Of a stretch of 64,000 bases of DNA, positions 1 through 64,000 are shown piece after piece; positions within the stretch are counted from its first letter, which is position 1; every line of letters starts with the position of its first letter. A program made the position numbers and the translations under genes. The notes under the pieces are model-generated. The model was given only the letters and a program-made list of their open reading frames with translations, had not been told where the DNA came from and did not search any database. Origin of the DNA: Janthinobacterium sp. 67. Its GTDB lineage: Bacteria; Pseudomonadota; Gammaproteobacteria; Burkholderiales; Burkholderiaceae_D. Where the stretch lies: contig NZ_PGES01000001.1 in NCBI RefSeq assembly GCF_002797895.1, positions 1,736,001 through 1,800,000 on the forward strand, written 5' to 3'.

Positions 1-364
1 GGACGCCTGCCTGGCGCAATTGCGCAAACTGGCTGGCGGACGTGGCCAGGCCCGTGCCGGGTATCGCCAGGTTGTAGCCGGCGCCCAGCGCCGCCAAGGC
101 GCTGGCGCGCGGATCGAAGCCGATCTCGGCGCGCGAATTGCCGAGGATGATGAAGCGCGGCTGCCTGCGCAGCGCATGCTCCTGCTTGATCTGGTTCTGG
201 TAGCGGCTCAAGCCCGGCTTGACGGCATTGAAGTTGTCGCGCCGGACGACGCCGTACAAGCCATACGGATCGACGACGAAGACGAAGGCGCCCAGCAGCA
301 CGGCACCGGCCGCCAGCAGCAGCGCCAGGATGGCCAGATAGGATTTGAAAGGAGATGCCGTCAT
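1..364 (-). CDS. SGNH-like protein of an O-acetylation pair (partial)
   Basis: The reading frame is open from an ATG at 364 to the window edge, giving 121 N-terminal residues; the 3' part lies outside. Residues about 8-30 form one hydrophobic segment, so the protein is probably anchored in the inner membrane and faces the periplasm. Residues 71-85 read FIILGNSRAEIGFDP, which resembles the GxSR nucleophile block of SGNH-fold proteins that sit beside MBOAT acyltransferases. The gene starts 14 bases after the stop of the MBOAT gene, so the two should be co-transcribed. Inference: it passes or transfers acetyl groups to an exported polysaccharide. The catalytic Asp-His pair would be beyond the edge and cannot be checked. 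Confidence 0.7.
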   Translation of the reverse strand, partial: MTASPFKSYLAILALLLAAGAVLLGAFVFVVDPYGLYGVVRRDNFNAVKPGLSRYQNQIKQEHALRRQPRFIILGNSRAEIGFDPRASALAALGAGYNLAIPGTGLATSASQFAQLRQAGV

Positions 365-378
365 GATGTGCCCTCCCC

Positions 379-1905
379 CTAGAATTGAAAATACAGGAAT
401 TCGGCGGGACGGTTCAGGGCCAGCATGCTTGCCAGCGCCAGCACGGCGATGGCCGCCGCCCACCCAGGCGAGGCGCGCCAGGCAAGCATGCGTTCCCCTC
501 CCTCCTGAAAATCCAGCGCGGGATCGAAATGGCGCATGATCTGCTGCGTATTCGGCAAGGCAAAGGTAATCAGCGCAGCCACCGCTATCCACGTCCAGCT
601 TTCAATGAATGCCGTGCCGCCGCCCAGGTAATAAGCCATGCCCATGGCGCCCAGCATGGGTTGGAGCGGCAGCAGATGGGGCGCCAGCACATCGGGCAAG
701 GCCAGGCCAAAGCCGCCTGCCATGCCTTTGATGATCGTCAGGGCGGTCGCCAGGTCGGGCGCGCGAAAGAAGACCCAGGCAAGGCAGACGGCAGTGAAAG
801 TGAGGATCGTCGCCAGGATGTTCACCACCCGCGTATCGGACGGCAAATGCCACTGCCGCGCGACAGCGCTCCAGCCCTTGTGGATGGCCAGGTAGGCGCC
901 ATGCAGCGCGCCCCAGACGATGAAATTCCACCCGGCGCCATGCCACAGGCCGCCCAGCACCATGGTGATCATCAGGTTCAGGTAGCGCCGCAGCGGGCCG
1001 CAGCGCTTGCCGCCCAGCGGGATATACAAGTAATCGCGCAGAAAGCGCGACAGGGTCATGTGCCAGCGGCGCCAGAATTGCGCGATATTGCGCGATTTAT
1101 AGGGTGAATCGAAGTTCAAGGGCAGCCGCACGCCAAACAACCGGGACAAGCCGATGGCCATGTCGGAATAGCCGGAAAAATCGAAGTACAGCTGGAACGC
1201 ATACGCGAGCACGCCAGCCCAGGCGACCAGCAACGATGGCGCGACGGGATCACTGAACAAGGGCGCCGCATAGGCGCCGATATTATCGGCAACCAGCACC
1301 TTCTTGGCCAGGCCGATGAAAAAAATCGTGCTGCCGATGGCGATATTGCTGGCAGACAGGCGGAAGGTACGCCGGTCGACAAATTGCGGCATCATTTCCT
1401 TGTGATGCAAGACGGGGCCGGCGATCAGATGGGGGAAATAGGTGACGAACAGCAGATAGTGGACGAAGCGGCTTTCCTGCACCTTGCCCTTGCAGGTGTC
1501 GACCAGGAAGGCGATCTGGGTAAAAGTAAAAAAGGAAATGCCGATGGGCAGAATCACGTGCAGGGCGGGCATGGGCCGCTCCAGCAATTGCGCCAGGCTG
1601 GCAAGGAAAAATCCCGCGTATTTATAGTAGGCGAGCAAGCCGAGGTTGGCGGCAATGGCGGCAGCCAGTATCGATTTCTTGCGCGCCGGGGGACTGGCTG
1701 CCAGCCAGGCCGCGCAGCCGTAGTTGAAGACGACGGAACCCAGCAACAGCGGCAGGTAGCGGTAATCCCAGTAAGCGTAGAAGAACAGCGAAGCCGCCGC
1801 CAGCCAGGCGGCAGCCCATAATTGCTTGCGCCGGCCGAGGATGAAAAAACCGGCCACCGTGACGGGCAGATAGGCAAACAGGAAGATCCATGAGTTGAAT
1901 AGCAT
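379..1905 (-). CDS. MBOAT family O-acyltransferase (AlgI-like)
   Basis: The 508-residue protein is an integral membrane protein with many hydrophobic segments and the MBOAT signature LGGLWHGAGWNF around residues 317-328, followed by a second conserved His near 334 (GALHGAY). The conserved block FDFSGYSDMAIG and the motif FWRRWHMTLSRFLRDYLYIP are typical of the AlgI/DltB/PatA branch. Members move acetyl or other acyl groups across the inner membrane to a periplasmic acceptor polymer. An AGG ribosome site lies 7 bases before the ATG at 1905. It is followed by an SGNH-like partner, the usual arrangement for polysaccharide O-acetylation. The acceptor polymer is unknown; no glycosyltransferases are in view. 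Confidence 0.88.
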   Translation of the reverse strand: MLFNSWIFLFAYLPVTVAGFFILGRRKQLWAAAWLAAASLFFYAYWDYRYLPLLLGSVVFNYGCAAWLAASPPARKKSILAAAIAANLGLLAYYKYAGFFLASLAQLLERPMPALHVILPIGISFFTFTQIAFLVDTCKGKVQESRFVHYLLFVTYFPHLIAGPVLHHKEMMPQFVDRRTFRLSASNIAIGSTIFFIGLAKKVLVADNIGAYAAPLFSDPVAPSLLVAWAGVLAYAFQLYFDFSGYSDMAIGLSRLFGVRLPLNFDSPYKSRNIAQFWRRWHMTLSRFLRDYLYIPLGGKRCGPLRRYLNLMITMVLGGLWHGAGWNFIVWGALHGAYLAIHKGWSAVARQWHLPSDTRVVNILATILTFTAVCLAWVFFRAPDLATALTIIKGMAGGFGLALPDVLAPHLLPLQPMLGAMGMAYYLGGGTAFIESWTWIAVAALITFALPNTQQIMRHFDPALDFQEGGERMLAWRASPGWAAAIAVLALASMLALNRPAEFLYFQF

Positions 1906-2042
1906 CGCTTTACCTGTCGGGAAGATGGGAGGTCGCCAGGGCCACGCCTTGGCGCCCCGCCATTTTCCTTGTCGCTCCGTTTCGTTGCTAGCAGAAATAT
2001 CAACTTATCTGCATGCGTATCGGCCCCGCCGGACCTGGCAGC

Positions 2043-3233
2043 TTAAAACGCGTCGCCGGGAATGCGCACCGCCCCTTCCATCAGCACGCGCGCGCTGCGG
2101 CTCATGATGGCCTTGGTGACGCTCCATGCGCCATCGGCCAGCGCCGCTTCCGCGCCCACCATCAGGGTGCCGGACGGGTGGCCGAAGCGCACCGAGTTAC
2201 GGGGGCCGCCGCCGGCCGCCAGGTTGACCAGTGTGCCGGGAATGGCCGCCGCCGTGCCGATGGCGACAGCGGCCGTGCCCATCATGGCGTGGTGCAGCTT
2301 GCCCATGGACAGGGCGCGCACCAGCAGGTCGATATCGGCCGCGTTGACCTGCTTGCCGCTGGACGAGACGTAGCTGGCCGGCCTGGCGACAAACGCCACT
2401 TTCGGCGTGTGCTGGCGCTTCGCCGCCTCGTCGAGATGGGAAATGAGGCCCATGCGCAGCGCGCCGTGCGCGCGGATGGTCTCGAAGCGGGCTAGCGCGG
2501 CCGGATCGCCATTGATGGCGTCCTGCAGCTCCGTGCCCGTGTAGCCGATGGCGTCCGCATCGACGAAAATCGTCGGGATGCCGGCGTTGATCATCGTGAC
2601 TTTCAACACGCCGATGCCAGGCACGTCGAGGTCATCGACGAGGTTGCCGGTAGGGAACATCGCACCGCCGCCGCCCTCTTCCTCGGCGGCCGGATCGAGA
2701 AATTCCAGTTTCACTTCGGCGGCCGGAAAGGTCACGCCATCGAGTTCGAAGTCGCCCGTTTCCTGTACTTCGCCCTGCGTCATGGGCACGTGGGCGATGA
2801 TGGTCTTGCCGATATTGGCTTGCCAGATGCGCACCGTGGCGATGCCGTTTGCAGGCACGCGGGCGGCGTCCACCAAGCCGCTGGCAATGGCGAACGAGCC
2901 GACGGCGGCCGACAGGTTGCCGCAGTTGCCGCTCCAGTCGACGAAGGGCCTGTCGATGGAAACCTGGCCGAACAGATAGTCGACGTCGTGGTCAAGCTTG
3001 CTGCTTTTCGCCAGGATCACCGTCTTGCTAGTGCTCGAGGTGGCGCCGCCCATGCCGTCGATCTGCTTGCCGTAGGGGTCGGGGCTGCCGATCACGCGCA
3101 GCAGGAGCGCATCGCGCGCGGCGCCCGGCACTTGCGCGCTGGCAGGCAAATCCTGCAGGCGGAAGAACACGCCCTTGCTGGTGCCGCCGCGCATATAGGT
3201 GGCGGGGATTTTGATTTGGGGGGTATGGGTCAT
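2043..3233 (-). CDS. prpF: 2-methylaconitate cis-trans isomerase PrpF
   Basis: The 396-residue protein has the PrpF N-terminus with the block MRGGTSKGVFF at residues 14-24 and a later GGGPRNSVRFGHPSG block, both characteristic of the diaminopimelate-epimerase fold PrpF family. Together with AcnD it replaces PrpD: AcnD dehydrates 2-methylcitrate and PrpF isomerises the product so that it can be rehydrated to 2-methylisocitrate. It is the last gene of the prp cluster, 98 bases after acnD, and that gap holds a 27-base perfect palindrome that could trim or stabilise the mRNA. The start at 3233 has the ribosome site AGGA 6 bases upstream. Confidence 0.95.
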   Translation of the reverse strand: MTHTPQIKIPATYMRGGTSKGVFFRLQDLPASAQVPGAARDALLLRVIGSPDPYGKQIDGMGGATSSTSKTVILAKSSKLDHDVDYLFGQVSIDRPFVDWSGNCGNLSAAVGSFAIASGLVDAARVPANGIATVRIWQANIGKTIIAHVPMTQGEVQETGDFELDGVTFPAAEVKLEFLDPAAEEEGGGGAMFPTGNLVDDLDVPGIGVLKVTMINAGIPTIFVDADAIGYTGTELQDAINGDPAALARFETIRAHGALRMGLISHLDEAAKRQHTPKVAFVARPASYVSSSGKQVNAADIDLLVRALSMGKLHHAMMGTAAVAIGTAAAIPGTLVNLAAGGGPRNSVRFGHPSGTLMVGAEAALADGAWSVTKAIMSRSARVLMEGAVRIPGDAF

Positions 3234-3280
3234 TAGAGTTCCTGCGTTGAATTGCTGATTAAACCCAGAGGCAAAGAGCT

Positions 3281-3307
3281 GGGGTCAGACCCGCCGGGTC
3301 TGACCCC
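3281..3307. repeat. 27-base perfect palindrome, copy 1
   Basis: GGGGTCAGACCC is followed by a 3-base loop (gcc) and its exact reverse complement, giving a 12-bp hairpin with no T tract. A second copy with identical arms lies at 35474-35500. Both copies sit at the 3' end of a gene, here between acnD and prpF. The features fit a dispersed REP-like or transcript-end element. Confidence 0.8.
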
Positions 3308-3331
3308 TGATTACGTTGCATCAATCGTGAA

Positions 3332-5938
3332 TTACGCGGCTTTCGAAGACTCGAGGAAATCCTGCGCAAAGCGTTGCAGCACGCCGCCCGCCTCATAGAT
3401 CGACACCTCTTCCGCCGTATCGAGGCGGCAGGTGACGGGCACTTGCACCGTTTCGCCGTTCTTGCGGTGGATGACGAGAGTCAGGGTGGAGCGCGGCGTG
3501 CGCTCGCCCACGACGTCGTAGGTTTCGCTGCCGTCCAGGCCCAGGGTCTTGCGGTTCACGCCAGGGAGGAATTCCAGCGGCAAGACGCCCATGCCCACCA
3601 GGTTGGTGCGGTGGATGCGCTCGAAGCCTTCGGCCACGATGGCTTCCACGCCGGCCAGGCGCACGCCCTTGGCGGCCCAGTCGCGCGACGAACCCTGGCC
3701 ATAGTCGGCGCCGGCGATGATGATCAATGGCTGCTTGCGCTCCATGTACACCTCGATGGCTTCCCACATGCGCGAGATCGTGCCTTCCGGTTCAATGCGC
3801 GTGAGCGAACCCGCTTTCACCTTGCCGTCCTCGATGACCATCTCGTTTTTCAGGGTCGGGTTGGCAAACGTGGCGCGCTGCGCCGTCAAATGGTCGCCCC
3901 GGTGCGTGGCGTAGGAATTGAAATCTTCCTCGGGCAAGCCCATCTTCGCCAGGTATTCGCCGGCCGCGCTGTCGAGCATGATGGCGTTCGATGGCGACAA
4001 GTGGTCGGTCGTGATGTTGTCGCCCAGGACGGCCAGCGGACGCATGCCTTTCAAGGGGCGCGCACCGGCCAGCGCGCCTTCCCAGTACGGCGGCCGGCGG
4101 ATATACGTCGTCTGCGGACGCCAGTCGTACAGGGGGCTGACCTTGATGCCGTCGTCAGCCTGCGCGGCGAACATCGGAATGTACACCTTGCGGTACTGTT
4201 CCGGCTTGACGCTGGCAGCGACGATGGCGTCGATTTCCTCGTCGGACGGCCAGATATCCTTGAGCAGAATCGGCTTGCCATCCGCGTCATGGCCCAGCAC
4301 ATCCTTTTCGATATCGAAGCGGATGGTGCCGGCGATCGCGTAGGCCACCACCAGCGGCGGCGAGGCGAGGAAAGCCTGCTTTGCGTACGGGTGGATGCGG
4401 CCGTCGAAGTTGCGGTTGCCCGACAGGACGGCCGTGGCGTACAGGTCGCGCGACACCACTTCATCCTGGATCACGGGGTCGAGCGCGCCCGACATGCCGT
4501 TGCACGAGGTGCAGGCAAAGGCCACGACGCCAAAGCCCAGCTGTTCCAGTTCCGGCATCAGGCCCGCTTCCTGCAGATACAGTTCCACGGTTTTCGAGCC
4601 GGGCGCCAGCGACGATTTCACCCATGGCTTGCGGGTCAATCCCAGGCGGTTCGCATTGCGCGCGATCAGGCCGGCGGCGATCATGTTGCGCGGATTGTTC
4701 GTGTTGGTGCAGCTGGTAATGGCCGCGATGATGACGGCGCCGTCCGGCATCTTGCCCGGCTCGTTCTCGACCACGCCGGAGATGCCGCGCGCGGCCAGTT
4801 CCGACGTCGGCACGCGGTTGTGCGGATTCGACGGCCCGGCGATATTGCGCACGACGGACGACAGGTCAAACGTCAGCACGCGCTCATACTGCGCGTCGAC
4901 CAGGCTGTCGGCCCACAGGCCCGTCTCTTTCGCGTACAGCTCCACCAGTTTCACCAGTTCGTCGTCGCGGCCCGTCAGTTTCAGATATTTGATGGTTTGC
5001 GCGTCGATGTAGAACATGGCGGCCGTGGCGCCAAATTCCGGCGCCATGTTGGAAATCGTGGCGCGGTCGCCCAGGGTCAGGTGCGAGGCGCCTTCGCCAA
5101 AGAATTCCAGGTAGGACGAGACGACCTTCTGCTTGCGCAAAAATTCCGTCAGCGCCAGCACCGTGTCGGTAGCCGTGATACCGGGCTGCGGTTTACCCGT
5201 CAGCTTGACGCCGATAATGTCGGGCAAACGCATCCACGAAGCACGGCCCAGCATCACGCTTTCCGCTTCCAGGCCGCCCACGCCGATGGCGATCACGCCC
5301 AGCGCGTCGACCATCGGCGTATGTGAATCCGTGCCGACCAGGGTGTCGGGATAGGCCACGCCGTCCTGCACCTGGATCACGGGCGACATGCGCTCGAGGT
5401 TAATCTGGTGCAGGATGCCGTTCCCCGGCGGGATCACGTCGACGTTTTTAAACGCTTTCTTGGTCCAGTCGATGAAGTCGAAACGGTCTTCGTTGCGGCG
5501 GTCTTCGATGGCGCGGTTCTTGGCGAAGGCGTCGGGGTCGAAACCGCCGCATTCGACGGCCAGCGAGTGGTCGACCACCAGCTGCGTGGGCACGACGGGG
5601 TTGACGAGGGCCGGGTCGCCGCCCTGGGCCGCGATGGCGTCGCGCAGGCCGGCCAGGTCGACCAGGGCCGTCTGGCCCAGGATGTCATGGCAGACCACGC
5701 GCGCGGGGAACCACGGGAAGTCCAGGTCGCGGCGGCGTTCGATGAACTGGCTCAGCGAGGCGTTCAGGGTGGCCGGGTCGCAGCGGCGCACGAGGTTTTC
5801 GGCCAGCACGCGCGAGGTGTAGGGCAAGGTGGCGTAGGCGCCTGGCTGAATCGCATCGACTGCGGCGCGCGTGTCGAAGTAGTCCAGCCCTGTTCCCGGC
5901 AAGGCCTTGCGGTGCAGTGTGTTCATATTAGGGGTCAT
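3332..5938 (-). CDS. acnD: Fe/S-dependent 2-methylcitrate dehydratase AcnD
   Basis: The 868-residue protein is aconitase-like. Cys410 (ITSCTNTNNP) and Cys476/Cys479 (ACTSCNGMSG) are the three ligands of a [4Fe-4S] cluster, and the C-terminal swivel domain carries GADYGQGSSRDWAAKG. AcnD converts 2-methylcitrate to a methylaconitate isomer that PrpF then corrects. It belongs to the prpB-prpC-acnD-prpF operon. The chosen ATG at 5938 shares one base with the prpC stop (taATG) and has AAGGA 9 bases upstream inside prpC; a second in-frame ATG at 5926 has no ribosome site. Ordinary aconitase is unlikely because of the operon and because PrpF is present while PrpD is absent. Confidence 0.95.
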   Translation of the reverse strand: MTPNMNTLHRKALPGTGLDYFDTRAAVDAIQPGAYATLPYTSRVLAENLVRRCDPATLNASLSQFIERRRDLDFPWFPARVVCHDILGQTALVDLAGLRDAIAAQGGDPALVNPVVPTQLVVDHSLAVECGGFDPDAFAKNRAIEDRRNEDRFDFIDWTKKAFKNVDVIPPGNGILHQINLERMSPVIQVQDGVAYPDTLVGTDSHTPMVDALGVIAIGVGGLEAESVMLGRASWMRLPDIIGVKLTGKPQPGITATDTVLALTEFLRKQKVVSSYLEFFGEGASHLTLGDRATISNMAPEFGATAAMFYIDAQTIKYLKLTGRDDELVKLVELYAKETGLWADSLVDAQYERVLTFDLSSVVRNIAGPSNPHNRVPTSELAARGISGVVENEPGKMPDGAVIIAAITSCTNTNNPRNMIAAGLIARNANRLGLTRKPWVKSSLAPGSKTVELYLQEAGLMPELEQLGFGVVAFACTSCNGMSGALDPVIQDEVVSRDLYATAVLSGNRNFDGRIHPYAKQAFLASPPLVVAYAIAGTIRFDIEKDVLGHDADGKPILLKDIWPSDEEIDAIVAASVKPEQYRKVYIPMFAAQADDGIKVSPLYDWRPQTTYIRRPPYWEGALAGARPLKGMRPLAVLGDNITTDHLSPSNAIMLDSAAGEYLAKMGLPEEDFNSYATHRGDHLTAQRATFANPTLKNEMVIEDGKVKAGSLTRIEPEGTISRMWEAIEVYMERKQPLIIIAGADYGQGSSRDWAAKGVRLAGVEAIVAEGFERIHRTNLVGMGVLPLEFLPGVNRKTLGLDGSETYDVVGERTPRSTLTLVIHRKNGETVQVPVTCRLDTAEEVSIYEAGGVLQRFAQDFLESSKAA

Positions 5939-7092
5939 TATTTGCGGTCCTTGATCGGCACGAATTCCAGGTCTTCCGGGCCCACGTAGTTGGCGCTCGG
6001 GCGGATGATCTTGTTGTCGATGCGCTGCTCGACGATGTGGGCGGCCCAGCCCGAGGTGCGCGAAATGACGAACAGCGGCGTAAACATCGCCGTCGGCACG
6101 CCCATCATGTGGTAGGACACGGCCGAGAACCAGTCCAAGTTCGGGAACATGTTCTTGATTTCCCACATGACCGATTCCAGGCGCTCGGCGATGTCGAACA
6201 TTTTCGTGGAACCGGCTTCCTGCGACAGCGAACGGGCCACTTCCTTGATGACCACGTTGCGCGGGTCGGAGATCGTGTAGACGGGGTGGCCAAAGCCGAT
6301 CACCACTTCCTTGTTGGCGACGCGCTCGCGGATGTCCGCTTCCGCTTCGTCAGGGTTGTCGTAGCGTTTCTGGATTTCCAGCGCCACTTCATTCGCGCCG
6401 CCGTGTTTCGGGCCGCGCAGCGCACCGATGGCGCCCGTGATGGCCGAGTGGATGTCCGAGCCCGTGCCGGCGATGACGCGGCTGGTGAAGGTCGAGGCGT
6501 TGAATTCGTGTTCCGCGTACAGGATCAGCGAGGTGTGCATGGCTTTTTCCCACGACGCCGACGGTTTTTCGCCGTGCAGCAGGTGCAGGAAGTGGCCGCC
6601 GATCGAATCGTCGTCCGTTTCCACTTCGATGCGCTTGCCGTTATGGCTGTAGTGGTACCAGTACAGCAGCATGGAGCCGAACGACGCCATCAGGCGGTCG
6701 GCGATGTCGCGCGCGCCCGGCGCGTTATGGTCGTCTTTTTCCGGCAGGGTGCAGCCCAGCACGGACACGCCCGTGCGCATCACGTCCATCGGGTGGGCGG
6801 CGGCCGGCAGCGCTTCGAGCGCCAGCTTCACGGCCGACGGCAAGCCGCGCAAGGATTTCAGCTTGGCCTTGTAGCCTTTCAGTTCCGCGGAAGTCGGCAG
6901 CTTGCCGTGCACCAGCAGGTAGGCGATTTCCTCGAACTCGCAGCTGTCGGCCACGTCCAGGATATCGTAGCCGCGGTAGTGCAAATCGTTGCCGGTCTTG
7001 CCGACCGAGCACAACGCCGTGTTGCCGGCGGTGACGCCGGACAGGGCGACGGATTTTTTAGGCTTGAAAGTGGCGGCTTGCGGTGCGTTCAT
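5938..7092 (-). CDS. prpC: 2-methylcitrate synthase
   Basis: The 384-residue protein is a type II-like citrate synthase family member. It contains the blocks [20 protein letters not shown] (active-site His) and [14 protein letters not shown] (second active-site His) and an early [12 protein letters not shown] segment typical of PrpC. It condenses propionyl-CoA with oxaloacetate to 2-methylcitrate in the cytoplasm, the first committed step of propionate catabolism. The ATG at 7092 is preceded by TTGGAG at a spacing of 6; an upstream TTG at 7104 is less likely. The gap to prpB is 80 bases. The neighbours make methylcitrate rather than citrate the expected product. Confidence 0.94.
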
Positions 7093-7172
7093 TGATTTCT
7101 CCAAAAATTGACTAGTCTCGGTTGCGTCACTGCGGGGCCAGCATGCGGCCCCTGCTTCTTGCTTATTTCTGC

Positions 7173-8060
7173 TTATTTCTTTTGCGCGGCGAACAGCGCA
7201 TCGAGTTTTTGCTCGAAATCGTGGTAATTGATCGATTCATACAGCTCCATGCGCGTTTGCATGGTGTCGACGACGTTCTTTTGCGTGCCGTCGCGGCGCA
7301 GCGCCTGGTAGACGTTTTCGGCCGCCTTGTTCATCGCGCGGAAGGCCGACAAGGGGTACAGCGCCAGGCCCACGTGGGCGCTGCGCAGTTCGTCCAGCGT
7401 GAACAGCGGCGTGGAACCGAATTCCGTGATGTTGGCCAGGATCGGCACGTTGACGGCCTTGGCGAAGGTGGCGTACATGTCCAGGTCCGTGATCGCTTCC
7501 GGGAAGATCATGTCGGCGCCCGCCTCGACGCAGGCGACGGCGCGCTCGAGCGCCGCTTCCAGGCCATCGACGGCCAGCGCATCGGTGCGCGCCATGATGA
7601 CGAAGTTCGGGTCCGTGCGCGCATCGACGGCCGCCTTGATGCGGTCGACCATTTCTTCCTTGCTCACGATTTCCTTGCCCGGACGGTGGCCGCAGCGCTT
7701 GGCGCCAACCTGGTCTTCGATGTGCAGGGCGGCCGCGCCGAACTTGATCATCGATTTCACGGTGCGCGCCACGTTGAAGGCGGACGAACCGAAACCCGTG
7801 TCGGCGTCGACCAGCAGCGGCAGGTCGCACACGTCGGTGATGCGGCGGATATCGGTCAGCACGTCGTCCAGGCTGGAAATGCCCAGGTCGGGCAAGCCCA
7901 GCGAGCCGGCCGCGACGCCGCCGCCGGACAGGTAGATGGCTTTATAGCCGGCGCGCTTGGCCAGCAAGGCGTGGTTGGCGTTGATGGCGCCGACCACTTG
8001 CAACGGAGATTCTTCCTGGACGGCCTTGCGGAATGCGGCACCTGCGGAGTATTGAGTCAT
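7173..8060 (-). CDS. prpB: 2-methylisocitrate lyase
   Basis: The 295-residue protein belongs to the isocitrate lyase/PEP mutase superfamily. The catalytic segment [10 protein letters not shown] has Cys123 as the active-site residue, and DADTGFG carries metal-binding acidic residues. PrpB cleaves 2-methylisocitrate to pyruvate and succinate, the last step of the cycle. It is the first gene of the operon and has an AAGG ribosome site 8 bases before the ATG. A consensus sigma-54 promoter lies about 66 bases upstream, so the whole cluster is probably activated by a PrpR-type enhancer-binding protein when methylcitrate accumulates. No prpR gene is found on this side of the cluster. Confidence 0.95.
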
Positions 8061-8125
8061 GTGTTCACCTTATGGGTTTCGGATGGTCCCGAATGTTTCA
8101 CGGAGTGGCTATGAGCACCAGTATT

Positions 8126-8140
8126 GCAAATGCCGTGCCA
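8126..8140 (-). promoter_or_regulatory. sigma-54 promoter of the prp operon
   Basis: Read on the minus strand the sequence is TGGCACGGCATTTGCA, which matches the sigma-54 consensus TGGCACG-N4-TTGCA, with GG and GC separated by exactly 10 bases. It would start transcription near 8114, leaving a leader of about 55 bases before prpB. Propionate operons of enterobacteria are sigma-54/PrpR controlled, which agrees with this site. Confidence 0.88.
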
Positions 8141-8262
8141 GGCCGGCGCGGCGTCGCAAAAAAGACGTGACGGCAGAGTGAAAACAGGGGGAAGGCGCGC
8201 GCCGGCGCTGCTCTACGGCTGTACCGCCTGGTAACAGCGATGTCACGTTTGGTTTGCGCAAC

Positions 8263-8309
8263 GTTTCAATATTGTTTCATAATTTCACCTTGAAACAAAA
8301 TATTGAAAC
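8263..8309. promoter_or_regulatory. Upstream dyad, candidate PrpR enhancer
   Basis: The left arm GTTTCAATATTGTTTCA (8263-8279) and the right arm TGAAACAAAATATTGAAAC (8291-8309) are inverted copies; the right arm has two extra A bases. The dyad lies about 120-170 bases upstream of the sigma-54 promoter, the normal distance for an enhancer-binding protein acting by DNA looping. PrpR is the obvious candidate, but binding is inferred. Confidence 0.7.
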
Positions 8310-8350
8310 ATGCAACAGAACTCGGTGAAATCAATGGAAGCAGGAGCGGA

Positions 8351-8378
8351 AAGAAAAACAGCCGGCGGGTGCCGGCTG
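8351..8378 (-). terminator. Rho-independent terminator of the 82-residue protein gene
   Basis: On the minus strand CAGCCGGC, a 4-base loop and GCCGGCTG form an 8-bp stem followed by TTTTTCTT. It starts 25 bases after the stop codon of the gene ending at 8404. Confidence 0.85.
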
Positions 8379-8403
8379 AAGATGAGTGCGGAAAGGTGAG
8401 GGA

Positions 8404-8652
8404 TCAGGCCAGCCGCACCAGCGGATTGGCGATGATGTTGTCGATCTGGCGCACGGCTTCCTCGCAGGCGGCGGCGATGGCGCCCTCCTCGTCGTCGCGC
8501 ACGAATTGCATGGTCGAGCCTTCGAATACTTCCAGTCCTTCCGCCGTGGCGCGCTCGATGTCGCAACTGGCCGACCATTTGCCGTCGGTGGTGGGCACGG
8601 CCAGGGGAACGATTTCCCAGCCTTTATAGTGAATTTTGGAACTGCTATTCAT
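8404..8652 (-). CDS. Small protein of unknown function (82 residues)
   Basis: The ATG at 8652 has a perfect AAGGAGG ribosome site 6 bases upstream, and a strong terminator follows the stop, so this is a complete single-gene unit. The protein is acidic with no membrane segment or signal peptide. It opens with HYKGWEIVPLAVPTTDGKW and ends with a helix-like part containing AACEEAVRQIDNIIANPL. The next gene upstream (8776-9012) encodes a protein of the same size and plan (YRGFTI at the start, CAAGLEVARTEVDNLL at the end), so the two look like diverged tandem paralogues. I do not recognise a function. Confidence 0.82.
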   Translation of the reverse strand: MNSSSKIHYKGWEIVPLAVPTTDGKWSASCDIERATAEGLEVFEGSTMQFVRDDEEGAIAAACEEAVRQIDNIIANPLVRLA

Positions 8653-8775
8653 GGGGTGCCTCCTTGGCGACTGACTCAATAATGGAAATCGTAGCATGAA
8701 GCGCGACCGGCAGCGACGTGTTTCACGCGCCGGCCGTAGCCAGGCTCACTTTCGGGCTAAACGATTTACGCTGGC

Positions 8776-9012
8776 TCAAGGACGCAGCAGGTTATCCACT
8801 TCCGTGCGGGCTACTTCCAGGCCGGCCGCGCATGCCGTCTCGGGAGCCGCATAACCGCCCAGGGTGCGGCTGCGCGTGATCGCCTGCGCCTCGGGCTCCC
8901 CTTCGCGCTGCAGGCGGTAGGTAAAATCCCATAGATCGTCGTTATCCTTTTGCGGGGTCACGGAAATCGTAAAACCGCGGTACTGTTCGCTGCGTGCAGT
9001 GATATCGTTCAT
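8776..9012 (-). CDS. Small protein of unknown function (78 residues)
   Basis: The ATG at 9012 follows AAGGAGG at a spacing of 5. The soluble 78-residue product has the same architecture as its downstream neighbour: an aromatic-Gly-aromatic-Ile block (YRGFTISVTP) near the N-terminus, a Trp/Phe-containing middle (DLWDFTYRLQ) and a C-terminal helix with Cys, Ala and DNLLRP. The two genes are separated by 123 bases and probably arose by duplication. It faces away from the persulfide dioxygenase-like gene on the other strand, so the start regions of both share 9013-9177. Function unknown. Confidence 0.8.
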   Translation of the reverse strand: MNDITARSEQYRGFTISVTPQKDNDDLWDFTYRLQREGEPEAQAITRSRTLGGYAAPETACAAGLEVARTEVDNLLRP

Positions 9013-9141
9013 GAATTCCTCCTTGTAGCAATGAGGTTAGCACGCGGCAAGGCGCAGGGTGCGCACGACTGCGATGGGCGCATATCTGTTTTTCGCATGC
9101 CGAATCTCAAATTTCAACATTTTTTGAACGGACTCTGGCGA

Positions 9142-9147
9142 TATAAT
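9142..9147 (+). promoter_or_regulatory. -10 element upstream of the MBL dioxygenase gene
   Basis: TATAAT stands 31 bases before the ATG at 9178. No good -35 box is seen at 17 bases; the upstream sequence is AT-rich (TTTCAACATTTTTTGAAC), which could bind an activator or a repressor. Confidence 0.5.
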
Positions 9148-9177
9148 GTCCTTCCCTGTCCGTCCTTTGCTGCCGTG

Positions 9178-10035
9178 ATGACCCCACAAATCCAAGCTTT
9201 CTTCGACACTGCCACCTCCACCGTCACTTATGTCGTCTACGAGGCCGACGGGCGGGACTGCGCCATCATCGATTCCGTGCTCGACTACGACCCCAAGGCC
9301 GGCCGCACGTCCACCGCTTCGGCCGACAAGGTGATCGCCTTCGTGCGCGAACACGGCTTGCAGTGCCGCTGGCTGCTGGAAACCCACGCACATGCCGACC
9401 ACCTGTCCGCTGCGCCCTACCTGCAGCAGCAGCTGGGCGGCGACGTGGCCATCGGCGCCGCCATCCAGACGGTGCAGCAGGCGTTTGCCGCCGTCTACCA
9501 CCAGGACGGCGCCAGGGCCGACGGCTCGCAGTTCGACCAGCTGTTCGCCCCGGACCAGGTGTTTCATATCGGCGCATTGGAAGTGCGCGCCCTGCACGTG
9601 CCCGGCCACACGCCGGCCGACCTGGCTTACCAGATCGGCGACGCCGTGTTTGTCGGCGACACCCTGTTCATGCCGGACGTGGGCTCGGCCCGCTGCGACT
9701 TTCCCGGTGGCTCCGCGTCCCTGCTGTACCGTTCCGTGCAGCGTTTGCTGTCGCTGCCGCCGCAGACCCGCCTGTTCATGTGCCACGACTACCCGCCCAA
9801 CGGCCGCGCGCCGCGCTGGGAAGTGACGGTGGCCGAACAGCGCGCCAGCAATATCCACTTGCGCGACGGTATTACGGAAGAGCAATTCGTGGCCATGCGC
9901 ACGGGCCGCGACGCCACCCTCGACATGCCGACCCTGATCCTGCCCGCCATCCAGGTCAACATCAATGCGGGCAAGCTGCCCGAGCCGGAAGACAACGGCG
10001 TGCGCTACCTGAAGATACCGCTCAATGCGATCTAG
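9178..10035 (+). CDS. Metallo-beta-lactamase fold hydrolase, persulfide dioxygenase-like
   Basis: The 285-residue protein has the metal motif HAHADH (His70, His72, Asp74, His75), then HVPGHTPADLAY, GDTLFMPDVGSARCDFPGG and CHDYPP, an order typical of the ETHE1/Blh branch of the superfamily. These enzymes bind one iron and oxidise glutathione persulfide to sulfite in the cytoplasm; Blh-type members are linked to sulfide detoxification. The SARCDFPGGS segment favours this over glyoxalase II. No rhodanese, sulfurtransferase or BigR-type regulator is adjacent. The ATG at 9178 follows a GTG at 9175, and no clear ribosome site is visible, so the exact start is uncertain. Confidence 0.85.
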   Translation: MTPQIQAFFDTATSTVTYVVYEADGRDCAIIDSVLDYDPKAGRTSTASADKVIAFVREHGLQCRWLLETHAHADHLSAAPYLQQQLGGDVAIGAAIQTVQQAFAAVYHQDGARADGSQFDQLFAPDQVFHIGALEVRALHVPGHTPADLAYQIGDAVFVGDTLFMPDVGSARCDFPGGSASLLYRSVQRLLSLPPQTRLFMCHDYPPNGRAPRWEVTVAEQRASNIHLRDGITEEQFVAMRTGRDATLDMPTLILPAIQVNINAGKLPEPEDNGVRYLKIPLNAI

Positions 10036-10156
10036 CCTGGTGATGTAGTTCCCTCACATGGCGTCAGACGCAACAACACAATGCACATGCTGCGTCTTCC
10101 GCCATGCCAGATCCCTCAGTACCATGTGGCGACCCTATCCGAGGATCCGCCACGCC

Positions 10157-11587
10157 ATGCAACCACCGTCAACATCCGCTCCATCCGAGCAACAGACCAT
10201 CACGCTACCCATGCGCGGCGCGCTTGCCAGCCTGTCTCTGGCCATGCTGCTGCCCGCGCTGGGCACCAGCATCGCCAACGTGGGCTTGCCCGACATGGCC
10301 AGGGCCCTGCACGCGCCGTTCCAGGATGTGCAATGGATCGTGCTGTCCTATCTGCTGGCCATCACCGCGCTGATCGTCAGCGTGGGGCGCCTGGGCGACA
10401 TGGTCGGCCGGCGCCGCCTGCTGCTGGCCGGCATCGCGCTGTTTGCCGCCGCCTCCATCCTGTGCGCGCTGGCGCCCTCCTTGTGGCTGCTGGTCGCCGC
10501 GCGCGCCCTGCAGGGCCTGGGCGCCTCCGTCATGATGGCGCTGACCATGGCCTTTGTCGGCAGCACCGTACCCAAGGCCAGGACGGGCAGCGCCATGGGC
10601 CTGCTCGGCACCATGTCGGCCGTCGGCACCACGCTGGGTCCCGCGCTGGGCGGCCTGCTGATCGCGCGCTTCGGCTGGCAAGCCATTTTCCTCGTCAACG
10701 TGCCGCTGGCCGGCATGGCGCTGCTGCTGGCCTGGCGCTACCTGCCGGCCGACCGGCGAAGCGCCAACGCCAAACGGCCCGTGTTCGACCACCGCGGCAC
10801 CTTGCTGCTGGCGCTGACCCTGGCCGCCTATGCGCTGGCCATGACCTTGGGCCGCGGCCATTTCGGCATGCGCAACGTGGCGCTGCTGCTGGCCGCCTGC
10901 GTGGGCGCCATCGTGTTCGTCCGCGTTGAACTGAAAGCGCCGGCGCCGCTGATACGCCTGGCCATGCTGCGCGCGCCCGTGCTGGGCGCCGGCCTGGCGA
11001 CCAGCATGCTCGTGTCGACGGTCATGATGTCCACCCTTGTGGTCGGCCCCTTTTATCTCGCGCGCGGCCTGGGCCTGGGCGCTGCCGCCACCGGCATGGT
11101 GCTGGCGGCCGGGCCGCTGGTGGCCGCGTTCTGCGGCGTGCCGTCCGGCTGGCTGGTGGACCGCTACGGCGCGCGGCGCATGGGCGGCGCGGGCCTGGGC
11201 GGCGCGGCCGTCGCCTGCCTGGCGCTGGCCCTGCTGCCCGCCAGCCTGGGCATTCCCGGCTACGCCGCACCGATCATGCTGCTCACGGCCAGCTATGCGC
11301 TGTTCCAGGCAGCCAACAATACGGCCGTGATGGGCGATATCGCTCCCGAGCAGCGCGGCGTCATCTCCGGCATGCTCAATCTGTCGCGCAATCTGGGGCT
11401 CGTCACGGGCGCCTCCGTGATGGGCGCCGTCTTCGCTGCGGGCGCCGGCGATATCGCCAACGCCCGGCCAGCGGCCACGATCGTCGGCATGCATGCCACC
11501 TTCGGCGTGGCCAGCGCGCTCATTCTGGCGGCGCTGGCGATTTTCGTGCTAGGCCGCTCCCAAGGCAGGGCTGAAGACCCCGCATGA
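10157..11587 (+). CDS. MFS transporter, DHA2-like drug exporter
   Basis: The 476-residue protein has about 14 hydrophobic segments. The block GRLGDMVGRRRLLLAG is the loop 2-3 motif A of the major facilitator superfamily, and GTTLGPALGGLLIARFGW matches motif C of drug:proton antiporters, so export across the inner membrane is expected. The best start is the ATG at 10157; earlier in-frame codons would add a non-membrane tail without a ribosome site. It ends 14 bases from the 3' end of a convergent LysR gene. Substrate unknown. Confidence 0.85.
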   Translation: MQPPSTSAPSEQQTITLPMRGALASLSLAMLLPALGTSIANVGLPDMARALHAPFQDVQWIVLSYLLAITALIVSVGRLGDMVGRRRLLLAGIALFAAASILCALAPSLWLLVAARALQGLGASVMMALTMAFVGSTVPKARTGSAMGLLGTMSAVGTTLGPALGGLLIARFGWQAIFLVNVPLAGMALLLAWRYLPADRRSANAKRPVFDHRGTLLLALTLAAYALAMTLGRGHFGMRNVALLLAACVGAIVFVRVELKAPAPLIRLAMLRAPVLGAGLATSMLVSTVMMSTLVVGPFYLARGLGLGAAATGMVLAAGPLVAAFCGVPSGWLVDRYGARRMGGAGLGGAAVACLALALLPASLGIPGYAAPIMLLTASYALFQAANNTAVMGDIAPEQRGVISGMLNLSRNLGLVTGASVMGAVFAAGAGDIANARPAATIVGMHATFGVASALILAALAIFVLGRSQGRAEDPA

Positions 11588-11601
11588 TGCGCGCGGAGGC
11601 A

Positions 11602-12507
11602 TCAGCCCGCATTGATCTGGCCCGCGCAGACGTCGACCACGCAGCCGCGCAGCCAGCGGTGGGCAGGGTCGGCATCCATGCGCGGATGCCACATCAGCGA
11701 CACGGTCAGCTCCGGCATGCGCAGCGGCAGCGCAAAGGTGAACATGCCGGCGCGCAGATTGCCCGTATGGCGTTCCGGCACGGTGGCGATCAGGTCGGAG
11801 CCGGCGGCCAGCGCCAGCGCCGCCGTAAAGCCGCCGACGATGCTGGCGATCGTGCGCTGCAATCCCAGGGCGGCCAGCGCGTCGTCCATCGGCCCCGTAT
11901 CCTGGTCGCGCCGCGCCACCAGCACGTGCTGGCCGGCCGCATAGCGCTCGGCGCTGATGTCGCCCTGCGCCAGCGGATGACCGCTGCGCACCACGCCCAC
12001 GAAACGGTCGCCGAACAGCCTGCGCGTGCGCACTTCCGGGCTGCTGAGACTGCCGATCACGCCCGTTTCCAGGTCGATGCTGCCCTCGCGCAGCTGCGTG
12101 CTTTCGCGGTCGGGCTTTTGCACGAAGCGCAGGCGCACGCCAGGCGCTTGCGCGCCGATGTGCGCGAGCAGCGCCGGGCCGAAATTTTCCACGAAACCGT
12201 CGCTCGAACGCAGCGTGAATGTTTGCGCCAGCTGGCGCGGGTCCAGCTGCTCCGCCGGTCGCAGCACGGCCAGCGCCTCGCCCACAAGGTGGCCCACCCG
12301 TTCGCGCAGCTCCAGCGCGCGCGGCGTGGGCACCAGTTCACGGCCGGCGCGCACCAGCAGCGGATCGCCCGTCGTCTCGCGCAGGCGCGCCAGGGCGCGG
12401 CTCATGGCCGATGGGCTCAAGCGCAAGCGCCGCGCCGCGCGCGTGACGCTGCCCTCGGCGAGCAGCACATCGAGGGTAATCAACAGGTTCAGGTCGGGTA
12501 GCGACAT
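11602..12507 (-). CDS. LysR family transcriptional regulator
   Basis: The 301-residue protein begins with a winged helix-turn-helix (residues about 5-62, with GSVTRAARRLRLSPSAMSRAL) and continues into a LysR substrate-binding domain. The sequence near the start (LPDLNLLITLDVLLAEGSV) puts it close to the NodD/LinR-like group. It is convergent with the MFS exporter and lies 6 bases after the M28 peptidase gene on the same strand, so it may be co-transcribed with the peptidase. Its target is not clear; either neighbour is possible. Confidence 0.88.
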   Translation of the reverse strand: MSLPDLNLLITLDVLLAEGSVTRAARRLRLSPSAMSRALARLRETTGDPLLVRAGRELVPTPRALELRERVGHLVGEALAVLRPAEQLDPRQLAQTFTLRSSDGFVENFGPALLAHIGAQAPGVRLRFVQKPDRESTQLREGSIDLETGVIGSLSSPEVRTRRLFGDRFVGVVRSGHPLAQGDISAERYAAGQHVLVARRDQDTGPMDDALAALGLQRTIASIVGGFTAALALAAGSDLIATVPERHTGNLRAGMFTFALPLRMPELTVSLMWHPRMDADPAHRWLRGCVVDVCAGQINAG

Positions 12508-12513
12508 TGGCGC

Positions 12514-13962
12514 TTATTCACCCTGCTCCGGCGCGCGGCCGATCTCGCCGTCGATATTGGCCAGGAACCAGGCCAGCGACGACATCAGTGCCACGTTGCG
12601 CTTGAGGTTATCCGGCTCGACCTTGTCCAGGGTGTCGGCCGGCGTATGGTGGTAGTGGAAGTAGCTGTGGCTGTCGACCAGCGGCTCGAAACTGGGCACG
12701 CCGGCCGTTTCCAGCCGGTGCAAGTCGCCCGTGCCCAGCGCGTCGCGGCGCGTGAATGCATGCGCGCCCATCGGCTGCAGGGCTGCCAGCAAAGGCGTAA
12801 ACAGTTTTTCCGCCTTCGGTCCCACGCTGGCCTTGATGCCGAACGGGCGGCCGGCGCCGCTGTCCATCTCGATGGCCGCATATTGCTTGCCGAGCGCCTG
12901 CTTGTGGGCGTCGAAATAGGCCTGGCCGCCACGCCCGCCGTTTTCCTCGTTCATCCAGGCGATCACGCGGATGGTGCGGCGCGGGCGGTAGTCGAGCTTT
13001 TTCAGGGTTTCCACCACGCCCATGGCCGCCACCACGCCGGCGCCGTCGTCGTGCGCGCCCGTCGCCAGGTCCCAGGAATCGAGGTGGCCAGACACCACCA
13101 CTACTTCATCGGCCTTGTCCGTGCCCGGCCAGTCGGCAATGACGTTGTAGCTGTCCGCGTCCGGCAGGTTTTGCGGCGTCAGGGTCAGGTGCATCTTCAT
13201 GGGACCGCGCGCGGCCAGGCGGCCGATCAGCAGGGCGTCTTCCACGGTGACGGCGGCGGCCGGAATGCGCTGTTTGTCGTCCAGGCCCGTGGCGCCCGCG
13301 TGCGGGATGCGGAAGTTCGCGCCGCCGATCGAGCGCACCAGCGCGGCGGCCGCGCCCAGCTCCGCCGCAGCCCTGGGGCCGTTGAAACGGAAACGCGAAC
13401 CCTGGCCATAGGTGACGCCGGCCAGGCCACGCTCGGCCATCTCCTGGTCGAACGGCGTGTCGATCAGCACGATGGCGCCCTTCACTTCCGGCGCACGCGC
13501 CTTGAGTTCTTCCAGGCTTTTGACGATGATCAGGGGCGCCGTCAGGCCGGCGGCCGGCGTCGCGCCCGAGCCGCCCAGGGCCGTGAGCACCACGCGCTGC
13601 GACACGCCCTGCGGTCGGCCCGCATAGTCGACGATTTCCGCCGTTTCCACGCCGCGCACCCAGTGCGGCACTTTCACGGGCTGCAGGGTGACGGTGGCGC
13701 CCAGCTGGCGCATGGTGTTCGCCACCTGCTGCACGGCGGCGGCGGCGCCGGCGGAGCCGGACAGGCGCGGGCCGATCAAATCCGTCATGTCGGCCAGGCG
13801 GGCGTAGGCCCAGTCGCTTTGCAGCGCCGTGTCGCGCACCTGCGCCAGCGCTTGCGGCGTGTTGCCTGGCGCGGCGGCAAAGGTCCCGGCGCTGACGATG
13901 CAGCCCAGGGCAAGGAATAAAGCGGAACGGCGCAGTGGCGCGCCAGTCAGGATGGTATGCAT
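12514..13962 (-). CDS. Secreted M28 family zinc aminopeptidase
   Basis: The 482-residue protein has an N-terminal signal peptide (hydrophobic stretch at about 12-29, cleavage near TFAAA). A PA-type insert follows (residues about 120-260), then the M28 catalytic domain. Zinc ligands and catalytic residues are seen in SGHLDSWD, GAHDDGAG, MNEENGGRG, EMDSGAG and YFHYHHTPAD. Family members cleave N-terminal residues from peptides outside the cytoplasm or in the periplasm. It is followed at 6 bases by a LysR gene. Dipeptidase-like carboxypeptidase Q homologues have the same layout, so the exact specificity is open. Confidence 0.9.
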   Translation of the reverse strand: MHTILTGAPLRRSALFLALGCIVSAGTFAAAPGNTPQALAQVRDTALQSDWAYARLADMTDLIGPRLSGSAGAAAAVQQVANTMRQLGATVTLQPVKVPHWVRGVETAEIVDYAGRPQGVSQRVVLTALGGSGATPAAGLTAPLIIVKSLEELKARAPEVKGAIVLIDTPFDQEMAERGLAGVTYGQGSRFRFNGPRAAAELGAAAALVRSIGGANFRIPHAGATGLDDKQRIPAAAVTVEDALLIGRLAARGPMKMHLTLTPQNLPDADSYNVIADWPGTDKADEVVVVSGHLDSWDLATGAHDDGAGVVAAMGVVETLKKLDYRPRRTIRVIAWMNEENGGRGGQAYFDAHKQALGKQYAAIEMDSGAGRPFGIKASVGPKAEKLFTPLLAALQPMGAHAFTRRDALGTGDLHRLETAGVPSFEPLVDSHSYFHYHHTPADTLDKVEPDNLKRNVALMSSLAWFLANIDGEIGRAPEQGE

Positions 13963-14137
13963 GTGATGTCAGTTCCAGTCAACGAAGTCGAAACGGGTGC
14001 GCCGTGGCCATGGGCAAGGCGCGGCTTTCTACGATAGCGTATTTATTCTGTCATTGCAGCAACTTTTACGGGATCGATTGCCTGTTTCCCCCGGAGTCGA
14101 TTACCATCAGGATTCGTGATCGCCACCGGAAACCGAC

Positions 14138-14668
14138 ATGCTCAAGGGAACCCTCTGTACCGTCCGGCATTTGCAAGCTGCCGACCTGAACACCTATATT
14201 TCCCTCGTCAACGACTTGCCCTCGCGCGGCGAGTTTTTCTCCTTGCAATTCAAGTCGCCCGAGGCCATGCGGCGCGACTTCCTGCAAACGGGCTTTGTCA
14301 CCGAAGACAGCGAATTGTTCCTCATCGAAGACAAGGCCCAGCACATCATCGGCACGATCACGCACTTCAAGAGCCGCACGCCGGCCTCGCGCGAGATCGG
14401 CTACCGCCTGTTCGACCGGCAGCGCGACGGGCAAGGCTACATCAGCGAAGCGACGCGCCTGGTGGTCGACTACCTGTTCAGCGCCTATCCGTATCACCGG
14501 CTGGAACTGCTGATGGACCCGCTGAACTTCGGCTCCGAGCGCATCGCGCAAAAGAACGGTTTTACCCAGGAGGGCTTGATACGCCAGGCCTTCTTCATCA
14601 ATGGCGTGATGCGCGATGCCAAAATGTACAGCCTGCTGCGTCCCGAATGGCAGGCGCGTACGCGCTGA
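14138..14668 (+). CDS. GNAT family N-acetyltransferase (RimJ/RimL or SpeG-like)
   Basis: The 176-residue protein shows the GNAT fold: the acetyl-CoA loop region is RDGQGYISEATRLVVDYLF and a late block NFGSERIAQKNGFTQEGLIRQ is typical of the RimJ/RimL-like branch. The acceptor could be a protein N-terminus, a polyamine or a small toxic amine; nothing in the context decides this. It stands alone: the M28 peptidase is divergent, and the next gene downstream has its own promoter at 14690-14740. Confidence 0.82.
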   Translation: MLKGTLCTVRHLQAADLNTYISLVNDLPSRGEFFSLQFKSPEAMRRDFLQTGFVTEDSELFLIEDKAQHIIGTITHFKSRTPASREIGYRLFDRQRDGQGYISEATRLVVDYLFSAYPYHRLELLMDPLNFGSERIAQKNGFTQEGLIRQAFFINGVMRDAKMYSLLRPEWQARTR

Positions 14669-14689
14669 CTTGTTACCACCGGGGCAGGA

Positions 14690-14740
14690 TTGTAATAAGT
14701 TGTATTAGACGTGGAACAAGCTTGCGGCAGCGGATATAGT
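14690..14740 (+). promoter_or_regulatory. Promoter module with TTGTAATAAGTTG, copy 1
   Basis: TTGTAATAAGTTG at 14690-14702 is placed exactly 45 bases before a -10 box TATAGT (14735-14740), which continues as TATAGTCCAGTTCA. The same 13-mer, the same 45-base distance and nearly the same -10 context occur at 30589-30639. The 13-mer would centre near position -51, suited to an activator site just upstream of a weak -35. Confidence 0.7.
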
Positions 14741-14788
14741 CCAGTTCATGCAGATCATTGTGATCTCGCCGGAATGGAAGGAAATGCC

Positions 14789-15235
14789 ATGTTGAACAAG
14801 AAACTCCTGGGTGCGGTAATGGTAGCGGCAGTGGCGGTGTCTTCGGCCGCAGTCGCCGGTGACCGCGACTTCAATACCGTTGCAGGCGCCGTTGTCGGGG
14901 CGGCCATTGGCAACAGCACCGGCGGACGCAATGGTGCGATCGTCGGTGGCGTCATCGGCGCCGCCGTCGGCAACAGCATCAATACAAATGACCGCTATTA
15001 CGACCGTGGCGGCTATCGCGGCGGCTACCGCGAAACCTATTACGCGCCTGCGCCACAGCCCGTGTACTACGCACCGGCGCCGCAGCCCGTGTACTACGCG
15101 CCGCCACCGCGCTACTACGGCCCGCCGGCTGTCGTCTACGTGCAACCGGGCCGCGGCTACTACCGTGATTATGACCGCCGCGACTACTATGACCGTGGCC
15201 ACGGTCATGGCCACGGCTGGGGCCATCGCCGCTAA
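14789..15235 (+). CDS. Exported glycine-zipper protein with Tyr/Pro repeats
   Basis: The 148-residue product has a signal peptide (residues 1-23), a glycine-zipper segment (about 30-66, AGAVVGAAIGN and GAIVGGVIGAAVGN), then a low-complexity tail with three YYAPxP(Q)PV-like repeats and a His-rich end (GHGHGHGWGHRR). Glycine-zipper proteins insert into or attach to the outer membrane and are often stress induced. The ATG at 14789 follows GGAAGGAAA; an upstream in-frame codon at 14711 would spoil the signal peptide. Promoter at 14690-14740 and terminator at 15262-15293 make it a single-gene unit. The His-rich tail might bind metal, which is a guess. Confidence 0.85.
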   Translation: MLNKKLLGAVMVAAVAVSSAAVAGDRDFNTVAGAVVGAAIGNSTGGRNGAIVGGVIGAAVGNSINTNDRYYDRGGYRGGYRETYYAPAPQPVYYAPAPQPVYYAPPPRYYGPPAVVYVQPGRGYYRDYDRRDYYDRGHGHGHGWGHRR

Positions 15236-15261
15236 GCATTGCCCTGCATCACCCCGAAGAG

Positions 15262-15293
15262 ACCTGCGCCAGCCTGCTGCCGCAGGTTTTTTT
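15262..15293 (+). terminator. Rho-independent terminator after the glycine-zipper gene
   Basis: ACCTGCG (15262-15268) pairs with CGCAGGT (15281-15287) and is followed by an unbroken run of seven T bases. Confidence 0.85.
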
Positions 15294-15382
15294 GCGAAAT
15301 AGGCAAGGTATCGCTCCCGCACGATTTCGGCTAAGCTGTGTCCTATGATCAACATTGCTGGCCGCCTGGACCGCAACAACCG

Positions 15383-16333
15383 ATGCATTTAATCAAAGAC
15401 GGGCTCGACTTCGCCCCCTGGCTCGATGCCGCCGCCGGCAGCAGCGTGGGCGCCGGCCCGCTGCCGCGCCGCGAGAACCAGGATAACTTCCTGCTGATCG
15501 ATGCCAGCGGCCACGCCGTCTGCCTGTCGCGCCAGGCGCCGTTCCACTGCCAGGTGCCTGGCTGGCCACGCGGCCATGTGCGCGCGGCCGTGCTCGACGG
15601 CATGGGCGGCCACGGCCAGGGGCGCGAAGCGGCGGAAGCGGCCGTGCAAGGCTTGCTGGCCGTGCCCGCCTGCCTCGATACGGCCAGCCTGGCTGCCAGG
15701 CTGGATCAGTTGCACACGCGCTTGCAGGATACCTTCGCCAGGACGACGCCAGCCCAGGCGCGTCCACCCGGCACCACCCTGACCTTGCTGGAAGTGCCGC
15801 CCGGCGAAGCGCCGCTGCTGTATCACGTGGGCGATTCGCGCCTGTATGAAATTGCCGACGGGGCGGCCAGCATCCTCACCGTCGACCACGTGCCGGCCAC
15901 CGTGTATGCCATGCGCGGCGCGCTCGACGAGACGCGCTGGCGGGCCACCGTGCATGGCGAGCACCATCCGCAAATCTCGCAGGCATTTATCCTAGGCAAC
16001 GCCATCAGCGACAGCTTGCAGCTCGACAAGCCATTAATGGGCCTCGATGCGGCCACCTTGCCGCCCTTCCTCGCGCATCTGGGCGACCGCCGCGTGCTGC
16101 GCGTGCGGCCCGGCGCCCACTATCTGCTGGCCAGCGACGGCTTCTGGGCCTGCGACGACCCGCTGGCTCTCACGGCCCGCTGGCCCGCCCTGTGTGCCGG
16201 CAAGACTGCGGCACAGGCCGTCACCGCCCTGTTGGACGATTTCCTCTCCCATCCGCCAACAGGTTTACATAGCGACAACCTTACCGTGCTGGCGCTGCGC
16301 TTCGATGCGGAGTTCACCGTCCCAAGCGGCTAG
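15383..16333 (+). CDS. PP2C-type protein phosphatase
   Basis: The 316-residue protein carries the PPM/PP2C motifs in order: RRENQDNFLL, AVLDGMGGHGQG, HVGDSRLY, LASDGFWACDD and HSDNLTVL. The Asp residues in these blocks bind the two catalytic Mn/Mg ions. It should remove phosphate from Ser/Thr residues in the cytoplasm; no membrane segment is present. An in-frame GTG at 15338 is an alternative start, but the ATG at 15383 gives the normal family N-terminus. A kinase of the matching type is encoded at 25249-27570 and an FHA protein at 17015-18649, so it may act in that network. Its 3' end overlaps the convergent DUF2177 gene by 20 bases. Confidence 0.87.
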   Translation: MHLIKDGLDFAPWLDAAAGSSVGAGPLPRRENQDNFLLIDASGHAVCLSRQAPFHCQVPGWPRGHVRAAVLDGMGGHGQGREAAEAAVQGLLAVPACLDTASLAARLDQLHTRLQDTFARTTPAQARPPGTTLTLLEVPPGEAPLLYHVGDSRLYEIADGAASILTVDHVPATVYAMRGALDETRWRATVHGEHHPQISQAFILGNAISDSLQLDKPLMGLDAATLPPFLAHLGDRRVLRVRPGAHYLLASDGFWACDDPLALTARWPALCAGKTAAQAVTALLDDFLSHPPTGLHSDNLTVLALRFDAEFTVPSG

Positions 16334-16733
16334 CGGCCAGGTAGCCGGCAGTCGCCGACACGGCCGACAGCACGGCGCCCCAGGCCATGTCGATCGCCGT
16401 CAAGGCCAGCGGCCAGTCGCGCAAGGTCGCATAGTTGCTCAAATCATAAGTGCCATAGGCAAGCAGCCCGAGCAGCGCACCCAGCGCCGCCGCCGTGGGC
16501 CCGCGGCGCGCGCGCAGGCCGGGCAGGATGGCAAACACCACCAGCCCCAGCACGTACAGCAGGTAAAACAGCACGGCCGGGCCCCAGCGGGGCGTGTCCG
16601 CCAGCAAGGGTCCCAGGGCTGCGGCGTACACCGGCTTCATCAGCACCGCCAGCCACAGGGCGTCGATGGCCAGGAAGACGCACAAGGTGGCGCCATAGGC
16701 AATGGCAAGCTGGAGCGGGCGTTGGGCAGGCAT
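16314..16733 (-). CDS. DUF2177 family membrane protein
   Basis: The 139-residue protein has four hydrophobic segments and the conserved pieces AIDALWLAVLMKPVY and YGTYDLSNYATLRDW that mark DUF2177. Function is unknown; the family is often found next to cyclopropane fatty-acid or DUF1365 genes, none of which is here. The 3' end overlaps the PP2C gene on the other strand by 20 bases, so the two transcripts would be partly antisense. Confidence 0.85.
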   Translation of the reverse strand: MPAQRPLQLAIAYGATLCVFLAIDALWLAVLMKPVYAAALGPLLADTPRWGPAVLFYLLYVLGLVVFAILPGLRARRGPTAAALGALLGLLAYGTYDLSNYATLRDWPLALTAIDMAWGAVLSAVSATAGYLAASRLGR

Positions 16734-17014
16734 GGTCGTCTTTCGGCGTCAGGCGGCGCGTGGGGAACTGTTGCGCCAGCATAATGCAAAAAACGGCACC
16801 AGGGGGCGCATGAATGGGGAAGCAAGTCCATGACATATCAAAATAACATATCCAGAAAGATATAAAATGTGTTTTTGAGCAATTATTTCCAGGGCATGCA
16901 TGACGAGGTGTGACCAGGGCAACGAATTTGGCCAAAAAGAGCGCATTCCGCTGCCGCGAAAGTTGCCAAGCAGGCGCAAAAGCGCGTAAGCTCTCATGTA
17001 TAACAGAGGGCAGA

Positions 17015-18649
17015 ATGTCCCCGCTCGATTCGAGTCAGAATGTCATGAAAAAATGCAGCAACCCGGAGCACCCGCACTGTACGTTCTGGGTCTTGCCTAG
17101 GGATACCGTCTGCGCGGGCAACCACCCGCAAGCGACGACTGCCCCCAGCAGCTACGACCTGTTGACCGCACTGCGCAGCGCCCGTTCCGAGCCATCGGCA
17201 ACGGCGCTTCCGCACGCCCCTGCACATGATTCTGATAGTCGCGATGCTGTCATTCGCGATGCCGCCATTCAAACGGTAAGCCGCTCCGTGGGGGCCTGCG
17301 CCGCCCCCCCGGCGTTCACGCCAGCGCCCGTCGCGCCATCACCGGTCCCTCCCGCCTACCAGCCCGTGCAAGCCCACCTGCACATCAGCGGCTTCGACCC
17401 GCGCGCGGCAGGCGGACGGCAAACCCTGAAGATGGAGTTGCGCGGCATGAGTGCCGCCTGCGCGCCGCAGCTGACCTTGCGCCTGCGCTCGGACCTGATC
17501 CCGCGCGGGCACGTGCAGCATGATTTCGTGCGCACCACGCGCGGCGACTGGCGTCCCGTGTTTGTCGAGTTTTCCTCGCGCAACAAGGAACACGGGCAAT
17601 ACCAGATCGAAGTGGAAGTGCACAGCCACGTCGACGGCGCCGTGGCGCAGAAATGGGTATGCACGTTTGTCATCCTCGTGCCGCGCCGCGACGCCACCCT
17701 GACGGAAATCCACCAGATATTCCTCAGTACGCACAAGAACGTGCGCGTGATGGCCGACGACGCGTCGATCGCCCGCGTGACGGGCGGCGATGGCTGCAAC
17801 CTCGACGTGACGGCGCGCAATGCCGGCATTGCCCACGTGGATCTGTCCGCGCCGCAAGGCAAGATCGACATGGGCTTTACCACCATCGCCTGGGACGAGG
17901 AGTTGATCGAAGTCGACCTTCCCGCCGCCAGCCACTGCCATCCGCACCCGAGCCAGGCCGCCTGTCTCGTCAATGCGGCGCCGGAAGCGGGCGAACAGCG
18001 CCAGATCCGCCTGTTCGCGCTGGAAGAATGCATGCTGGGCCGCTTCGAACTGGTGGATCCGGAAGCCGATGTACTGCTCAGCCATTTCAGCCCCGATGGC
18101 CAGGACAACAATGGCTTGACGCGGCGCCTGTCGGGCCGCCACGCCATTATCCGGCGCGGCCAGCAAGGCTTTGAAATCGAGGATGTGTCGCGCTATGGTT
18201 TGCTGCTCGACGGCGTCTGGCCCGGCAAGCACAAACCCGTACCCCTGCGCCTGGGCATGCGCATCGAATTGTCTGCCAGCATCAAGGGCATCGTCGTGCT
18301 CAGCGTCACGGCCCTGCTCGCGCATGGCGTGATCCTGCACCGCATCGACCACGGCGCCCGCGCCGAATGCTTTTATCTGCTGCTGCCCGACACCCAGCCC
18401 ACGCCGGCCAGCCACCTTGCCACGCCGCAAGCCAGCGGCTTGCCCGTGCTTTTCCACCGCAACGGCGGCTTCTGGCACCTGGACACGGCCAGCGGCAAGG
18501 AAACGGCGCTGGCCCCCGCCACCGCGCTCGACAAGCTGAGCGGCTTCGCGCGGCACAAGCGCTTCGCCAGCGAACCGTATCCGGAGTGCTGGATCATCCG
18601 CACCGAAGGCGCGGCCCTGTGCGACAGCGCAACCATGCAAACGGCCTGA
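17015..18649 (+). CDS. FHA-domain protein with Cys/His-rich N-terminus
   Basis: The 544-residue protein contains an FHA domain at about residues 335-405: MLGRFELVDPE, then the phosphopeptide-binding LSGRHAIIRR and a GLLLDG end. FHA domains bind phosphothreonine, so it is a likely reader of the Ser/Thr kinase signal. Residues 11-40 hold CSNPEHPHC and CAGNHP, a pattern that could bind zinc. Between them and the FHA domain lie a Pro/Ala-rich linker and a beta-rich region (about 125-320). No signal peptide. The ATG at 17015 follows GAGGG; another ATG at 17045 lacks a ribosome site. The middle region is not recognised. Confidence 0.78.
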   Translation: MSPLDSSQNVMKKCSNPEHPHCTFWVLPRDTVCAGNHPQATTAPSSYDLLTALRSARSEPSATALPHAPAHDSDSRDAVIRDAAIQTVSRSVGACAAPPAFTPAPVAPSPVPPAYQPVQAHLHISGFDPRAAGGRQTLKMELRGMSAACAPQLTLRLRSDLIPRGHVQHDFVRTTRGDWRPVFVEFSSRNKEHGQYQIEVEVHSHVDGAVAQKWVCTFVILVPRRDATLTEIHQIFLSTHKNVRVMADDASIARVTGGDGCNLDVTARNAGIAHVDLSAPQGKIDMGFTTIAWDEELIEVDLPAASHCHPHPSQAACLVNAAPEAGEQRQIRLFALEECMLGRFELVDPEADVLLSHFSPDGQDNNGLTRRLSGRHAIIRRGQQGFEIEDVSRYGLLLDGVWPGKHKPVPLRLGMRIELSASIKGIVVLSVTALLAHGVILHRIDHGARAECFYLLLPDTQPTPASHLATPQASGLPVLFHRNGGFWHLDTASGKETALAPATALDKLSGFARHKRFASEPYPECWIIRTEGAALCDSATMQTA

Positions 18650-18674
18650 TACAGCACCTCCTGACACCTGACCG

Positions 18675-18779
18675 CTAGCGCGGTACCAGCACCAGGAAAA
18701 TCAGCGACAAGCCAATAATGAACACCGCTTCCAGCGAAAACACGAGGGCGGGAATCTGCAATTCGCGCGGAATTTTCAT
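18675..18779 (-). CDS. Single-span membrane peptide, 34 residues
   Basis: A short frame from an ATG at 18779 to TAG encodes 34 residues: a basic start (MKIPRELQIP), then one long hydrophobic span (ALVFSLEAVFIIGLSLIF and LVLV) and a PR end. GAGG lies 7 bases before the ATG. The composition is far too hydrophobic and ordered for chance, and the start signals are good. It is convergent with the FHA gene (25 bases between stops). It could be a small regulator of a membrane complex, but no partner is evident. Confidence 0.68.
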   Translation of the reverse strand: MKIPRELQIPALVFSLEAVFIIGLSLIFLVLVPR

Positions 18780-18970
18780 GGCGACACCTCTTCAAAACGT
18801 CAAACTGCTTTCAGCATAGCGCGCCCTGCGCCAAATACATTATCAGCCGCACAACATGGTTGTTGACCCGGCATGCATTGCCGAGTCCGCTGACCAAGCT
18901 ATCCCGACACACAATTTAACAAATTATCAGCAGATATTCCGCAAATAGCCGCCCTCCACGCCCCTGCATA

Positions 18971-18986
18971 CTGTATATTCATCCAG
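18971..18986. promoter_or_regulatory. LexA-like box upstream of the ydjM-type gene
   Basis: CTGTATATTCATCCAG fits CTG-N10-CAG and matches the enterobacterial LexA consensus at 13 of 16 positions. It lies 52 bases before the ATG at 19039. The E. coli homologue ydjM is a known SOS gene, which supports the call. Confidence 0.65.
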
Positions 18987-19038
18987 TTAATACCAGCTGA
19001 CATTTCACACGGCGCCCGCAGGGCGTTTTACATTTCCT

Positions 19039-19632
19039 ATGGCTTCCAACAAAGCGCATCATGCGACCGGTTGGGCTGCCGGCGTGATCGCCGCGGCCCT
19101 GGTCGCGCACGCTGGCGCCGGTGGCCCCTATCAAGTGCTGAGCATGCTCGCCTTTGTCATGGGGGCGCTGGGCGGCACGGCGCCGGACTGGCTGGAAGTG
19201 GCCTGGTGGGCGCGCACGCACAAGCTGTGGATCACGCACCGCACGTGGACGCACTGGGGCCTGGCCTGGATCGCCCTGCTCGTCTACACGTATCTGCAAT
19301 TGCCGCATCACCCGTGGGCCCCGCCCCTGTTCGGCTTTGCCGCCGGCGGCATCATGCATCTGCTGGCCGACTGGCCCAATCCGCTGGGCGTACCGTGGAT
19401 ATTCCGCCGCCACTCGCTGCGCTGGTGGAAGAGCGGCCGCCACGACATCATCGTCATCATCGCCGCCTGGCTGGCCGCCACCATCGTGGCCGACCATGTA
19501 TTTTTTGACGGCATCCACTGGCAGCGCAGCGTCCTGGCGCTGGACAGCCTGCTGCACTGGTCCGCCACTGCCCTGCAGCAAGCCTGGACGGATCTGCAAC
19601 AGTGGCAGGAACGCTGGCGCCTCGGTGGCTGA
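19039..19632 (+). CDS. YdjM-like inner-membrane metal-dependent hydrolase
   Basis: The 197-residue protein has several hydrophobic segments and the conserved pattern of the YdjM/DUF457 family: NKAHHATGW near the start, GGTAPDWLE, THRTWTHWG and MHLLADWPNPLG. The His and Asp residues would bind metal at the membrane surface. The enzymatic role is not established; members were named LexA-regulated inner membrane-associated hydrolases. The LexA-like box at 18971-18986 suggests DNA-damage induction here too. The fecI cassette follows with its own Fur box. Confidence 0.85.
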   Translation: MASNKAHHATGWAAGVIAAALVAHAGAGGPYQVLSMLAFVMGALGGTAPDWLEVAWWARTHKLWITHRTWTHWGLAWIALLVYTYLQLPHHPWAPPLFGFAAGGIMHLLADWPNPLGVPWIFRRHSLRWWKSGRHDIIVIIAAWLAATIVADHVFFDGIHWQRSVLALDSLLHWSATALQQAWTDLQQWQERWRLGG

Positions 19633-19662
19633 CGCCGATTGACGGAGGTCGCATGGCAATGT

Positions 19663-19681
19663 GATAATGAGTATCATTCTC
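19663..19681. promoter_or_regulatory. Fur box of the fecI cassette
   Basis: GATAATGAGTATCATTCTC matches the 19-base Fur consensus GATAATGATAATCATTATC at 16 positions. It lies 67 bases before the fecI start, so iron-loaded Fur would silence the cassette. Confidence 0.85.
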
Positions 19682-19748
19682 AAACAGCCCAGCCAGCCGG
19701 CACCCCCGCGTTCCGTCAGCCCAGCTCTTCCCTTGCCTGGAGAACGCA

Positions 19749-20267
19749 GTGAGTACCGTCAGTCCCACCCATGCCAATCACCTGAGCACCCTGTACAGCG
19801 AGCATCACGGCTGGCTGTATGGCTGGCTGCGGGGCAAGCTGGGCAACCGCGCCGAGGCGGCCGACCTGGCGCAGGACACGTTCTTGCGCTTGCTGGGCAA
19901 GCGCGATTTGACACCGCTGGCACCGCTGCGCGAGCCGCGTGGCTACCTGGCGACCATCGCGCGCGGCTTGCTGATCGACCGCTACCGGCGCCAGGCGCTG
20001 GAACAGGCCTACCTGGAAGCGCTGGCGCAGCAAGCCGAACCGGTATCGATCAGCGCCGAAACGCATGCCATCATCATCGAAACCCTGCTGGCCATCGACC
20101 GCCTGCTCGACCGCCTGGGCGCGCGCACGCGGGCCATCTTCCTGCTGGCGCAGATCGAGGAGCTCAGTTATGTGGAGATCAGCCGGCGCCTGGGCGTATC
20201 CTTGCCCACCGTGAAAAAGCACCTGGTGCGCGCCTACACGGAATGCCTGATGCTGGCGGCCGGCTGA
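19749..20267 (+). CDS. FecI-type ECF sigma factor
   Basis: The 172-residue protein has the sigma-70 region 2 (DLAQDTFLRLLGKRD, then YLATIARGLLIDRYRRQALE) and region 4 with a helix-turn-helix (LSYVEISRRLGVSLPTVKKHLVRAY) of FecI-like ECF factors. It would direct RNA polymerase to the receptor gene after a signal through FecR. Start is a GTG at 19749 with GGAG 6 bases upstream. The stop overlaps the fecR start by one base (TGATG), so the pair is translationally coupled. A Fur box precedes it. Confidence 0.92.
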   Translation: MSTVSPTHANHLSTLYSEHHGWLYGWLRGKLGNRAEAADLAQDTFLRLLGKRDLTPLAPLREPRGYLATIARGLLIDRYRRQALEQAYLEALAQQAEPVSISAETHAIIIETLLAIDRLLDRLGARTRAIFLLAQIEELSYVEISRRLGVSLPTVKKHLVRAYTECLMLAAG

Positions 20268-21229
20268 TGTTCGGCGCATCCTCGTCCACTCCTATCGCCC
20301 GCAAGGTCCTGGCCGCCGCCGCCCACTGGCACGTGGAACTCCAGTGCGGCAGCGCCGACCCGGTCGCCCTGCAGGCATGGCGCGACGCCAGCGCCGAACA
20401 TGAGCGGGCCTGGGAACTGCTGCGGCACATGGATGGCCAGCTGGCCACGATACCGGCGGCGCTGGCGATGCCTGCCCTGCAGGCGGCGCAGCAGCGCCGG
20501 CGCAGCGCCGCCAAGATACTCGCCCTGCTGGTGGCGGCCGGCGGCGGCATCGCGCTGGGCCAGGCAGGCCTGCAGTCCGCGCCTTGGCAAGCGTGGACGG
20601 CGTCCTTGCGCACGGCGCCGGGCCGGCGCCGCCACGTGACCTTGGCCGATGGGGGGCGCATGGAAATGAACACGGATAGCGCGCTCGATGTCGCTTACGG
20701 CGCCACGCACCGCTGCATCCGCCTGCACCATGGCGAAATCATGATCACGACGGCGTCCGATGCGCGCCCCTTCCTCGTCGACACGCCGCACGGCTTGATC
20801 CGCGCGCTCGGTACGCGCTTCGGCGTGCGCTGCGATGACGATGGCAGCACGGTCAGCGTCTACGAACACGCCGTGGAAGTGCGCTGCGCGGCGCGCCCGG
20901 ACGCCGTGCGCCGCCTCCAAGCGGGACAGCAGCTGCGTTTCAGCGCAACCGGCACGCAGGACGTGCAGGCCATGCCCGCGCACCAGGACAGCTGGCTGCG
21001 CGGCATGCTGGTGGCCGCCGACTGGCCCCTGCAGCAACTGGTGCAGGAACTGGCGCGTTACCGGCGCGGGCGCCTCGCGTGCCACGCGTCCGTGGCGCGG
21101 CGGCCCGTTACGGGCACGTATCGGCTCGACGATATCGACGCCGTGCTGGAAAGCCTGTGCGCCTCGCACGGGCTGCAAGTGACGTACTTCACGCGCTACT
21201 GGGCCACGGTGGCGGCCCGGGCTACATAG
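20267..21229 (+). CDS. FecR-type anti-sigma/signal transducer
   Basis: The 320-residue protein has the FecR plan: a cytoplasmic N-terminal DUF4880-like part (residues about 12-50, with CGSADPVALQAWRDASAEHERAW split around the Trp), one membrane span (about 84-101), and a periplasmic FecR domain (RHVTLADGGRMEMNTDSALDV, then RALGTRFGVR). It receives the ligand signal from the receptor's N-terminal domain and controls the sigma factor. The ATG at 20267 overlaps the fecI stop. The receptor gene follows after 126 bases. Confidence 0.92.
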   Translation: MFGASSSTPIARKVLAAAAHWHVELQCGSADPVALQAWRDASAEHERAWELLRHMDGQLATIPAALAMPALQAAQQRRRSAAKILALLVAAGGGIALGQAGLQSAPWQAWTASLRTAPGRRRHVTLADGGRMEMNTDSALDVAYGATHRCIRLHHGEIMITTASDARPFLVDTPHGLIRALGTRFGVRCDDDGSTVSVYEHAVEVRCAARPDAVRRLQAGQQLRFSATGTQDVQAMPAHQDSWLRGMLVAADWPLQQLVQELARYRRGRLACHASVARRPVTGTYRLDDIDAVLESLCASHGLQVTYFTRYWATVAARAT

Positions 21230-21355
21230 TTATTTTCAGTTTTTTTGCGCCAGGGGTTGGTGTTTCGCTGCGCTGCTTCGGCTTCATGAATAGGTAGCCG
21301 ATTCACACGCCGATTCACGTACCAATTCTTATCCCTTAGAGCAGAAAGACCGAGC

Positions 21356-23830
21356 ATGCAGCTGACCACCCCCGTCCTCCATCCCGCCGCGCGCGCCATC
21401 CGCCTGGCCGTCATCGCCATGGCTTGCGCCGCCCCCGCCGCCTTTGTCGCCGCGCCCGCGCTGGCGCAAGGCCAGGCCGCCACCGCCCCGCAAGCCTATG
21501 CCGTACCGGCCGGCCCGCTGGCCACCGCCCTCAACGACTTTGCCGTCGCCGCCGGCGTCAGCCTGTCGACCGACCCGGCGCAGACGCGGGGACTGCGCTC
21601 GCCCGGCGTGCGCGGCAGCTTTGGCGTGACCCAGGGCTTTGCCCAGGTGCTGGCCGGCAGCGGCCTGGAAGCCGTGCAACTGCCGAACGGCGCCTACGTG
21701 CTGCGCCAGGCAGCCGCACCCTCCGCAGCGGCGGCCGGCGTGGAAAAGACCATGGCGCCCGTGACGGTCAGCGCCAGCATGGAGCGCGACCCCGTCAGTG
21801 AGCACAGCAATTCGTATGCGGCGCGCGCCGTCACCGTCGGCAAGGGCGTGCAGACCCTGCGCGAAATTCCCCAGTCCGTCAGCGTCGTTACGCGCCAAAA
21901 GATGGACGACCAGAATCTCAACACCATCGACGCCGTGCTGGCCAACACCACCGGCATCACCATGTACGACAGCCCCATGGGCGGGCGCTATGTGTATTCG
22001 CGCGGCTTCATGGTCGACACTTACCAGTTCGACGGCGTGAACCGCGCCATGTACTACCCGCAGGCGAACAGCTTTACCAGCAATACGGCCGTGCTGGACC
22101 GCGTGGAAATCGTGCGCGGCGCCACCGGCTTGCTGCAGGGCACGGGCTCGCCGGGCGCCGCCATCAACATGGTGCGCAAGCGTCCGCTGGCGGAAAAGCA
22201 GGTGCAGCTGGCGCTGAGCGCCGGCCGCTGGAACGACGTGCGCGGCGAAGTCGACGTCACCGGCCCCTTGAATGAGTCGGGCAGCATCCGCGGCCGCGCC
22301 GTGGCCGCGCATGAGCAGCGCGATTATTTCTATGACGTGGCCGACAGCCGCACCGACGTGCTGTATGGCGTGCTGGAATTCGACCTGGCGCCGGGCAGCA
22401 AGCTGACGACGGGCGCCAGCTACGAGAAACTGCACTCGACACCCTTCTTTTCCGGCATGGCCCGCTACCGCGATGGCAGCGATCCGAAGCTGCCGCGCGA
22501 AACCTTCCTCGGCGCCGACTGGAACCGCTGGGCGAGCCGCCAGACGGCCGTCTTCGCCGAATTCGAGCACCGTTTCGACGCCGACTGGCTGTTCAAGGCC
22601 AGCGCCAACTACACGCGCGAGCGGCATGACGTGAAATACATGTTCAGCCAGGGCGCGATCGATCCCGCCACCATGGCCGGCATGATGATGTATGGCGGCG
22701 TGTTCGACTATGGCAGCACCAACAAGGGCCTCGACCTGTCGCTCGACGGCAAATTCAACGCCTTCGGCCGCCGCCACGGCTTCAGCGCCGGCATCAACAC
22801 GAACCGCCTGGAAAGCGACAGCGATTTCAGCCTGGCACTGCTGCAGCAGCCGAACAACCCTCTGCGGCCCAATCACGGCGTGGCCGAACCGAGCGACGCC
22901 TGGTTCCGCGAAAACAGCTACCGGGGCGATCCCAGCGTGACGAAAATGACGCAGACGGGCGCCTATGGCGTGGCCCGCTTCAGCGTCAGCGATCCGCTCA
23001 CCGTGGTGGCGGGCGCGCGTGTGTCGAACTACAAATGGAGCAGCGTGTACCGCGACACGGGCGAGGTGTATATCGATCCGTACCGCGAAAACGGCGTCGT
23101 CACGCCGTATGGCGGTGTGATCTACGCGTTCGACAAGCGCTGGTCCGGCTATGCCAGCGTGTCCGACATCTTCCAGCCGCAAAACCAGCGCACGGCCGAA
23201 GGCGCCCTGCTCGACCCGCTCAAGGGGCGCAACCTGGAAGTGGGCGTCAAGGGTGAACTGTTCGACGGCAAGGTCAATACCTCGCTGGCGCTGTTCCGCA
23301 TCGAGCAGCGCAACCGCGCCGAACTCGACCTGGTCAACACCTGCTCCAGCGGCACGGAATGCTATTTCTCGGCGGGCAAGGTGCGCAGCGAAGGCGTCGA
23401 TGCGGAAATCAGCGGCGAAGTGGCACCGGGCTGGCAGCTGTTCGCCGGCTACACCCTGAACAATTTTAAATATCTGGAACAGACGTCGAATGCGGGCGTG
23501 ATGTTCGCCAGTACCTACTCGCCGCGCCACATGCTGCGCGCGTGGAGCGACTACCGCCTGCCCGGCGCCCTGCAAAAGTGGAGTGTGGGCGGCGGCGTGA
23601 ACTTCCAGACGGAGAGCTCGCGCGTGACGCAGAACGTCACGGTGGCGCAAGGCGCGTATGCCTTGTTCAGCGCGCGCGGCGCCTACCAGATCGACCGCAA
23701 CTGGACGGCGTCGCTGTCCGTGACGAACTTGCTCGACAAGCGCTACTACCAGACGGTGGGCGCGCCTGCGTGGGGCAATTTCTATGGCGAACCGCGCAAG
23801 GCGCAACTGACCTTGCGCACGCGTTTCTAG
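21356..23830 (+). CDS. TonB-dependent siderophore receptor with STN signalling domain
   Basis: The 824-residue protein has a signal peptide (cleavage after LAQ near residue 38), an STN secretin/TonB N-terminal domain (about 45-118), a plug domain (TLREIPQSVSVVTRQKMDD and VEIVRGATGLLQGTGSPG) and a 22-strand outer-membrane barrel ending in the C-terminal Phe (LTLRTRF). The plug text resembles FpvA/FhuE/FoxA-like ferric siderophore receptors. The STN domain and the upstream fecI-fecR pair show that it signals its own expression. Ligand unknown; no biosynthetic genes are near, so it probably takes up a xenosiderophore. It converges on the pirin gene 9 bases away. Confidence 0.92.
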   Translation: MQLTTPVLHPAARAIRLAVIAMACAAPAAFVAAPALAQGQAATAPQAYAVPAGPLATALNDFAVAAGVSLSTDPAQTRGLRSPGVRGSFGVTQGFAQVLAGSGLEAVQLPNGAYVLRQAAAPSAAAAGVEKTMAPVTVSASMERDPVSEHSNSYAARAVTVGKGVQTLREIPQSVSVVTRQKMDDQNLNTIDAVLANTTGITMYDSPMGGRYVYSRGFMVDTYQFDGVNRAMYYPQANSFTSNTAVLDRVEIVRGATGLLQGTGSPGAAINMVRKRPLAEKQVQLALSAGRWNDVRGEVDVTGPLNESGSIRGRAVAAHEQRDYFYDVADSRTDVLYGVLEFDLAPGSKLTTGASYEKLHSTPFFSGMARYRDGSDPKLPRETFLGADWNRWASRQTAVFAEFEHRFDADWLFKASANYTRERHDVKYMFSQGAIDPATMAGMMMYGGVFDYGSTNKGLDLSLDGKFNAFGRRHGFSAGINTNRLESDSDFSLALLQQPNNPLRPNHGVAEPSDAWFRENSYRGDPSVTKMTQTGAYGVARFSVSDPLTVVAGARVSNYKWSSVYRDTGEVYIDPYRENGVVTPYGGVIYAFDKRWSGYASVSDIFQPQNQRTAEGALLDPLKGRNLEVGVKGELFDGKVNTSLALFRIEQRNRAELDLVNTCSSGTECYFSAGKVRSEGVDAEISGEVAPGWQLFAGYTLNNFKYLEQTSNAGVMFASTYSPRHMLRAWSDYRLPGALQKWSVGGGVNFQTESSRVTQNVTVAQGAYALFSARGAYQIDRNWTASLSVTNLLDKRYYQTVGAPAWGNFYGEPRKAQLTLRTRF

Positions 23831-23839
23831 ACGAAACGC

Positions 23840-24727
23840 TTATGCCGGAGGACGCAATGGCGCCTTCGGCAGCGGGATGAATTCCGTCTCGCCCGGCACG
23901 CTCACCATGCGCTGGGCGGTCCAGTCGTCGGCCGCCTGCGACAATCGTTCCTTGCTCGACGAGACGAAATTCCAGAACAGGAAGCGGTGGCCGTCCAGCG
24001 GCTCGCCGCCGATGACGACGAACTGCACCGGACCGCCGCCTGCCGCCACCACGGGCACGGCCCCAGCTTCCAGCAAGGCCATGGTGTGCGGCGCGAGCGC
24101 CACGCCATCGACCAGCACGTCCCCGCTGACCGGATAGATCGCCGCTTCCGGCGGCAAGCCTTCCAGCCGTAATGTACGCCCCGCCTGCAGCGCCACGTCC
24201 AGGTACACCGTCTGCATGTAGGTGCGCACGGGCGACGTCCGACCAAAGGCCGTGCCGATCAAGACCTTGACGACGGCGCCATCGAGCGGCACGACGGGAA
24301 TGTCGGCTTGCGGCGTGTGCGTAAAACTCGGTTCGTCCTCCTCGTGCGCCTTGGGCAGCGCGGCCCACAGCTGCAAGCCGTGCGTGCGGTGCGGCTGGCC
24401 CGCCAGGTCGTGCGGCGTGCGTTCCGAATGCACGATGCCGCGCCCGGCCGTCATCCAGTTGATGGCGCCCGGTTCGATGCGCTGGTAGGAGCCGATGCTG
24501 TCGCGGTGGTCGATCGCGCCCTCGAACAGATAGGTGACGGTGGCCAGGCCGATGTGCGGATGGGGGCGCACGTCGTGGTTGGCGTCGGGCGCCACGTCGA
24601 TGGGGCCGAAATGGTCGAAGAAGATGAAGGGGCCGACGGCCTGCTTGGCCGCCGAAGGCAGCAAGCGCCGCACGACGAAGCCGCCGCCCAGGTCCTTTTC
24701 GTGGCTTTTCAGGATGGCCGCGCTCAT
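23840..24727 (-). CDS. Pirin family protein
   Basis: The 295-residue protein is a bicupin of the pirin family. RPHPHIGLATVTYLFEG and GRGIVHSE supply the metal-binding His and Glu residues of the N-terminal cupin; the C-terminal cupin lacks a full set. Bacterial pirins include quercetin dioxygenase-like enzymes and regulators of pyruvate metabolism, so the role is not fixed. The ATG overlaps the OsmC stop by 4 bases (ATGA), a sign of coupled translation. Confidence 0.88.
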   Translation of the reverse strand: MSAAILKSHEKDLGGGFVVRRLLPSAAKQAVGPFIFFDHFGPIDVAPDANHDVRPHPHIGLATVTYLFEGAIDHRDSIGSYQRIEPGAINWMTAGRGIVHSERTPHDLAGQPHRTHGLQLWAALPKAHEEDEPSFTHTPQADIPVVPLDGAVVKVLIGTAFGRTSPVRTYMQTVYLDVALQAGRTLRLEGLPPEAAIYPVSGDVLVDGVALAPHTMALLEAGAVPVVAAGGGPVQFVVIGGEPLDGHRFLFWNFVSSSKERLSQAADDWTAQRMVSVPGETEFIPLPKAPLRPPA

Positions 24728-25122
24728 GCCAGCACCGTCGTGATTTCGGTGGTGACGGCCGTCATCAGCTTGTGGATCGGGCATTTGCCGGCCACGGCCA
24801 GCAATTCCTGGCGCTGCGCATCCGTCATCTCCCCCGTCAGGTGCAGGGTGGCGGCCAGGCGGTACACGCCCTTGCGCTCTTCGCTGGCATCGCGCTCGGT
24901 CGACACTTCCACGTGTTCCAGTGGGATACCCTTGTGCCTGGCGTACCAGACGACGGTGAGCGCCTTGCAGGCCGACAGGGCCGCGTCGTACAGGTCGTGC
25001 GGCGAAGGGCCGGCGTCGCCGCCGCCCTCTTCCACCGAGGCGTCGGCGGAAATGATGTGGTCGCGCACGTGCACGATGTGGCGCATGGGTAGCGACTGGT
25101 CGCGGATGGCTTTGATGGTCAT
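24724..25122 (-). CDS. OsmC/Ohr family protein
   Basis: The 132-residue protein has the two reactive cysteines of the OsmC fold in ALSACKALTVVWYARH and AGKCPIHKLM, and the central GPSPHDLYDAALSAC block. Members reduce organic hydroperoxides in the cytoplasm. AAGGA precedes the ATG at 25122 by 6 bases. It is the first gene of an operon with pirin; the two together suggest protection against oxidised or electrophilic compounds, which is inference. Confidence 0.88.
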   Translation of the reverse strand: MTIKAIRDQSLPMRHIVHVRDHIISADASVEEGGGDAGPSPHDLYDAALSACKALTVVWYARHKGIPLEHVEVSTERDASEERKGVYRLAATLHLTGEMTDAQRQELLAVAGKCPIHKLMTAVTTEITTVLA

Positions 25123-25248
25123 GGCGTTCCTTGGTGCGTTTGGAAAGCCACAATTTACACCGTTTGGCCGCTTGGCGCAGCCCGCTGCCCTGCAAAACTG
25201 GTCATGAGATACGGAACACGGCGTGACGACGCTGTACGCAGGACTTGC

Positions 25249-27570
25249 CTAGTCGAGCGTGCGCGCCACCCTGAACCCCACGATATCGTTCGACAGCACG
25301 GTTGAAAAGCCGTTCCGCAGGGCCGAGCGCAGGTAGCGCGGGTGGTACAGCCACGAGCCGCCGCGCAGGATGCGCCGGCTGCTGTCGCTGCCCTCTTCCC
25401 ACGCGCTGCCATCGACGGGCGCGCCTTCGTAATTGTCGTGCACGACGTCCTGCACCCATTCCCACACATTGCCATGCATGTCGAACAGGCCCCAGGAATT
25501 CGGCGCGAAAGTGCCCAGCGGCGTCGTGCCGCCCCGGTACACGCCGCGCGGGCCGCCGTTATACACGTACAAGCCATCGTAGTTGGCTTGCTCGGTGCTG
25601 ATCGTGTCGCCCACATTGAAGGCCGTGCGCGTGCCGGCGCGGCATGCGTATTCCCATTCCGCTTCGCTGGGCAGGCGGTAGTGCCGGCCCGTGCGTTCGC
25701 TCATCCACGCCAGGTACAGCTGCGCGTCATTCCAGCTCACGCCCACCACCGGGTGCTGGTCGTTCTGCACGAAGCCGGGATTGTCCCAGTCCGTCTCGGA
25801 ACCGCCCGCCCAGCCGGTCGCCTTGACGAAGGCGCGCCATTCGCCCACGCTGACGGGGTGGCGCGCCAGCGCAAACGGGCGCTCGATGCCGACCCAATGC
25901 TGCGGCATTTCGCGCTCGAGCCACGTCTGCTGCGAGCCGGCCTGGATGGCGGCCTTGTGTTCCGTCTCGTGCGCGCCCATCTGGAAGCGGCCGCTGGGAA
26001 TCAGTACCAGTTCCGGCCCCTGGCCCGAGCCATCGAGAAAATCGTCGCGCAAGACGCCTTCCGCATTGGGCACCGGTTCCACGTGCTCGGCTTCCGGCGC
26101 CGGTGCGGATGCCGGTACCGGGGCAGCGGCTGCCGCGGCGCGGCTGGCCTGTTCCTTGCGCGCGCGTTCCTGCTCGGCGCGATAGGCCGCTTCCGCCTTG
26201 GCGACGATGGCCTTGCGCTGCAACTCCTGGTGTTCCTGCAAGGCGGTGGCCGCATCGGCTTCGCGGCGTGCGCGCAGCTGGCCGCGCAGCGCTTCCTTGC
26301 GCAGCTTGCGCGCCTCTTCCGCTTCGAAATGGCGCTGCGCCTCCTGTTCGCGGCGCAGTTTGTCCTGGCGCTGCTTTTCCAGCGCGGCGGCCTGGATCTC
26401 GGCCTTGCGGCGCTGGTCCAGTTCTTCCTGACGTATCCGGGCCTGCTTGAGTTCTTCCTCGCGGGCCTGTTCGGCGGCCAGCGCCGCTTCCCGTTGTTGC
26501 TGCGCCTGCTGCGCCGCGCGCGCCTGCTGCTGGCGCGCCTGTTCCGCCAGTTCTTCGGGCGACGGTCCGGCCGCGCGTTCCAGGCTTTCCAGCAAGGCTT
26601 GCACGGATTGGGGCCGCAGTTCCGGCGTCAGCGAAAACCCGTTCTGCAGCACTTGCCATTGCTGCGCGTTGAGCGCTTGCGGCGCCGATGGCAAATGGCT
26701 GGCATTGCGCGCATCGTCGAACGGCATGCGCCCTTCGAGCATCTGATAGATCATCACGGCCACGGCATACACGTCCAGGCGCGGGCTGGGCTGGCGCTGG
26801 TTGGCGCCGGCCTCGGGCGCCCGGTAACCGTGCGTGCCCGCATTCGGCATGTCCAGCGCCAGGCTGCTGTCCGCATTGCGCACGCGCGTAGCGATGCCGT
26901 AGTCGAGCAGCTTGACGTCGCCCTTCGCCGTCAGGAAGACATTGCCCGGCTTGATGTCGCGGTGCACGAGCTTGTGCTTTTCCCACGCATACGACAGGGC
27001 GTCGGCCACCGGCTGCAGCAGTTCCTGCACGGTGGACAGGGGCAGCGCGCCCGTGCGCGCCAGATAGTGCTCGAGGTCTTCGCCATCGAGGCATTCCATG
27101 ATGATGAAATAGCTGGCCGTGGCCGGGTCCTGCGCCCACTCGTAGACGCGGACGATGTTTTCATGCGCGAGTTTGCGCGCCTGGGTCGCTTCCTCGATCA
27201 GCAGCTTGGCATGGGTGGCGCTTTGCGTCAGCTGCGGCGGCAAGATCTTCAGCGCCACCATTTCGCTGCTGCCCAGCTCCGCGTGCGTGGCGAGGTCGGT
27301 TGCTTGCCACACCTGCCCCATGCCGCCCGTGCCGATCAGCCGCTCGAGCCGGTAGCGGCGGTTTTGCGGGCCGATTTCCTGGCCCGTCATGAAGCCCAGC
27401 TCCGTCCCCTGGCGCACGGGCGGCGGCGCGGGCACAGGCGCAACGCCTGGCGGCGCGTACTCGGCGTCGAGAATGGCGTTCTTGCGGCGTTCAAATTCCT
27501 GCTCGCTGAGCAGCCCGTCGTCGTGGAGGGCCCGCAGTTCCCGCAGTTTTTCTCGTGCTTTTTGCATCAT
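25249..27570 (-). CDS. Ser/Thr protein kinase fused to an FGE-sulfatase-like domain
   Basis: The 773-residue protein has four parts. Residues about 5-36 form a SHOCT-like motif (LRELRALHDDGLLSEQEFER). Residues about 73-345 are a Hanks-type kinase with the P-loop GTGGMGQVW, the catalytic VHRDIKPGN, LDYGIA in place of DFG, and GTHGYRAPE. A highly charged Ala/Glu/Arg/Gln coiled coil follows (about 370-530). The C-terminal 220 residues are an FGE/SUMF1/DUF323 domain (PVVGVSWNDAQLYLAW, LPSEAEWEYACRAGT, GLFDMHGNVWEW, GGSWLYHP). Chlamydial Pkn1 has a related kinase-FGE plan. There is no membrane span. It starts 20 bases after the double zinc-ribbon gene, so the two form a unit. The substrate and the role of the FGE part are unknown. 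Confidence 0.85.
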   Translation of the reverse strand: MMQKAREKLRELRALHDDGLLSEQEFERRKNAILDAEYAPPGVAPVPAPPPVRQGTELGFMTGQEIGPQNRRYRLERLIGTGGMGQVWQATDLATHAELGSSEMVALKILPPQLTQSATHAKLLIEEATQARKLAHENIVRVYEWAQDPATASYFIIMECLDGEDLEHYLARTGALPLSTVQELLQPVADALSYAWEKHKLVHRDIKPGNVFLTAKGDVKLLDYGIATRVRNADSSLALDMPNAGTHGYRAPEAGANQRQPSPRLDVYAVAVMIYQMLEGRMPFDDARNASHLPSAPQALNAQQWQVLQNGFSLTPELRPQSVQALLESLERAAGPSPEELAEQARQQQARAAQQAQQQREAALAAEQAREEELKQARIRQEELDQRRKAEIQAAALEKQRQDKLRREQEAQRHFEAEEARKLRKEALRGQLRARREADAATALQEHQELQRKAIVAKAEAAYRAEQERARKEQASRAAAAAAPVPASAPAPEAEHVEPVPNAEGVLRDDFLDGSGQGPELVLIPSGRFQMGAHETEHKAAIQAGSQQTWLEREMPQHWVGIERPFALARHPVSVGEWRAFVKATGWAGGSETDWDNPGFVQNDQHPVVGVSWNDAQLYLAWMSERTGRHYRLPSEAEWEYACRAGTRTAFNVGDTISTEQANYDGLYVYNGGPRGVYRGGTTPLGTFAPNSWGLFDMHGNVWEWVQDVVHDNYEGAPVDGSAWEEGSDSSRRILRGGSWLYHPRYLRSALRNGFSTVLSNDIVGFRVARTLD

Positions 27571-27589
27571 CTGGGGTAGAACGCTTCCG

Positions 27590-29914
27590 TCAAGGCTGCA
27601 AGGCGACGCCGCAGGCGGCGCAGAATTTATCTTCCGGATGGCCCGCGCGCTGCGCGTGGCCGTTCTTGCAGCGGGCCGGTGCTGCTGCTGCTGCGGCGGC
27701 GGCGCCCGGCTGCAGCGCCTGCGCCACGGCCACGCCCAGCTGCGCCTGCGCCGACAGGCCATGCGCGTGGGCCGCGTTCTGCAAGTTGATCAGGTCGAGC
27801 TGCTGGCGCCGTTCGCGTTCCGCCTGGCCTTCCAGGTAGTTGCGCTCCTGCGCCACGCTGTCCTGCGCCATGCGCATGGCGTCCAGCGGCGCGACGCTGT
27901 TCTCGGCCGCCGCCAGCGCCGCCAGCGCGTGGATCTGCTCGGCGCTCATGCCCGCCTGCAGCTGCGTTTTCAGCACTTGCGCCAGCACGGCCGCATTCTG
28001 CCCGGCGGCCATCGCCACCTTGCCCGTGTCGCTCAGCGAACCGATTTTCTCGATGCGGTCGATGTCGATGCGCGCCAGTTCGGCCGCGTGCGCCTGCTGC
28101 GCCAGCAGGGCTTCATATTCACCTTTCCAGCGCGCGTAATCGCTTTCGCGCTGCTGCGCCATGGCCAGCAGATCGCGCTGCCATTGCGCTTCCTGTTCCA
28201 GCTGGCGCAGCTGCTGGCGCTGTTCCTCGATGGCCAGCGCGTCGAGCTGCGCCAGCTGCGTTTGCTGCTGCAGCTGGCGCGCGTGCACGCCGTCGGCCTC
28301 GATGGTGCGCAGCAGCTTTTCCTGCTGCGCGATGGCGTCTTCGCGCGCGCCGCCGCGCCGCAGCGCCGCGACTTTTTCCGCGATTTCCGCCGCCTGCACC
28401 TGGGCCGCTTCATCCTTGTGCGCTTCGGCGCGCAGCAGTTCGCGCTGGCGCGCCAGCTGCATCTGGTCTTCCCACTCCTGCACCCGCTCCGCTTCGCGCT
28501 TGCGCGCCGCATTCGCCAGCATCAGGCCCTGCCACGCGGCCTGGTGCTGCTCCGCCTCCAGCTGCGCCTCGCGCCGGGCCGCCTCCGCTTCCGCCTGGCG
28601 CAGGCGCGCCAGCTGGGTGCGGCGGCCCGTCTCGTCGTCGATCAGCAGCGCGCTTTCCACCTGCTGCGCAATCGACTGCAAGTGCACCTGGTGCGTAAAG
28701 CGCTGCTGCGCCAGCTGGATCTGTTCGCGCCCGTGCAGCTGCGACAGTTCCAGCTCGCTGCGCATCTTGATGGCGGCCAGCGCCCGCACGTGTTCCCAGT
28801 TGGCCGCTTCGTCGGCCCGCTGCGCCCCTTTTTGCGCCAGTTCCTGTTCCAGCTCGCCCAGCGCCAGCGCGGCGCCATGGTCGAGCGCCTGGCGCCGCGA
28901 TTTCGCTTCCAGGATGCGGCCATACAGGTCGATCTGGCGCCCGCGCAGCGCTTGCAGGCGCTCCGCTTCCTGGTGGTTCAGTTCCGCCTTTTCCAGCGTC
29001 GCATCCTGTTGCAATTCCGCGCGGCGGTGCGCGTGGCGCGCCGCCAGTTCCTCGCGGCGGATGCGCTGCCACTCTTCCTCGTTATACAGCTGGTCGAGCT
29101 GTTTCATGCGCTCCAGGCTGTGCTGCTCGAGTTCCTGCGCCGGCAAGCCGCCCAGCCACAGGGTGCCGATGGCCGCATCGCCGTCGCCCGCGCGCTTGTC
29201 GTGCCGCAGGCTCAGCGTTTCCACGCGCGCCACGGCCAGGCCGCTGGGCGCCAGGCGCTGCGTCAGGGCCGATTGCAGGCGTTCGTTCAATTCGGGCCGC
29301 AAGTCGGCATTCGCGTCCATCTCGCGCAGCGCGCGGCTGCCGATGAATTCCAGCGCGATCTGGCGGACGGACGGCAGCAGCAAGGCGTGCAGGTGGGCGC
29401 GCGTGACGGCGCCCGGCGCGCGCATGAACTGGCGCGCGAACGCATCGGGCTGGCCCAGCGCGATGTCCACGCGCAGCGACGCGGCCACGTCCAGCAGCTC
29501 CGTGCTGGCCAGGCCGGGCAAGTCGAAGTCCAGGCTGACGGCGTCGGCGCGCGCGATCAGCACTTCGGCCGGGCGCGCCGGCAGTAGCGCGGGCAGTCGC
29601 GCGAAGAAGGCGGCGCTGTCGTAGTCGCCAGCCGGTATCAAGGTGAAAGCGTCCGATTGCACGATCCAGGCGCGCGACGCGGCCGGCACCTGCAGGCGCC
29701 GCGCGGCGCTGCCGAACAGCGAGGACAGTTCGCGCACGCCAAAGAACAGGGCCAGTTGCCCATCAGCAAGATGCCATTGATTGGCATGCAGCACCGCGTC
29801 GCTGTCGGGTGCTCCCAGCGACAAGCCGCATTGCGCGCAATAGCCGGCGGCGGCGCCGTTCTTGTGCTCGCAGCGCGGGCAGCGGGCGCCGCCAAAACCA
29901 AACAATTGGAACAT
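27590..29914 (-). CDS. Large coiled-coil protein with zinc ribbons at both ends
   Basis: The 774-residue protein opens with a CPRC-x10-CAQC zinc ribbon (Cys12, 15, 26, 29) and closes with a second ribbon, Cys749, His753, Cys765 and Cys768, after a poly-Ala linker. Residues about 40-260 are a globular beta/alpha region that resembles the SPFH/band-7-like part of YdjI-type virion-core-like proteins. Residues about 270-690 are almost continuous Glu/Gln/Ala/Arg coiled coil. No signal peptide or membrane span is seen. AGGAG lies 6 bases before the ATG at 29914. It precedes the kinase-FGE gene and is a candidate scaffold or substrate of that kinase. The family assignment of the middle is tentative. 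Confidence 0.8.
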   Translation of the reverse strand: MFQLFGFGGARCPRCEHKNGAAAGYCAQCGLSLGAPDSDAVLHANQWHLADGQLALFFGVRELSSLFGSAARRLQVPAASRAWIVQSDAFTLIPAGDYDSAAFFARLPALLPARPAEVLIARADAVSLDFDLPGLASTELLDVAASLRVDIALGQPDAFARQFMRAPGAVTRAHLHALLLPSVRQIALEFIGSRALREMDANADLRPELNERLQSALTQRLAPSGLAVARVETLSLRHDKRAGDGDAAIGTLWLGGLPAQELEQHSLERMKQLDQLYNEEEWQRIRREELAARHAHRRAELQQDATLEKAELNHQEAERLQALRGRQIDLYGRILEAKSRRQALDHGAALALGELEQELAQKGAQRADEAANWEHVRALAAIKMRSELELSQLHGREQIQLAQQRFTHQVHLQSIAQQVESALLIDDETGRRTQLARLRQAEAEAARREAQLEAEQHQAAWQGLMLANAARKREAERVQEWEDQMQLARQRELLRAEAHKDEAAQVQAAEIAEKVAALRRGGAREDAIAQQEKLLRTIEADGVHARQLQQQTQLAQLDALAIEEQRQQLRQLEQEAQWQRDLLAMAQQRESDYARWKGEYEALLAQQAHAAELARIDIDRIEKIGSLSDTGKVAMAAGQNAAVLAQVLKTQLQAGMSAEQIHALAALAAAENSVAPLDAMRMAQDSVAQERNYLEGQAERERRQQLDLINLQNAAHAHGLSAQAQLGVAVAQALQPGAAAAAAAAPARCKNGHAQRAGHPEDKFCAACGVALQP

Positions 29915-30246
29915 GTGTGACTCCTGATGAGAATAATGGTGTGCGCAACACGGCTGCCATGCCGATTCTAGCAGGATAGCCGGGCCTCACTTGCCGCGCA
30001 CGGCATGGGCATGGCAGTGCGCAGCGTCAGATAATGCCATAGAGCAATTGCATTCATATGCGCGGATACAGGGCTAATTAGGCCTCAATTCAAGCGGTCG
30101 CCCGCCAGCGTCGCGCGCAGGCATTTCAGCGCCGTTTTTTTGCAGGCCATCCCGCCAAAACCACGGCTGGTCGCATGCGCATGGCGCGCCGGCCCGCGCA
30201 TGGCTACAGTGCATGCATACCCACCCGCCACCCGAAAGGAACCATC
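29915..30246. other. Gene-free stretch between divergent genes
   Basis: This 332-base region holds the start signals of the zinc-ribbon gene (minus) and of the small exported protein (plus). An AT-rich patch lies near 30035-30090. No RNA gene, repeat or further reading frame with a ribosome site was seen. Confidence 0.5.
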
Positions 30247-30483
30247 ATGAAAGCCTTGAAAAACATGGAAGCCATCTTCACCATCGCCGTCGCCATCGCC
30301 TGCGGCGCCAGCTATGCCAGCTTCATGCAGCCATCGGCGGTCAGGACGGCCGACGTGGTGCAAGCGAACGCCATCCCCGTCGTGGTGGTCAGTGCCAAGC
30401 GCCTGACGGAACAGGAAAAGAAAATCTCGCTGATCGAGGAACGGCAAGCCTTGCTGGGCAACGCCACCGCCAGCACCTTGTGA
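30247..30483 (+). CDS. Small exported or membrane-anchored protein, 78 residues
   Basis: The 78-residue product has a hydrophobic N-terminal segment (AIFTIAVAIACGASYASF, about residues 9-26) that is either a signal peptide or an anchor. The rest is a short soluble part with a beta-like AIPVVVVSAKRLT and a charged helix (EQEKKISLIEERQALLG). AAAGGA lies 6 bases before the ATG at 30247; an earlier in-frame codon at 30175 has none. No homologue is recognised. It is followed by the promoter module of the next gene. Confidence 0.75.
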   Translation: MKALKNMEAIFTIAVAIACGASYASFMQPSAVRTADVVQANAIPVVVVSAKRLTEQEKKISLIEERQALLGNATASTL

Positions 30484-30588
30484 GCCTGCGATGCTGATCC
30501 CACGCCGCCTGGCGCGCGTTTGAATCCCGCCGCGCCAGGCCGCCATTTGTATCGGCCACGGATACACGGCCACACAGCATTGTGTCAA

Positions 30589-30639
30589 TTGTAATAAGTT
30601 GAATCAAAGGCGATCTGCCCGCCTGCAAGCGCCTATAGT
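30589..30639 (+). promoter_or_regulatory. Promoter module with TTGTAATAAGTTG, copy 2
   Basis: TTGTAATAAGTTG at 30589-30601 lies exactly 45 bases before TATAGT (30634-30639), which continues as TATAGTCCATTTCA. Both the 13-mer and the spacing equal those at 14690-14740. It serves the WxxGxW-repeat envelope gene starting at 30673. Confidence 0.7.
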
Positions 30640-30672
30640 CCATTTCAAGCAATCACCGAAATGGAGCACATC

Positions 30673-31368
30673 ATGAAACCCATCACACTCTACGCAGCAG
30701 CCATGCTTGCCATCAGCACCGCGGCTTTCCTGCCTGCGCAAGCGATGGCCCAAGGCCAGGTCGGCGTCAGCATTGTCATCGGCAACGCCCCGCCTCCGCC
30801 ACGGTTTGAAAGCGTGCCCGCGCCGCGCGCCGGCTATGTCTGGGCGCCAGGCTACTGGAACTGGGATGGCCAGCGCCACGTCTGGACCGACGGCGAATGG
30901 CTGCGCGAACGGGGCGGCAACCAGTACCGCCGCGCCGCATGGATACAGGAGAACAACCGCTGGCGCCTGGACCGTGGCGGCTGGGTCGAGGCACAGGTGC
31001 TGCCCGTGCGCTATGACGACATCCGCATCGCCCCGCCGCCGCCGCGCCGGGAAGCCATCCCGCGCGCGCGCCACGGCTACGTCTGGGCGCCCGGCCACTG
31101 GGAATGGCGCAGCCAGCGCTACGCGTGGACGCCAGGCGTATGGATCGCCGAACGCCCGGGCTACGTGTATGCGCCGCCCGCCTGGAACCAGCGCGACGGC
31201 CGCTGGCAGATGGAGCAAGGCCGCTGGTCGCGCGGTCCGAACGGCGACCGTGACCACGACGGCATCCCCAACCGCTATGACCGCGACAATGGCAACCGCC
31301 ACGACCGCGACGGCGACGGAGTTCCGAACCGCGACGACCGCAGGCCCGACAACCCTCGCCGCTACTAA
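30673..31368 (+). CDS. Exported WxxGxW-repeat protein with Ca-binding-type tail
   Basis: The 231-residue protein has a signal peptide (about residues 1-26, ending AQAMA). It then has at least two repeats of the YVWAPGYW(N/E)W type ([18 protein letters not shown] and [18 protein letters not shown]), which define the YXWGXW family, plus weaker W-rich copies. The C-terminus ([15 protein letters not shown] and [12 protein letters not shown]) looks like thrombospondin type 3 Ca-binding repeats. It should lie in the periplasm or outer membrane; function unknown. GGAG lies 6 bases before the ATG at 30673. It shares a promoter module with the glycine-zipper gene at 14789. Confidence 0.87.
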
Positions 31369-31379
31369 GTAGCGAACAG

Positions 31380-31412
31380 CAAGGCTACCCTTCGCGGTGG
31401 CCTTGTCATTTT
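31380..31412 (+). terminator. Probable terminator after the WxxGxW-repeat gene
   Basis: CAAGGCTACC (31380-31389) pairs with GGTGGCCTTG (31396-31405) with one G-T pair and a TTCG-containing loop, followed by TCATTTT. The T tract is short, so efficiency is uncertain. Confidence 0.55.
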
Positions 31413-31475
31413 CCCGACACATCCGTGTATTAAAATCGCGCGACGATCAATTACACTGCGCGAGAAAGATTCACG

Positions 31476-32507
31476 ATGGCGATGGAAACTGCCGGTTTTA
31501 CCTACGGTTCGGATACTTCGGGCCTGGTCTGGGGCTTCCTGTTTGGCCGCGAGGCGCAGCCGCTGGCCCTCGACTCGACGGCCGCGCTGGCCTGGCTGGC
31601 CGATGGCGCGGCCAGGCCGGCGCAGGAATTCGTCTGGCTGCATTTCAATCTGTCGCATGCGGCCAGCGAAAAATGGCTGATGGCGCACACGCAGCTGGCC
31701 GACGAATTCTATGAAACCCTGCACCAGGGTTCCCGTTCCACGCGCATCGAACAGGCGGAAAACACCCTGATCGCCGTGGTCAACGATGTGGTGCACAATT
31801 TCTCGTTCGAGGCGTCCGACATTTCCACCATGTGGGCCAGCGTGGCGCAAGACCTCGTCATCACGGCGCGCCGCGCGCCGCTGCAGTCGATCGAGCGCCT
31901 GCGCCAGGCCGTCATCAAGAACCACGAGCCGATCCGCTCATCGGTGGAGCTGCTGATTCATCTGCTGCGCGACCAGGCCGACGTGCTGGTCAACATCGTG
32001 CGCGACGCCGTGGCGCGGGTCGACGATATCGAAGACCACTTGCTGGCCGGGCGCCTGGTGCCGAAACGCGAAGACCTGGGCGCCATGCGGCGCGTGCTGG
32101 TGCGGCTGCAGCGCCTGCTGGCGCCGGAACCGGCCGCCCTGTTCCGACTGCTGCAACGCCCGCCCGCGTGGGTATCGGAGCTCGACAGCCTGGAATTGCG
32201 CCAGTCGACGGAAGAGTTTTCCGTCGTGCTCAGCGACATGTCCTCGCTACAGGAACGCATCAAATTGCTGCAGGAGGAGATCGCCGCCAGCGTCAACGAG
32301 GAAAACAGCCGCAGCCTGTTCGTGCTGACCATCGTCACCGTGCTGGCCTTGCCGATCAATATCATCGCCGGCATGCTGGGCATGAACGTGGGGGGGATTC
32401 CGCTGGCCCAGCATCCGCAGGGCTTCTGGATCATCGTCGCCATCATCGTCACGTTTACGGTCGTGGCGGGATGGCTGGTGGTGCGCGTGCAACGCAATAG
32501 TTCTTAA
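31476..32507 (+). CDS. CorA/ZntB family divalent metal transporter
   Basis: The 343-residue protein has a large soluble N-terminal domain and two C-terminal membrane spans. The first ends in GMLGMNVGGIPL, which contains the GMN motif of the CorA superfamily. The N-terminal text (GLVWGFLFGREAQPL, WLHFNLSHAASEKWL) points to the ZntB branch, which moves zinc across the inner membrane. It would work as a pentamer. No metal-responsive site is obvious upstream. A second ATG two codons in is an alternative start. Confidence 0.9.
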   Translation: MAMETAGFTYGSDTSGLVWGFLFGREAQPLALDSTAALAWLADGAARPAQEFVWLHFNLSHAASEKWLMAHTQLADEFYETLHQGSRSTRIEQAENTLIAVVNDVVHNFSFEASDISTMWASVAQDLVITARRAPLQSIERLRQAVIKNHEPIRSSVELLIHLLRDQADVLVNIVRDAVARVDDIEDHLLAGRLVPKREDLGAMRRVLVRLQRLLAPEPAALFRLLQRPPAWVSELDSLELRQSTEEFSVVLSDMSSLQERIKLLQEEIAASVNEENSRSLFVLTIVTVLALPINIIAGMLGMNVGGIPLAQHPQGFWIIVAIIVTFTVVAGWLVVRVQRNSS

Positions 32508-32558
32508 GCGAAAGCACGGCCTGGCAGGCGAACGGCGGGCGCCGTCCGCCGTGACTGC

Positions 32559-32966
32559 TTATCGGTGGTATTCGCCAGCCCGTTCAGGCTGGTAAACGAT
32601 TTCCTCGATCTTGACCTTGACCACGCCGCCGGGCATGGGCCAGGCCATGCTGTCGCCCACGGACAGGCCCAGCAGCGCGCTGCCGACGGGCGCCAGCACG
32701 GAAATGCGGTCGGCCGGGCCTTCCACGTCCTTCGGATACACGAGCGTCAGGCAGAATTCCTCCTTGTTTTCCACCGTGAAGCGCACGGTGGAATTCATCG
32801 TCACGACGGTCGGCGGGATCTCTTGCGGCTCGAGCACCTCGGCGCGGCCCAGCTCGTCGAGCAAGGCGGCCTTGTCCGGCGACAAGTTGTTACCCAAGGC
32901 ATACAACAACGCTTCCAGTCGTTCCAGGTCTTGTGACGACAAAATAATTTTTGGTTTTTTTTCCAA
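32559..32966 (-). CDS. rnk: Nucleoside diphosphate kinase regulator Rnk-like
   Basis: The 135-residue protein has the Rnk N-terminal helices (SSQDLERLEALLYAL) and a GreA/GreB-like C-terminal domain with VVTMNSTVRF, ISVLAPVGSALLGLSVGDSM and the end YQPERAGEY, very close to E. coli Rnk. Rnk binds RNA polymerase in its secondary channel. The start chosen is a TTG at 32966 with TGAGGA 5 bases upstream, because it aligns with the E. coli N-terminus; an ATG at 32987 would add 7 residues but has no ribosome site. A possible 41-residue frame ends 10 bases upstream. Confidence 0.87.
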   Translation of the reverse strand: MEKKPKIILSSQDLERLEALLYALGNNLSPDKAALLDELGRAEVLEPQEIPPTVVTMNSTVRFTVENKEEFCLTLVYPKDVEGPADRISVLAPVGSALLGLSVGDSMAWPMPGGVVKVKIEEIVYQPERAGEYHR

Positions 32967-32976
32967 GATATCCTCA

Positions 32977-33102
32977 CTATTGATCATCAGGGCGACGTCC
33001 GGTTTTGCCGGCGGCTGCTGACTTGGCCGCGGCAGACAAAACAAACAGCATCAGGACGTCCATCATCAGCGGATTATGGACGAACTCGCGGAGCAAGGCC
33101 AT
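32977..33102 (-). CDS. Possible 41-residue peptide upstream of rnk
   Basis: An ATG at 33102 opens a 41-codon frame ending in TAG at 32977. The product begins MALLREFVHNPLMMDVLMLF, continues VLSAAAKSAAAG and ends with basic and acidic residues. Its stop overlaps the rnk ribosome site (TAGTGAGGA), an arrangement that would couple rnk translation to this frame. AAGGA lies about 16 bases before the ATG, which is too far for a strong site, so it may be a leader peptide or chance. Confidence 0.4.
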   Translation of the reverse strand: MALLREFVHNPLMMDVLMLFVLSAAAKSAAAGKTGRRPDDQ

Positions 33103-33555
33103 AGCGTTCTCGCATTCTTCCTTAAAATTTATTAAAATCAATGACTTGCAATGGTCGATATAGACAAAAAGTTAATCTGCACCGCGATAGCCAGCGGCAT
33201 TGAAGTTATTCTTGCTGGATTTTGTTTACTGTCAGCATTGTTTTAAGAGAAAAAAAACGGCGAGCAAAAAAAGGATTAAAATTCAGCATGAATTATTATT
33301 AGAAAGACACGCCCGCCTTTTTCATCTGTCTCGTCGCCCTGCCAGCTGCCACCGGTGCGCGGCATGGGCACTAAATTGCCGCGCGCCCTGTACTTTCACG
33401 CTGCAAAATGACAATATGTCGGCCTTAGCAACACTTGGCAACACGTTGAGAGTTCCGGCTCACTTCGGTTTTCATCAGACTGGAACGTAAAGTATGGCAG
33501 GGCGAGGCGGCATCACACGGGGCGGCGGCAAGCGGGGCCGGCAGGAGAATGCGTC
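33103..33555. other. AT-rich gene-free stretch
   Basis: About 450 bases separate the rnk side from the GGDEF-EAL gene. The part from about 33120 to 33310 is clearly AT-rich against the rest of the window and includes A8 and A7 runs. A weak plus-strand frame at 33200-33490 has no ribosome site. It probably holds the promoters of both divergent genes; the base composition could also reflect an old insertion or a nucleoid-protein site. Confidence 0.5.
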
Positions 33556-35448
33556 ATGATGGCGCCATTGATGCTGCCCTCGGCGCAATTGCGCGGCGAC
33601 CGGATAGCCCGGCTGAATTTGCTGGCCGCGGCGGCCATGCTGGCCATGGCCAGCCTGCTGCTGATCCTCTTCCAATTATTTTCCCTCCAGTCATCCTTCC
33701 AGCGCAACCTGCACATCCAGGCCGACATGCTGGCGCCCGCCGCCGCCGAGGCCCTGCGCCAGGGCAACCATCTTGCAGCACAACAACTTCTTGCTTCCCT
33801 CGCCGCCGCCCCGCACGTCCGACAAGCGCTGCTCTACAACCCGTACGGCGCGCCCTTTGCCCGCTACGCGCGCAGCAGCACCGACGCCGCGCCCGCCGCG
33901 CCGCGCAACGGCCTGCACCTTGATTACCTGGACGGCGGCGCCACGATATTGAAAGCCTTGCCCGGCGGCGGTGCGCTGTACCTGCACGCCAGCCTGGCGC
34001 CGCTGTACGCCAGCCTGGCCCAATTTGCCGCCTTCACCCTGCTCGTCTGCCTGTGCGCGTTCGGCCTGACGTTCCTGATGGTGCGCCGCACGCGCACCGC
34101 CGCCCAGCAGGCGGAAAACCATTTGCATTACCTGGCCCACGTCGACTCCGTCACGCAGCTGCCGAACCGACATGAATTCAACGACGCCCTGGCCTACGCG
34201 CTGGCGCGCGCCGACCGCCAGGACAGCAGCGTGGGCCTGCTGCTGCTGGACCTGGACAACTTCAAGGTGGTCAACGATACCCTGGGCCACCACTGCGGCG
34301 ACCAGCTGCTCAAGCTCGTGTCCGAGCGCCTGGTGGCCATCCTGCGCGGCACCGACATCATCTGCCGCATCGGCGGCGACGAATTCGTCGTCATCGTCGA
34401 ACCGGCCGACGACAGCTCGGAAATGGCCAGCGTGGCGCGCAAGATCCTCGCCGTGCTGGCCGAACCGTTCGACCTCGAAGGCCACCAGCTGTACGTCAGC
34501 GCCAGCATCGGCGTGAGCCTGTATCCGTTCGACGCCCATGACGTGGCCACCCTGACGCGCAATGCCGATACGGCCATGTACCATGCCAAGCACCAGGGCA
34601 AGAACCGCTACGCCGTGTTCAAGGCCGAAATGGAATTGCGCGCCCAGCGCCGCCTGCGCATGGAAGCGAACCTGCGCCGCGCGCTGCAAAACGAGGAACT
34701 GTATCTGCACTACCAGCCGCAGATCGATTTGCGCAGCGGGCGCATCGTCGGCGTGGAAGCGCTGATACGCTGGAACTGCCGCGAAATGGGCCAGCTGAGC
34801 CCAGCCGAATTCATTCCCGTGGCCGAGGAAAGCGGCATCATCGTCGACCTGGGACGCTGGGTGCTGCAAAGCGCCTGCCGCCAGGCGGCCGCCTGGTACA
34901 AGGCGGGCCTGCTCGATTCGCTGGAACACGTGGCCGTCAACCTGTCGGCCTGCCAGGCGCGCGACCCGGGCCTGATGGACGATATCCACGCCATCCTGCA
35001 CGAAACGCAGCTGCCGCATGGCTTGCTGGAGCTGGAAATCACGGAAGGGGTCCTGATGGACAATATCCACGCCAATGTGGAACTGATGCGGCGCCTGCAG
35101 GAAGCGGGCATCCACCTGTCGGTCGACGACTTCGGCACCGGCTATTCCTCGATGTCCTACCTGAAGCGCCTGCCGATCGATCAATTGAAGATAGACCGCA
35201 GCTTCGTGCGCGACCTGCCCGGCGAGGGCGAAGCCATCGTCACGGCCATCATCGCCATGGCGCACAGCCTGCATCTGAAAGTGGTGGCCGAAGGGGTGGA
35301 AACCTTGCGGCAGGTGGAGTTTTTGAGAACGGCGGGCTGCGACAACGTGCAGGGCTTCTTCTTCGCGCGTCCGATGACGGCGGCGCAGCTGACGGCCTTG
35401 CTGCTGGAGCGGCGCGACTGGAGTACGCGCACGATTTTGCCGGTGTAG
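33556..35448 (+). CDS. GGDEF-EAL cyclic-di-GMP protein, membrane bound
   Basis: The 630-residue protein has two N-terminal membrane spans (about 20-42 and 153-173) around a periplasmic sensor of about 110 residues. A GGDEF domain follows with intact IGGDEF, then an EAL domain with VEALIRW, ELEITEGVLMDN and VDDFGTGYSS, all catalytic residues present. It could both make and break cyclic-di-GMP; the net direction cannot be read from sequence. GGAG lies 8 bases before the ATG at 33556. It ends at the second copy of the 27-base palindrome. Confidence 0.92.
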   Translation: MMAPLMLPSAQLRGDRIARLNLLAAAAMLAMASLLLILFQLFSLQSSFQRNLHIQADMLAPAAAEALRQGNHLAAQQLLASLAAAPHVRQALLYNPYGAPFARYARSSTDAAPAAPRNGLHLDYLDGGATILKALPGGGALYLHASLAPLYASLAQFAAFTLLVCLCAFGLTFLMVRRTRTAAQQAENHLHYLAHVDSVTQLPNRHEFNDALAYALARADRQDSSVGLLLLDLDNFKVVNDTLGHHCGDQLLKLVSERLVAILRGTDIICRIGGDEFVVIVEPADDSSEMASVARKILAVLAEPFDLEGHQLYVSASIGVSLYPFDAHDVATLTRNADTAMYHAKHQGKNRYAVFKAEMELRAQRRLRMEANLRRALQNEELYLHYQPQIDLRSGRIVGVEALIRWNCREMGQLSPAEFIPVAEESGIIVDLGRWVLQSACRQAAAWYKAGLLDSLEHVAVNLSACQARDPGLMDDIHAILHETQLPHGLLELEITEGVLMDNIHANVELMRRLQEAGIHLSVDDFGTGYSSMSYLKRLPIDQLKIDRSFVRDLPGEGEAIVTAIIAMAHSLHLKVVAEGVETLRQVEFLRTAGCDNVQGFFFARPMTAAQLTALLLERRDWSTRTILPV

Positions 35449-35473
35449 GTCAACTACGCCCCAAGCAAAGGCT

Positions 35474-35500
35474 GGGGTCAGACCCGGCGGGTCTGACCCC
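35474..35500. repeat. 27-base perfect palindrome, copy 2
   Basis: The 12-base arms GGGGTCAGACCC and GGGTCTGACCCC are identical to those at 3281-3307; the loop is ggc instead of gcc, so the copy is effectively in the other orientation. It lies between two convergent genes (35448 and 35515) and could end or protect both transcripts. Confidence 0.8.
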
Positions 35501-35514
35501 GGTACTTCACCACA

Positions 35515-37203
35515 TCAAGCCAGCTTGGCCGAATGCTCGCGCGTCGCGTGGAACTTCAGCTTCGGCCAGCGCTCTTCCGTCAGGCGCAGGTTCACGCCCG
35601 ACGTGGCCAGGTAGGCCATGTTGCCGGCCGCATCGTAGGCCACGTTGTGGCCGAGCGCGTTTTCGAAATCCTGCAGGATGCGCTTGTCGTCGCAGCTGAC
35701 CCAGCGGGCGCTGCTGATGCTCGTGCCTTCGAACACGGCGTCGACGCCATACTCGTTGAGCAGGCGGCTGGCCACCACTTCGAACTGCAGCACGCCGACG
35801 GCGCCCAGTACCAGTTCGCCGCCCTGCACCGGCTTGAACACTTGCACCGCGCCCTCTTCGCCCAGCTGCTGCAAGCCCTTGTGCAACTGCTTGATCTTCA
35901 GCGGATTACGGATGCGCACGGAGCGGAAGAAGTCCGGCGCGAAGTACGGGATGCCCGTAAACGTCAGCATCTCGCCTTCAGAAAAACTGTCGCCGATCTG
36001 CATGTTGCCGTGGTTCGGCAAGCCGATGATGTCGCCCGCGTACGCCTCTTCCACCTGTTCGCGCGACGATGCCATGAACGTCACCACGTTCGACACCTTG
36101 ATCTCGCGGCCCAGGCGCAAGTGCTTGACCTTCATGCCGCGCTCGAAACGTCCCGAGCACACGCGCAAAAACGCGATGCGGTCGCGGTGGGCCGGGTCCA
36201 TGTTCGCCTGGATCTTGAAGACGAAACCGGTAAATGGCTGCTCGGTCGGATCGACGGAACGCACAGTGGCGTCGCGCGGGCGCGGCGCCGGGGCCCAGTC
36301 GACCAGCGCGGACAGAATCTCGCGCACGCCGAAGTTGTTGATGGCCGAACCGAAGAACACGGGCGTCTGCACGCCGGAGAGGAATTCTTCCAGGTTGAAC
36401 GGGTTCGATGCGCCATGCACCAGTTCCACTTCCATGCGCAGCTGGTCCATCTCGAGCGGGAACATCTCCTGCAGGCGCGGGTTGTCGATGCCCTTGATGA
36501 TTTCAAAGGCGCCGTCGGCCTTCTCTTCACCGGCCTTGAACAGCATGATCTCATCGTTCAGCAGGTGGTACACGCCGCGGAAGTTCTTGCCCATGCCGAT
36601 AGGCCAGGTGACGGGCGCGCACTGGATCTTCAGCACCGATTCAAGTTCGTCGAGCAGGTCCAGCGGATCGCGCGTCTCGCGGTCCATCTTGTTCATGAAG
36701 GTGACGATCGGCGTATTGCGCATGCGGCACACGGCCAGCAGCTTGATCGTCTGCGCTTCCACGCCCTTGGCCGCATCGATCACCATCAGCGCCGAGTCGA
36801 CCGCCGTCAGCACGCGGTAGGTATCTTCCGAGAAGTCCTGGTGGCCCGGGGTGTCGAGCAGGTTGACGACGTGGTCGCGGAATTCGAACTGCATCACCGA
36901 GGAAGCGACGGAAATGCCGCGCTGCTTCTCGATCTCCATCCAGTCCGACGTCGCGTGGCGGCCCGATTTGCGCGCCTTGACGGTACCGGCCATCTGGATC
37001 GCGCCCGAGAACAGCAGCAGTTTTTCCGTCAGGGTGGTCTTGCCCGCATCCGGGTGGGAAATGATGCCGAAGGTGCGGCGGCGCTGCACTTCGCGCGCGA
37101 TCACGGCCGGCGCCTTGCTGCTCGCCGGCGCTGCTGCGCTGTCCGCGCTGTCGCTGGAATCGGGGGTGTTGATGTCGTTCTCGTTGGCCATATTGGTGAC
37201 CAT
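35515..37203 (-). CDS. prfC: Peptide chain release factor 3
   Basis: The 562-residue protein is a translational GTPase. The P-loop [19 protein letters not shown], switch region [22 protein letters not shown] and NKMD follow the normal order, and the C-terminal part matches RF3. RF3 recycles RF1/RF2 from the ribosome after termination. A Ser/Ala-rich stretch of about 25 residues precedes the GTPase domain. The ATG at 37203 has GAGGG 8 bases upstream; an ATG at 37191 is the alternative. It is divergent from the chemoreceptor gene, with 162 bases between. Confidence 0.93.
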
Positions 37204-37365
37204 AATATGGCCCTCGCAAAAAACCCTCGATTTTACAGAAGGATCGGCCTTCCGTGTGAACTGCTTCACTCTGGCGAACGGCAAAATTGGCCACTTCATC
37301 AAGGGGTCACAATCCACAGGCAACATTGCACTGCAGAAATGTTGCCACTCTTCCCTGGAAACCCG

Positions 37366-39423
37366 ATGAAAATCCTCCTCACTCCCGCCATCCGACTCAT
37401 GCAGCGTTTGCGCCTGCTGCCCAAATTCATGCTTGTCAGCCTGGTCTTCCTGCTGCCTTTGGCGCTGGCGACCACCCTGCTGATCTCGGAGCTGGGCAAA
37501 TCGCTGGCCCAGGCGCAGGACGCGCAGCGTGGCGTGGCCTATGTGCGCCAGTTGCAGCAAGGCACGCGCCTGCTGCAGCAGCGGCGCGGCCTCGAACATT
37601 TGCGCCTGAGCGGCAAGGCGGGCATGGACAATACGGCCCTGAACGCGCGCATCACGGCCGCGCTGGCGGCCCTGGCGCGCCTGCCGGCGGGCGCCGGCCT
37701 GCCGCAGGCGGTGGCGCTGAACAAGCAGTGGCAAGCCCTGCTGGGCCGCCAGGCCGGCGTCGCGGCGCGCGACAGTTACGCGGCGCACACGGCGCTGCTG
37801 CGCCAGGCGGCCAAACTGGGCCAGCTGGTGGCCGACCGCTCGCACCTGAGCCTGGACCCGGACGCGGGCGCCAACCACCTGAGCGCCGCCTTCACGGCCA
37901 CCCTGCCCGACCTGGCCGAAAGCCTGTCGGACATCGCCGGGCGCGGCGCCGCCTACATCGACACGGGCCTGTTCGAAGCGAATGAAGATCAACTGGTCAA
38001 CGCCAACGCCCTGATCGCGCGCCACGAACTGGAACGCCTGCCGGCCCGCTTCGACGAAATCCTCGCCGCCAGGCCGGAGCTGCGCGCCAGCGTGCAGCCG
38101 GCCCTGAAAGCCGTGCCGGTCGCGCTGGCCTTTCTCGAACGCACGAAAAACGAAGTGACGAATTCCTACGACCAGACGTCGGGTGCGCAATTCCACGCGG
38201 CCGGCATGCAGGCGATCGACGCCCTGCACGCGCTCTCCGGCGCTTCCGCCAGCGCCCTGGACGATTTGCTGGCGCAACGCATCGCCCGCGACGAGGCGCG
38301 CCGCGGCCTGATCCTGGCGGCCATGCTGCTGGTGCTGCTGGCCGCCGCCTACCTGTGCGCGGGCTTCTATGCCGCATTCGCGCGCGACGTGACGCAATTG
38401 CGCGTGGCAGTCGGCGCGGCGGCGGCGGGCGACCTGTCGCAGCGCATCACCTCGCAGGCGCACGACGAGATCGGCGACCTGGTGCGCGACTTCGGCGCCA
38501 TGACGCACGGCCTGGCCACCCTGGTACAGGAAATCCGCGGCGGCGCGGCCGTCATCGCGGCGGCCGGCGCCGATATCGCCCAGGGCAACGCCGCCCTGTC
38601 CGGCCACACGGCCACGCAGGCCGATGCGCTGGGCGCCACCGTGGACTCGATGCGCGAGCTGACGGCCACCGTCGGCCGCAACGAAGCCCACGTAGGACAG
38701 GGACGCACGCTGGTGGCGACAGCGGCCGACGTAGCCCTGCGCGGCGGCCAGACCGTGGGCGCCGTCGTCGACACCATGGCCTCGATCAAGGCCAGCTCGC
38801 ACAAGATCGTCGACATCATCGGCGTCATCAACGGCATCGCCTTCCAGACGAATATCCTGGCCCTGAACGCGGCCGTCGAAGCGGCCAGGGCCGGCGAGCA
38901 AGGGCGCGGCTTTGCCGTCGTCGCATCGGAAGTGCGCAGCCTGGCGCAGCGCTCGAACGAGGCGGCGCTGGAAATCAAGCGCCTGATCGGCGATTCCGTC
39001 GCCACCGTGGATGCGGGCGGCGACCTCGTCAATGCCGCCGGCAGCACCATGCGCCAGGTCGTCGACGCCGTGCAGCAGGTGGCCGTGGTGATCGGACGCA
39101 TCAGCAGCGCCGGCGCCGAGCAGAATGGCGAGATCGCCCGCATCAACCAGGCGCTGGCGCAAATCGACGACATGACGCGCCAGAACGCGGGCCTCGTCGA
39201 TGAAGCGCGCGCCGGTTCGCAGCGCCTGCACCAGGAAGGCGAGGCGCTGACGCAGGCCGTCAGCCGCTTCCGCCTGGGGGAACACGAGGCGCCTGCCACG
39301 CGCCCGGCATCGGCCGCGACCGTGCGCGACGGCTTGCCCAGCGTGCGGCCGGCAGGCCTGTGGAGCGCCAATAAACCGCGCGTCATATCACAAAATCGCG
39401 CGGAACGGCGCAAGGCTAGCTAG
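37366..39423 (+). CDS. Methyl-accepting chemotaxis protein
   Basis: The 685-residue protein has a first membrane span at about 22-42, a long helical periplasmic sensor (about 43-300), a second span ([20 protein letters not shown]), a HAMP domain and a signalling domain with the conserved hairpin tip [20 protein letters not shown] followed by [20 protein letters not shown]. It should couple an unknown ligand to CheA/CheW. GGAA lies 5 bases before the ATG at 37366. No other chemotaxis gene is near. Confidence 0.92.
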
Positions 39424-39477
39424 TCAAAAGTGTGAACGTAGGACAAGGACTACAAATCCGCCTCAAAATAGACTACA

Positions 39478-39510
39478 AAGTGGCGACTGCTAATCTTATG
39501 TTCGCCACTT
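39478..39510. promoter_or_regulatory. Inverted repeat upstream of the Crp-like gene
   Basis: AAGTGGCGA (39478-39486) and TCGCCACTT (39502-39510) are perfect 9-base arms around a 15-base loop. The repeat lies 139 bases before the Crp-like ATG and 55 bases after the chemoreceptor stop. No T tract follows, so an operator is more likely than a terminator. Confidence 0.45.
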
Positions 39511-39648
39511 ACATAAGCTTTTAAAGTAGCTACATCGCGATCTGCACCGCGCGGTCGAAAAAAAGCCGTGACCACATGGATATGGCAACTTTTTTTGACC
39601 AGCAACGCGGCAGTCGCACTCCGATGTAAAAAGCCTGTGAGGAATACT

Positions 39649-40458
39649 ATGAACCATACTCAACTTAGCACCCCGGTCCAGAAGAATCAGTTGCTGCCGC
39701 GCGCCATGCCGGCGGCCGGACGGGAAATCAAGCTTGCGTCGCGGGTTAGCCTCAGCAGTGCCCAACAAAATGAATTGCTGGCCGCCCTGCCGCGCGCCGC
39801 GCTCGAATCGCTGTTCGAAGACCTGGAACTGGTGGAACTGCCTTTCGGCAAGGAACTGTACGCCTACGGCAACAACCTCGAATACAGCTACTTCCCTACC
39901 ACCGCCATCATTTCGCTGCTGTACGTGATGGAAGATGGCGCCACGACGGAAATCGCCGTCGTCGGCCATGAAGGCGTGGCCGGTGCCTCGCTGCTGGCAG
40001 GCGAGCGCGCCATGTGCACGGCTGTCGTGCAAAGCGCCGGCTACGGTTACCGCCTGAAAACGCAAAGCTTGCGCGACGCCTTCAATCAGGGCGGCGCCCT
40101 GCCCCAGCTGCTGATGCGCTACACCAACGCCCTGTTTGCGCAAATGGCGCAGAACGCCGTCGGCGGCCGCCACAGCTCGATCGAGCAAAAGCTGTGCCGC
40201 TGGCTGCTGGATCGCCTGGACCGTTCGCCATCGAACGAATTGAAAGTCACGCAAGAGCTGATCTCGATCATGCTGGGCGTGCGCCGCGAAAGCATCACGG
40301 CCGCCGCTGGCAAGCTGCAGGAAGAAGGCTTGATCCACTATCGCCGCGGCAATATCACGGTGCTGGACCGCGCCGGCCTGGAATGCTATGCGGGCGAATG
40401 CTACAAGGTCGCCAAGACGGAATATGACCGCTTGCTGCGCGACGTCTCACGCTGCTGA
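39649..40458 (+). CDS. Crp/Fnr family regulator
   Basis: The 269-residue protein has a cyclic-nucleotide-type sensor domain (about residues 55-175) and a C-terminal winged helix-turn-helix with VTQELISIMLGVRRESITAAAGKLQEEGLI. The nucleotide-binding signature (RxA in the phosphate cassette) is not present, and there are no clustered N-terminal cysteines for an Fe-S cluster as in Fnr, so the signal is unknown. GAGGA lies 5 bases before the ATG at 39649. A strong bidirectional terminator follows. It is convergent with a sensor kinase gene. Confidence 0.85.
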   Translation: MNHTQLSTPVQKNQLLPRAMPAAGREIKLASRVSLSSAQQNELLAALPRAALESLFEDLELVELPFGKELYAYGNNLEYSYFPTTAIISLLYVMEDGATTEIAVVGHEGVAGASLLAGERAMCTAVVQSAGYGYRLKTQSLRDAFNQGGALPQLLMRYTNALFAQMAQNAVGGRHSSIEQKLCRWLLDRLDRSPSNELKVTQELISIMLGVRRESITAAAGKLQEEGLIHYRRGNITVLDRAGLECYAGECYKVAKTEYDRLLRDVSRC

Positions 40459-40472
40459 TCCGCAAGATACAT

Positions 40473-40509
40473 AAAAAAATGGCCAGGCTGCATGCCTGGC
40501 CATTTTTTT
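40473..40509. terminator. Bidirectional terminator
   Basis: AAAAAAATGGCCAGGC and GCCTGGCCATTTTTTT pair perfectly around a 5-base loop. The A/T flanks give a T tract in both directions, serving the Crp-like gene (plus) and the sensor kinase gene (minus). Confidence 0.92.
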
Positions 40510-40522
40510 GCGTCAACTTACC

Positions 40523-41938
40523 TTACGCCTCGGCATCCGCATCGATGTCTTCCGGTTCCGGCGTCAGCGGCAAAGGAATCACGGCTTCCACGCATGTCCC
40601 CTTGCCTTCCGGTCCCGCGCGCACGGTAAGGGTGCCGCCCAGCAGCAAGGCCCGCTCGCGCATGCCCAGCAAGCCGTGCGACATCGGTTTTTGCAGCGCA
40701 GCTTCCGTGATGCCGATGCCGTCGTCGATCACGCGCAGCACCAGGCCTTGTTCATTGCGTTTCAAGGTCACGCTGACCATGCCGGCGCGCGCATATTTCA
40801 TGATATTCGTCAGCGATTCCTGCACGATACGGAACAGGGCAATCGTCAGGGTTGCTTCGCGGTTATCGATATTGATGGCCACGTCCGTTTCGCAGCGAAC
40901 CGAGCTCATGCGCGCAAAATCCTCGCAATAGCTTTCGATGGCGGCGCACAGGCCCAGGTTGTCCAGCAGGCTGGGGCGCAAATCCTCGACGATGCGGCGC
41001 TTGAGTTCCACCGTTTCCAGCAAGGTGGCCTTGGCGCGGCGCAATTGCGCGGCCAGTTCCGGCTGCGTGTGCGCCAGTTGCTGCGTGACGGCGCCCAGGT
41101 CCATGCTGATCGACGTCAGGTTGGCGCCCAGCTCATCGTGCAACTCGCGCGCCAGGCGCGCTTTTTCCACTTCGTTGACGCTGATCAAATGGCGCGACAG
41201 CACGGATAGCTGCTCGGTACGCTTGCTGACCGTCGATTCCAGGGTGTCATTGGCATTTTGCAAGGCATACTCGACGGCCGCGCGGTTCTGGAAGCTGCGC
41301 CGCACCAGCTGGTAAAACATGATCAGCACAAGGATGGCCAGGGCATTGATGCCGATGCCGAGCAGCACGGCTTTCTGGTACTCGTGGTAAAAGGCGGCGC
41401 TGCCGGTCGACAGCGCTTCATTCTGTTCGCGCGTCATGATTACCACCTGCAGGCGGATCTCGTCCATGGTGGCGCGGTCATCGGTGACGCGGGAAATGTT
41501 GACGATCTCGGCCAACCCGCCCTGCTTGTAGACGTCGATCGATTGTTGCAACATCGACATCTTGCGACGGATCAGGCTTTTCAGCTGGCCCAGGTTTTTC
41601 AGCTGGGTGGGACTGCCCGCAAGCAAGGTTTGCAGCTCGTTGAATTCGTTCTCGATTTCCGTGGTGGCCGTCTTCGAGGGTCCCAGGTAGGTTTCGGAGC
41701 CGGAAATGAAATAGCCGCGCAAGCTGCTTTCCGCATCGAGCACGAGCACGTTCAAGTACTGCAGGCGGTCGGCCACGCGGGCGCTCTGGCTGAGCAAGGC
41801 ATTCGTGCCCTTCAGCGACTGCAGGTTATGATAAAGACTGAAACCATTGAGTACAAGCAGCAAGGCGCACGTCACGCACAGGATCGTCTTGTAGAGGGGC
41901 AGGCGGTGATTCGGGGCCGGTTCAGCGGTGAAATACAT
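40523..41938 (-). CDS. CHASE3 sensor histidine kinase, NarX/DegS type
   Basis: The 471-residue protein has a membrane span at about 17-37, a CHASE3 sensor (with VLDAESSLRGYFISGSETYLGP split by the dimer helix), a second span near 190-210, a HisKA_3 dimerisation domain with the phosphorylated His in LARELHDELGANL, and an HATPase_c domain (FRIVQESLTNIMKYA, IDDGIGI, GLLGMRERALLLGG). Its partner is the response regulator encoded upstream. Start: AAGGA lies 11 bases before the ATG at 41938; an ATG at 41950 is possible but has the site touching it. The gap between the two genes holds a palindrome. Confidence 0.9.
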   Translation of the reverse strand: MYFTAEPAPNHRLPLYKTILCVTCALLLVLNGFSLYHNLQSLKGTNALLSQSARVADRLQYLNVLVLDAESSLRGYFISGSETYLGPSKTATTEIENEFNELQTLLAGSPTQLKNLGQLKSLIRRKMSMLQQSIDVYKQGGLAEIVNISRVTDDRATMDEIRLQVVIMTREQNEALSTGSAAFYHEYQKAVLLGIGINALAILVLIMFYQLVRRSFQNRAAVEYALQNANDTLESTVSKRTEQLSVLSRHLISVNEVEKARLARELHDELGANLTSISMDLGAVTQQLAHTQPELAAQLRRAKATLLETVELKRRIVEDLRPSLLDNLGLCAAIESYCEDFARMSSVRCETDVAINIDNREATLTIALFRIVQESLTNIMKYARAGMVSVTLKRNEQGLVLRVIDDGIGITEAALQKPMSHGLLGMRERALLLGGTLTVRAGPEGKGTCVEAVIPLPLTPEPEDIDADAEA

Positions 41939-42051
41939 CCTGGTGTGCATCCTTAGCAAGGTTCGGCGCGGGAGAGAGCGCCGGCGCCGGCCAATTATAG
42001 TCCTCGCCACAAACTGCTGCACTGCACAAGTCGTGCTGGCTAGCGGGCTGA

Positions 42052-42073
42052 GCGATCATGGTTCCATGATCGC
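42052..42073. repeat. Perfect palindrome between response regulator and kinase genes
   Basis: GCGATCATG and CATGATCGC are 9-base arms around a 4-base loop, 10 bases after the response regulator stop. No T tract follows. It may slow ribosomes or stabilise the upstream mRNA, or act as an operator. Confidence 0.5.
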
Positions 42074-42082
42074 ACCGCAGCG

Positions 42083-42715
42083 CTAGTCAAGCAAATTGTT
42101 TTTCATTGCGTAATAGGTCAAGTCGCTGTTGGATTGCAAGCCCATTTTTTCCATGATGCGCGTACGGTAAGTACTGACCGTCTTGATGCTCAGCGACAGA
42201 GCCACGCCGATATCGGACACGGTAGCGCCGCGCGCCAGGCGCAGGAAGACCTGGAACTCGCGGTCCGACAATTCCGTATGCAGGGCGGCATTCGTGTCGC
42301 GGTCGAAGGACTGCGCCAGCAACTCGCCCACGGTGGAGCTGACATAGCGACGCCCCTGGAACACGGTGCGCACGGCCGTCATCAGCTCGTCCGCTTCGCA
42401 TTCCTTGTTCAGATAGCCGTTCGCGCCCATCTTGAACAAATTCAGCGCATATTGCTGCGCGGGATAGCCGCTGAGGATCAGCACGGGCAATTCCGGCTGT
42501 CCCTGGCGGATCGTGCGCAAGGTATCGATGCCGCTCTGATCGGGCATGGCGATATCGAGCAAGAGCACATCGCAAATTTCGCGGCGGGCGATATCGAGCG
42601 CTTCACGCCCCGTACCGGCTTCCGCCACCACACTGAAATCGCTTGACGACGAAAAAATCTGTTTGAATCCAGCTCGTACTATTTGGTGATCATCACAAAT
42701 GGCAACGCGTATCAT
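42083..42715 (-). CDS. NarL/FixJ family response regulator
   Basis: The 210-residue protein has a receiver domain with the acidic pair near residues 8-9 (CDDHQIV), the phosphoacceptor Asp in LLLDIAMPDQSG and Lys in GYLNKE, then a LuxR-type helix-turn-helix (LSDREFQVFLRLARGATVSD and SIKTVSTYRTRIMEKMGLQS). It is the likely partner of the CHASE3 kinase downstream. The two genes together form a two-component system of unknown signal; the nearest LuxR-type homologues control stress and surface behaviour. Confidence 0.9.
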   Translation of the reverse strand: MIRVAICDDHQIVRAGFKQIFSSSSDFSVVAEAGTGREALDIARREICDVLLLDIAMPDQSGIDTLRTIRQGQPELPVLILSGYPAQQYALNLFKMGANGYLNKECEADELMTAVRTVFQGRRYVSSTVGELLAQSFDRDTNAALHTELSDREFQVFLRLARGATVSDIGVALSLSIKTVSTYRTRIMEKMGLQSNSDLTYYAMKNNLLD

Positions 42716-42916
42716 TGTTTCCCCTTAAATTTTCCTGGCCTGGGAAAGACTACCGGAACCTGAACGCTGTTCCGGTTCAGCGTCACTAACAAAAACGCAA
42801 CATTAACATTATATTCAAAATATGGCGCGCCGTACGGTAGCGTCGGCGCCAACGTGGAGCGCCCATGCAGTATAGTCAACCGGTACCGGACAACTCCACC
42901 TATATTGGTACAAATC

Positions 42917-43321
42917 TTATTTTAGCAAGTTTAAAATTGCGATTAATTCATTGCGTATCCATACGCGGTCCAGCGGTGCTTCCTGCGGCACGACAGGCAT
43001 GGCCGGCAGTACTGGCAGCTCGTCGGCATTGGCATGCGATGCGCCACGGCTGTCGAGCTTGTTGCGCGCGCCGCTGATGGTAAAACCCTGCTCGTACAGC
43101 AATTCGCGGATGCGGCGTATCAGCAGCACTTCATGGTGCTGATAATAACGGCGGTTACCACGTCGTTTGACCGGCTTGAGCTGGGAAAACTCCTGCTCCC
43201 AGTAGCGCAATACATGCGGTTTGACGCCGCACAACTCGCTCACCTCGCCGATCGTGAAATAGCGTTTCGCCGGAATGGGCGGCAAGGCGATCAACTCGGT
43301 TTTACTGATGCGCTCGTTCAT
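42917..43321 (-). CDS. MerR family regulator next to ihfA
   Basis: The 134-residue protein has an N-terminal MerR winged helix (YFTIGEVSELCGVKPHVLRYWE) and a short C-terminal part. It lacks the cysteines of metal-sensing MerR proteins. A MerR gene directly after ihfA is a conserved arrangement in proteobacteria; its role is not known. It lies 10 bases after the ihfA stop, so it is co-transcribed with the translation cluster. The ATG at 43321 is preferred over a GTG at 43327. Confidence 0.9.
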   Translation of the reverse strand: MNERISKTELIALPPIPAKRYFTIGEVSELCGVKPHVLRYWEQEFSQLKPVKRRGNRRYYQHHEVLLIRRIRELLYEQGFTISGARNKLDSRGASHANADELPVLPAMPVVPQEAPLDRVWIRNELIAILNLLK

Positions 43322-43331
43322 CGCCACTCAC

Positions 43332-43679
43332 TCAGGCAGCACGTGCCAGCGGACTGGTCTCTTCGACCATGCTTTTCAGCTTCTGGCTCGCATGGAAGGT
43401 CACGACACGGCGCGCCGTGATCGGTATCTCTTCGCCCGTCTTCGGATTGCGGCCCGGCCGTTGCGGCTTGTCGCGCAACTGGAAATTGCCGAAACCGGAC
43501 AGCTTGACGGCTTCGCCACGCTCGAGCGCGTTGCGGATCTCGTCAAAGAAGGTCTCGACCATATCCTTCGCTTCGCGCTTGTTCAGGCCCACTTGCTCGA
43601 ACAACAGTTCGGCCAGTTCCGCCTTGGTCAAGGTGGGTAAATCTTTTTCCGCTTCCTGGCGCACTTTGGCAACCAGCAT
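43332..43679 (-). CDS. ihfA: Integration host factor alpha subunit
   Basis: The 115-residue protein is a typical IHF-alpha/HU fold: [20 protein letters not shown], the dimer core [14 protein letters not shown] and the DNA-binding arm [17 protein letters not shown] bends DNA and helps sigma-54 promoters such as the one before prpB. The start is uncertain: the ATG at 43679 gives a 17-residue extension before LPTLTKAE compared with E. coli, and an in-frame TTG nearer the domain has no ribosome site. It follows pheT after 170 bases that contain a hairpin. Confidence 0.92.
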
Positions 43680-43816
43680 GGCCCGATGCAAATCGGCGGC
43701 CAGTGCGGATTGCAGTACGGCGGAATCAACGTCGCTGTTATTAATTTTCCTGCCCTGCCTTTTCTGTGCGCCCGAGCCCGCCACATGGCAAGCTCGTCTA
43801 CGATTAACGACGGAAA

Positions 43817-43839
43817 GGCCGTCACGCAAGGCGACGGCC
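43817..43839 (-). terminator. Weak hairpin between pheT and ihfA
   Basis: GGCCGTC and GACGGCC form a 7-bp stem 11 bases after the pheT stop, followed on the minus strand by only TTTCC. It may be a partial terminator that lowers ihfA expression. Confidence 0.35.
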
Positions 43840-43849
43840 GGTCCGGTAA

Positions 43850-46276
43850 TTACGAACGCAGTTTCGCGTCGTGGCCCTGCTTGGCGGCATCGATCAGAAC
43901 AGCCATCAGGCCATCGACGACATCGTCTTGCAGGGTGTTTTGAGTATCTTGCAAGCTAATCCGGAAAGCAAGGCTTTTTTCATCCGTTTCCAGCCCTTTT
44001 CCACGATATTCATCAAATAAAACAATGGCTTGCACGATACGTGCCGCCGGGCTCGCCTTGGCGGCGGCATGGAAGCTGTCGAGCAGATCCTGCACGGCCA
44101 CCGATTGCTTGACGACCACGGCCAGGTCGCGGCTGGCGCCAGGGAATTTCGAGATTTCCTGGTACACGGGCACGACTCTTTGCGTCAAGGCAGCGGCGTC
44201 GACTTCGAACAGCACGGGCGCCAGCGGCAAGTCGTACTTTTGCATCCAGCGCGGGTGCAATTCACCGATGAAACCGATGACCTTGCCATCGAGCTCCACG
44301 TTGGCCGAACGGCCAGGATGCAGGGCCGGATGTTCCGCCTTGGTGAAACGCAAGACCAGCGGCGCGAACAGCGCTTCCAGGTCCGCCTTCACGTCGAAGA
44401 AGTCGACCGTGCGCGAGGCCTGGCCCCACTGCTCGTCGGCCACCGCGCCGTAGGCCATGGCGGCCACGCGCTTCGGCTGGGCGTAGCCAGCCACCGACAA
44501 CGGGCCGTTTTCCACGCTGTCGTCGCGCTGGTAGATGGCGCCCACTTCGAAGATGCGCACGCGGTTCGTCTTGCGGTTCAGGTTGTAGCGTACGTTCGCG
44601 ATCAGGCTGCCGATCAGCGAGGAACGCATCACGCTCATCTGGCTGGCGATCGGGTTCTGCAATTTGATCGGATTCGTGTTGCCCGAGAAATCGCGCTCCC
44701 ATGCCGTATCGACAAAGCTCATGTTAACCACTTCCTGGAAGCCCAGGTCGGCCAGCTCATGACGTACCGCAAACAAGGAGCGGGTATTTTCCGGTGCAAT
44801 CTGCATCACGTTCGCGGCCACGGGCGGCAAGGTCGGGATGTTTTCAAAGCCGTACACGCGCGCCACTTCCTCGATCAGGTCTTCCTCGATCTCGATGTCG
44901 AAACGGTAGCTGGGCGAGGTCACGGAAAACACGCCGTCGGCCAGAGTAAATGGCAGGGCCAGGCGCGTGAAGATGTCGGCGATCAGCTCGTCATTGAGCG
45001 GCACGCCGATGACTTTTTGCGCGCGCGCCGTGCGCATCGTCACAGGCTGGCGTTGCGGCAAGTTCACCACGTGGTCGTCGACGGGACCGACGGTGGTCGC
45101 TGGCGTGCCGCAGATTTCCACGATCAGCGCGGTAATGCGCTCGATGTGCTCGACGGTGGTGGCGAAATCAACGCCGCGCTCGAAGCGGTGCGCCGCATCG
45201 GTCGAGAAATTCAGACGGCGTGCGCGGCCTTGAATGGCGTTCGGCCACCAGAATCCCGCTTCCAGGTAAATGCTGTCCGTATCGTCCGACACGGAGCTGG
45301 CGTCGCCGCCCATGATGCCGGCCAGCGATTCGATTTCCTGATCGTCGGCAATAACACCGACCCACTCGTCGACGGCAATGGTAGTGCCATTCAACAGCTT
45401 GACGGATTCGCCCGCCTTGCCCCAACGCACGTCGAGGCTGCCGTGGATCTTCGCCAGGTCGAATACATGGCTGGGACGGCCCAGTTCCAGCATGACATAG
45501 TTGGAAATGTCGACCAGGGCCGACAGCGGACGCTGGCCGCTGCGCTCGAGGCGCTGCTTCATCCAGTCCGGCGTGACTGCCTTGGCGTTCAAGCCGCGGA
45601 TGACACGGCCCGTGAAACGGCCGCACAGGTCCGGCGCGCTCACTTTCACGGGCAGGATTTCATCGCTGGAAACAGGCACGGTGCGGAACTGCGGCGCATG
45701 CAGGGGCACGCCCGTCAAGGCCGACACTTCGCGCGCCACGCCCAGCACGGACAGACAGTCCGCCTTGTTTGGCGTCAACTTGATGGTGAATTTCAAGTCG
45801 TTGAGCGCAAAGTAATCGCGGAAATTCTGGCCGATCGGCGCGTCGTCCGGCAATTCCATCAAGCCGGCGTTTTCTTCCGACAATTTCAATTCGCGCGCGG
45901 AACACAGCATGCCTTGCGACTCGACGCCGCGCAGCTGGCCCACCTTGATTTCAAACGGCTTGCCATCGGCGCCAGGCGGCAGCACGGCGCCGGCCATCGC
46001 GCAGACGACTTTCAAGCCCGGGCGCACGTTCGGCGCGCCGCAGACGATGTTGAGCATGGTGCCCGTGCCGACATCGACCTGGCATACATTCAGGCGGTCC
46101 GCATTCGGATGTTTTTCCATCTCCAGGACCAGGCCCACCACCACGTTCGAGAACGGCGGGGCGACAGGATCGACGTCCTCGACTTCGAGACCGGACATGG
46201 TCAGCAGATGGGCCAGTTCGTCCGAAGTCATCTTCGGATCGACCATGGTACGGAGCCAGTTTTCGGAAAATTGCAT
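43850..46276 (-). CDS. pheT: Phenylalanyl-tRNA synthetase beta subunit
   Basis: The 808-residue protein has the full PheT domain series: N-terminal fold, tRNA-binding OB domain (residues about 40-150), B3/B4 editing domain, B5 domain, and the C-terminal ferredoxin-like anticodon-binding domain ([18 protein letters not shown] and the [10 protein letters not shown] end). It pairs with PheS as a heterotetramer that charges tRNA-Phe. The ATG at 46276 has AAGG upstream; a TTG two codons earlier is less likely. It lies 78 bases after pheS. Confidence 0.96.
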
Positions 46277-46354
46277 AATCAAGCCTTCAAAGGGTCAAAG
46301 CTCACAGCGCGAGCGCACAGGCGCTCAAGCGCCATGAATCAAACGGAACAACGT

Positions 46355-47371
46355 TTAGTTGAATTGCTTCAAGAAACGCAAGTCGCCTTCGTAGAACAGG
46401 CGCAGGTCGTTGATGCCGTAACGCAGCATCGTCAAGCGTTCCAGGCCGGAACCGAAAGCGAAACCGATGAATTTCTCGGGATCGAGGCCGAAGTTCTTCA
46501 CGACGGTCGGATGCACCTGGCCGGCGCCCGACACTTCCAGCCAGCGGCCCTTCAATGGACCGGAGCCAAAGGCGATGTCGATCTCGGCCGACGGTTCCGT
46601 GAACGGGAAGTACGACGGGCGGAAGCGCACCTGCAGGTCGTCCGTCTCGAAGAAGGCCTTGACGAAGTTCAGGTACACGCCCTTCAAGTCGGCAAAGCTG
46701 ATGTCTTCGGCGATCCACAGGCCTTCGACCTGGTGGAACATGGGCGAATGGGTGGCGTCGCTGTCGACGCGGTAGGTGCGGCCCGGCGCGATGACCTTGA
46801 TCGGTGGCGTATGCGTGCGCGCATAGCGCACCTGCATCGGGCTCGTGTGCGTGCGCAGCAGCAAGGGCTTGCCATCGGTGTCGTTGCCATCGATGTAGAA
46901 CGTATCTTGCATGGAACGGGCTGGATGGTTTTCCGGGCTGTTGAGCGCCGTGAAGTTGGTCCAGTCGTTTTCGATTTCAGGGCCGTCGGCCACGTCGAAA
47001 CCGATGGAGCGGAAGATTTCCTCGACCCGCTCCCACGTGCGCATCACGGGATGGATGCCGCCTGGCATGCGGCCACGGCCTGGCAGGGTCACGTCGATCG
47101 CTTCGGCGTTCAAACGGCCTTGCATCTGCGCATCGGCCAATGCATCACGGCGCGCCGTCAGCGCGTCTTCGATCTGCACTTTGACGGCGTTGATCAGGGC
47201 GCCCTGCGCCTTGCGCGCGTCCGGGTCCAGCTTGCCCAGGCCCTTCATCATTTCGGTAATCTGGCCAGTCTTGCCCAGGTAGCGGGCTTTGGCGTTCTCA
47301 AGTGCGGCAGCGTCTGCGGCGGCGATAAAGTCAGCCTGGGCCGAGACGACGAGTTCTTCTAGGGAGTTCAT
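46355..47371 (-). CDS. pheS: Phenylalanyl-tRNA synthetase alpha subunit
   Basis: The 338-residue protein is the catalytic class II subunit. Motif 2 is seen in [21 protein letters not shown] (split by the turn) and motif 3 in [17 protein letters not shown]; an N-terminal coiled coil (residues 1-85) binds tRNA. AGGAA lies 8 bases before the ATG at 47371. A hairpin with a broken T tract lies in the 147-base gap after rplT, a possible attenuator as known for enterobacterial pheST, though no phenylalanine-rich leader peptide was found here. Confidence 0.96.
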
Positions 47372-47426
47372 GCGGCATTTCCTGTTTTGGACATCAATTC
47401 TGGACCCGATTATCAAAAGTCCAACA

Positions 47427-47471
47427 ATCAAAAACGGAAACGGGGCATAAGGTGTTAAAACCCCTGCCCCG
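47427..47471 (-). terminator. Hairpin upstream of pheS, terminator or attenuator
   Basis: On the minus strand CGGGGCA and TGCCCCG form a 7-bp stem that may extend through GGGGTTTTAACACC, followed by TTTCCGTTTTTGAT. A second dyad (ACGTCA and TGACGT) lies just before it and could act as a competing stem. The T tract is interrupted, so it is probably partial. Confidence 0.45.
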
Positions 47472-47518
47472 CTCTTTATGACGTCACCCTACGGATGACG
47501 TTGTGCAATAACCGATGC

Positions 47519-47878
47519 TTACGCAGCGATTTTTGCTTTAACTGCGTTGACAATCGCAGCGAATGCTGGCTTGTCCATCACAGCCATATCGGCCAGGACT
47601 TTACGGTCCAGTTCGATATTTGCTTTTTTCAAGCCGTTCATGAATACGCTGTACGTTACGCCATGCTCACGGGAAGCGGCGTTGATACGGGCGATCCACA
47701 GGCGGCGGAAAACGCGCTTCTTGTTGCGGCGATCGCGGTAAGCGTATTGGCCAGCGCGCATAACTGCTTGCTTGGCAACACGGTATACACGGCTGCGGCG
47801 ACCACGGTAGCCTTTAGCTTGAACAAGAATCTTCTTATGACGGGCACGAGCTGTAACCCCACGTTTTACTCTAGGCAT
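47519..47878 (-). CDS. rplT: 50S ribosomal protein L20
   Basis: The 119-residue basic protein is a full-length L20, recognised by [16 protein letters not shown] at the start and by the central [16 protein letters not shown] and [11 protein letters not shown] blocks. It is an early 50S assembly protein and in E. coli represses the rpmI-rplT mRNA. It follows rpmI after 26 bases. Confidence 0.98.
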
Positions 47879-47904
47879 AGTAACTCCTTAAATTGAGTGT
47901 GAGA

Positions 47905-48102
47905 TTAAGCAGTCGGCATCATGCGCATGACGGATGTGACATCCGATGCGTTGATGTTACGGGTACCGCGCAACTGACGTTTGTTTTTGGTGGTTTTCTT
48001 GGTCAGGATGTGGCGTTTGAACGCGTGACCCGACTTGACTGTTCCACCTGGACGCACGCGAAAACGTTTTTTCGCGGAGCTTTTGGTCTTCATTTTAGGC
48101 AT
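47905..48102 (-). CDS. rpmI: 50S ribosomal protein L35
   Basis: The 65-residue basic protein is L35 ([20 protein letters not shown] start). The ATG at 48102 is the normal family start. It lies 227 bases after infC; the gap contains a GC-rich 11-bp hairpin that may belong to an L20-responsive leader. Confidence 0.98.
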
Positions 48103-48221
48103 AGCAATCTGTCCTCTTACGGACAGCTCCATTTATAACAGGATTGCAGGTGGCAACACGACGCTGCGCTTAGATGCCTGCTTTCACATGTTGTGCAGCG
48201 GATGCGAGTCCACTACAGTTC

Positions 48222-48253
48222 GCGCGGCCCGGGCATTGCTGACCGGGCCGCGC
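48222..48253 (-). promoter_or_regulatory. GC-rich hairpin in the infC-rpmI gap, candidate L20 leader
   Basis: GCGCGGCCCGG and CCGGGCCGCGC pair perfectly over 11 bp around a 10-base loop. It lies 120 bases before rpmI. No T tract follows, so it is not a simple terminator. L20 binding is inferred from E. coli, where the repressor site is in this part of the operon. Confidence 0.45.
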
Positions 48254-48329
48254 AAATTCTGCCTGGGGTGTGACACCGCGCCAATGCCGGCGCGAGCAGT
48301 TTCCACCCACAGTAAAACGCTATTGTATC

Positions 48330-48851
48330 TTACTTCTTCTTCTTAGGCGAAAGAACCATGATCATTTGGCGGCCTTCCATCTTCGGGAACTGCTCGACCT
48401 GGCCATACGGCTCCAGATCGGCTTTCAGACGTTCCAGCATGCGGAAGCCAATATCCTGATGCGCCATCTCACGACCGCGGAAACGCAAGGTAATCTTGGT
48501 TTTATCGCCATCTTCAAGGAACTTGATGAGATTACGCAACTTGATATTGTAGTCACCATCATCAGTCCCCGGGCGGAATTTGACTTCCTTCACGAGGATG
48601 ATCTTTTGCTTCAATTTGGCTTCGTGAGCTTTCTTTTGCTCCGAATACTTAAATTTGCCGTAGTCCATCAAACGGCACACCGGTGGCTGCGCGGTAGGCG
48701 CAATTTCCACCAGGTCGACGTTTGCCTCTTCCGCCAGGCGGAAGGCTTCAGCCAAACTTACGATACCGAGTGGCTCGTTATCGACCCCGCTTAAACGCAT
48801 TTCAGGGGCAGTGATTTCGCCATTGATGCGATGTGACTTGTCAGTAGCTAT
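48330..48851 (-). CDS. infC: Translation initiation factor IF-3, non-AUG start
   Basis: The 173-residue protein has the IF3 N-domain ([19 protein letters not shown]), linker and C-domain, ending in KKKK. No ATG, GTG or TTG stands at the expected start. The frame upstream reads ATA GCT ACT GAC AAG TCA CAT, with AAAGGA 7 bases before ATA, and gives the normal N-terminus M-A-T-D-K-S-H. Other infC genes use rare AUU so that IF3 can repress its own translation; here the start appears to be AUA at 48851. The first ATG would remove about 17 residues of the N-domain. It lies 51 bases after thrS. Confidence 0.93.
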
Positions 48852-48902
48852 TGTAATTTCCTTTAAAAATCTTGTAAGACGGTCGTGCAGCGAGTTTCCT
48901 CG

Positions 48903-50810
48903 TCAGGCCTTGGTGTCGACTTCATGTTTGAGTCGCTCTATCAGGGCATCGACGGACATGACGCCCAGATCGACATTGCCCCGCGCCCGCACGGCCACTG
49001 TATTCGCATCCCGCTCTTTGTCGCCAATCACTAAGATGTAAGGCAATTTTTGTACGGAATGTTCACGTATTTTATAGGTAATCTTCTCGTTACGCAAATC
49101 AGCCTGTACGCGCAGCCCCGCTTTGCGCAGTTTTGTTGTTACTTCTTGTACATAATCAGCTTGAGCGTCGGAAATATTCAACACCGACACTTGTACCGGC
49201 GACAACCACAGCGGCATGGCACCCGCATAGTGTTCGATCAGGATGCCGATGAAACGTTCCAGCGAACCGACGATCGCGCGGTGCAGCATGATCGGCACCT
49301 GGCGCGTGTTGTCCACTGCCACGTATTCCGCACCCAGGCGGCCCGGCATCGACGGATCGATCTGCACCGTGCCCACTTGCCATGCGCGGCCCAGACTATC
49401 CTTCAGATGGTACTCGATCTTCGGACCATAGAACGCGCCCTCGCCCGGCAACTCCGTCCATTCCACGCCGCAGGCGCGCAAGGCCGAACGCAGGGATTCC
49501 TCGGCAAAATCCCACGACTCTTCCGTGCCGATGCGATTGTCCGGACGCAAGGCCAGTTTCACATCGATATTCGTGAAGCCGAAAGCCGTGTACACATCCA
49601 TCGCCTGCTGGTGGAACGCCGTCACTTCGCCGGCGATCTGCTCTTCCAGGCAGAAGATGTGGCCGTCATCCTGCGTAAAGCCGCGCACGCGCATCATGCC
49701 GTGCAAGGCGCCCGACGGCTCGTTGCGGTGGCATTGACCGAATTCGCCGTAGCGCAATGGCAGGTCGCGGTAGCTGCGCATGCCATTGTTGAAAATCTGG
49801 ATATGGCCAGGGCAATTCATTGGCTTCAGCGCATAGGCGCGGTTTTCCGATTCCGTGATGAACATGTTTTCACGGTAATTGTCCCAGTGACCGGTTTTTT
49901 CCCACAGGCCGCGGTCGAGAATTTGCGGCGCCTTGACTTCCTGATAGCCATTGACCTGGTACACATTGCGCATGTATTGCTCGACTTGCTGCCAGATCGA
50001 CCAGCCTTTCGGGTGCCAGAAGATCAGACCCGGCGCCTCTTCCTGGAAATGGAAGAAATCGAGCTGCTTGCCCAGCTTGCGGTGGTCGCGCTTTTCCGCC
50101 TCTTCCAGGTTGTGCAGATACAGTTCCTGGTCTTCCTTCTTGGCCCAGGCCGTGCCATAGATACGCTGCAGCATCTCGTTTTTCGAGTCGCCGCGCCAGT
50201 AGGCGCCGGCCAGTTTCATCAGCTTGAACACTTTCAGCTTGCCCGTCGATGGCACGTGCGGGCCGCGGCACAAGTCCGTGAACTTGCCTTCAGAATACAG
50301 CGACACTTCCTGGTCGGCCGGGATCGAGCCGATCAATTCGGCCTTGTACGCTTCGCCGATGCCCTTGAAGTACTCGATGGCTTCGTCGCGCGCGACAACC
50401 TTGCGCGTGACTTGCTCATCCTTCTTGGCCAGCTCGGCCATCTTCTTTTCGATCGCCGTCAGATCTTCGGGCGTGAACGGACGCTTGTAGGCGAAGTCAT
50501 AGTAAAAGCCATTGTCGATCACGGGACCGATGGTCACTTGTGCATCGGGGAACAATTCCTTGACGGCATACGCCAGCAAGTGGGCCGTCGAGTGGCGGAT
50601 CACTTCCAGGCCATCGGCGTCCTTGTCCGTCACGATCGCCAGTTCCGCGTCCTGCTCGATCAGATAGGAGGTATCGACCAGCTTGCCATCGACCTTGCCG
50701 GCCAGGGCAGCCTTGGCCAGGCCGGTACCAATATTGGCCGCAACCTGGGCCACGGTGACCGGGCCGTCGAATTGACGGGCGGAACCATCGGGAAGTCGGA
50801 TTGTAAGCAT
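48903..50810 (-). CDS. thrS: Threonyl-tRNA synthetase
   Basis: The 635-residue protein has a TGS domain (residues 1-60), the editing domain with [11 protein letters not shown], the class II core with [31 protein letters not shown] (motif 2) and [16 protein letters not shown] (motif 3), and an anticodon-binding domain. GGAG lies 6 bases before the ATG at 50810. A terminator at 50891-50918 separates it from the tRNA genes, so thrS probably has its own promoter within about 80 bases or relies on read-through. Confidence 0.97.
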
Positions 50811-50890
50811 ATTGATCTCCATATCGGCGCTGGCGCCAGGTAAAACTGCAATGTGGTGTGAACTGAAAAACTGAAAGGAAAACGCGGACG

Positions 50891-50918
50891 CAAAAAAACG
50901 CGGACTAGCCGCGTTTTT
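50891..50918 (-). terminator. Terminator between the tRNA-Val genes and thrS
   Basis: AAAAACGCGG and CCGCGTTTTT form a 10-bp stem around a 5-base loop. On the minus strand it is followed by seven T bases. It would end the tRNA transcript; if transcription normally continues into thrS it would be an attenuator. Confidence 0.8.
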
Positions 50919-51023
50919 CACTTTCTTGAGACAAAGGAAACCCGTTCGACTAGCGTCACTCCCAAAGCTTGGTAGTAGTTCGCGGTGTCATAACCGGTTT
51001 ACCCTTTCTCTTTAACTGCATTC

Positions 51024-51100
51024 TGGTGGGCGGTGAGGAATTCGAATCCCCGACCCCTTGGATGTCGACCAAGTATTCTAACCAGCTGAACTAACCGCCC
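51024..51100 (-). tRNA. tRNA-Val(GAC), copy 2
   Basis: A complete 77-base cloverleaf with encoded CCA: acceptor stem GGGCGGT/ACCGCCC, D stem GTTC/GAAT, anticodon stem CTTGG/CCAAG with loop TCGACAT, T stem GGGGA/TCCTC. The anticodon is GAC. Base 33 is C, where almost all tRNAs have U. The gene is identical to the copy at 51164-51240. Confidence 0.96.
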
Positions 51101-51163
51101 GTAAAACTTTTTTATCGATTACTGCATCAGCAACCGTCTTTAAAACCATCTACTGCCAAATTC

Positions 51164-51240
51164 TGGTGGGCGGTGAGGAATTCGAATCCCCGACCCCTTG
51201 GATGTCGACCAAGTATTCTAACCAGCTGAACTAACCGCCC
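51164..51240 (-). tRNA. tRNA-Val(GAC), copy 1
   Basis: Identical in all 77 bases to the copy at 51024-51100, 63 bases apart. It lies directly after a strong sigma-70 promoter, so both copies are likely cut from one transcript. The anticodon loop again has C33. Confidence 0.96.
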
Positions 51241-51251
51241 CGAAGACCAGC

Positions 51252-51280
51252 ATTATAGAGAGGCTTTCCCAGAATGACAA
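51252..51280 (-). promoter_or_regulatory. sigma-70 promoter of the tRNA-Val genes
   Basis: On the minus strand TTGTCA, a 17-base spacer and TATAAT form a near-consensus promoter. The -10 ends 12 bases before the first tRNA base, so the 5' leader is only a few bases long. Confidence 0.9.
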
Positions 51281-51376
51281 GGGCTGTTTTACAGGAAACT
51301 TTAATCATTCTCCGGGCGTCAGCCTCCTTTATATGGAGGGGGCCCGCAGCGCCTTGAATGCCGCTAGAATCGGGGC

Positions 51377-51841
51377 ATGAATTCCACCATACTAACTTGG
51401 CTGAAAACCCTGAGCCGCATTTGCGGTTTTGAAACGGCCGACTCCTTCCCGCCCCATCATCCGTATGCGCGCACGCGCTGGGACGCCGCGTATTTCGATA
51501 TCGCTTCCGACGTGAAACCCGACGAGATCGAACGGCGCATCTGCGCAGCCATCGCCAACACGCCGAGCGTCTTCGCCTACATCACCAATCCCACGCCGCG
51601 CATGCAGCGCGCGCTGCTGAACGTGATCCACGACCGGCTGCGGCGCCAGCCCGGCGCGGGCGCCACGGACCTGGTCTTGTTATTGATCAACGCCTACGCC
51701 AGCGACCACATCACGGAAGCCGTGCCCGGCCTGCGCGCCCTGATCGTCAACACGGAACATGAAGACACGAACCTGCGCGTGCATGCCATCCTGGAATTGC
51801 TGGTGGGCACGCCGCGCGGGCTGGACGTCATCGACATGTAG
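51377..51841 (+). CDS. Hypothetical protein, 154 residues
   Basis: The soluble 154-residue product has no signal peptide or membrane span. It is rich in helices; DEIERRICAAIANTPSVFAY and GATDLVLLLINAYASDHITE look like alpha-solenoid or HEAT-like turns, and the C-terminal part VNTEHEDTNLRVHAILELLV also fits. An AGAATC -10-like element lies just before the ATG. I do not recognise the family. It is tail-to-tail with the acyltransferase gene, 3 bases apart. Confidence 0.72.
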   Translation: MNSTILTWLKTLSRICGFETADSFPPHHPYARTRWDAAYFDIASDVKPDEIERRICAAIANTPSVFAYITNPTPRMQRALLNVIHDRLRRQPGAGATDLVLLLINAYASDHITEAVPGLRALIVNTEHEDTNLRVHAILELLVGTPRGLDVIDM

Positions 51842-51844
51842 TCG

Positions 51845-52957
51845 TCATGCATGATTGGCGGGCACATAACGCGCCCGCAAGCGCATGAACGGCGTTTCCA
51901 CCAATGCATATAAAAGCCAGCCCGTGGCGATACTGACAGCAATACTGACCAGTATCGCCGTGAGGCTATCGGCGCCATGGCCAAAGTCTTGCAAATAGGG
52001 CCGCAATAAAATGCACAGCTGCTTGTGCAGCAGATAAATCGCATACGACCACAGGGCCAGGCTGGCCGCGCCCGGCACGCGCAGTTTATACAGGGCACTG
52101 GCGGGACTCAACGCCGCGATCAGCAGCAGGGTAAAACTGGCGGCCAGGGCAGGATAGCCGAACACCGTCACCCAGTAGCCATAGTGATCGTTCAGGAATA
52201 CATAAAACATCAGCGCCGTGCCCGCGATTCCCGCGAGCAAGCTGCGGTTGCCATGGGATGTCAGGCGCGTCCAGGCGGCCGGATGGTAATTTCTCAGCAG
52301 CGCCAGCGCCACACCCGCCACCAGCTCGTCGAAGCGGCACCACGACGCGTAATAAATATACTTGTAATAGCCAAGGCCGCCGCGCGGCGCTTGCACATAC
52401 TCATCCCACAAATAGGCGCGCACCAGCATGCCCACGATAAAGCTGGCGGCCACGGCCACCCACGCCCACAGCAGGGACTTGCGGCAGGCGGCGATCAACA
52501 GCGCCACGGCCGGCAGCAGCACGTAGAACTGCTCTTCCACGCACAGCGACCAGGCATGCGAAAACGCCGTACCCGGCGTCAGATTGATGTTTTGCGTAAA
52601 GGTCAGGAATTTCCACAGCGGCAATAACACACTATCGCCGCGAAACGCGGGCCACAAATAATAGAGGGCCAGCACGGCGTAGAAACTGGGCAAGGTGCGC
52701 AGGAAGCGCCGCGCATAGAAACGGGGCAAGGAAAAACCGTGCTCGCTGCGCAAGGCCGCAAAAATCTGGTTGCCGATCAGATAGCCACTGAGGGCAAAGA
52801 ACAGGTCCACGCCCGTCCAGCCGATTTCGCCCCAGAAACCAAACGCCCCGCCCTCGCTGACGAACAGCAAATAATGGTTCATGAAGACGAGCACGATGGC
52901 TGCCGCGCGCAGGGTATCGAGGCCAGACAGGCGCGAAGAAGATGAGGAAGACGACAT
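51845..52957 (-). CDS. Acyltransferase 3 family membrane protein
   Basis: The 370-residue protein has about ten membrane spans. The family start is seen in SGLDTLRAAAIVLVFMNHY, whose His is thought to be catalytic, then FFALSGYLIGNQ and WSLCVEEQFYVLLP. Such proteins add acetyl or succinyl groups to sugars or lipids at the inner membrane (OafA/NodX-like). A Ser-rich stretch (MSSSSSSSR) precedes the first span. The acceptor is unknown; no polysaccharide genes are adjacent. Confidence 0.88.
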   Translation of the reverse strand: MSSSSSSSRLSGLDTLRAAAIVLVFMNHYLLFVSEGGAFGFWGEIGWTGVDLFFALSGYLIGNQIFAALRSEHGFSLPRFYARRFLRTLPSFYAVLALYYLWPAFRGDSVLLPLWKFLTFTQNINLTPGTAFSHAWSLCVEEQFYVLLPAVALLIAACRKSLLWAWVAVAASFIVGMLVRAYLWDEYVQAPRGGLGYYKYIYYASWCRFDELVAGVALALLRNYHPAAWTRLTSHGNRSLLAGIAGTALMFYVFLNDHYGYWVTVFGYPALAASFTLLLIAALSPASALYKLRVPGAASLALWSYAIYLLHKQLCILLRPYLQDFGHGADSLTAILVSIAVSIATGWLLYALVETPFMRLRARYVPANHA

Positions 52958-53096
52958 GGATCTCGGCAAGGAAAAACAACGGTGGCGCCGATCATGCCAT
53001 GCCGAGCCCGGCCACGCGCACATTTTTACGGGAGCCTGTGGCGAATCCCGCTAAAATATGCCGACCCCGCTTTCCCTTTCCGCAACAGCATAGGAT

Positions 53097-54059
53097 ATGT
53101 CCAGCATGAGCAGCGCACTCCACTTCAAGTCCATCAACTACACGGGCCAGGGCAGCGGCCCGCGCCTGATCGTCACCGGCGCCGTACACGGCAATGAAAC
53201 CTGCGGCACCAAGGGCATACACCGCGTGATGGCTGAACTCGACAGCGGCGCCCTCTCCATCGCGGCCGGCAGCGTCACGTTCGTGCCCATCACCAACCCG
53301 CTCGCTTACGCCAAGGGCGTGCGCAGCGGCGACCGCAACCTGAACCGCAACCTCTTCCCGAACGACAATCCGCAGGATTTCGAAGACCGCATCGCCAACT
53401 GGCTGTGCCCGCTGCTGGGCCAGCACGACGTGCTGCTGGACTTGCATTCGTTCAACGCCGACAGCCAGCCTTTCGTGATGGTGGGGCCGCGCAACAACGA
53501 TGGCCCGCTGCAACCGTTCAAGCACGAAGACAAGGAACGCGCGCTGGCGCGCCGCCTGGGCGTGCGCCGCTTCGTCGACGGCTGGCTGCAAACGTATGGT
53601 GCCGGCGTACAGCGCCGCCTGGGCAGCAGCGACCAGGTGGGCATGGTCTTGCGCTACGGCGTGGGCACGACGGAATACATGCGCTCGACGGGCGGTTATG
53701 CGCTGACCCTGGAATGCGGCCAGCACGCGGACCCGGCCGCGCCGGATGTGGCCTACCGCGCCATCATGAATACGCTCGCCTTCCTCGGCTTCATCGACGC
53801 GCCGCAGCCGGAACCGATCGCCGATGCCGACATGGAAGCGCTGAACATGGTTGTCGTGCACGACAAGCTCGATGCGGGCGACCGCTTCATCAAGACCTGG
53901 TCCAGCTTTGACAAGGTGCAACAGGGCGAGCAGATCGGCGTGCGCGCGGACGGCACGCCCGTGACGGCCGAGTTCGACGCCTACATCCTGTTCCCGGACG
54001 TCAACGCGCAAGCCAATGCCGAGTGGTATTACCTGGCGCGGGTTGCCGCCAGTTTCTGA
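53097..54059 (+). CDS. AstE/aspartoacylase-like zinc deacylase
   Basis: The 320-residue protein has the M14-like AstE/ASPA fold: zinc ligands His and Glu in GAVHGNETCG and His in LDLHSFN, plus the arginine-rich DRNLNRNLFPND and the late ECGQHADP. It should remove an acyl group from an N-acylated amino acid or similar amide in the cytoplasm. A distinct C-terminal beta domain (residues about 240-320) is normal for the family. Its neighbours give no hint about substrate. A second ATG at codon 4 is possible. Confidence 0.85.
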   Translation: MSSMSSALHFKSINYTGQGSGPRLIVTGAVHGNETCGTKGIHRVMAELDSGALSIAAGSVTFVPITNPLAYAKGVRSGDRNLNRNLFPNDNPQDFEDRIANWLCPLLGQHDVLLDLHSFNADSQPFVMVGPRNNDGPLQPFKHEDKERALARRLGVRRFVDGWLQTYGAGVQRRLGSSDQVGMVLRYGVGTTEYMRSTGGYALTLECGQHADPAAPDVAYRAIMNTLAFLGFIDAPQPEPIADADMEALNMVVVHDKLDAGDRFIKTWSSFDKVQQGEQIGVRADGTPVTAEFDAYILFPDVNAQANAEWYYLARVAASF

Positions 54060-54401
54060 TTAGTGACCGACGGACTTGGAAAACAAGTTAATCACGAGCA
54101 CGCCGGCAATGATCAGCCCCAGGCCGATCAAGGCCGGCGTATCGAGGCTTTGCTTGAACCAGAACCAGCCGACGGCGGAAATGAGCACAATGCCCACGCC
54201 CGACCAGATCGCATAGACGATGCCGGTAGGAATGACCTTCAAGGTCAGGGACAGGCACCAGAAGGCGATGCTGTAGCCGACCACGGTGATGACACTGGGC
54301 CACAAGCGGCTGAAGCCCTCGGAGGCCTTCAAGGCGCTGGTGGCGATCACTTCGGCGATGATGGCGATGGCCAGGTAGAAATACGTCATGGCGAGGCTCA
54401 T
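54060..54401 (-). CDS. SMR transporter, EmrE/QacE type
   Basis: The 113-residue protein has four membrane spans and is close to E. coli EmrE: the proton/substrate Glu17 in AIIAEVIAT (Glu14 in EmrE), then [32 protein letters not shown] and GVLVINLFS. It should export lipophilic cations in exchange for protons. It starts 11 bases after the Gdx-type gene under the guanidine riboswitch, and AGGA precedes the ATG at 54401 by 7 bases. The pair may form a heterodimer, as in YkkCD, or work separately. Confidence 0.92.
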
Positions 54402-54412
54402 GCTGGCTTCCT

Positions 54413-54733
54413 TTATTGTGGGCTGAGCAGTTTTAAGCCCAGGATGCCGGACACGATCAGGGCGATGCAGGCGATGCGCGCGGCGCTGGCCGGTTCGCCC
54501 AGCACCATGATGCCGAAGATGGCCGTGCCAACGGTGCCGATGCCCGTCCAGATGGCGTACGCCGTGCCCAGCGGCAAGGTGCGCAAGGCCAGGCCCAGCA
54601 TCACCACGCTGCCCACCATGGAAACAGCCGTCAGCACGGAAGGCACGAGGCGCGTAAAGCCGGCACTGTATTTGAGGCCGATGGCCCAGCCGATTTCCAG
54701 CAAACCCGCCAATACCAGAATGATCCACGCCAT
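54413..54733 (-). CDS. gdx: Guanidinium exporter (SugE/Gdx type SMR)
   Basis: The 106-residue protein has four membrane spans and the Gdx signature: Glu13 in [16 protein letters not shown], then [25 protein letters not shown] and [11 protein letters not shown]. This subtype exports guanidinium in exchange for protons. GGGAG lies 5 bases before the ATG at 54733. A guanidine-II riboswitch directly upstream gives independent support for the substrate. It is followed at 11 bases by an EmrE-like partner. Confidence 0.94.
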
Positions 54734-54749
54734 GTTTTTCTCCCGAGGC

Positions 54750-54801
54750 GGCAGGGTCGTCCCCGCCATACAGCCCCCACATCGAGCGGGGTCGTCCCCA
54801 C
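54750..54801 (-). promoter_or_regulatory. Guanidine-II (mini-ykkC) riboswitch
   Basis: On the minus strand two short hairpins follow each other: GTGGGG-ACGA-CCCCGC (54786-54801) and GGCGGGG-ACGA-CCCTGCC (54750-54767), with 18 bases between. Both have the ACGA tetraloop that binds guanidinium in this class. The second hairpin ends 16 bases before the gdx start, close to the ribosome site GGGAG, so guanidinium should open translation. The gene downstream is an SMR guanidinium exporter, as known for this class. Confidence 0.93.
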
Positions 54802-54945
54802 AGGAGCAAAGGGAAAAGTATACCATTGGGTGAAAAATCTTGCCCCAAGCACACTATCGCTAGTGCGGCCGCTCTAATCGAAAGTTGCCAAAAAACATGC
54901 ACTTGGCGGCATAATTGCCGCATCCATTCACTTTCGGGAACAACG

Positions 54946-55305
54946 ATGCTGCTACTGGCCAAAATCCTTACCGCCCTCATCCTGCTGCTGCACGTGTATA
55001 TCGTGCTGCTGGAAACCGTGCTGTTCGATGCGCGCGGACGCAAGGTGTTTGGCCTGTCCAAGGAAAAGGCGGAGATCGTGCGGCCCGCCATGTCGAACCA
55101 GGGCTGCTACAACGGCTTTCTGGTCGCCGCGCTGGCGCTGGGCTTTTTTCACCCGGACGCGGCCATCGCTTATGCATTCACCGTGTTCGGCCTGGCCTGC
55201 ATCGCCGTGGCCGGCGTGTGGGGCGCGGCCACCGTCATGACGCGCATCCTCTACCTGCAAACCGTGCCTGCCGTCATCGCCTTGCTGCTGTTCCACTTCG
55301 CCTGA
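54946..55305 (+). CDS. DUF1304 family membrane protein
   Basis: The 119-residue protein has four hydrophobic segments and the DUF1304 pattern: [22 protein letters not shown] and [20 protein letters not shown]. Function unknown. It is divergent from the riboswitch-controlled exporters. The ATG at 54946 has only a weak GGGAA site upstream. Confidence 0.87.
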
Positions 55306-55468
55306 TCCCTGCCGGGCGGCCAGCCGGCCGCTCTTCCACGCTCCGTGCCGCCTGCGCATACCCCATATGGGTGATGTTTCCAAAAAACATGCCCGATACA
55401 ATTCCTTGTAGCAATAAAAAAGATACCACCAGATACATGGTGGCACGTCACAGTCCACAGGGGAAATC

Positions 55469-56050
55469 ATGCAAGCACATCCAACCACCTTTGCCGTCAC
55501 CTTGCTCGGCTGCCTCATGCTGTCCGCCTGCGGTGGCGGCGGCAGCGACGACACCAGCTCGGGCAGCGGCTCCACCAGCGCCGGCGGCACCAGCGGCACC
55601 TCGGCAAACTGCCAGTACAGCAATCTGATCAGCGACGCGGAACGCAAGCAGGCCAGCGCCTGCGGCATCCAGGTATCGGGCAACTACGCGCAGGCGGACT
55701 CGGGCTACGACAGCGTCGTTGCCGCCTGCAAGCAGGGGCAGAAAAGCGTTGCCGACACGTACTACAGCGGCACGTACCAGAAAATGGTCGACTATGCGCG
55801 CAGCGTGAGCAAGGAACTGGGCTGCGGGCAAAACAATGGCACCACCTTGCCCAACAACACCACGGCAAGCAACTACAATTTCTGTGTCAAAAGCACCACC
55901 GTCAATGGTAAGCTCAGCTATGAAGGCGCTTGCTACGGCCCCGTCAAATCGGGCGAAGGCGGCTGCGGCAGCGGCTATAACTACGTGAGCCAGTACAGCA
56001 GCCTCAGCACGTGCACGTCCGGCGGCAAAAGCTGGCTGGAATCGCGCTAA
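55469..56050 (+). CDS. Putative Cys-rich lipoprotein
   Basis: The 193-residue protein has a lipoprotein signal peptide with the lipobox LSAC (Cys21), followed by a Gly/Ser/Thr-rich linker (residues about 22-46). The mature part has eight or more cysteines in spaced positions (QYSNLISDAERKQASACG, AACKQGQ, LGCGQNN, NFCVKS, GACYGP, GGCGSG, STCTSG), probably disulfide-bonded outside the cytoplasm. No domain is recognised. GGGGA lies 4 bases before the ATG. It stands alone between divergent and unrelated genes. Confidence 0.8.
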   Translation: MQAHPTTFAVTLLGCLMLSACGGGGSDDTSSGSGSTSAGGTSGTSANCQYSNLISDAERKQASACGIQVSGNYAQADSGYDSVVAACKQGQKSVADTYYSGTYQKMVDYARSVSKELGCGQNNGTTLPNNTTASNYNFCVKSTTVNGKLSYEGACYGPVKSGEGGCGSGYNYVSQYSSLSTCTSGGKSWLESR

Positions 56051-56122
56051 GAAAGCCGGGTGGCCAAAGCAAAGGCCGCCCTTGTCTGTCTTGCCCACCG
56101 CTTGCCGCCATGAGGATCGCCA

Positions 56123-57295
56123 ATGACGCCATCGCTCGCCGTTGCCAGCCAGGCACTGATTACCCTGATCTACGAAGCGGCCACGCGGCATGGCGCCTGG
56201 TCGCAATTCTTGGCCGCCCTGGCGCAACAGCTGAAGTCGCACGCTGGCCTGATCTGGGCCAATGATTTCAGCAACCGCTCGGTCGATGTCCAGCTGCCTG
56301 GCAGCGGCCTGGCCGCCACCTATGGCTTCGCATCGGACGCCATGGCCAGCTTTGCCAGCTATTACGGTGCGCGCAACGTCTGGCTGGAAGACGCTTCCCT
56401 GCACCGCGAAGGCGCCGTCGTCACCGGCTCCATGCTGTTTCCCGACCATTGCCTGAAGAAAACCGAATACTGGACGGACTGGCTGCGTCCGCAAGACATC
56501 TTTTATACGGCGGCGGCCATCGTCGAACTGCGCGCCGAGCGCTCCACCAACGTCACCGTGGTGCGCCGCGAACAGGCGGGCGCCTACGACGCGGGCGAGC
56601 TGGCGCTGATCCGCAAGCTGATGCCGCATTTGCAAACGGCGTTTGCCCTGCAGCGCAAGCTGCGCCGGCTGGAAGTGCTGTCCCAGAGTTCCACCCAGGT
56701 GCTGGAATTACTGCCGTTTGGCGTGCTGTTGCTCGACGCCACGTCGCAACTGCTGTACGCCAACGAACGCGCGCTGGCCATGACGGCTTCGGCACGGCTG
56801 CTGCAGCTGCGCGAAGGCGCGCCCCTGTATTGCCCGCGCGAAGCGGACAACGGCGCGCTGCGGCGCATGCTGCATGAGGCCGCGCAAACCGGCACGACGG
56901 CGGCAGGCGGCCCCGGCGGCGTGCTCAATCTGAACGGACTGACGGGCGAACAGCTGCGCCTGCGCGTCACGCCCCTGCCCTCCTGGCACAGCCCGTTCGG
57001 CTCGGCCAGCGCCATCGCCGTCTTCCTCAGCGACAGCAGCGACCTGATCACCTCGCTGGCGGCCACCCTGCGCAATTTCTATGGCATGACGGTGGCCGAG
57101 GCGCGCCTGACGGAAGCGCTCGTCAACGGCTATTCCCTGCAGGAATACGCCGAACGCCAGCGCATCTCCATCCACACGGCGCGCACGCAGATCAAGAGCG
57201 CCACCGCCAAGGCCGGCGCCCAGCGCCAGGTGGACCTGGTGCGCATCGTGCTGACAGGTCCGGCCGTGCTGCAGCGCAATCCCCTTCCCGCCTGA
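56123..57295 (+). CDS. LuxR-type transcriptional regulator
   Basis: The 390-residue protein has a long N-terminal sensor region with two PAS-like halves (residues about 10-165 and 195-310) and a C-terminal LuxR helix-turn-helix (LTEALVNGYSLQEYAERQR and ISIHTARTQIKSATAKAG). It is not a response regulator (no receiver) and not an acyl-homoserine-lactone receptor by pattern. AGGA lies 6 bases before the ATG at 56123. Target and signal are unknown; the lipoprotein gene upstream is on the same strand. Confidence 0.87.
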   Translation: MTPSLAVASQALITLIYEAATRHGAWSQFLAALAQQLKSHAGLIWANDFSNRSVDVQLPGSGLAATYGFASDAMASFASYYGARNVWLEDASLHREGAVVTGSMLFPDHCLKKTEYWTDWLRPQDIFYTAAAIVELRAERSTNVTVVRREQAGAYDAGELALIRKLMPHLQTAFALQRKLRRLEVLSQSSTQVLELLPFGVLLLDATSQLLYANERALAMTASARLLQLREGAPLYCPREADNGALRRMLHEAAQTGTTAAGGPGGVLNLNGLTGEQLRLRVTPLPSWHSPFGSASAIAVFLSDSSDLITSLAATLRNFYGMTVAEARLTEALVNGYSLQEYAERQRISIHTARTQIKSATAKAGAQRQVDLVRIVLTGPAVLQRNPLPA

Positions 57296-57334
57296 ATCCT
57301 TCAAAAATGCGTGCCGCCAGCACGCTTTTCATTT

Positions 57335-57392
57335 ATATCGTAAGATAGCCATATCGTAAAACAGCGATATTAGAATTGAACAATCACGATAT
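57335..57392. promoter_or_regulatory. Operator cluster for the ArsR-type repressor
   Basis: Four half-sites are seen: ATATCG at 57335 and 57351, and CGATAT at 57365 and 57387. The middle pair forms a perfect inverted repeat with an 8-base centre (57351-57370). The cluster ends 42 bases before the repressor start, so autoregulation is likely. Confidence 0.65.
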
Positions 57393-57434
57393 ATACATCG
57401 CTGGAAAGCGAATTGTATGTTCAGGAGAAACAAT

Positions 57435-57731
57435 ATGGATATCGACGCCATCCACAAGGCGCTGGCCAATCCGGTACGCCGGCAGATTTTGCAATGGCTG
57501 AAGGAGCCGGAACAGCATTTCCAGGAGCAGGATCACCCGCTGCACCTGGGCGTGTGCGCCGGCCTGATCGACCGGCGCCTGAACCTGTCGCAATCGACGG
57601 TGTCGGCGCACCTGGCCAGCTTGCAGAAGGCGGGCCTGATTTCGGCCACCAAGGTGGGCCAATGGAGTTTCTTCAGCCGCAATGAAGCGACCATCCAGGC
57701 CTTTCTCGATCACATGCAGCAAGGTTTGTAA
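57435..57731 (+). CDS. ArsR family repressor
   Basis: The 98-residue protein has the ArsR winged helix: ALANPVRRQILQWLKEPEQ and LNLSQSTVSAHLASLQKAGLI. It has one Cys (VCAGLI) and lacks the CVC metal-binding motif of ArsR/SmtB, so it may sense electrophiles or redox state through that Cys. AGGAG lies 7 bases before the ATG at 57435. It is 56 bases from the old-yellow-enzyme gene, its likely target. Confidence 0.87.
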   Translation: MDIDAIHKALANPVRRQILQWLKEPEQHFQEQDHPLHLGVCAGLIDRRLNLSQSTVSAHLASLQKAGLISATKVGQWSFFSRNEATIQAFLDHMQQGL

Positions 57732-57787
57732 CAGCAACCCCATCCACATCGCCGCACGCGGCACTCTCGACAGGAAAGACAACCACC

Positions 57788-58852
57788 ATGGCAACTTTAT
57801 TCGATCCCATCACCATTGGCAGCCTGCAACTGAAAAACCGCATCATCATGGCGCCGCTGACGCGTTCGCGCGCCGGCAATCCGGGCCGCGTGCCCAACGC
57901 CCTGATGGCCGAGTACTACACGCAGCGCGCTTCGGCCGGCATGATCATCTCGGAAGCGACGGCCGTCACGCCGCAGGGCGTGGGCTATGCCGACACCCCG
58001 GGCATCTGGTCCGAGGAACAGGTGGAAGGCTGGAAACACATCACCAAGGCCGTGCATGACGCGGGTGGCCTGATCGTGCTGCAACTGTGGCACGTGGGCC
58101 GCATTTCCGCGCCGCTCTTCCTCGACGGCGACCTGCCCGTGGCGCCCAGCGCCGTCAAGCCGGCCGGCCATGTAAGCCTGGTGCGCCCGCAACAGGAATT
58201 CGTCACGCCGCGCGCACTCGATACGGAAGAGATTCCCGGCATCGTGGCGGCCTACCGCCTTGGCGCGGAAAATGCGAAAAAAGCGGGCTTCGACGGCGTG
58301 GAAATCCACGGCGCCAATGGTTATTTGCTCGACCAGTTCCTGCAAGACAGCACCAACCTGCGCACCGACAACTATGGCGGCTCAATTGAAAACCGTGCCC
58401 GTTTGATGCTGGAAGTGACGGACGCGTGCATCGAAGTATGGGGCGCGGACAAGGTCGGCATGCATCTGGCGCCGCGCCGCGATGCGCACGACATGGGAGA
58501 CTCCGACCCGCACGCCACCTTCGGCTATGTGGCACGCGAACTGGGCAAGCGCGGCATCGCCTTCATCTGCGCGCGCGAAGCGCTGGGCGACGACCGCCTG
58601 GGCCCTTACCTGAAGCAGGAATTCGGCGGCGTGTACATCGCCAACGAGAAAATGGACAAGGCGGCGGCCGAAGCCCTGCTGGCCAAGGGTGAAGCCGATG
58701 CCATCGCCTTTGGCCTGTGGTTCATCGCCAACCCCGACCTGCCCATCCGCCTGCACAGCGACGCACCGTTGAACCCGCTGAACCCGGCTACCCTGTACGC
58801 GCCGGACGCGACCGGCTACACGGACTATCCGGCGCTGGCGGCCCACGGCTGA
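57788..58852 (+). CDS. Old yellow enzyme family NADH:flavin oxidoreductase
   Basis: The 354-residue protein is an FMN TIM barrel. NRIIMAPLTRSRA binds FMN, LQLWHVGR and EIHGANGYLLDQFLQD hold the substrate His/Asn pair, and LRTDNYGGSIENRARL is the family signature. Such NemA-like enzymes reduce activated alkenes, nitro compounds and N-ethylmaleimide. Near 237 the text is LAPRRDAHDMGDSDP, somewhat different from the usual RLSP(x)G. It follows an ArsR repressor, which suggests induction by its substrates, in place of the TetR-type NemR of E. coli. Confidence 0.9.
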   Translation: MATLFDPITIGSLQLKNRIIMAPLTRSRAGNPGRVPNALMAEYYTQRASAGMIISEATAVTPQGVGYADTPGIWSEEQVEGWKHITKAVHDAGGLIVLQLWHVGRISAPLFLDGDLPVAPSAVKPAGHVSLVRPQQEFVTPRALDTEEIPGIVAAYRLGAENAKKAGFDGVEIHGANGYLLDQFLQDSTNLRTDNYGGSIENRARLMLEVTDACIEVWGADKVGMHLAPRRDAHDMGDSDPHATFGYVARELGKRGIAFICAREALGDDRLGPYLKQEFGGVYIANEKMDKAAAEALLAKGEADAIAFGLWFIANPDLPIRLHSDAPLNPLNPATLYAPDATGYTDYPALAAHG

Positions 58853-58959
58853 ACGGCACCCTGAGCAGCAACCAGCGGCTTCCCCCCGGCGGCGGGCGCA
58901 ACGATACGAACGCAAAGGACTGCGTGACGATCGCGGCGCCCGCCGTTTTTGTCTGTCCT

Positions 58960-59181
58960 TCAGCGCCATCGGCGCCGTGCCGGCCGGGCCGGACGGCGCG
59001 CCTGCACGCTGCTGAAGACACGGCGTATCACCTCGGCCGGCACCGCGTGCTCGCGCAGGTAGGCCGTCGCCACCGTTCGTCCCAGCGCATGATGGAACGC
59101 CACGCCGCGCTCGACGAGCTCGGCCATCACTTTGTCCGTTCGGGCATGCTGCCCAGGTACATCATCGATACTGTTTTTCAT
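58960..59181 (-). CDS. Small hypothetical protein, 73 residues
   Basis: The 73-residue product has a good start (TAGGAG 7 bases before the ATG at 59181) and an ordered helical region (KVMAELVERGVAFHHALGRT and AYLREHAVPAEVIRRVFS) with a basic C-terminus (RRPARPARRRWR). No membrane span. I do not recognise the family. It stands alone, convergent with the old-yellow-enzyme gene. Confidence 0.7.
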   Translation of the reverse strand: MKNSIDDVPGQHARTDKVMAELVERGVAFHHALGRTVATAYLREHAVPAEVIRRVFSSVQARRPARPARRRWR

Positions 59182-59430
59182 GCCATGGCTCCTATCGGGT
59201 GGATCGACCTTGCATCAAGTTTTGACCACATTGTGCCCATTTAGTGCCCGACACCGTGGCAAAGCATCGTTAAAATAGAGCCCGCAACGGCCCCGACACC
59301 GCATGAATAGCGGCCTCGGCTGCTTGTCGCCACCGCCAGCCCCGTATAGAATGCCTGCGCAGAATTTTTGCTTCAAGGAAAATGGCCACCAGCGCCATCC
59401 CATTAAGAATAGTGTCACTGAAGGGTATCA

Positions 59431-60042
59431 ATGGACGATTTATTTGTACAAGCGGGCGACTTGCCGACCTGGCACCAGCGCTGCGCGCTGCGCGTGCTGC
59501 AGCTGTTTGGCTGGCGCATGCGCTTTCGCCCCTTGCCGGGGCCGCGCGGCATCGCCGTCGTCTACCCGCACACGTCCAACTGGGATTTCATGGTGGGCCT
59601 GTTCGGCAAATGGGCGCTGTCGCTGCCCTTCCGCTGGCTGGCCAAGGATTCGCTGTTCCGCGGCCCGATGGGCAAGGTGCTGCGCTACCTGGGTGGCGAA
59701 CCGGTCGACCGCAGCACCACCAGCGGCACGATACAGCGCCAGGCCGAACGCATGCTGGCCGCCGACTGGTACTGGCTGGCCATCACGCCGGAAGCGACGC
59801 GCAGCTACCGTCCGAACTGGAAAAGCGGCTTTTATCACCTGGCCGTGGCGGCCAAGGTGCCTTTGCTGCTGGTCTACATCGACTATCCGAACAAGGTGCT
59901 GGGCGTCGTCGACCATTTGTATTTGACGGGCGACAAGGACGCCGACATGGCCGCCATTGCCGCCGTGTATGCGGGCCACCAGGGCTTGCATCCGGAAAAG
60001 GCGGCGCCCATCGTGCTGTCGGAACGCCGCCCTGGGGCCTAA
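59431..60042 (+). CDS. PlsC-like lysophospholipid acyltransferase
   Basis: The 203-residue protein has the catalytic HX4D motif as PHTSNWDF (residues about 46-53) and the later TPEATRSYRPNWKSGFYHLA, the PlsC/LPLAT pattern. It should move an acyl chain to a lysolipid at the inner membrane. It is short for PlsC proper and resembles the small 1-acyl-glycerol-3-phosphate acyltransferases often found alone. GAAGGG precedes the ATG at 59431. It overlaps the convergent hupE gene by 4 bases. Confidence 0.87.
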   Translation: MDDLFVQAGDLPTWHQRCALRVLQLFGWRMRFRPLPGPRGIAVVYPHTSNWDFMVGLFGKWALSLPFRWLAKDSLFRGPMGKVLRYLGGEPVDRSTTSGTIQRQAERMLAADWYWLAITPEATRSYRPNWKSGFYHLAVAAKVPLLLVYIDYPNKVLGVVDHLYLTGDKDADMAAIAAVYAGHQGLHPEKAAPIVLSERRPGA

Positions 60043-60599
60043 GCAACTCCCATCAGCACCACGCCGGCGGCCGTCAAGGCGACGCCGGCCACGCGCAGCA
60101 TGCGCTCGGCCAGCACCTGGCCGGTGAAACGTCCCGCACCCAGCAGCACAGCCGAGGCCAGCATGAAGCCGCAGGCGGCCGAGGCGGCCGGCAATTCCTG
60201 ACCATGCGCATTGCCATGCGCCAAGGCGAACAGGCCCACCAACCCCATGCCGAGCCAGTTCGGCAAGGCCAGCGCCAGCGCGATGGCCAGGCCTACCAGC
60301 GCCACCGTGGCGGCGATGCCCGTTTCCAGCCCGGGCACCGTCAAGCCCGCCATGCCGGCCAGCGCGCCGAGCAGCATCATGCCGAGAAATGTGGCGGGCT
60401 GGGCCAGGCCGCGGCGCTGCTGGCCGCCCCAGATACCCACGCCCAGCATGGCCAGCAAATGGTCGATGCCCGTGAACGGATGGGCGAAACCGGCCAGAAA
60501 TCCCGCGCTTTCGCCGTGGCCGGGATGGGCCATGGCGGGCATGGCCAGCAGACACAGGGCAGCCACGGCGGCCGTTCTCTTCATCAGTGTTGCAGTCAT
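60039..60599 (-). CDS. hupE: HupE/UreJ nickel permease
   Basis: The 186-residue protein has a signal-like first span ([19 protein letters not shown]), then HPGHG, and the family block [20 protein letters not shown] with the metal-binding His/Asp residues and a later ALAHGNAHG. HupE/UreJ proteins bring nickel into the cell for urease or hydrogenase. The start at 60599 overlaps the ureG stop (ATGA), and AAGGAG lies 5 bases before it, so translation is coupled to ureG. A second ATG at 60584 would remove 5 residues. Confidence 0.9.
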
Positions 60600-61234
60600 T
60601 GCAGCTCCTTGCCTGGTTGATCGAGCAAACCTTGCTCGCGGATAAAGTCGATGACCACCTGCACGCCGTCGCCGCTGCGCAGGTTGGTGAACACGAAGGG
60701 GCGCTCGCCGCGCATGCGCTTGGCGTCCTGCGCCATCACGTCGAGATTGGCGCCCACGTACGGCGCCAGGTCCGTCTTGTTGATGATCAGCAAATCGGAA
60801 CGGGTGATGCCGGGCCCGCCCTTGCGCGGGATTTTTTCGCCGCCGGCCACGTCGATCACGTAAATGGTGAGGTCCGACAGTTCCGGGCTGAAAGTGGCGG
60901 CCAGATTGTCTCCGCCCGATTCGACGAGGATCAAATCGAGGTTGGGGAAATCCGCCTGCATGCGCGCAATGGCTTCCAGGTTGATCGACGCGTCTTCGCG
61001 GATGGCCGTGTGCGGGCAACCGCCCGTCTCCACCCCCATCAGGCGCTCGGCCGGCAAGGCGTCCGCGCGCAGCAGGATTTCCATGTCTTCCTTGGTGTAG
61101 ATGTCGTTCGTGATGACGGCCATGTCGTAGCGCTCGCGCATGCCCTTGCACAGCATTTCGCACAGGGCCGTCTTGCCCGAGCCGACGGGCCCGCCGATGC
61201 CCACGCGCAGCGGATTGGAGGTGATCGAAGTCAT
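60596..61234 (-). CDS. ureG: Urease accessory GTPase UreG
   Basis: The 212-residue protein is a SIMIBI GTPase: P-loop [11 protein letters not shown], the nickel-binding [11 protein letters not shown] (Cys and His) and the guanine-binding NKTD. UreG delivers nickel to apo-urease with UreF and UreE. It lies 23 bases after ureF and overlaps hupE by 4 bases. Confidence 0.97.
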
Positions 61235-61257
61235 GGTATGGTCTCTCGTTGTAGTGT

Positions 61258-61941
61258 TCAGGAACGGTACAGGCGGCTGTACTGCACTTCATGGCGCATC
61301 GACAGCAGCGACAGGCCCGGCGCCCAGTTGCCCATCTCGTCGTCTTGCAAGGTTTGCGCCGTGATGGCCGCCGCTTCCAGGTCCGGCCGCAGCGACAGCA
61401 GCAAACGCTGCCCCGCCACCTGCCCCAGCGGCACGGATTTCACGCAGACGAGCACCTGGTTTTCAGCCCACGCAAACAGCATGGCCAGCAGCGCCTCTTC
61501 GCGGGGAATGGCCAGCGCCGCCACGGCGCAGGCATAGGCCGTCGGCAGGGCCACTTCCGCCTGTCCCTGCAGCATGTCGATCAGGACGCCGTCGGCCACG
61601 CCCAGTTCGGCCAGCAATTTGGTCAGGGAATAGCCCATCTGGATGGTTTCGGCGCGAAATTCCGCCGTGTCGCGCGACGCGATGAAGCGCTCGCTCCAGC
61701 GCTGCACGGCGCGCAAATCCTGTTCTTCAAACGCCTGCATCAGCCGCCAGCACAGGGGCGCTTCCCAGCGCGCCACCACCTGCGCCAGATGCTCGGCGAT
61801 CCAGTTGCGCGCCGTGGCCGCGTCGTGCACCAGGCTAGACTCGAGCGCCGCTTCCAGCCCCTGCGAATAGCTGTAGGCGCCGATCGGCAAGGCCGGGCTG
61901 GCGAACTGCAGCAAGTGCAGCAGGGCCGACGCCTGCATCAT
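61258..61941 (-). CDS. ureF: Urease accessory protein UreF
   Basis: The 227-residue helical protein has the UreF text [21 protein letters not shown] and later [19 protein letters not shown]. UreF gates GTP hydrolysis by UreG and forms the tunnel for nickel. Start ATG at 61941 overlaps the ureE stop by 4 bases (ATGA). Confidence 0.97.
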
Positions 61942-62462
61942 GCGGCGCCCGGCGCATCACTGGGACGGTGGATCTTCTGCCGCAGCGGCACGGGCGCCAG
62001 CAAGTGCTGGCCGTGGCCGTCGTGGTGGCCATGGCCGCCGCCGTACGCGCCCGCCTCGGGCTCGAACGGCGCGCTTTCTTCCGTCACCATCGCCTGCAAG
62101 CCTTCCAGCATCTCCTTCAGCACGACGTCCTTGCGGATGCGCAAAAAGCCGTCGCCCACCTGCGCCTGCGTGTGGCGGTTGCCCAGGTGGAAAGCGCAGC
62201 GCAGCAGGGTATGCGCATCGGCGCACCGCACCAGGTAGGTCGGCTCGCGCGCGGCGACGATCTGCACCACCTGCCCGCCTGGCCCCGTCATGCGCTCGCC
62301 GTCGCGCAGCACCGTGCCGCGCACGGTGAACACGGCCACGTCGCCGCCATTCGACAGCACGGCGCGCAGCCGGCATTTTTCGCGCTGGTCGTAGGGCAGA
62401 ACCAGTTGCGCGGTGGGTGCCCGCTCATCGTCGGGACCTAATTTGGTATGCAAAGTCAGCAT
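61938..62462 (-). CDS. ureE: Urease accessory nickel chaperone UreE
   Basis: The 174-residue protein has the N-terminal peptide-binding domain (residues 1-75), the metal-binding domain with HLGNRHTQAQ, and a His-rich tail (GGGHGHHDGHGQH) that stores or binds nickel. It donates nickel to UreG. AGGAG lies 6 bases before the ATG at 62462. Confidence 0.96.
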   Translation of the reverse strand: MLTLHTKLGPDDERAPTAQLVLPYDQREKCRLRAVLSNGGDVAVFTVRGTVLRDGERMTGPGGQVVQIVAAREPTYLVRCADAHTLLRCAFHLGNRHTQAQVGDGFLRIRKDVVLKEMLEGLQAMVTEESAPFEPEAGAYGGGHGHHDGHGQHLLAPVPLRQKIHRPSDAPGAA

Positions 62463-62475
62463 GCTTGTCTCCTGC

Positions 62476-64000
62476 TTAAAATAGAAAATAGCGCTGCGCC
62501 ATCGGCAGCACGGCGGCCGCCTCGCACACGAGCAGCTGGCCGTCGGCGCGCACGGCATAGGTTTCCGGGTCCACTTCCATGTGCGGCGTGGCGCCGTTGT
62601 GGATCATGTCGTGCTTGCGCAAGCCGCGCATGTTCTTCACGGCGATGACGGATTTGTTCAGTTTCAGCTGGTGGCCGATATCGAGGTCGTAGGCCGCCTG
62701 CGACACAAACGTAAACGACTTTTTCAGGCCGCCGCCGAAGGCGCCGAACATCATGCGGTAGTGCACGGGCTGCGGCGTGGGGATCGACGCGTTCGGGTCG
62801 CCCATCTGCGCGGCCGCGATCATGCCGCCCTTTAAAATCATCGACGGCTTGACGCCGAAAAAGGCCGGCTTCCACAGCACGATATCGGCGATCTTGCCCG
62901 CCTCGATCGAGCCCACCACGTGCGCAATCCCGTGCGTGATGGCCGGGTTGATCGTGTACTTGGCGATGTAGCGCTTGGCGCGGAAATTGTCGCTGCGGGC
63001 CGTGTCGGGCGCCAAGGCACCGCGCTGCACCTTCATCTTGTGCGCCGTCTGCCAGGTGCGCATGATCACTTCGCCGACTCGCCCCATCGCTTGCGAGTCG
63101 GACGACATCATCGAGATGGCGCCGATGTCGTGCAGGATGTCTTCCGCGGCGATGGTTTCGCGGCGGATGCGCGACTCGGCAAAGGCCACGTCTTCGGCGA
63201 TGGCCGGGTCCAGGTGGTGGCACACCATCAGCATGTCCAGGTGCTCGTCGAGCGTGTTGACGGTAAATGGGCGCGTCGGGTTGGTCGACGAGGGCAGCAC
63301 GTTGGCTTGCCCCACGGCGGCGATGATGTCGGGCGCATGGCCGCCGCCCGCCCCTTCCGTGTGGAACGTGTGGATGGTGCGGTCCTTGAAGGCGGCCAGC
63401 GTATGCTCGAGAAAACCGCCTTCGTTCAGGGTATCGCTGTGCAGCGCCACCTGGATATCCATGCGGTCCGCGACGGACAGGCAGTTGTCGATGGCGGCCG
63501 GCGTGCTGCCCCAGTCTTCGTGCAGTTTCAGGCCGACGGCGCCCGCGCGCACCTGTTCTTCCAGCGGCAGCGGCAAACTCACATTGCCTTTGCCCATGAA
63601 GCCCAGGTTCATCGGGAAGGCGTCGGCGGCCGCCAGCATGGCGTGCAAGTGCCACGGCCCCGGCGTGCAGGTGGTGGCGGCCGTACCCACGGCCGGCCCC
63701 GTGCCGCCACCCAGCATGGTCGTCACGCCGCTCATCAGCGCTTCCTCGATCTGCTGCGGGCAGATGAAGTGGATGTGCGTGTCGACGCCGCCGGCCGTGA
63801 CGATCATGCCTTCGCCGGCGATGATCTCGGTGGCGCCGCCAATGGGCAAGGTCACGCCAGGCTGGATGTCGGGGTTGCCCGCCTTGCCGATGCCGAAGAT
63901 CAGGCCATTTTTCAAGCCGATATCGGCCTTCACGATGCCCCAGTGGTCGAGGATGACGGCATTCGTGATGACGGTATCCATCACCTCGGCCGCGCAGCGC
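62476..64000 (-). CDS. ureC: Urease alpha subunit (5' end outside the window)
   Basis: The frame is open to the window edge, so the first 60 or so residues are missing; the visible 508 residues start at [14 protein letters not shown]. The active-site parts are present: GVDTHIHF (His pair), GLKLHEDWG (Lys that is carbamylated to bridge the two nickel ions), and MVCHHLDP (mobile-flap Cys and His). UreC hydrolyses urea to ammonia and carbamate in complex with UreA and UreB, which should lie outside. It is followed at 13 bases by ureE. Confidence 0.97.

Follow-up and report, generated by a model that had tools for sequence, protein, structure and literature searches.

A kinase–FGE-like protein and its SPFH-family neighbour as half of a putative four-part phosphosignalling circuit in Oxalobacteraceae

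The window analysed here is a 64,000-nucleotide stretch of a Janthinobacterium sp. 67 contig, and it carries on its minus strand a closely coupled pair of genes with the following features:

27590..29914, minus strand: zinc ribbon–SPFH–coiled coil–zinc ribbon protein, 774 aa, putative oligomeric scaffold (ORF)
29828..29881, minus strand: N-terminal zinc ribbon, residues 12-29, CPRC..CAQC (alignment; DZR 0.002, below cut-off)
29129..29806, minus strand: SPFH-derived domain, residues ~37-262, divergent in core Janthinobacterium (aligned to Band_7-positive relatives)
27680..29128, minus strand: long charged coiled coil, residues ~263-745 (composition and alignment; boundary approximate)
27611..27670, minus strand: C-terminal zinc-binding motif C..GH..C..C, residues 749-768 (sequence)
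25249..27570, minus strand: SHOCT–Ser/Thr kinase–coiled coil–FGE-like protein, 773 aa (ORF and Pfam)
27469..27552, minus strand: SHOCT domain, residues 7-34 (PF09851, 7.6e-7)
26695..27354, minus strand: Hanks-type kinase domain, residues 73-292 (PF00069, 1.5e-41)
25261..26019, minus strand: FGE/SUMF1-like domain, residues 518-770 (PF03781, 1.4e-58)

The SPFH gene comes first and is followed by the kinase-FGE gene, which starts with ATGATG at 27570. The initial annotation had described both ORFs as a two-gene unit whose downstream product fuses SHOCT, kinase and FGE domains, and this description stands, as Pfam found all three domains in that protein. Gene order and close coupling were also borne out, whereas the spacer, given as 20 bases, measures 19 (27571-27589).

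The kinase domain is that of a Hanks-type Ser/Thr kinase, with a PF00069 match and with the catalytic Lys, the HRD and the D-[FY]-G motifs intact in 16/16 aligned rows, window included. Hydropathy gave no transmembrane (TM) segment in this protein and Pfam no PASTA domain (191.9 on the PknB_PASTA_kin model vs a cut-off of 450). The C-terminal domain matches PF03781 but is missing the active-site cysteine pair of catalytic FGE: when the window is aligned to human FGE, Y and L stand at C336 and C341, and both positions are non-Cys in all 12 FGE-bearing aligned rows, window included. In four further rows, from group g56, the domain has shrunk to a short stretch or less. Because the catalytic cysteines are missing, the FGE-like domain probably recognises rather than modifies. 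An FGE domain that modifies its partner was rejected on the same ground, so that of the earlier proposal that it "recognises or modifies" a partner the first half is the probable reading and the second falls away.

The window's own copy of the 774-residue protein has no Pfam match to SPFH/Band_7 (PF01145), and only sub-threshold zinc ribbons were returned for it (DZR, 0.002). PF01145 was found, at E<=0.01, in 9 of the 22 aligned family members (best 1.2e-9), and it scores above the cut-off in the copies from loci L069 and L059. Assigned through these relatives, the protein is probably a member of the SPFH superfamily, which fits the scaffold role that had been suggested for it. Of the two zinc ribbons, the N-terminal one is kept throughout (C12, C15, C26 and C29 invariant in 22/22 aligned rows), whereas the C-terminal one is not universal, being absent from 5/22 rows (the four g56 rows and L062). 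No TM segment was seen by hydropathy in the window's copy, and dN/dS of the SPFH protein in core Janthinobacterium is 0.19, still purifying. Matches to PDB entries of L37e and DinJ (best 0.075) were judged to reflect composition or zinc-ribbon likeness.

The two genes are inherited together in a number of relatives from soil and water. Among the 80 named loci, which are the best 80 of 162 relatives by similarity, the SPFH gene precedes the kinase gene on the same strand in every case (80/80). The kinase is encoded in 55/190 family genomes and the SPFH protein in the same 55, or in 58/195 on a larger list (the 190-genome list being taken as the 195-genome list minus five, and three of the 58 SPFH-positive genomes as lying outside it); for two SPFH-positive genomes absent from the 190-genome tables, G240 and G242, the kinase gene adjoins in loci L037 and L050. 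The pair is adjacent, with a gap of at most 160 bases, in 54 of the 55 carriers, and the exceptional genome retains both genes. The conserved adjacency of homologues that the initial annotation had made its test was thus found, and co-occurrence and adjacency of the pair are far above chance. Since the carriers are clumped in seven genera of one family, they do not represent 55 independent events. A wider search of 398 genomes, which scored at most two candidates per genome and may miss distant members, returned two clear matches and one marginal match of 32 residues at 4.5e-4; with only 2/398 genomes clearly positive, a phylum-wide system was discarded.

Two further genes of the window probably belong with the pair:

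16910..18649, plus strand: FHA protein, 579 aa as listed, with an N-terminal Cys/His knuckle (PF00498, 1.6e-5, above cut-off)
15338..16333, plus strand: PP2C-type protein phosphatase, 331 aa (PF13672, 1.2e-5, above cut-off)

The likelier start of the FHA gene is an ATG at 17045, and the FHA domain lies at ~18062-18271. The residues expected at the phosphothreonine site of an FHA domain, R, S and H, are invariant (60/60, 61/61 and 61/61 rows), as are the expected metal-binding Asp residues of the PP2C phosphatase (32/32 rows). The FHA protein is found in 56/190 genomes, namely the 55 carriers of the pair and G103, a 68%-complete MAG; the phosphatase is found in 45/55 system-bearing genomes (missing from 10/55) and in 0/135 others. 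In the window the FHA gene lies 6.6 kb and the PP2C gene 8.9 kb from the pair, on the other strand, so they are not co-transcribed with it. Both genes had been overlooked by the initial annotation. The arrangement varies among relatives. Loci L056, L057 and L058 carry FHA, SPFH and kinase genes as an unbroken same-strand run; L055 has its FHA gene on the strand of the pair, 3.3 kb upstream and separated from it by a gene on the opposite strand; and in G061 kinase, SPFH and FHA genes are all kept, at three separate places. Of the 67 named loci with a full 3' flank, 56 have an opposite-strand FHA gene at a distance of up to 10 kb and 11 have no FHA gene that close; a PP2C gene is found within the same distance in 28. 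Over all named loci, 29/80 include a PP2C gene on the same strand as the FHA gene. The two-gene finding was therefore too narrow, and the pair is probably half of a larger set.

Outside core Janthinobacterium, extra genes lie upstream of the pair in 55 of 60 named loci, 52 of which (52/80 named loci overall) encode a penicillin-binding transpeptidase (PBP) with STFK, SLN and KTG motifs, one TM segment and a Pfam Transpeptidase match. This gene is absent from the window's lineage, core Janthinobacterium. The upstream module of the relatives had likewise escaped the initial annotation. It also encodes four proteins without known family. The small protein S has no Pfam or NCBIfam match. Protein A is not a second SPFH protein (0.5% probability by profile comparison), and its likeness to haemoglobin in the PDB (best 1.7e-5) was attributed to composition or zinc-ribbon likeness. 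A by-eye reading of protein B as a ChlI/Lon-like domain was unsupported in Pfam, NCBIfam and PDB; among 120 listed of its 957 relatives, the entries are unnamed, hypothetical or uncharacterised, with one labelled DUF927.

Placed on a tree of the quick kind, in which L058 has a long branch and L131 is under half filled, the module requires four changes, all forced by starred branches, and three of these are losses inside module-bearing clades; in L115, L123 and L140, which run into contig ends, the module was scored by proteins A and B alone. The module was thus lost about three times. Conserved columns of the SPFH domain are broken at 31.3, 13.0 and 11.1% in the losers vs 1.4, 0.9 and 4.3% in their sisters, and at no more than 5.1% in 49 other rows; the count of such releases is that of the three loss events, and in the CF458 clade the difference from the sister is only 11 vs 4%. 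Kinase and FGE columns are broken at no more than 4.0% in the losers (maxima of the other rows, 4.3 and 6.5%). With each module loss it is the SPFH domain, not the kinase or FGE domain, that broke conserved positions. In core Janthinobacterium the coiled coils are also loosened (13 and 15% vs 6 and 11% in the sister). A SHOCT deviation of 84% in L140, left in the data, is an alignment or start artefact.

From these patterns we consider it rather more probable than otherwise that the pair supplies two of the four parts of a Ser/Thr phosphosignalling circuit in Oxalobacteraceae, in which the SHOCT-kinase-FGE protein would be the writer, the zinc-ribbon/SPFH/coiled-coil protein the platform, the FHA protein the reader and, in most carriers, the PP2C phosphatase the eraser. 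The SPFH/coiled-coil protein would form a membrane-associated oligomer, on which the kinase would dock by way of SHOCT and the coiled coil. SHOCT is most often paired with the band 7 domain (PF13421) according to an excerpt of PMC3581485, an association that fits such docking. The non-catalytic FGE-like domain may bind a ligand or partner and so tune the kinase, which would phosphorylate threonines of itself or of the SPFH platform; the FHA protein would then be recruited to these phosphothreonines, and the phosphatase would reset the circuit. In many relatives the bitopic penicillin-binding transpeptidase and the four upstream family-less proteins are the putative output partners, and in these module-bearing relatives it is probably envelope or peptidoglycan synthesis that the circuit governs. 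As core Janthinobacterium has lost the module and kept the circuit, with its SPFH domain reshaped, the output there must have changed.

Other explanations of the set can be given. The pair, the FHA protein and the phosphatase could be a trans-acting controller of the T6SS by the threonine-phosphorylation (TPP) pathway, with the kinase as PpkA, the phosphatase as PppA, the FHA protein as Fha and the FGE-like domain as an input resembling TagR, which is FGE-like. We regard this as unlikely, although the TPP pathway uses the same kinase/PP2C/FHA set (PMC10482370 and PMC6657622, excerpts) and TssB is found in 49/55 system-bearing genomes vs 45/135 others, an association confounded by phylogeny and genome size. 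Also in its favour, none of the eight ORFs tested by Pfam in the T6SS cluster of genome G000 is a kinase, FHA or PP2C protein, and the kinase, FHA and PP2C proteins of the window have no significant match in the 39 kb examined there. However, six system-bearing genomes, all four g56 ones among them, have no TssB match; TssB lies ~0.46 Mb away in G000, and the system is not encoded in the T6SS cluster. Of the neighbours that were examined, none could be recognised as a T6SS gene; the system's partners are SPFH and, in many relatives, PBP, and the FHA protein's TagH score is 14.2 bits, where the cut-off is 120. Moreover, TagR is periplasmic (PMC6657622, excerpt), whereas the kinase-FGE protein lacks a TM segment. 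A PspA-type membrane-stress effector, with a YdjI-like SPFH protein and a kinase that regulates PspA recruitment, appears less plausible still. The initial annotation had offered YdjI, which we take to belong to the Band_7_1 family (PF13421), as kin of the SPFH protein, but this is probably the wrong family: PF13421 was weakly matched, by 2/22 members (best 0.003, below the cut-off where scores were seen), and membership was rejected. The lack of a membrane anchor in YdjI, a protein required for PspA localisation (PMC8581546, excerpt), is paralleled by the window's SPFH protein, yet no pspA came to light among those ORFs of the window that were run against Pfam.

It is very improbable that the FGE-like domain acts on a partner as an oxidase of the formylglycine or PvdO-like kind. 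Its best solved-structure match is indeed PvdO (1.2e-45), and it ranks among the better conserved parts of the protein; against this stand the replaced equivalents of Cys336 and Cys341, a score of 197.2 bits vs 500 for the PvdO NCBIfam equivalog cut-off, and the four g56 rows from which the domain is gone save for a short stretch. We give least credence to a role in phage defence or biological conflict, with the FGE domain recognising an invader and the kinase triggering the response. PADLOC does match the PD-T4-6 and mad6 models, and domains of the FGE type turn up in conflict systems of cyanobacteria (PMC7159879, excerpt), but the 25 PADLOC matches listed, out of 32, all end short of the FGE domain and the SPFH protein draws no match, as generic kinase homology predicts. 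The score is 133.5 bits vs a MAD6 NCBIfam cut-off of 460, and the neighbourhood is common to several genera, with its genes under purifying selection.

We retain the four-part circuit as our reading. A more specific version of it, which we put forward tentatively and would not yet bet on, is an undescribed, phospho-controlled envelope platform of Oxalobacteraceae, in which the SPFH surface would hold the PBP module and the tail the SHOCT-docked kinase, with an FHA protein reading the state and PP2C resetting it. Such a platform would be an independently assembled Gram-negative counterpart of the actinobacterial kinase/PBP cluster, and nature would have knocked out its PBP arm in core Janthinobacterium, where the SPFH surface would have been rewired to a new output. 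If this is true, a Gram-negative kinase/reader/eraser circuit sits on an SPFH platform, tied in many carriers to a peptidoglycan transpeptidase, SPFH zinc-ribbon proteins gain a concrete partner set, and a role becomes visible for an FGE-like domain that is no longer an enzyme. There would also be three natural experiments in which the loss of one arm released mainly one domain, and such loss-driven release of a single domain would serve as a sequence-only predictor of the surface that binds the lost partners.

Finally, the best reading of the circuit is that it resembles both the T6SS TPP pathway and the actinobacterial pstP-pbpA-pknAB-fha cluster and is a member of neither. With the TPP pathway (PpkA-PppA-Fha, TagQRST) it shares a Hanks kinase, PP2C and FHA as one set, and its fused FGE domain has a counterpart in the separate, FGE-like TagR; here, however, the kinase lacks a TM segment, FGE is fused to it, the partner is an SPFH/zinc-ribbon protein, no T6SS gene was recognised at the locus, and six of the genomes that keep the system give no TssB match. 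In the actinobacterial cluster, ordered pstP-rodA-pbpA-pknA-pknB-fhaA-fhaB (PMC6554272, excerpt), kinase, PP2C, FHA and penicillin-binding transpeptidase are close together, as in the module-bearing relatives, whereas our system, from a Gram-negative family, has no PASTA domain and no recognised SEDS gene, has an SPFH platform and an FGE-like domain, encodes FHA and PP2C on the strand opposite to the pair, and in this genome's lineage lacks the PBP. YdjI of Bacillus subtilis is likewise an SPFH protein without membrane anchor; the protein described here differs in that its family matches PF01145 rather than PF13421, in its long coiled coil, two zinc ribbons and kinase partner, and in that no PspA gene was recognised beside it among the ORFs scanned. 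No description of the SPFH/kinase/FHA/PP2C set was found in open-licence PubMed Central text. The earlier statement that no described system has both parts nevertheless needs qualification, as excerpts of PMC3581485 and PMC10936438 hold partial precedents. The first notes one SHOCT-kinase-PG_binding-FGE protein, which shares with chlamydial Pkn1 a C-terminal FGE on a kinase and with ours also the N-terminal SHOCT; our protein has no peptidoglycan-binding domain, and it has constant SPFH and FHA partners. The second describes archaeal ESCRT loci with a similar domain inventory (SPFH/coiled-coil/zinc-ribbon proteins; Ser/Thr kinase, phosphatase and FHA), in which the SPFH proteins and the kinases occur in different locus types; there, as far as the excerpt goes, Vps4 and ESCRT-III, neither of them recognised among the genes identified here, define the loci, and the domains are spread over system types.

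The two-gene unit that the initial annotation described on the minus strand is real, with both genes present and SHOCT, kinase and FGE domains recovered by Pfam, and it is the visible half of a putative four-part circuit. The four components in the window are the following.

27590-29914, minus strand: SPFH-family protein of 774 residues (open reading frame)
27570 (start ATGATG) to 25249 (end), minus strand: SHOCT-kinase-FGE protein of 773 residues (open reading frame and Pfam)
16910-18649, plus strand: FHA protein (tblastn homologue; Pfam FHA 1.6e-5, over cut-off)
15338-16333, plus strand: PP2C phosphatase near the FHA gene (PF13672 1.2e-5, over cut-off)

The SPFH and kinase genes are separated by 19 bases in this 6.4-Mb genome (G000). 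Pfam matched the kinase-gene product to SHOCT (7.6e-7), a Hanks kinase (1.5e-41) and an FGE-sulfatase domain (1.4e-58), and hydropathy found no transmembrane segment in either protein. The 774-residue protein carries a zinc ribbon at both termini, as annotated. Its middle region is assigned to SPFH by family: Band_7 was detected in 9 of 22 aligned relatives (E<=0.01, best 1.2e-9) and not in the window's own copy, so the annotated SPFH-like character stands at the level of the family and not of this one sequence.

Adjacency of homologues, proposed as a check of the unit, was borne out, and the pair is conserved. A scan of named genomes for SPFH relatives kept the best 80 of 162, and in all 80 the SPFH gene is followed, in the same orientation, by the SHOCT-kinase gene; 79 of these loci are titled as Oxalobacteraceae genera or Oxalobacteraceae bacterium, and one belongs to a MAG titled Pseudomonadota bacterium. 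SPFH relatives occur in 34 of 61 close genomes (34/37 of the genus, 0/24 others) and in 58/195 family genomes (7/44 genera), with 2 clear matches among 398 genomes at the scale of the phylum. The kinase, searched at E<=1e-60, was found in 55/190 family genomes, and these coincide with the 55 SPFH carriers among the 190. The two matches lie at most 160 bases apart on one contig in 54 of these; the exception, G061, keeps both, with the kinase 3.2 Mb from SPFH on the same contig.

The FHA gene accompanies the pair in four genomes of one genus (g56), which we take, as a guess, to be Undibacterium. At three of these loci (L056, L057, L058) the FHA, SPFH and kinase genes follow one another directly on a single strand, and at L055 the FHA gene lies 3.3 kb upstream of the pair on the same strand, with an opposite-strand TonB-receptor-like gene in between; Pfam confirmed the FHA identity for L055 and L056. 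The g56 protein served as the tblastn query that located the FHA gene of the window. An FHA homologue is present in 56/190 family genomes, namely the 55 system-bearing genomes and G103, a 68%-complete MAG outside the pair-bearing set, and PP2C in 45/190, all within the 55. Of the 67 named loci whose 3' flank is complete, 56 have FHA no more than 10 kb away and 28 have PP2C that close, and the FHA gene is on the strand opposite the pair in all 60 named loci where it was seen. The residues expected to bind phosphothreonine in the FHA domain do not vary (R in 60/60, S in 61/61 and H in 61/61 rows), and neither do the expected PP2C metal ligands (32/32 rows).

Several side observations concern the FHA genes and this region. 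The window's FHA domain is missing from the whole-genome Pfam search output, yet is over cut-off by hmmscan; the sole FHA domain in that output for G000 is elsewhere in the genome, at C1:2147894-2148088, in an open frame of 364 aa. In G061, whose components are unlinked, the FHA homologue match (C1:4531779-4533029) contains one in-frame TGA. The interval separating the FHA gene from the kinase (window 19661-23830) encodes one sigma-factor-like and one FecR-like protein, read from open reading frames, and a TonB-dependent receptor (Pfam). Long antisense frames (window 21329-23806 and elsewhere), one of them running for 825 aa opposite the gene for the TonB receptor, seem to reflect the high G+C and not to be genes.

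The nearest solved relatives of the FGE domain are PvdO (1.2e-45), ToxD and FGE. In the window, Y and L stand at the positions of the two active-site cysteines of human FGE (taken from PMC4505483), and all 12 of 12 FGE-bearing aligned rows have residues other than Cys at both. In three g56 kinases all that is left is a C-terminal stretch akin to an FGE segment, of which L058 has little; in L055-L057 the domain has shrunk to about 20 residues, such as ISWEDAQRYLAALS. Since the cysteine pair is absent and the domain is reduced in the g56 proteins, a formylglycine-generating role is unlikely. The annotated possibility that the domain modifies a partner is not supported, and recognition becomes the default role.

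In many relatives a module of further genes lies upstream of the pair.

Gene 1: PBP-type protein, ~1000 residues, one TM segment, transpeptidase motifs STFK, SLN and KTG
Gene 2: MRLPG, 420 residues, sequence starting MRLPG
Gene 3: S, small protein, seen in a few loci
Gene 4: A, ~360 residues
Gene 5: B, ~360 residues

Module genes occur in 55/80 named loci, or 55/60 outside core Janthinobacterium, the lineage of G000; 52 hold all of MRLPG, A, B and the PBP-type gene, and the other three loci run into contig ends. MRLPG, S, A and B matched no family in Pfam or NCBIfam. Each half of protein B (e.g. L114 8827-9891) contains a repeated V(L/M)ADR..RG motif, which may point to an internal duplication; the protein has 957 relatives at E<=0.001, with none informatively named among 120 listed. 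Core Janthinobacterium lacks the module: MRLPG-type genes are found in 35/190 family genomes and in 0/12 Janthinobacterium sampled; B occurs in G015 but not in G000, G004 or G012. In core Janthinobacterium the SPFH gene directly adjoins the WXXGXW gene, which elsewhere borders the module. In the window, a WXXGXW-repeat protein and a CorA transporter (30175-32507) mark the junction of the missing module, which J. fluminis-type and G015 loci hold at that place. The G015 locus (L069 8617-10895) keeps the upstream module and has its kinase-FGE gene split over two reading frames in the assembly, owing either to a genuine frameshift or to an error in sequencing.

A quick tree of 84 loci requires four changes of module state, each forced by starred branches. 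Module-bearing clades contain three of them, all losses (in core Janthinobacterium, in Duganella sp. Leaf126 and in the CF458/violaceinigra clade); the fourth sets the g56 lineage apart and could be either a gain or a loss. We scored the SPFH domain over 115 columns conserved in >=95% of module-bearing loci, with three sister groups excluded from the reference. Core Janthinobacterium (20 rows) has 31.3% of these columns broken, Leaf126 (1 row) 13.0% and the CF458 clade (4 rows) 11.1%, against 1.4, 0.9 and 4.3% in their respective module-keeping sisters and a maximum of 5.1% among 49 other module-bearing rows. The corresponding figures of the three groups for the kinase (3.5, 0.7 and 2.0%) and FGE (4.0, 0.8 and 0.4%) domains do not stand out from the remaining rows, where the maxima are 4.3 and 6.5%. 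The coiled coils are loosened in core Janthinobacterium (13.2 and 15.1%), and the sisters deviate too (5.6 and 11.4%). The SPFH median dN/dS (66 pairs per group) is 0.19 in core Janthinobacterium, compared with 0.15 in relatives that keep the module, so the domain is re-constrained there and not decaying. With three events, the pattern is suggestive; we infer that module proteins may hold the SPFH surface, while kinase, FGE and FHA would serve a separate, constant function.

SHOCT is most commonly found with a band 7 domain (PF13421), according to PMC3581485; here, SHOCT is on the kinase and SPFH (PF01145 type) on the partner protein, which suggests that the kinase would dock through SHOCT onto its SPFH partner. 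The joint presence of kinase, PP2C and FHA also recalls the T6SS threonine-phosphorylation pathway, as presented in PMC10482370 and PMC6657622. TssB is found in 49/55 system-bearing genomes versus 45/135 others, which keeps this explanation alive; however, six system-bearing genomes, including all four of g56, have no TssB match, and the loci themselves showed no recognisable T6SS gene. Readings as a defence system or a PspA system found little support.

Each domain type of the putative SPFH-kinase circuit is already known. In the open-licence PubMed Central literature searched, we found no description of the domain combination, the co-inheritance or the release of SPFH after module loss. Although no PASTA domain and no recognised SEDS gene is present here, unlike in the actinobacterial pstP-rodA-pbpA-pknA-pknB-fha cluster as described in PMC6554272, that cluster is paralleled by the set found in module-bearing species.
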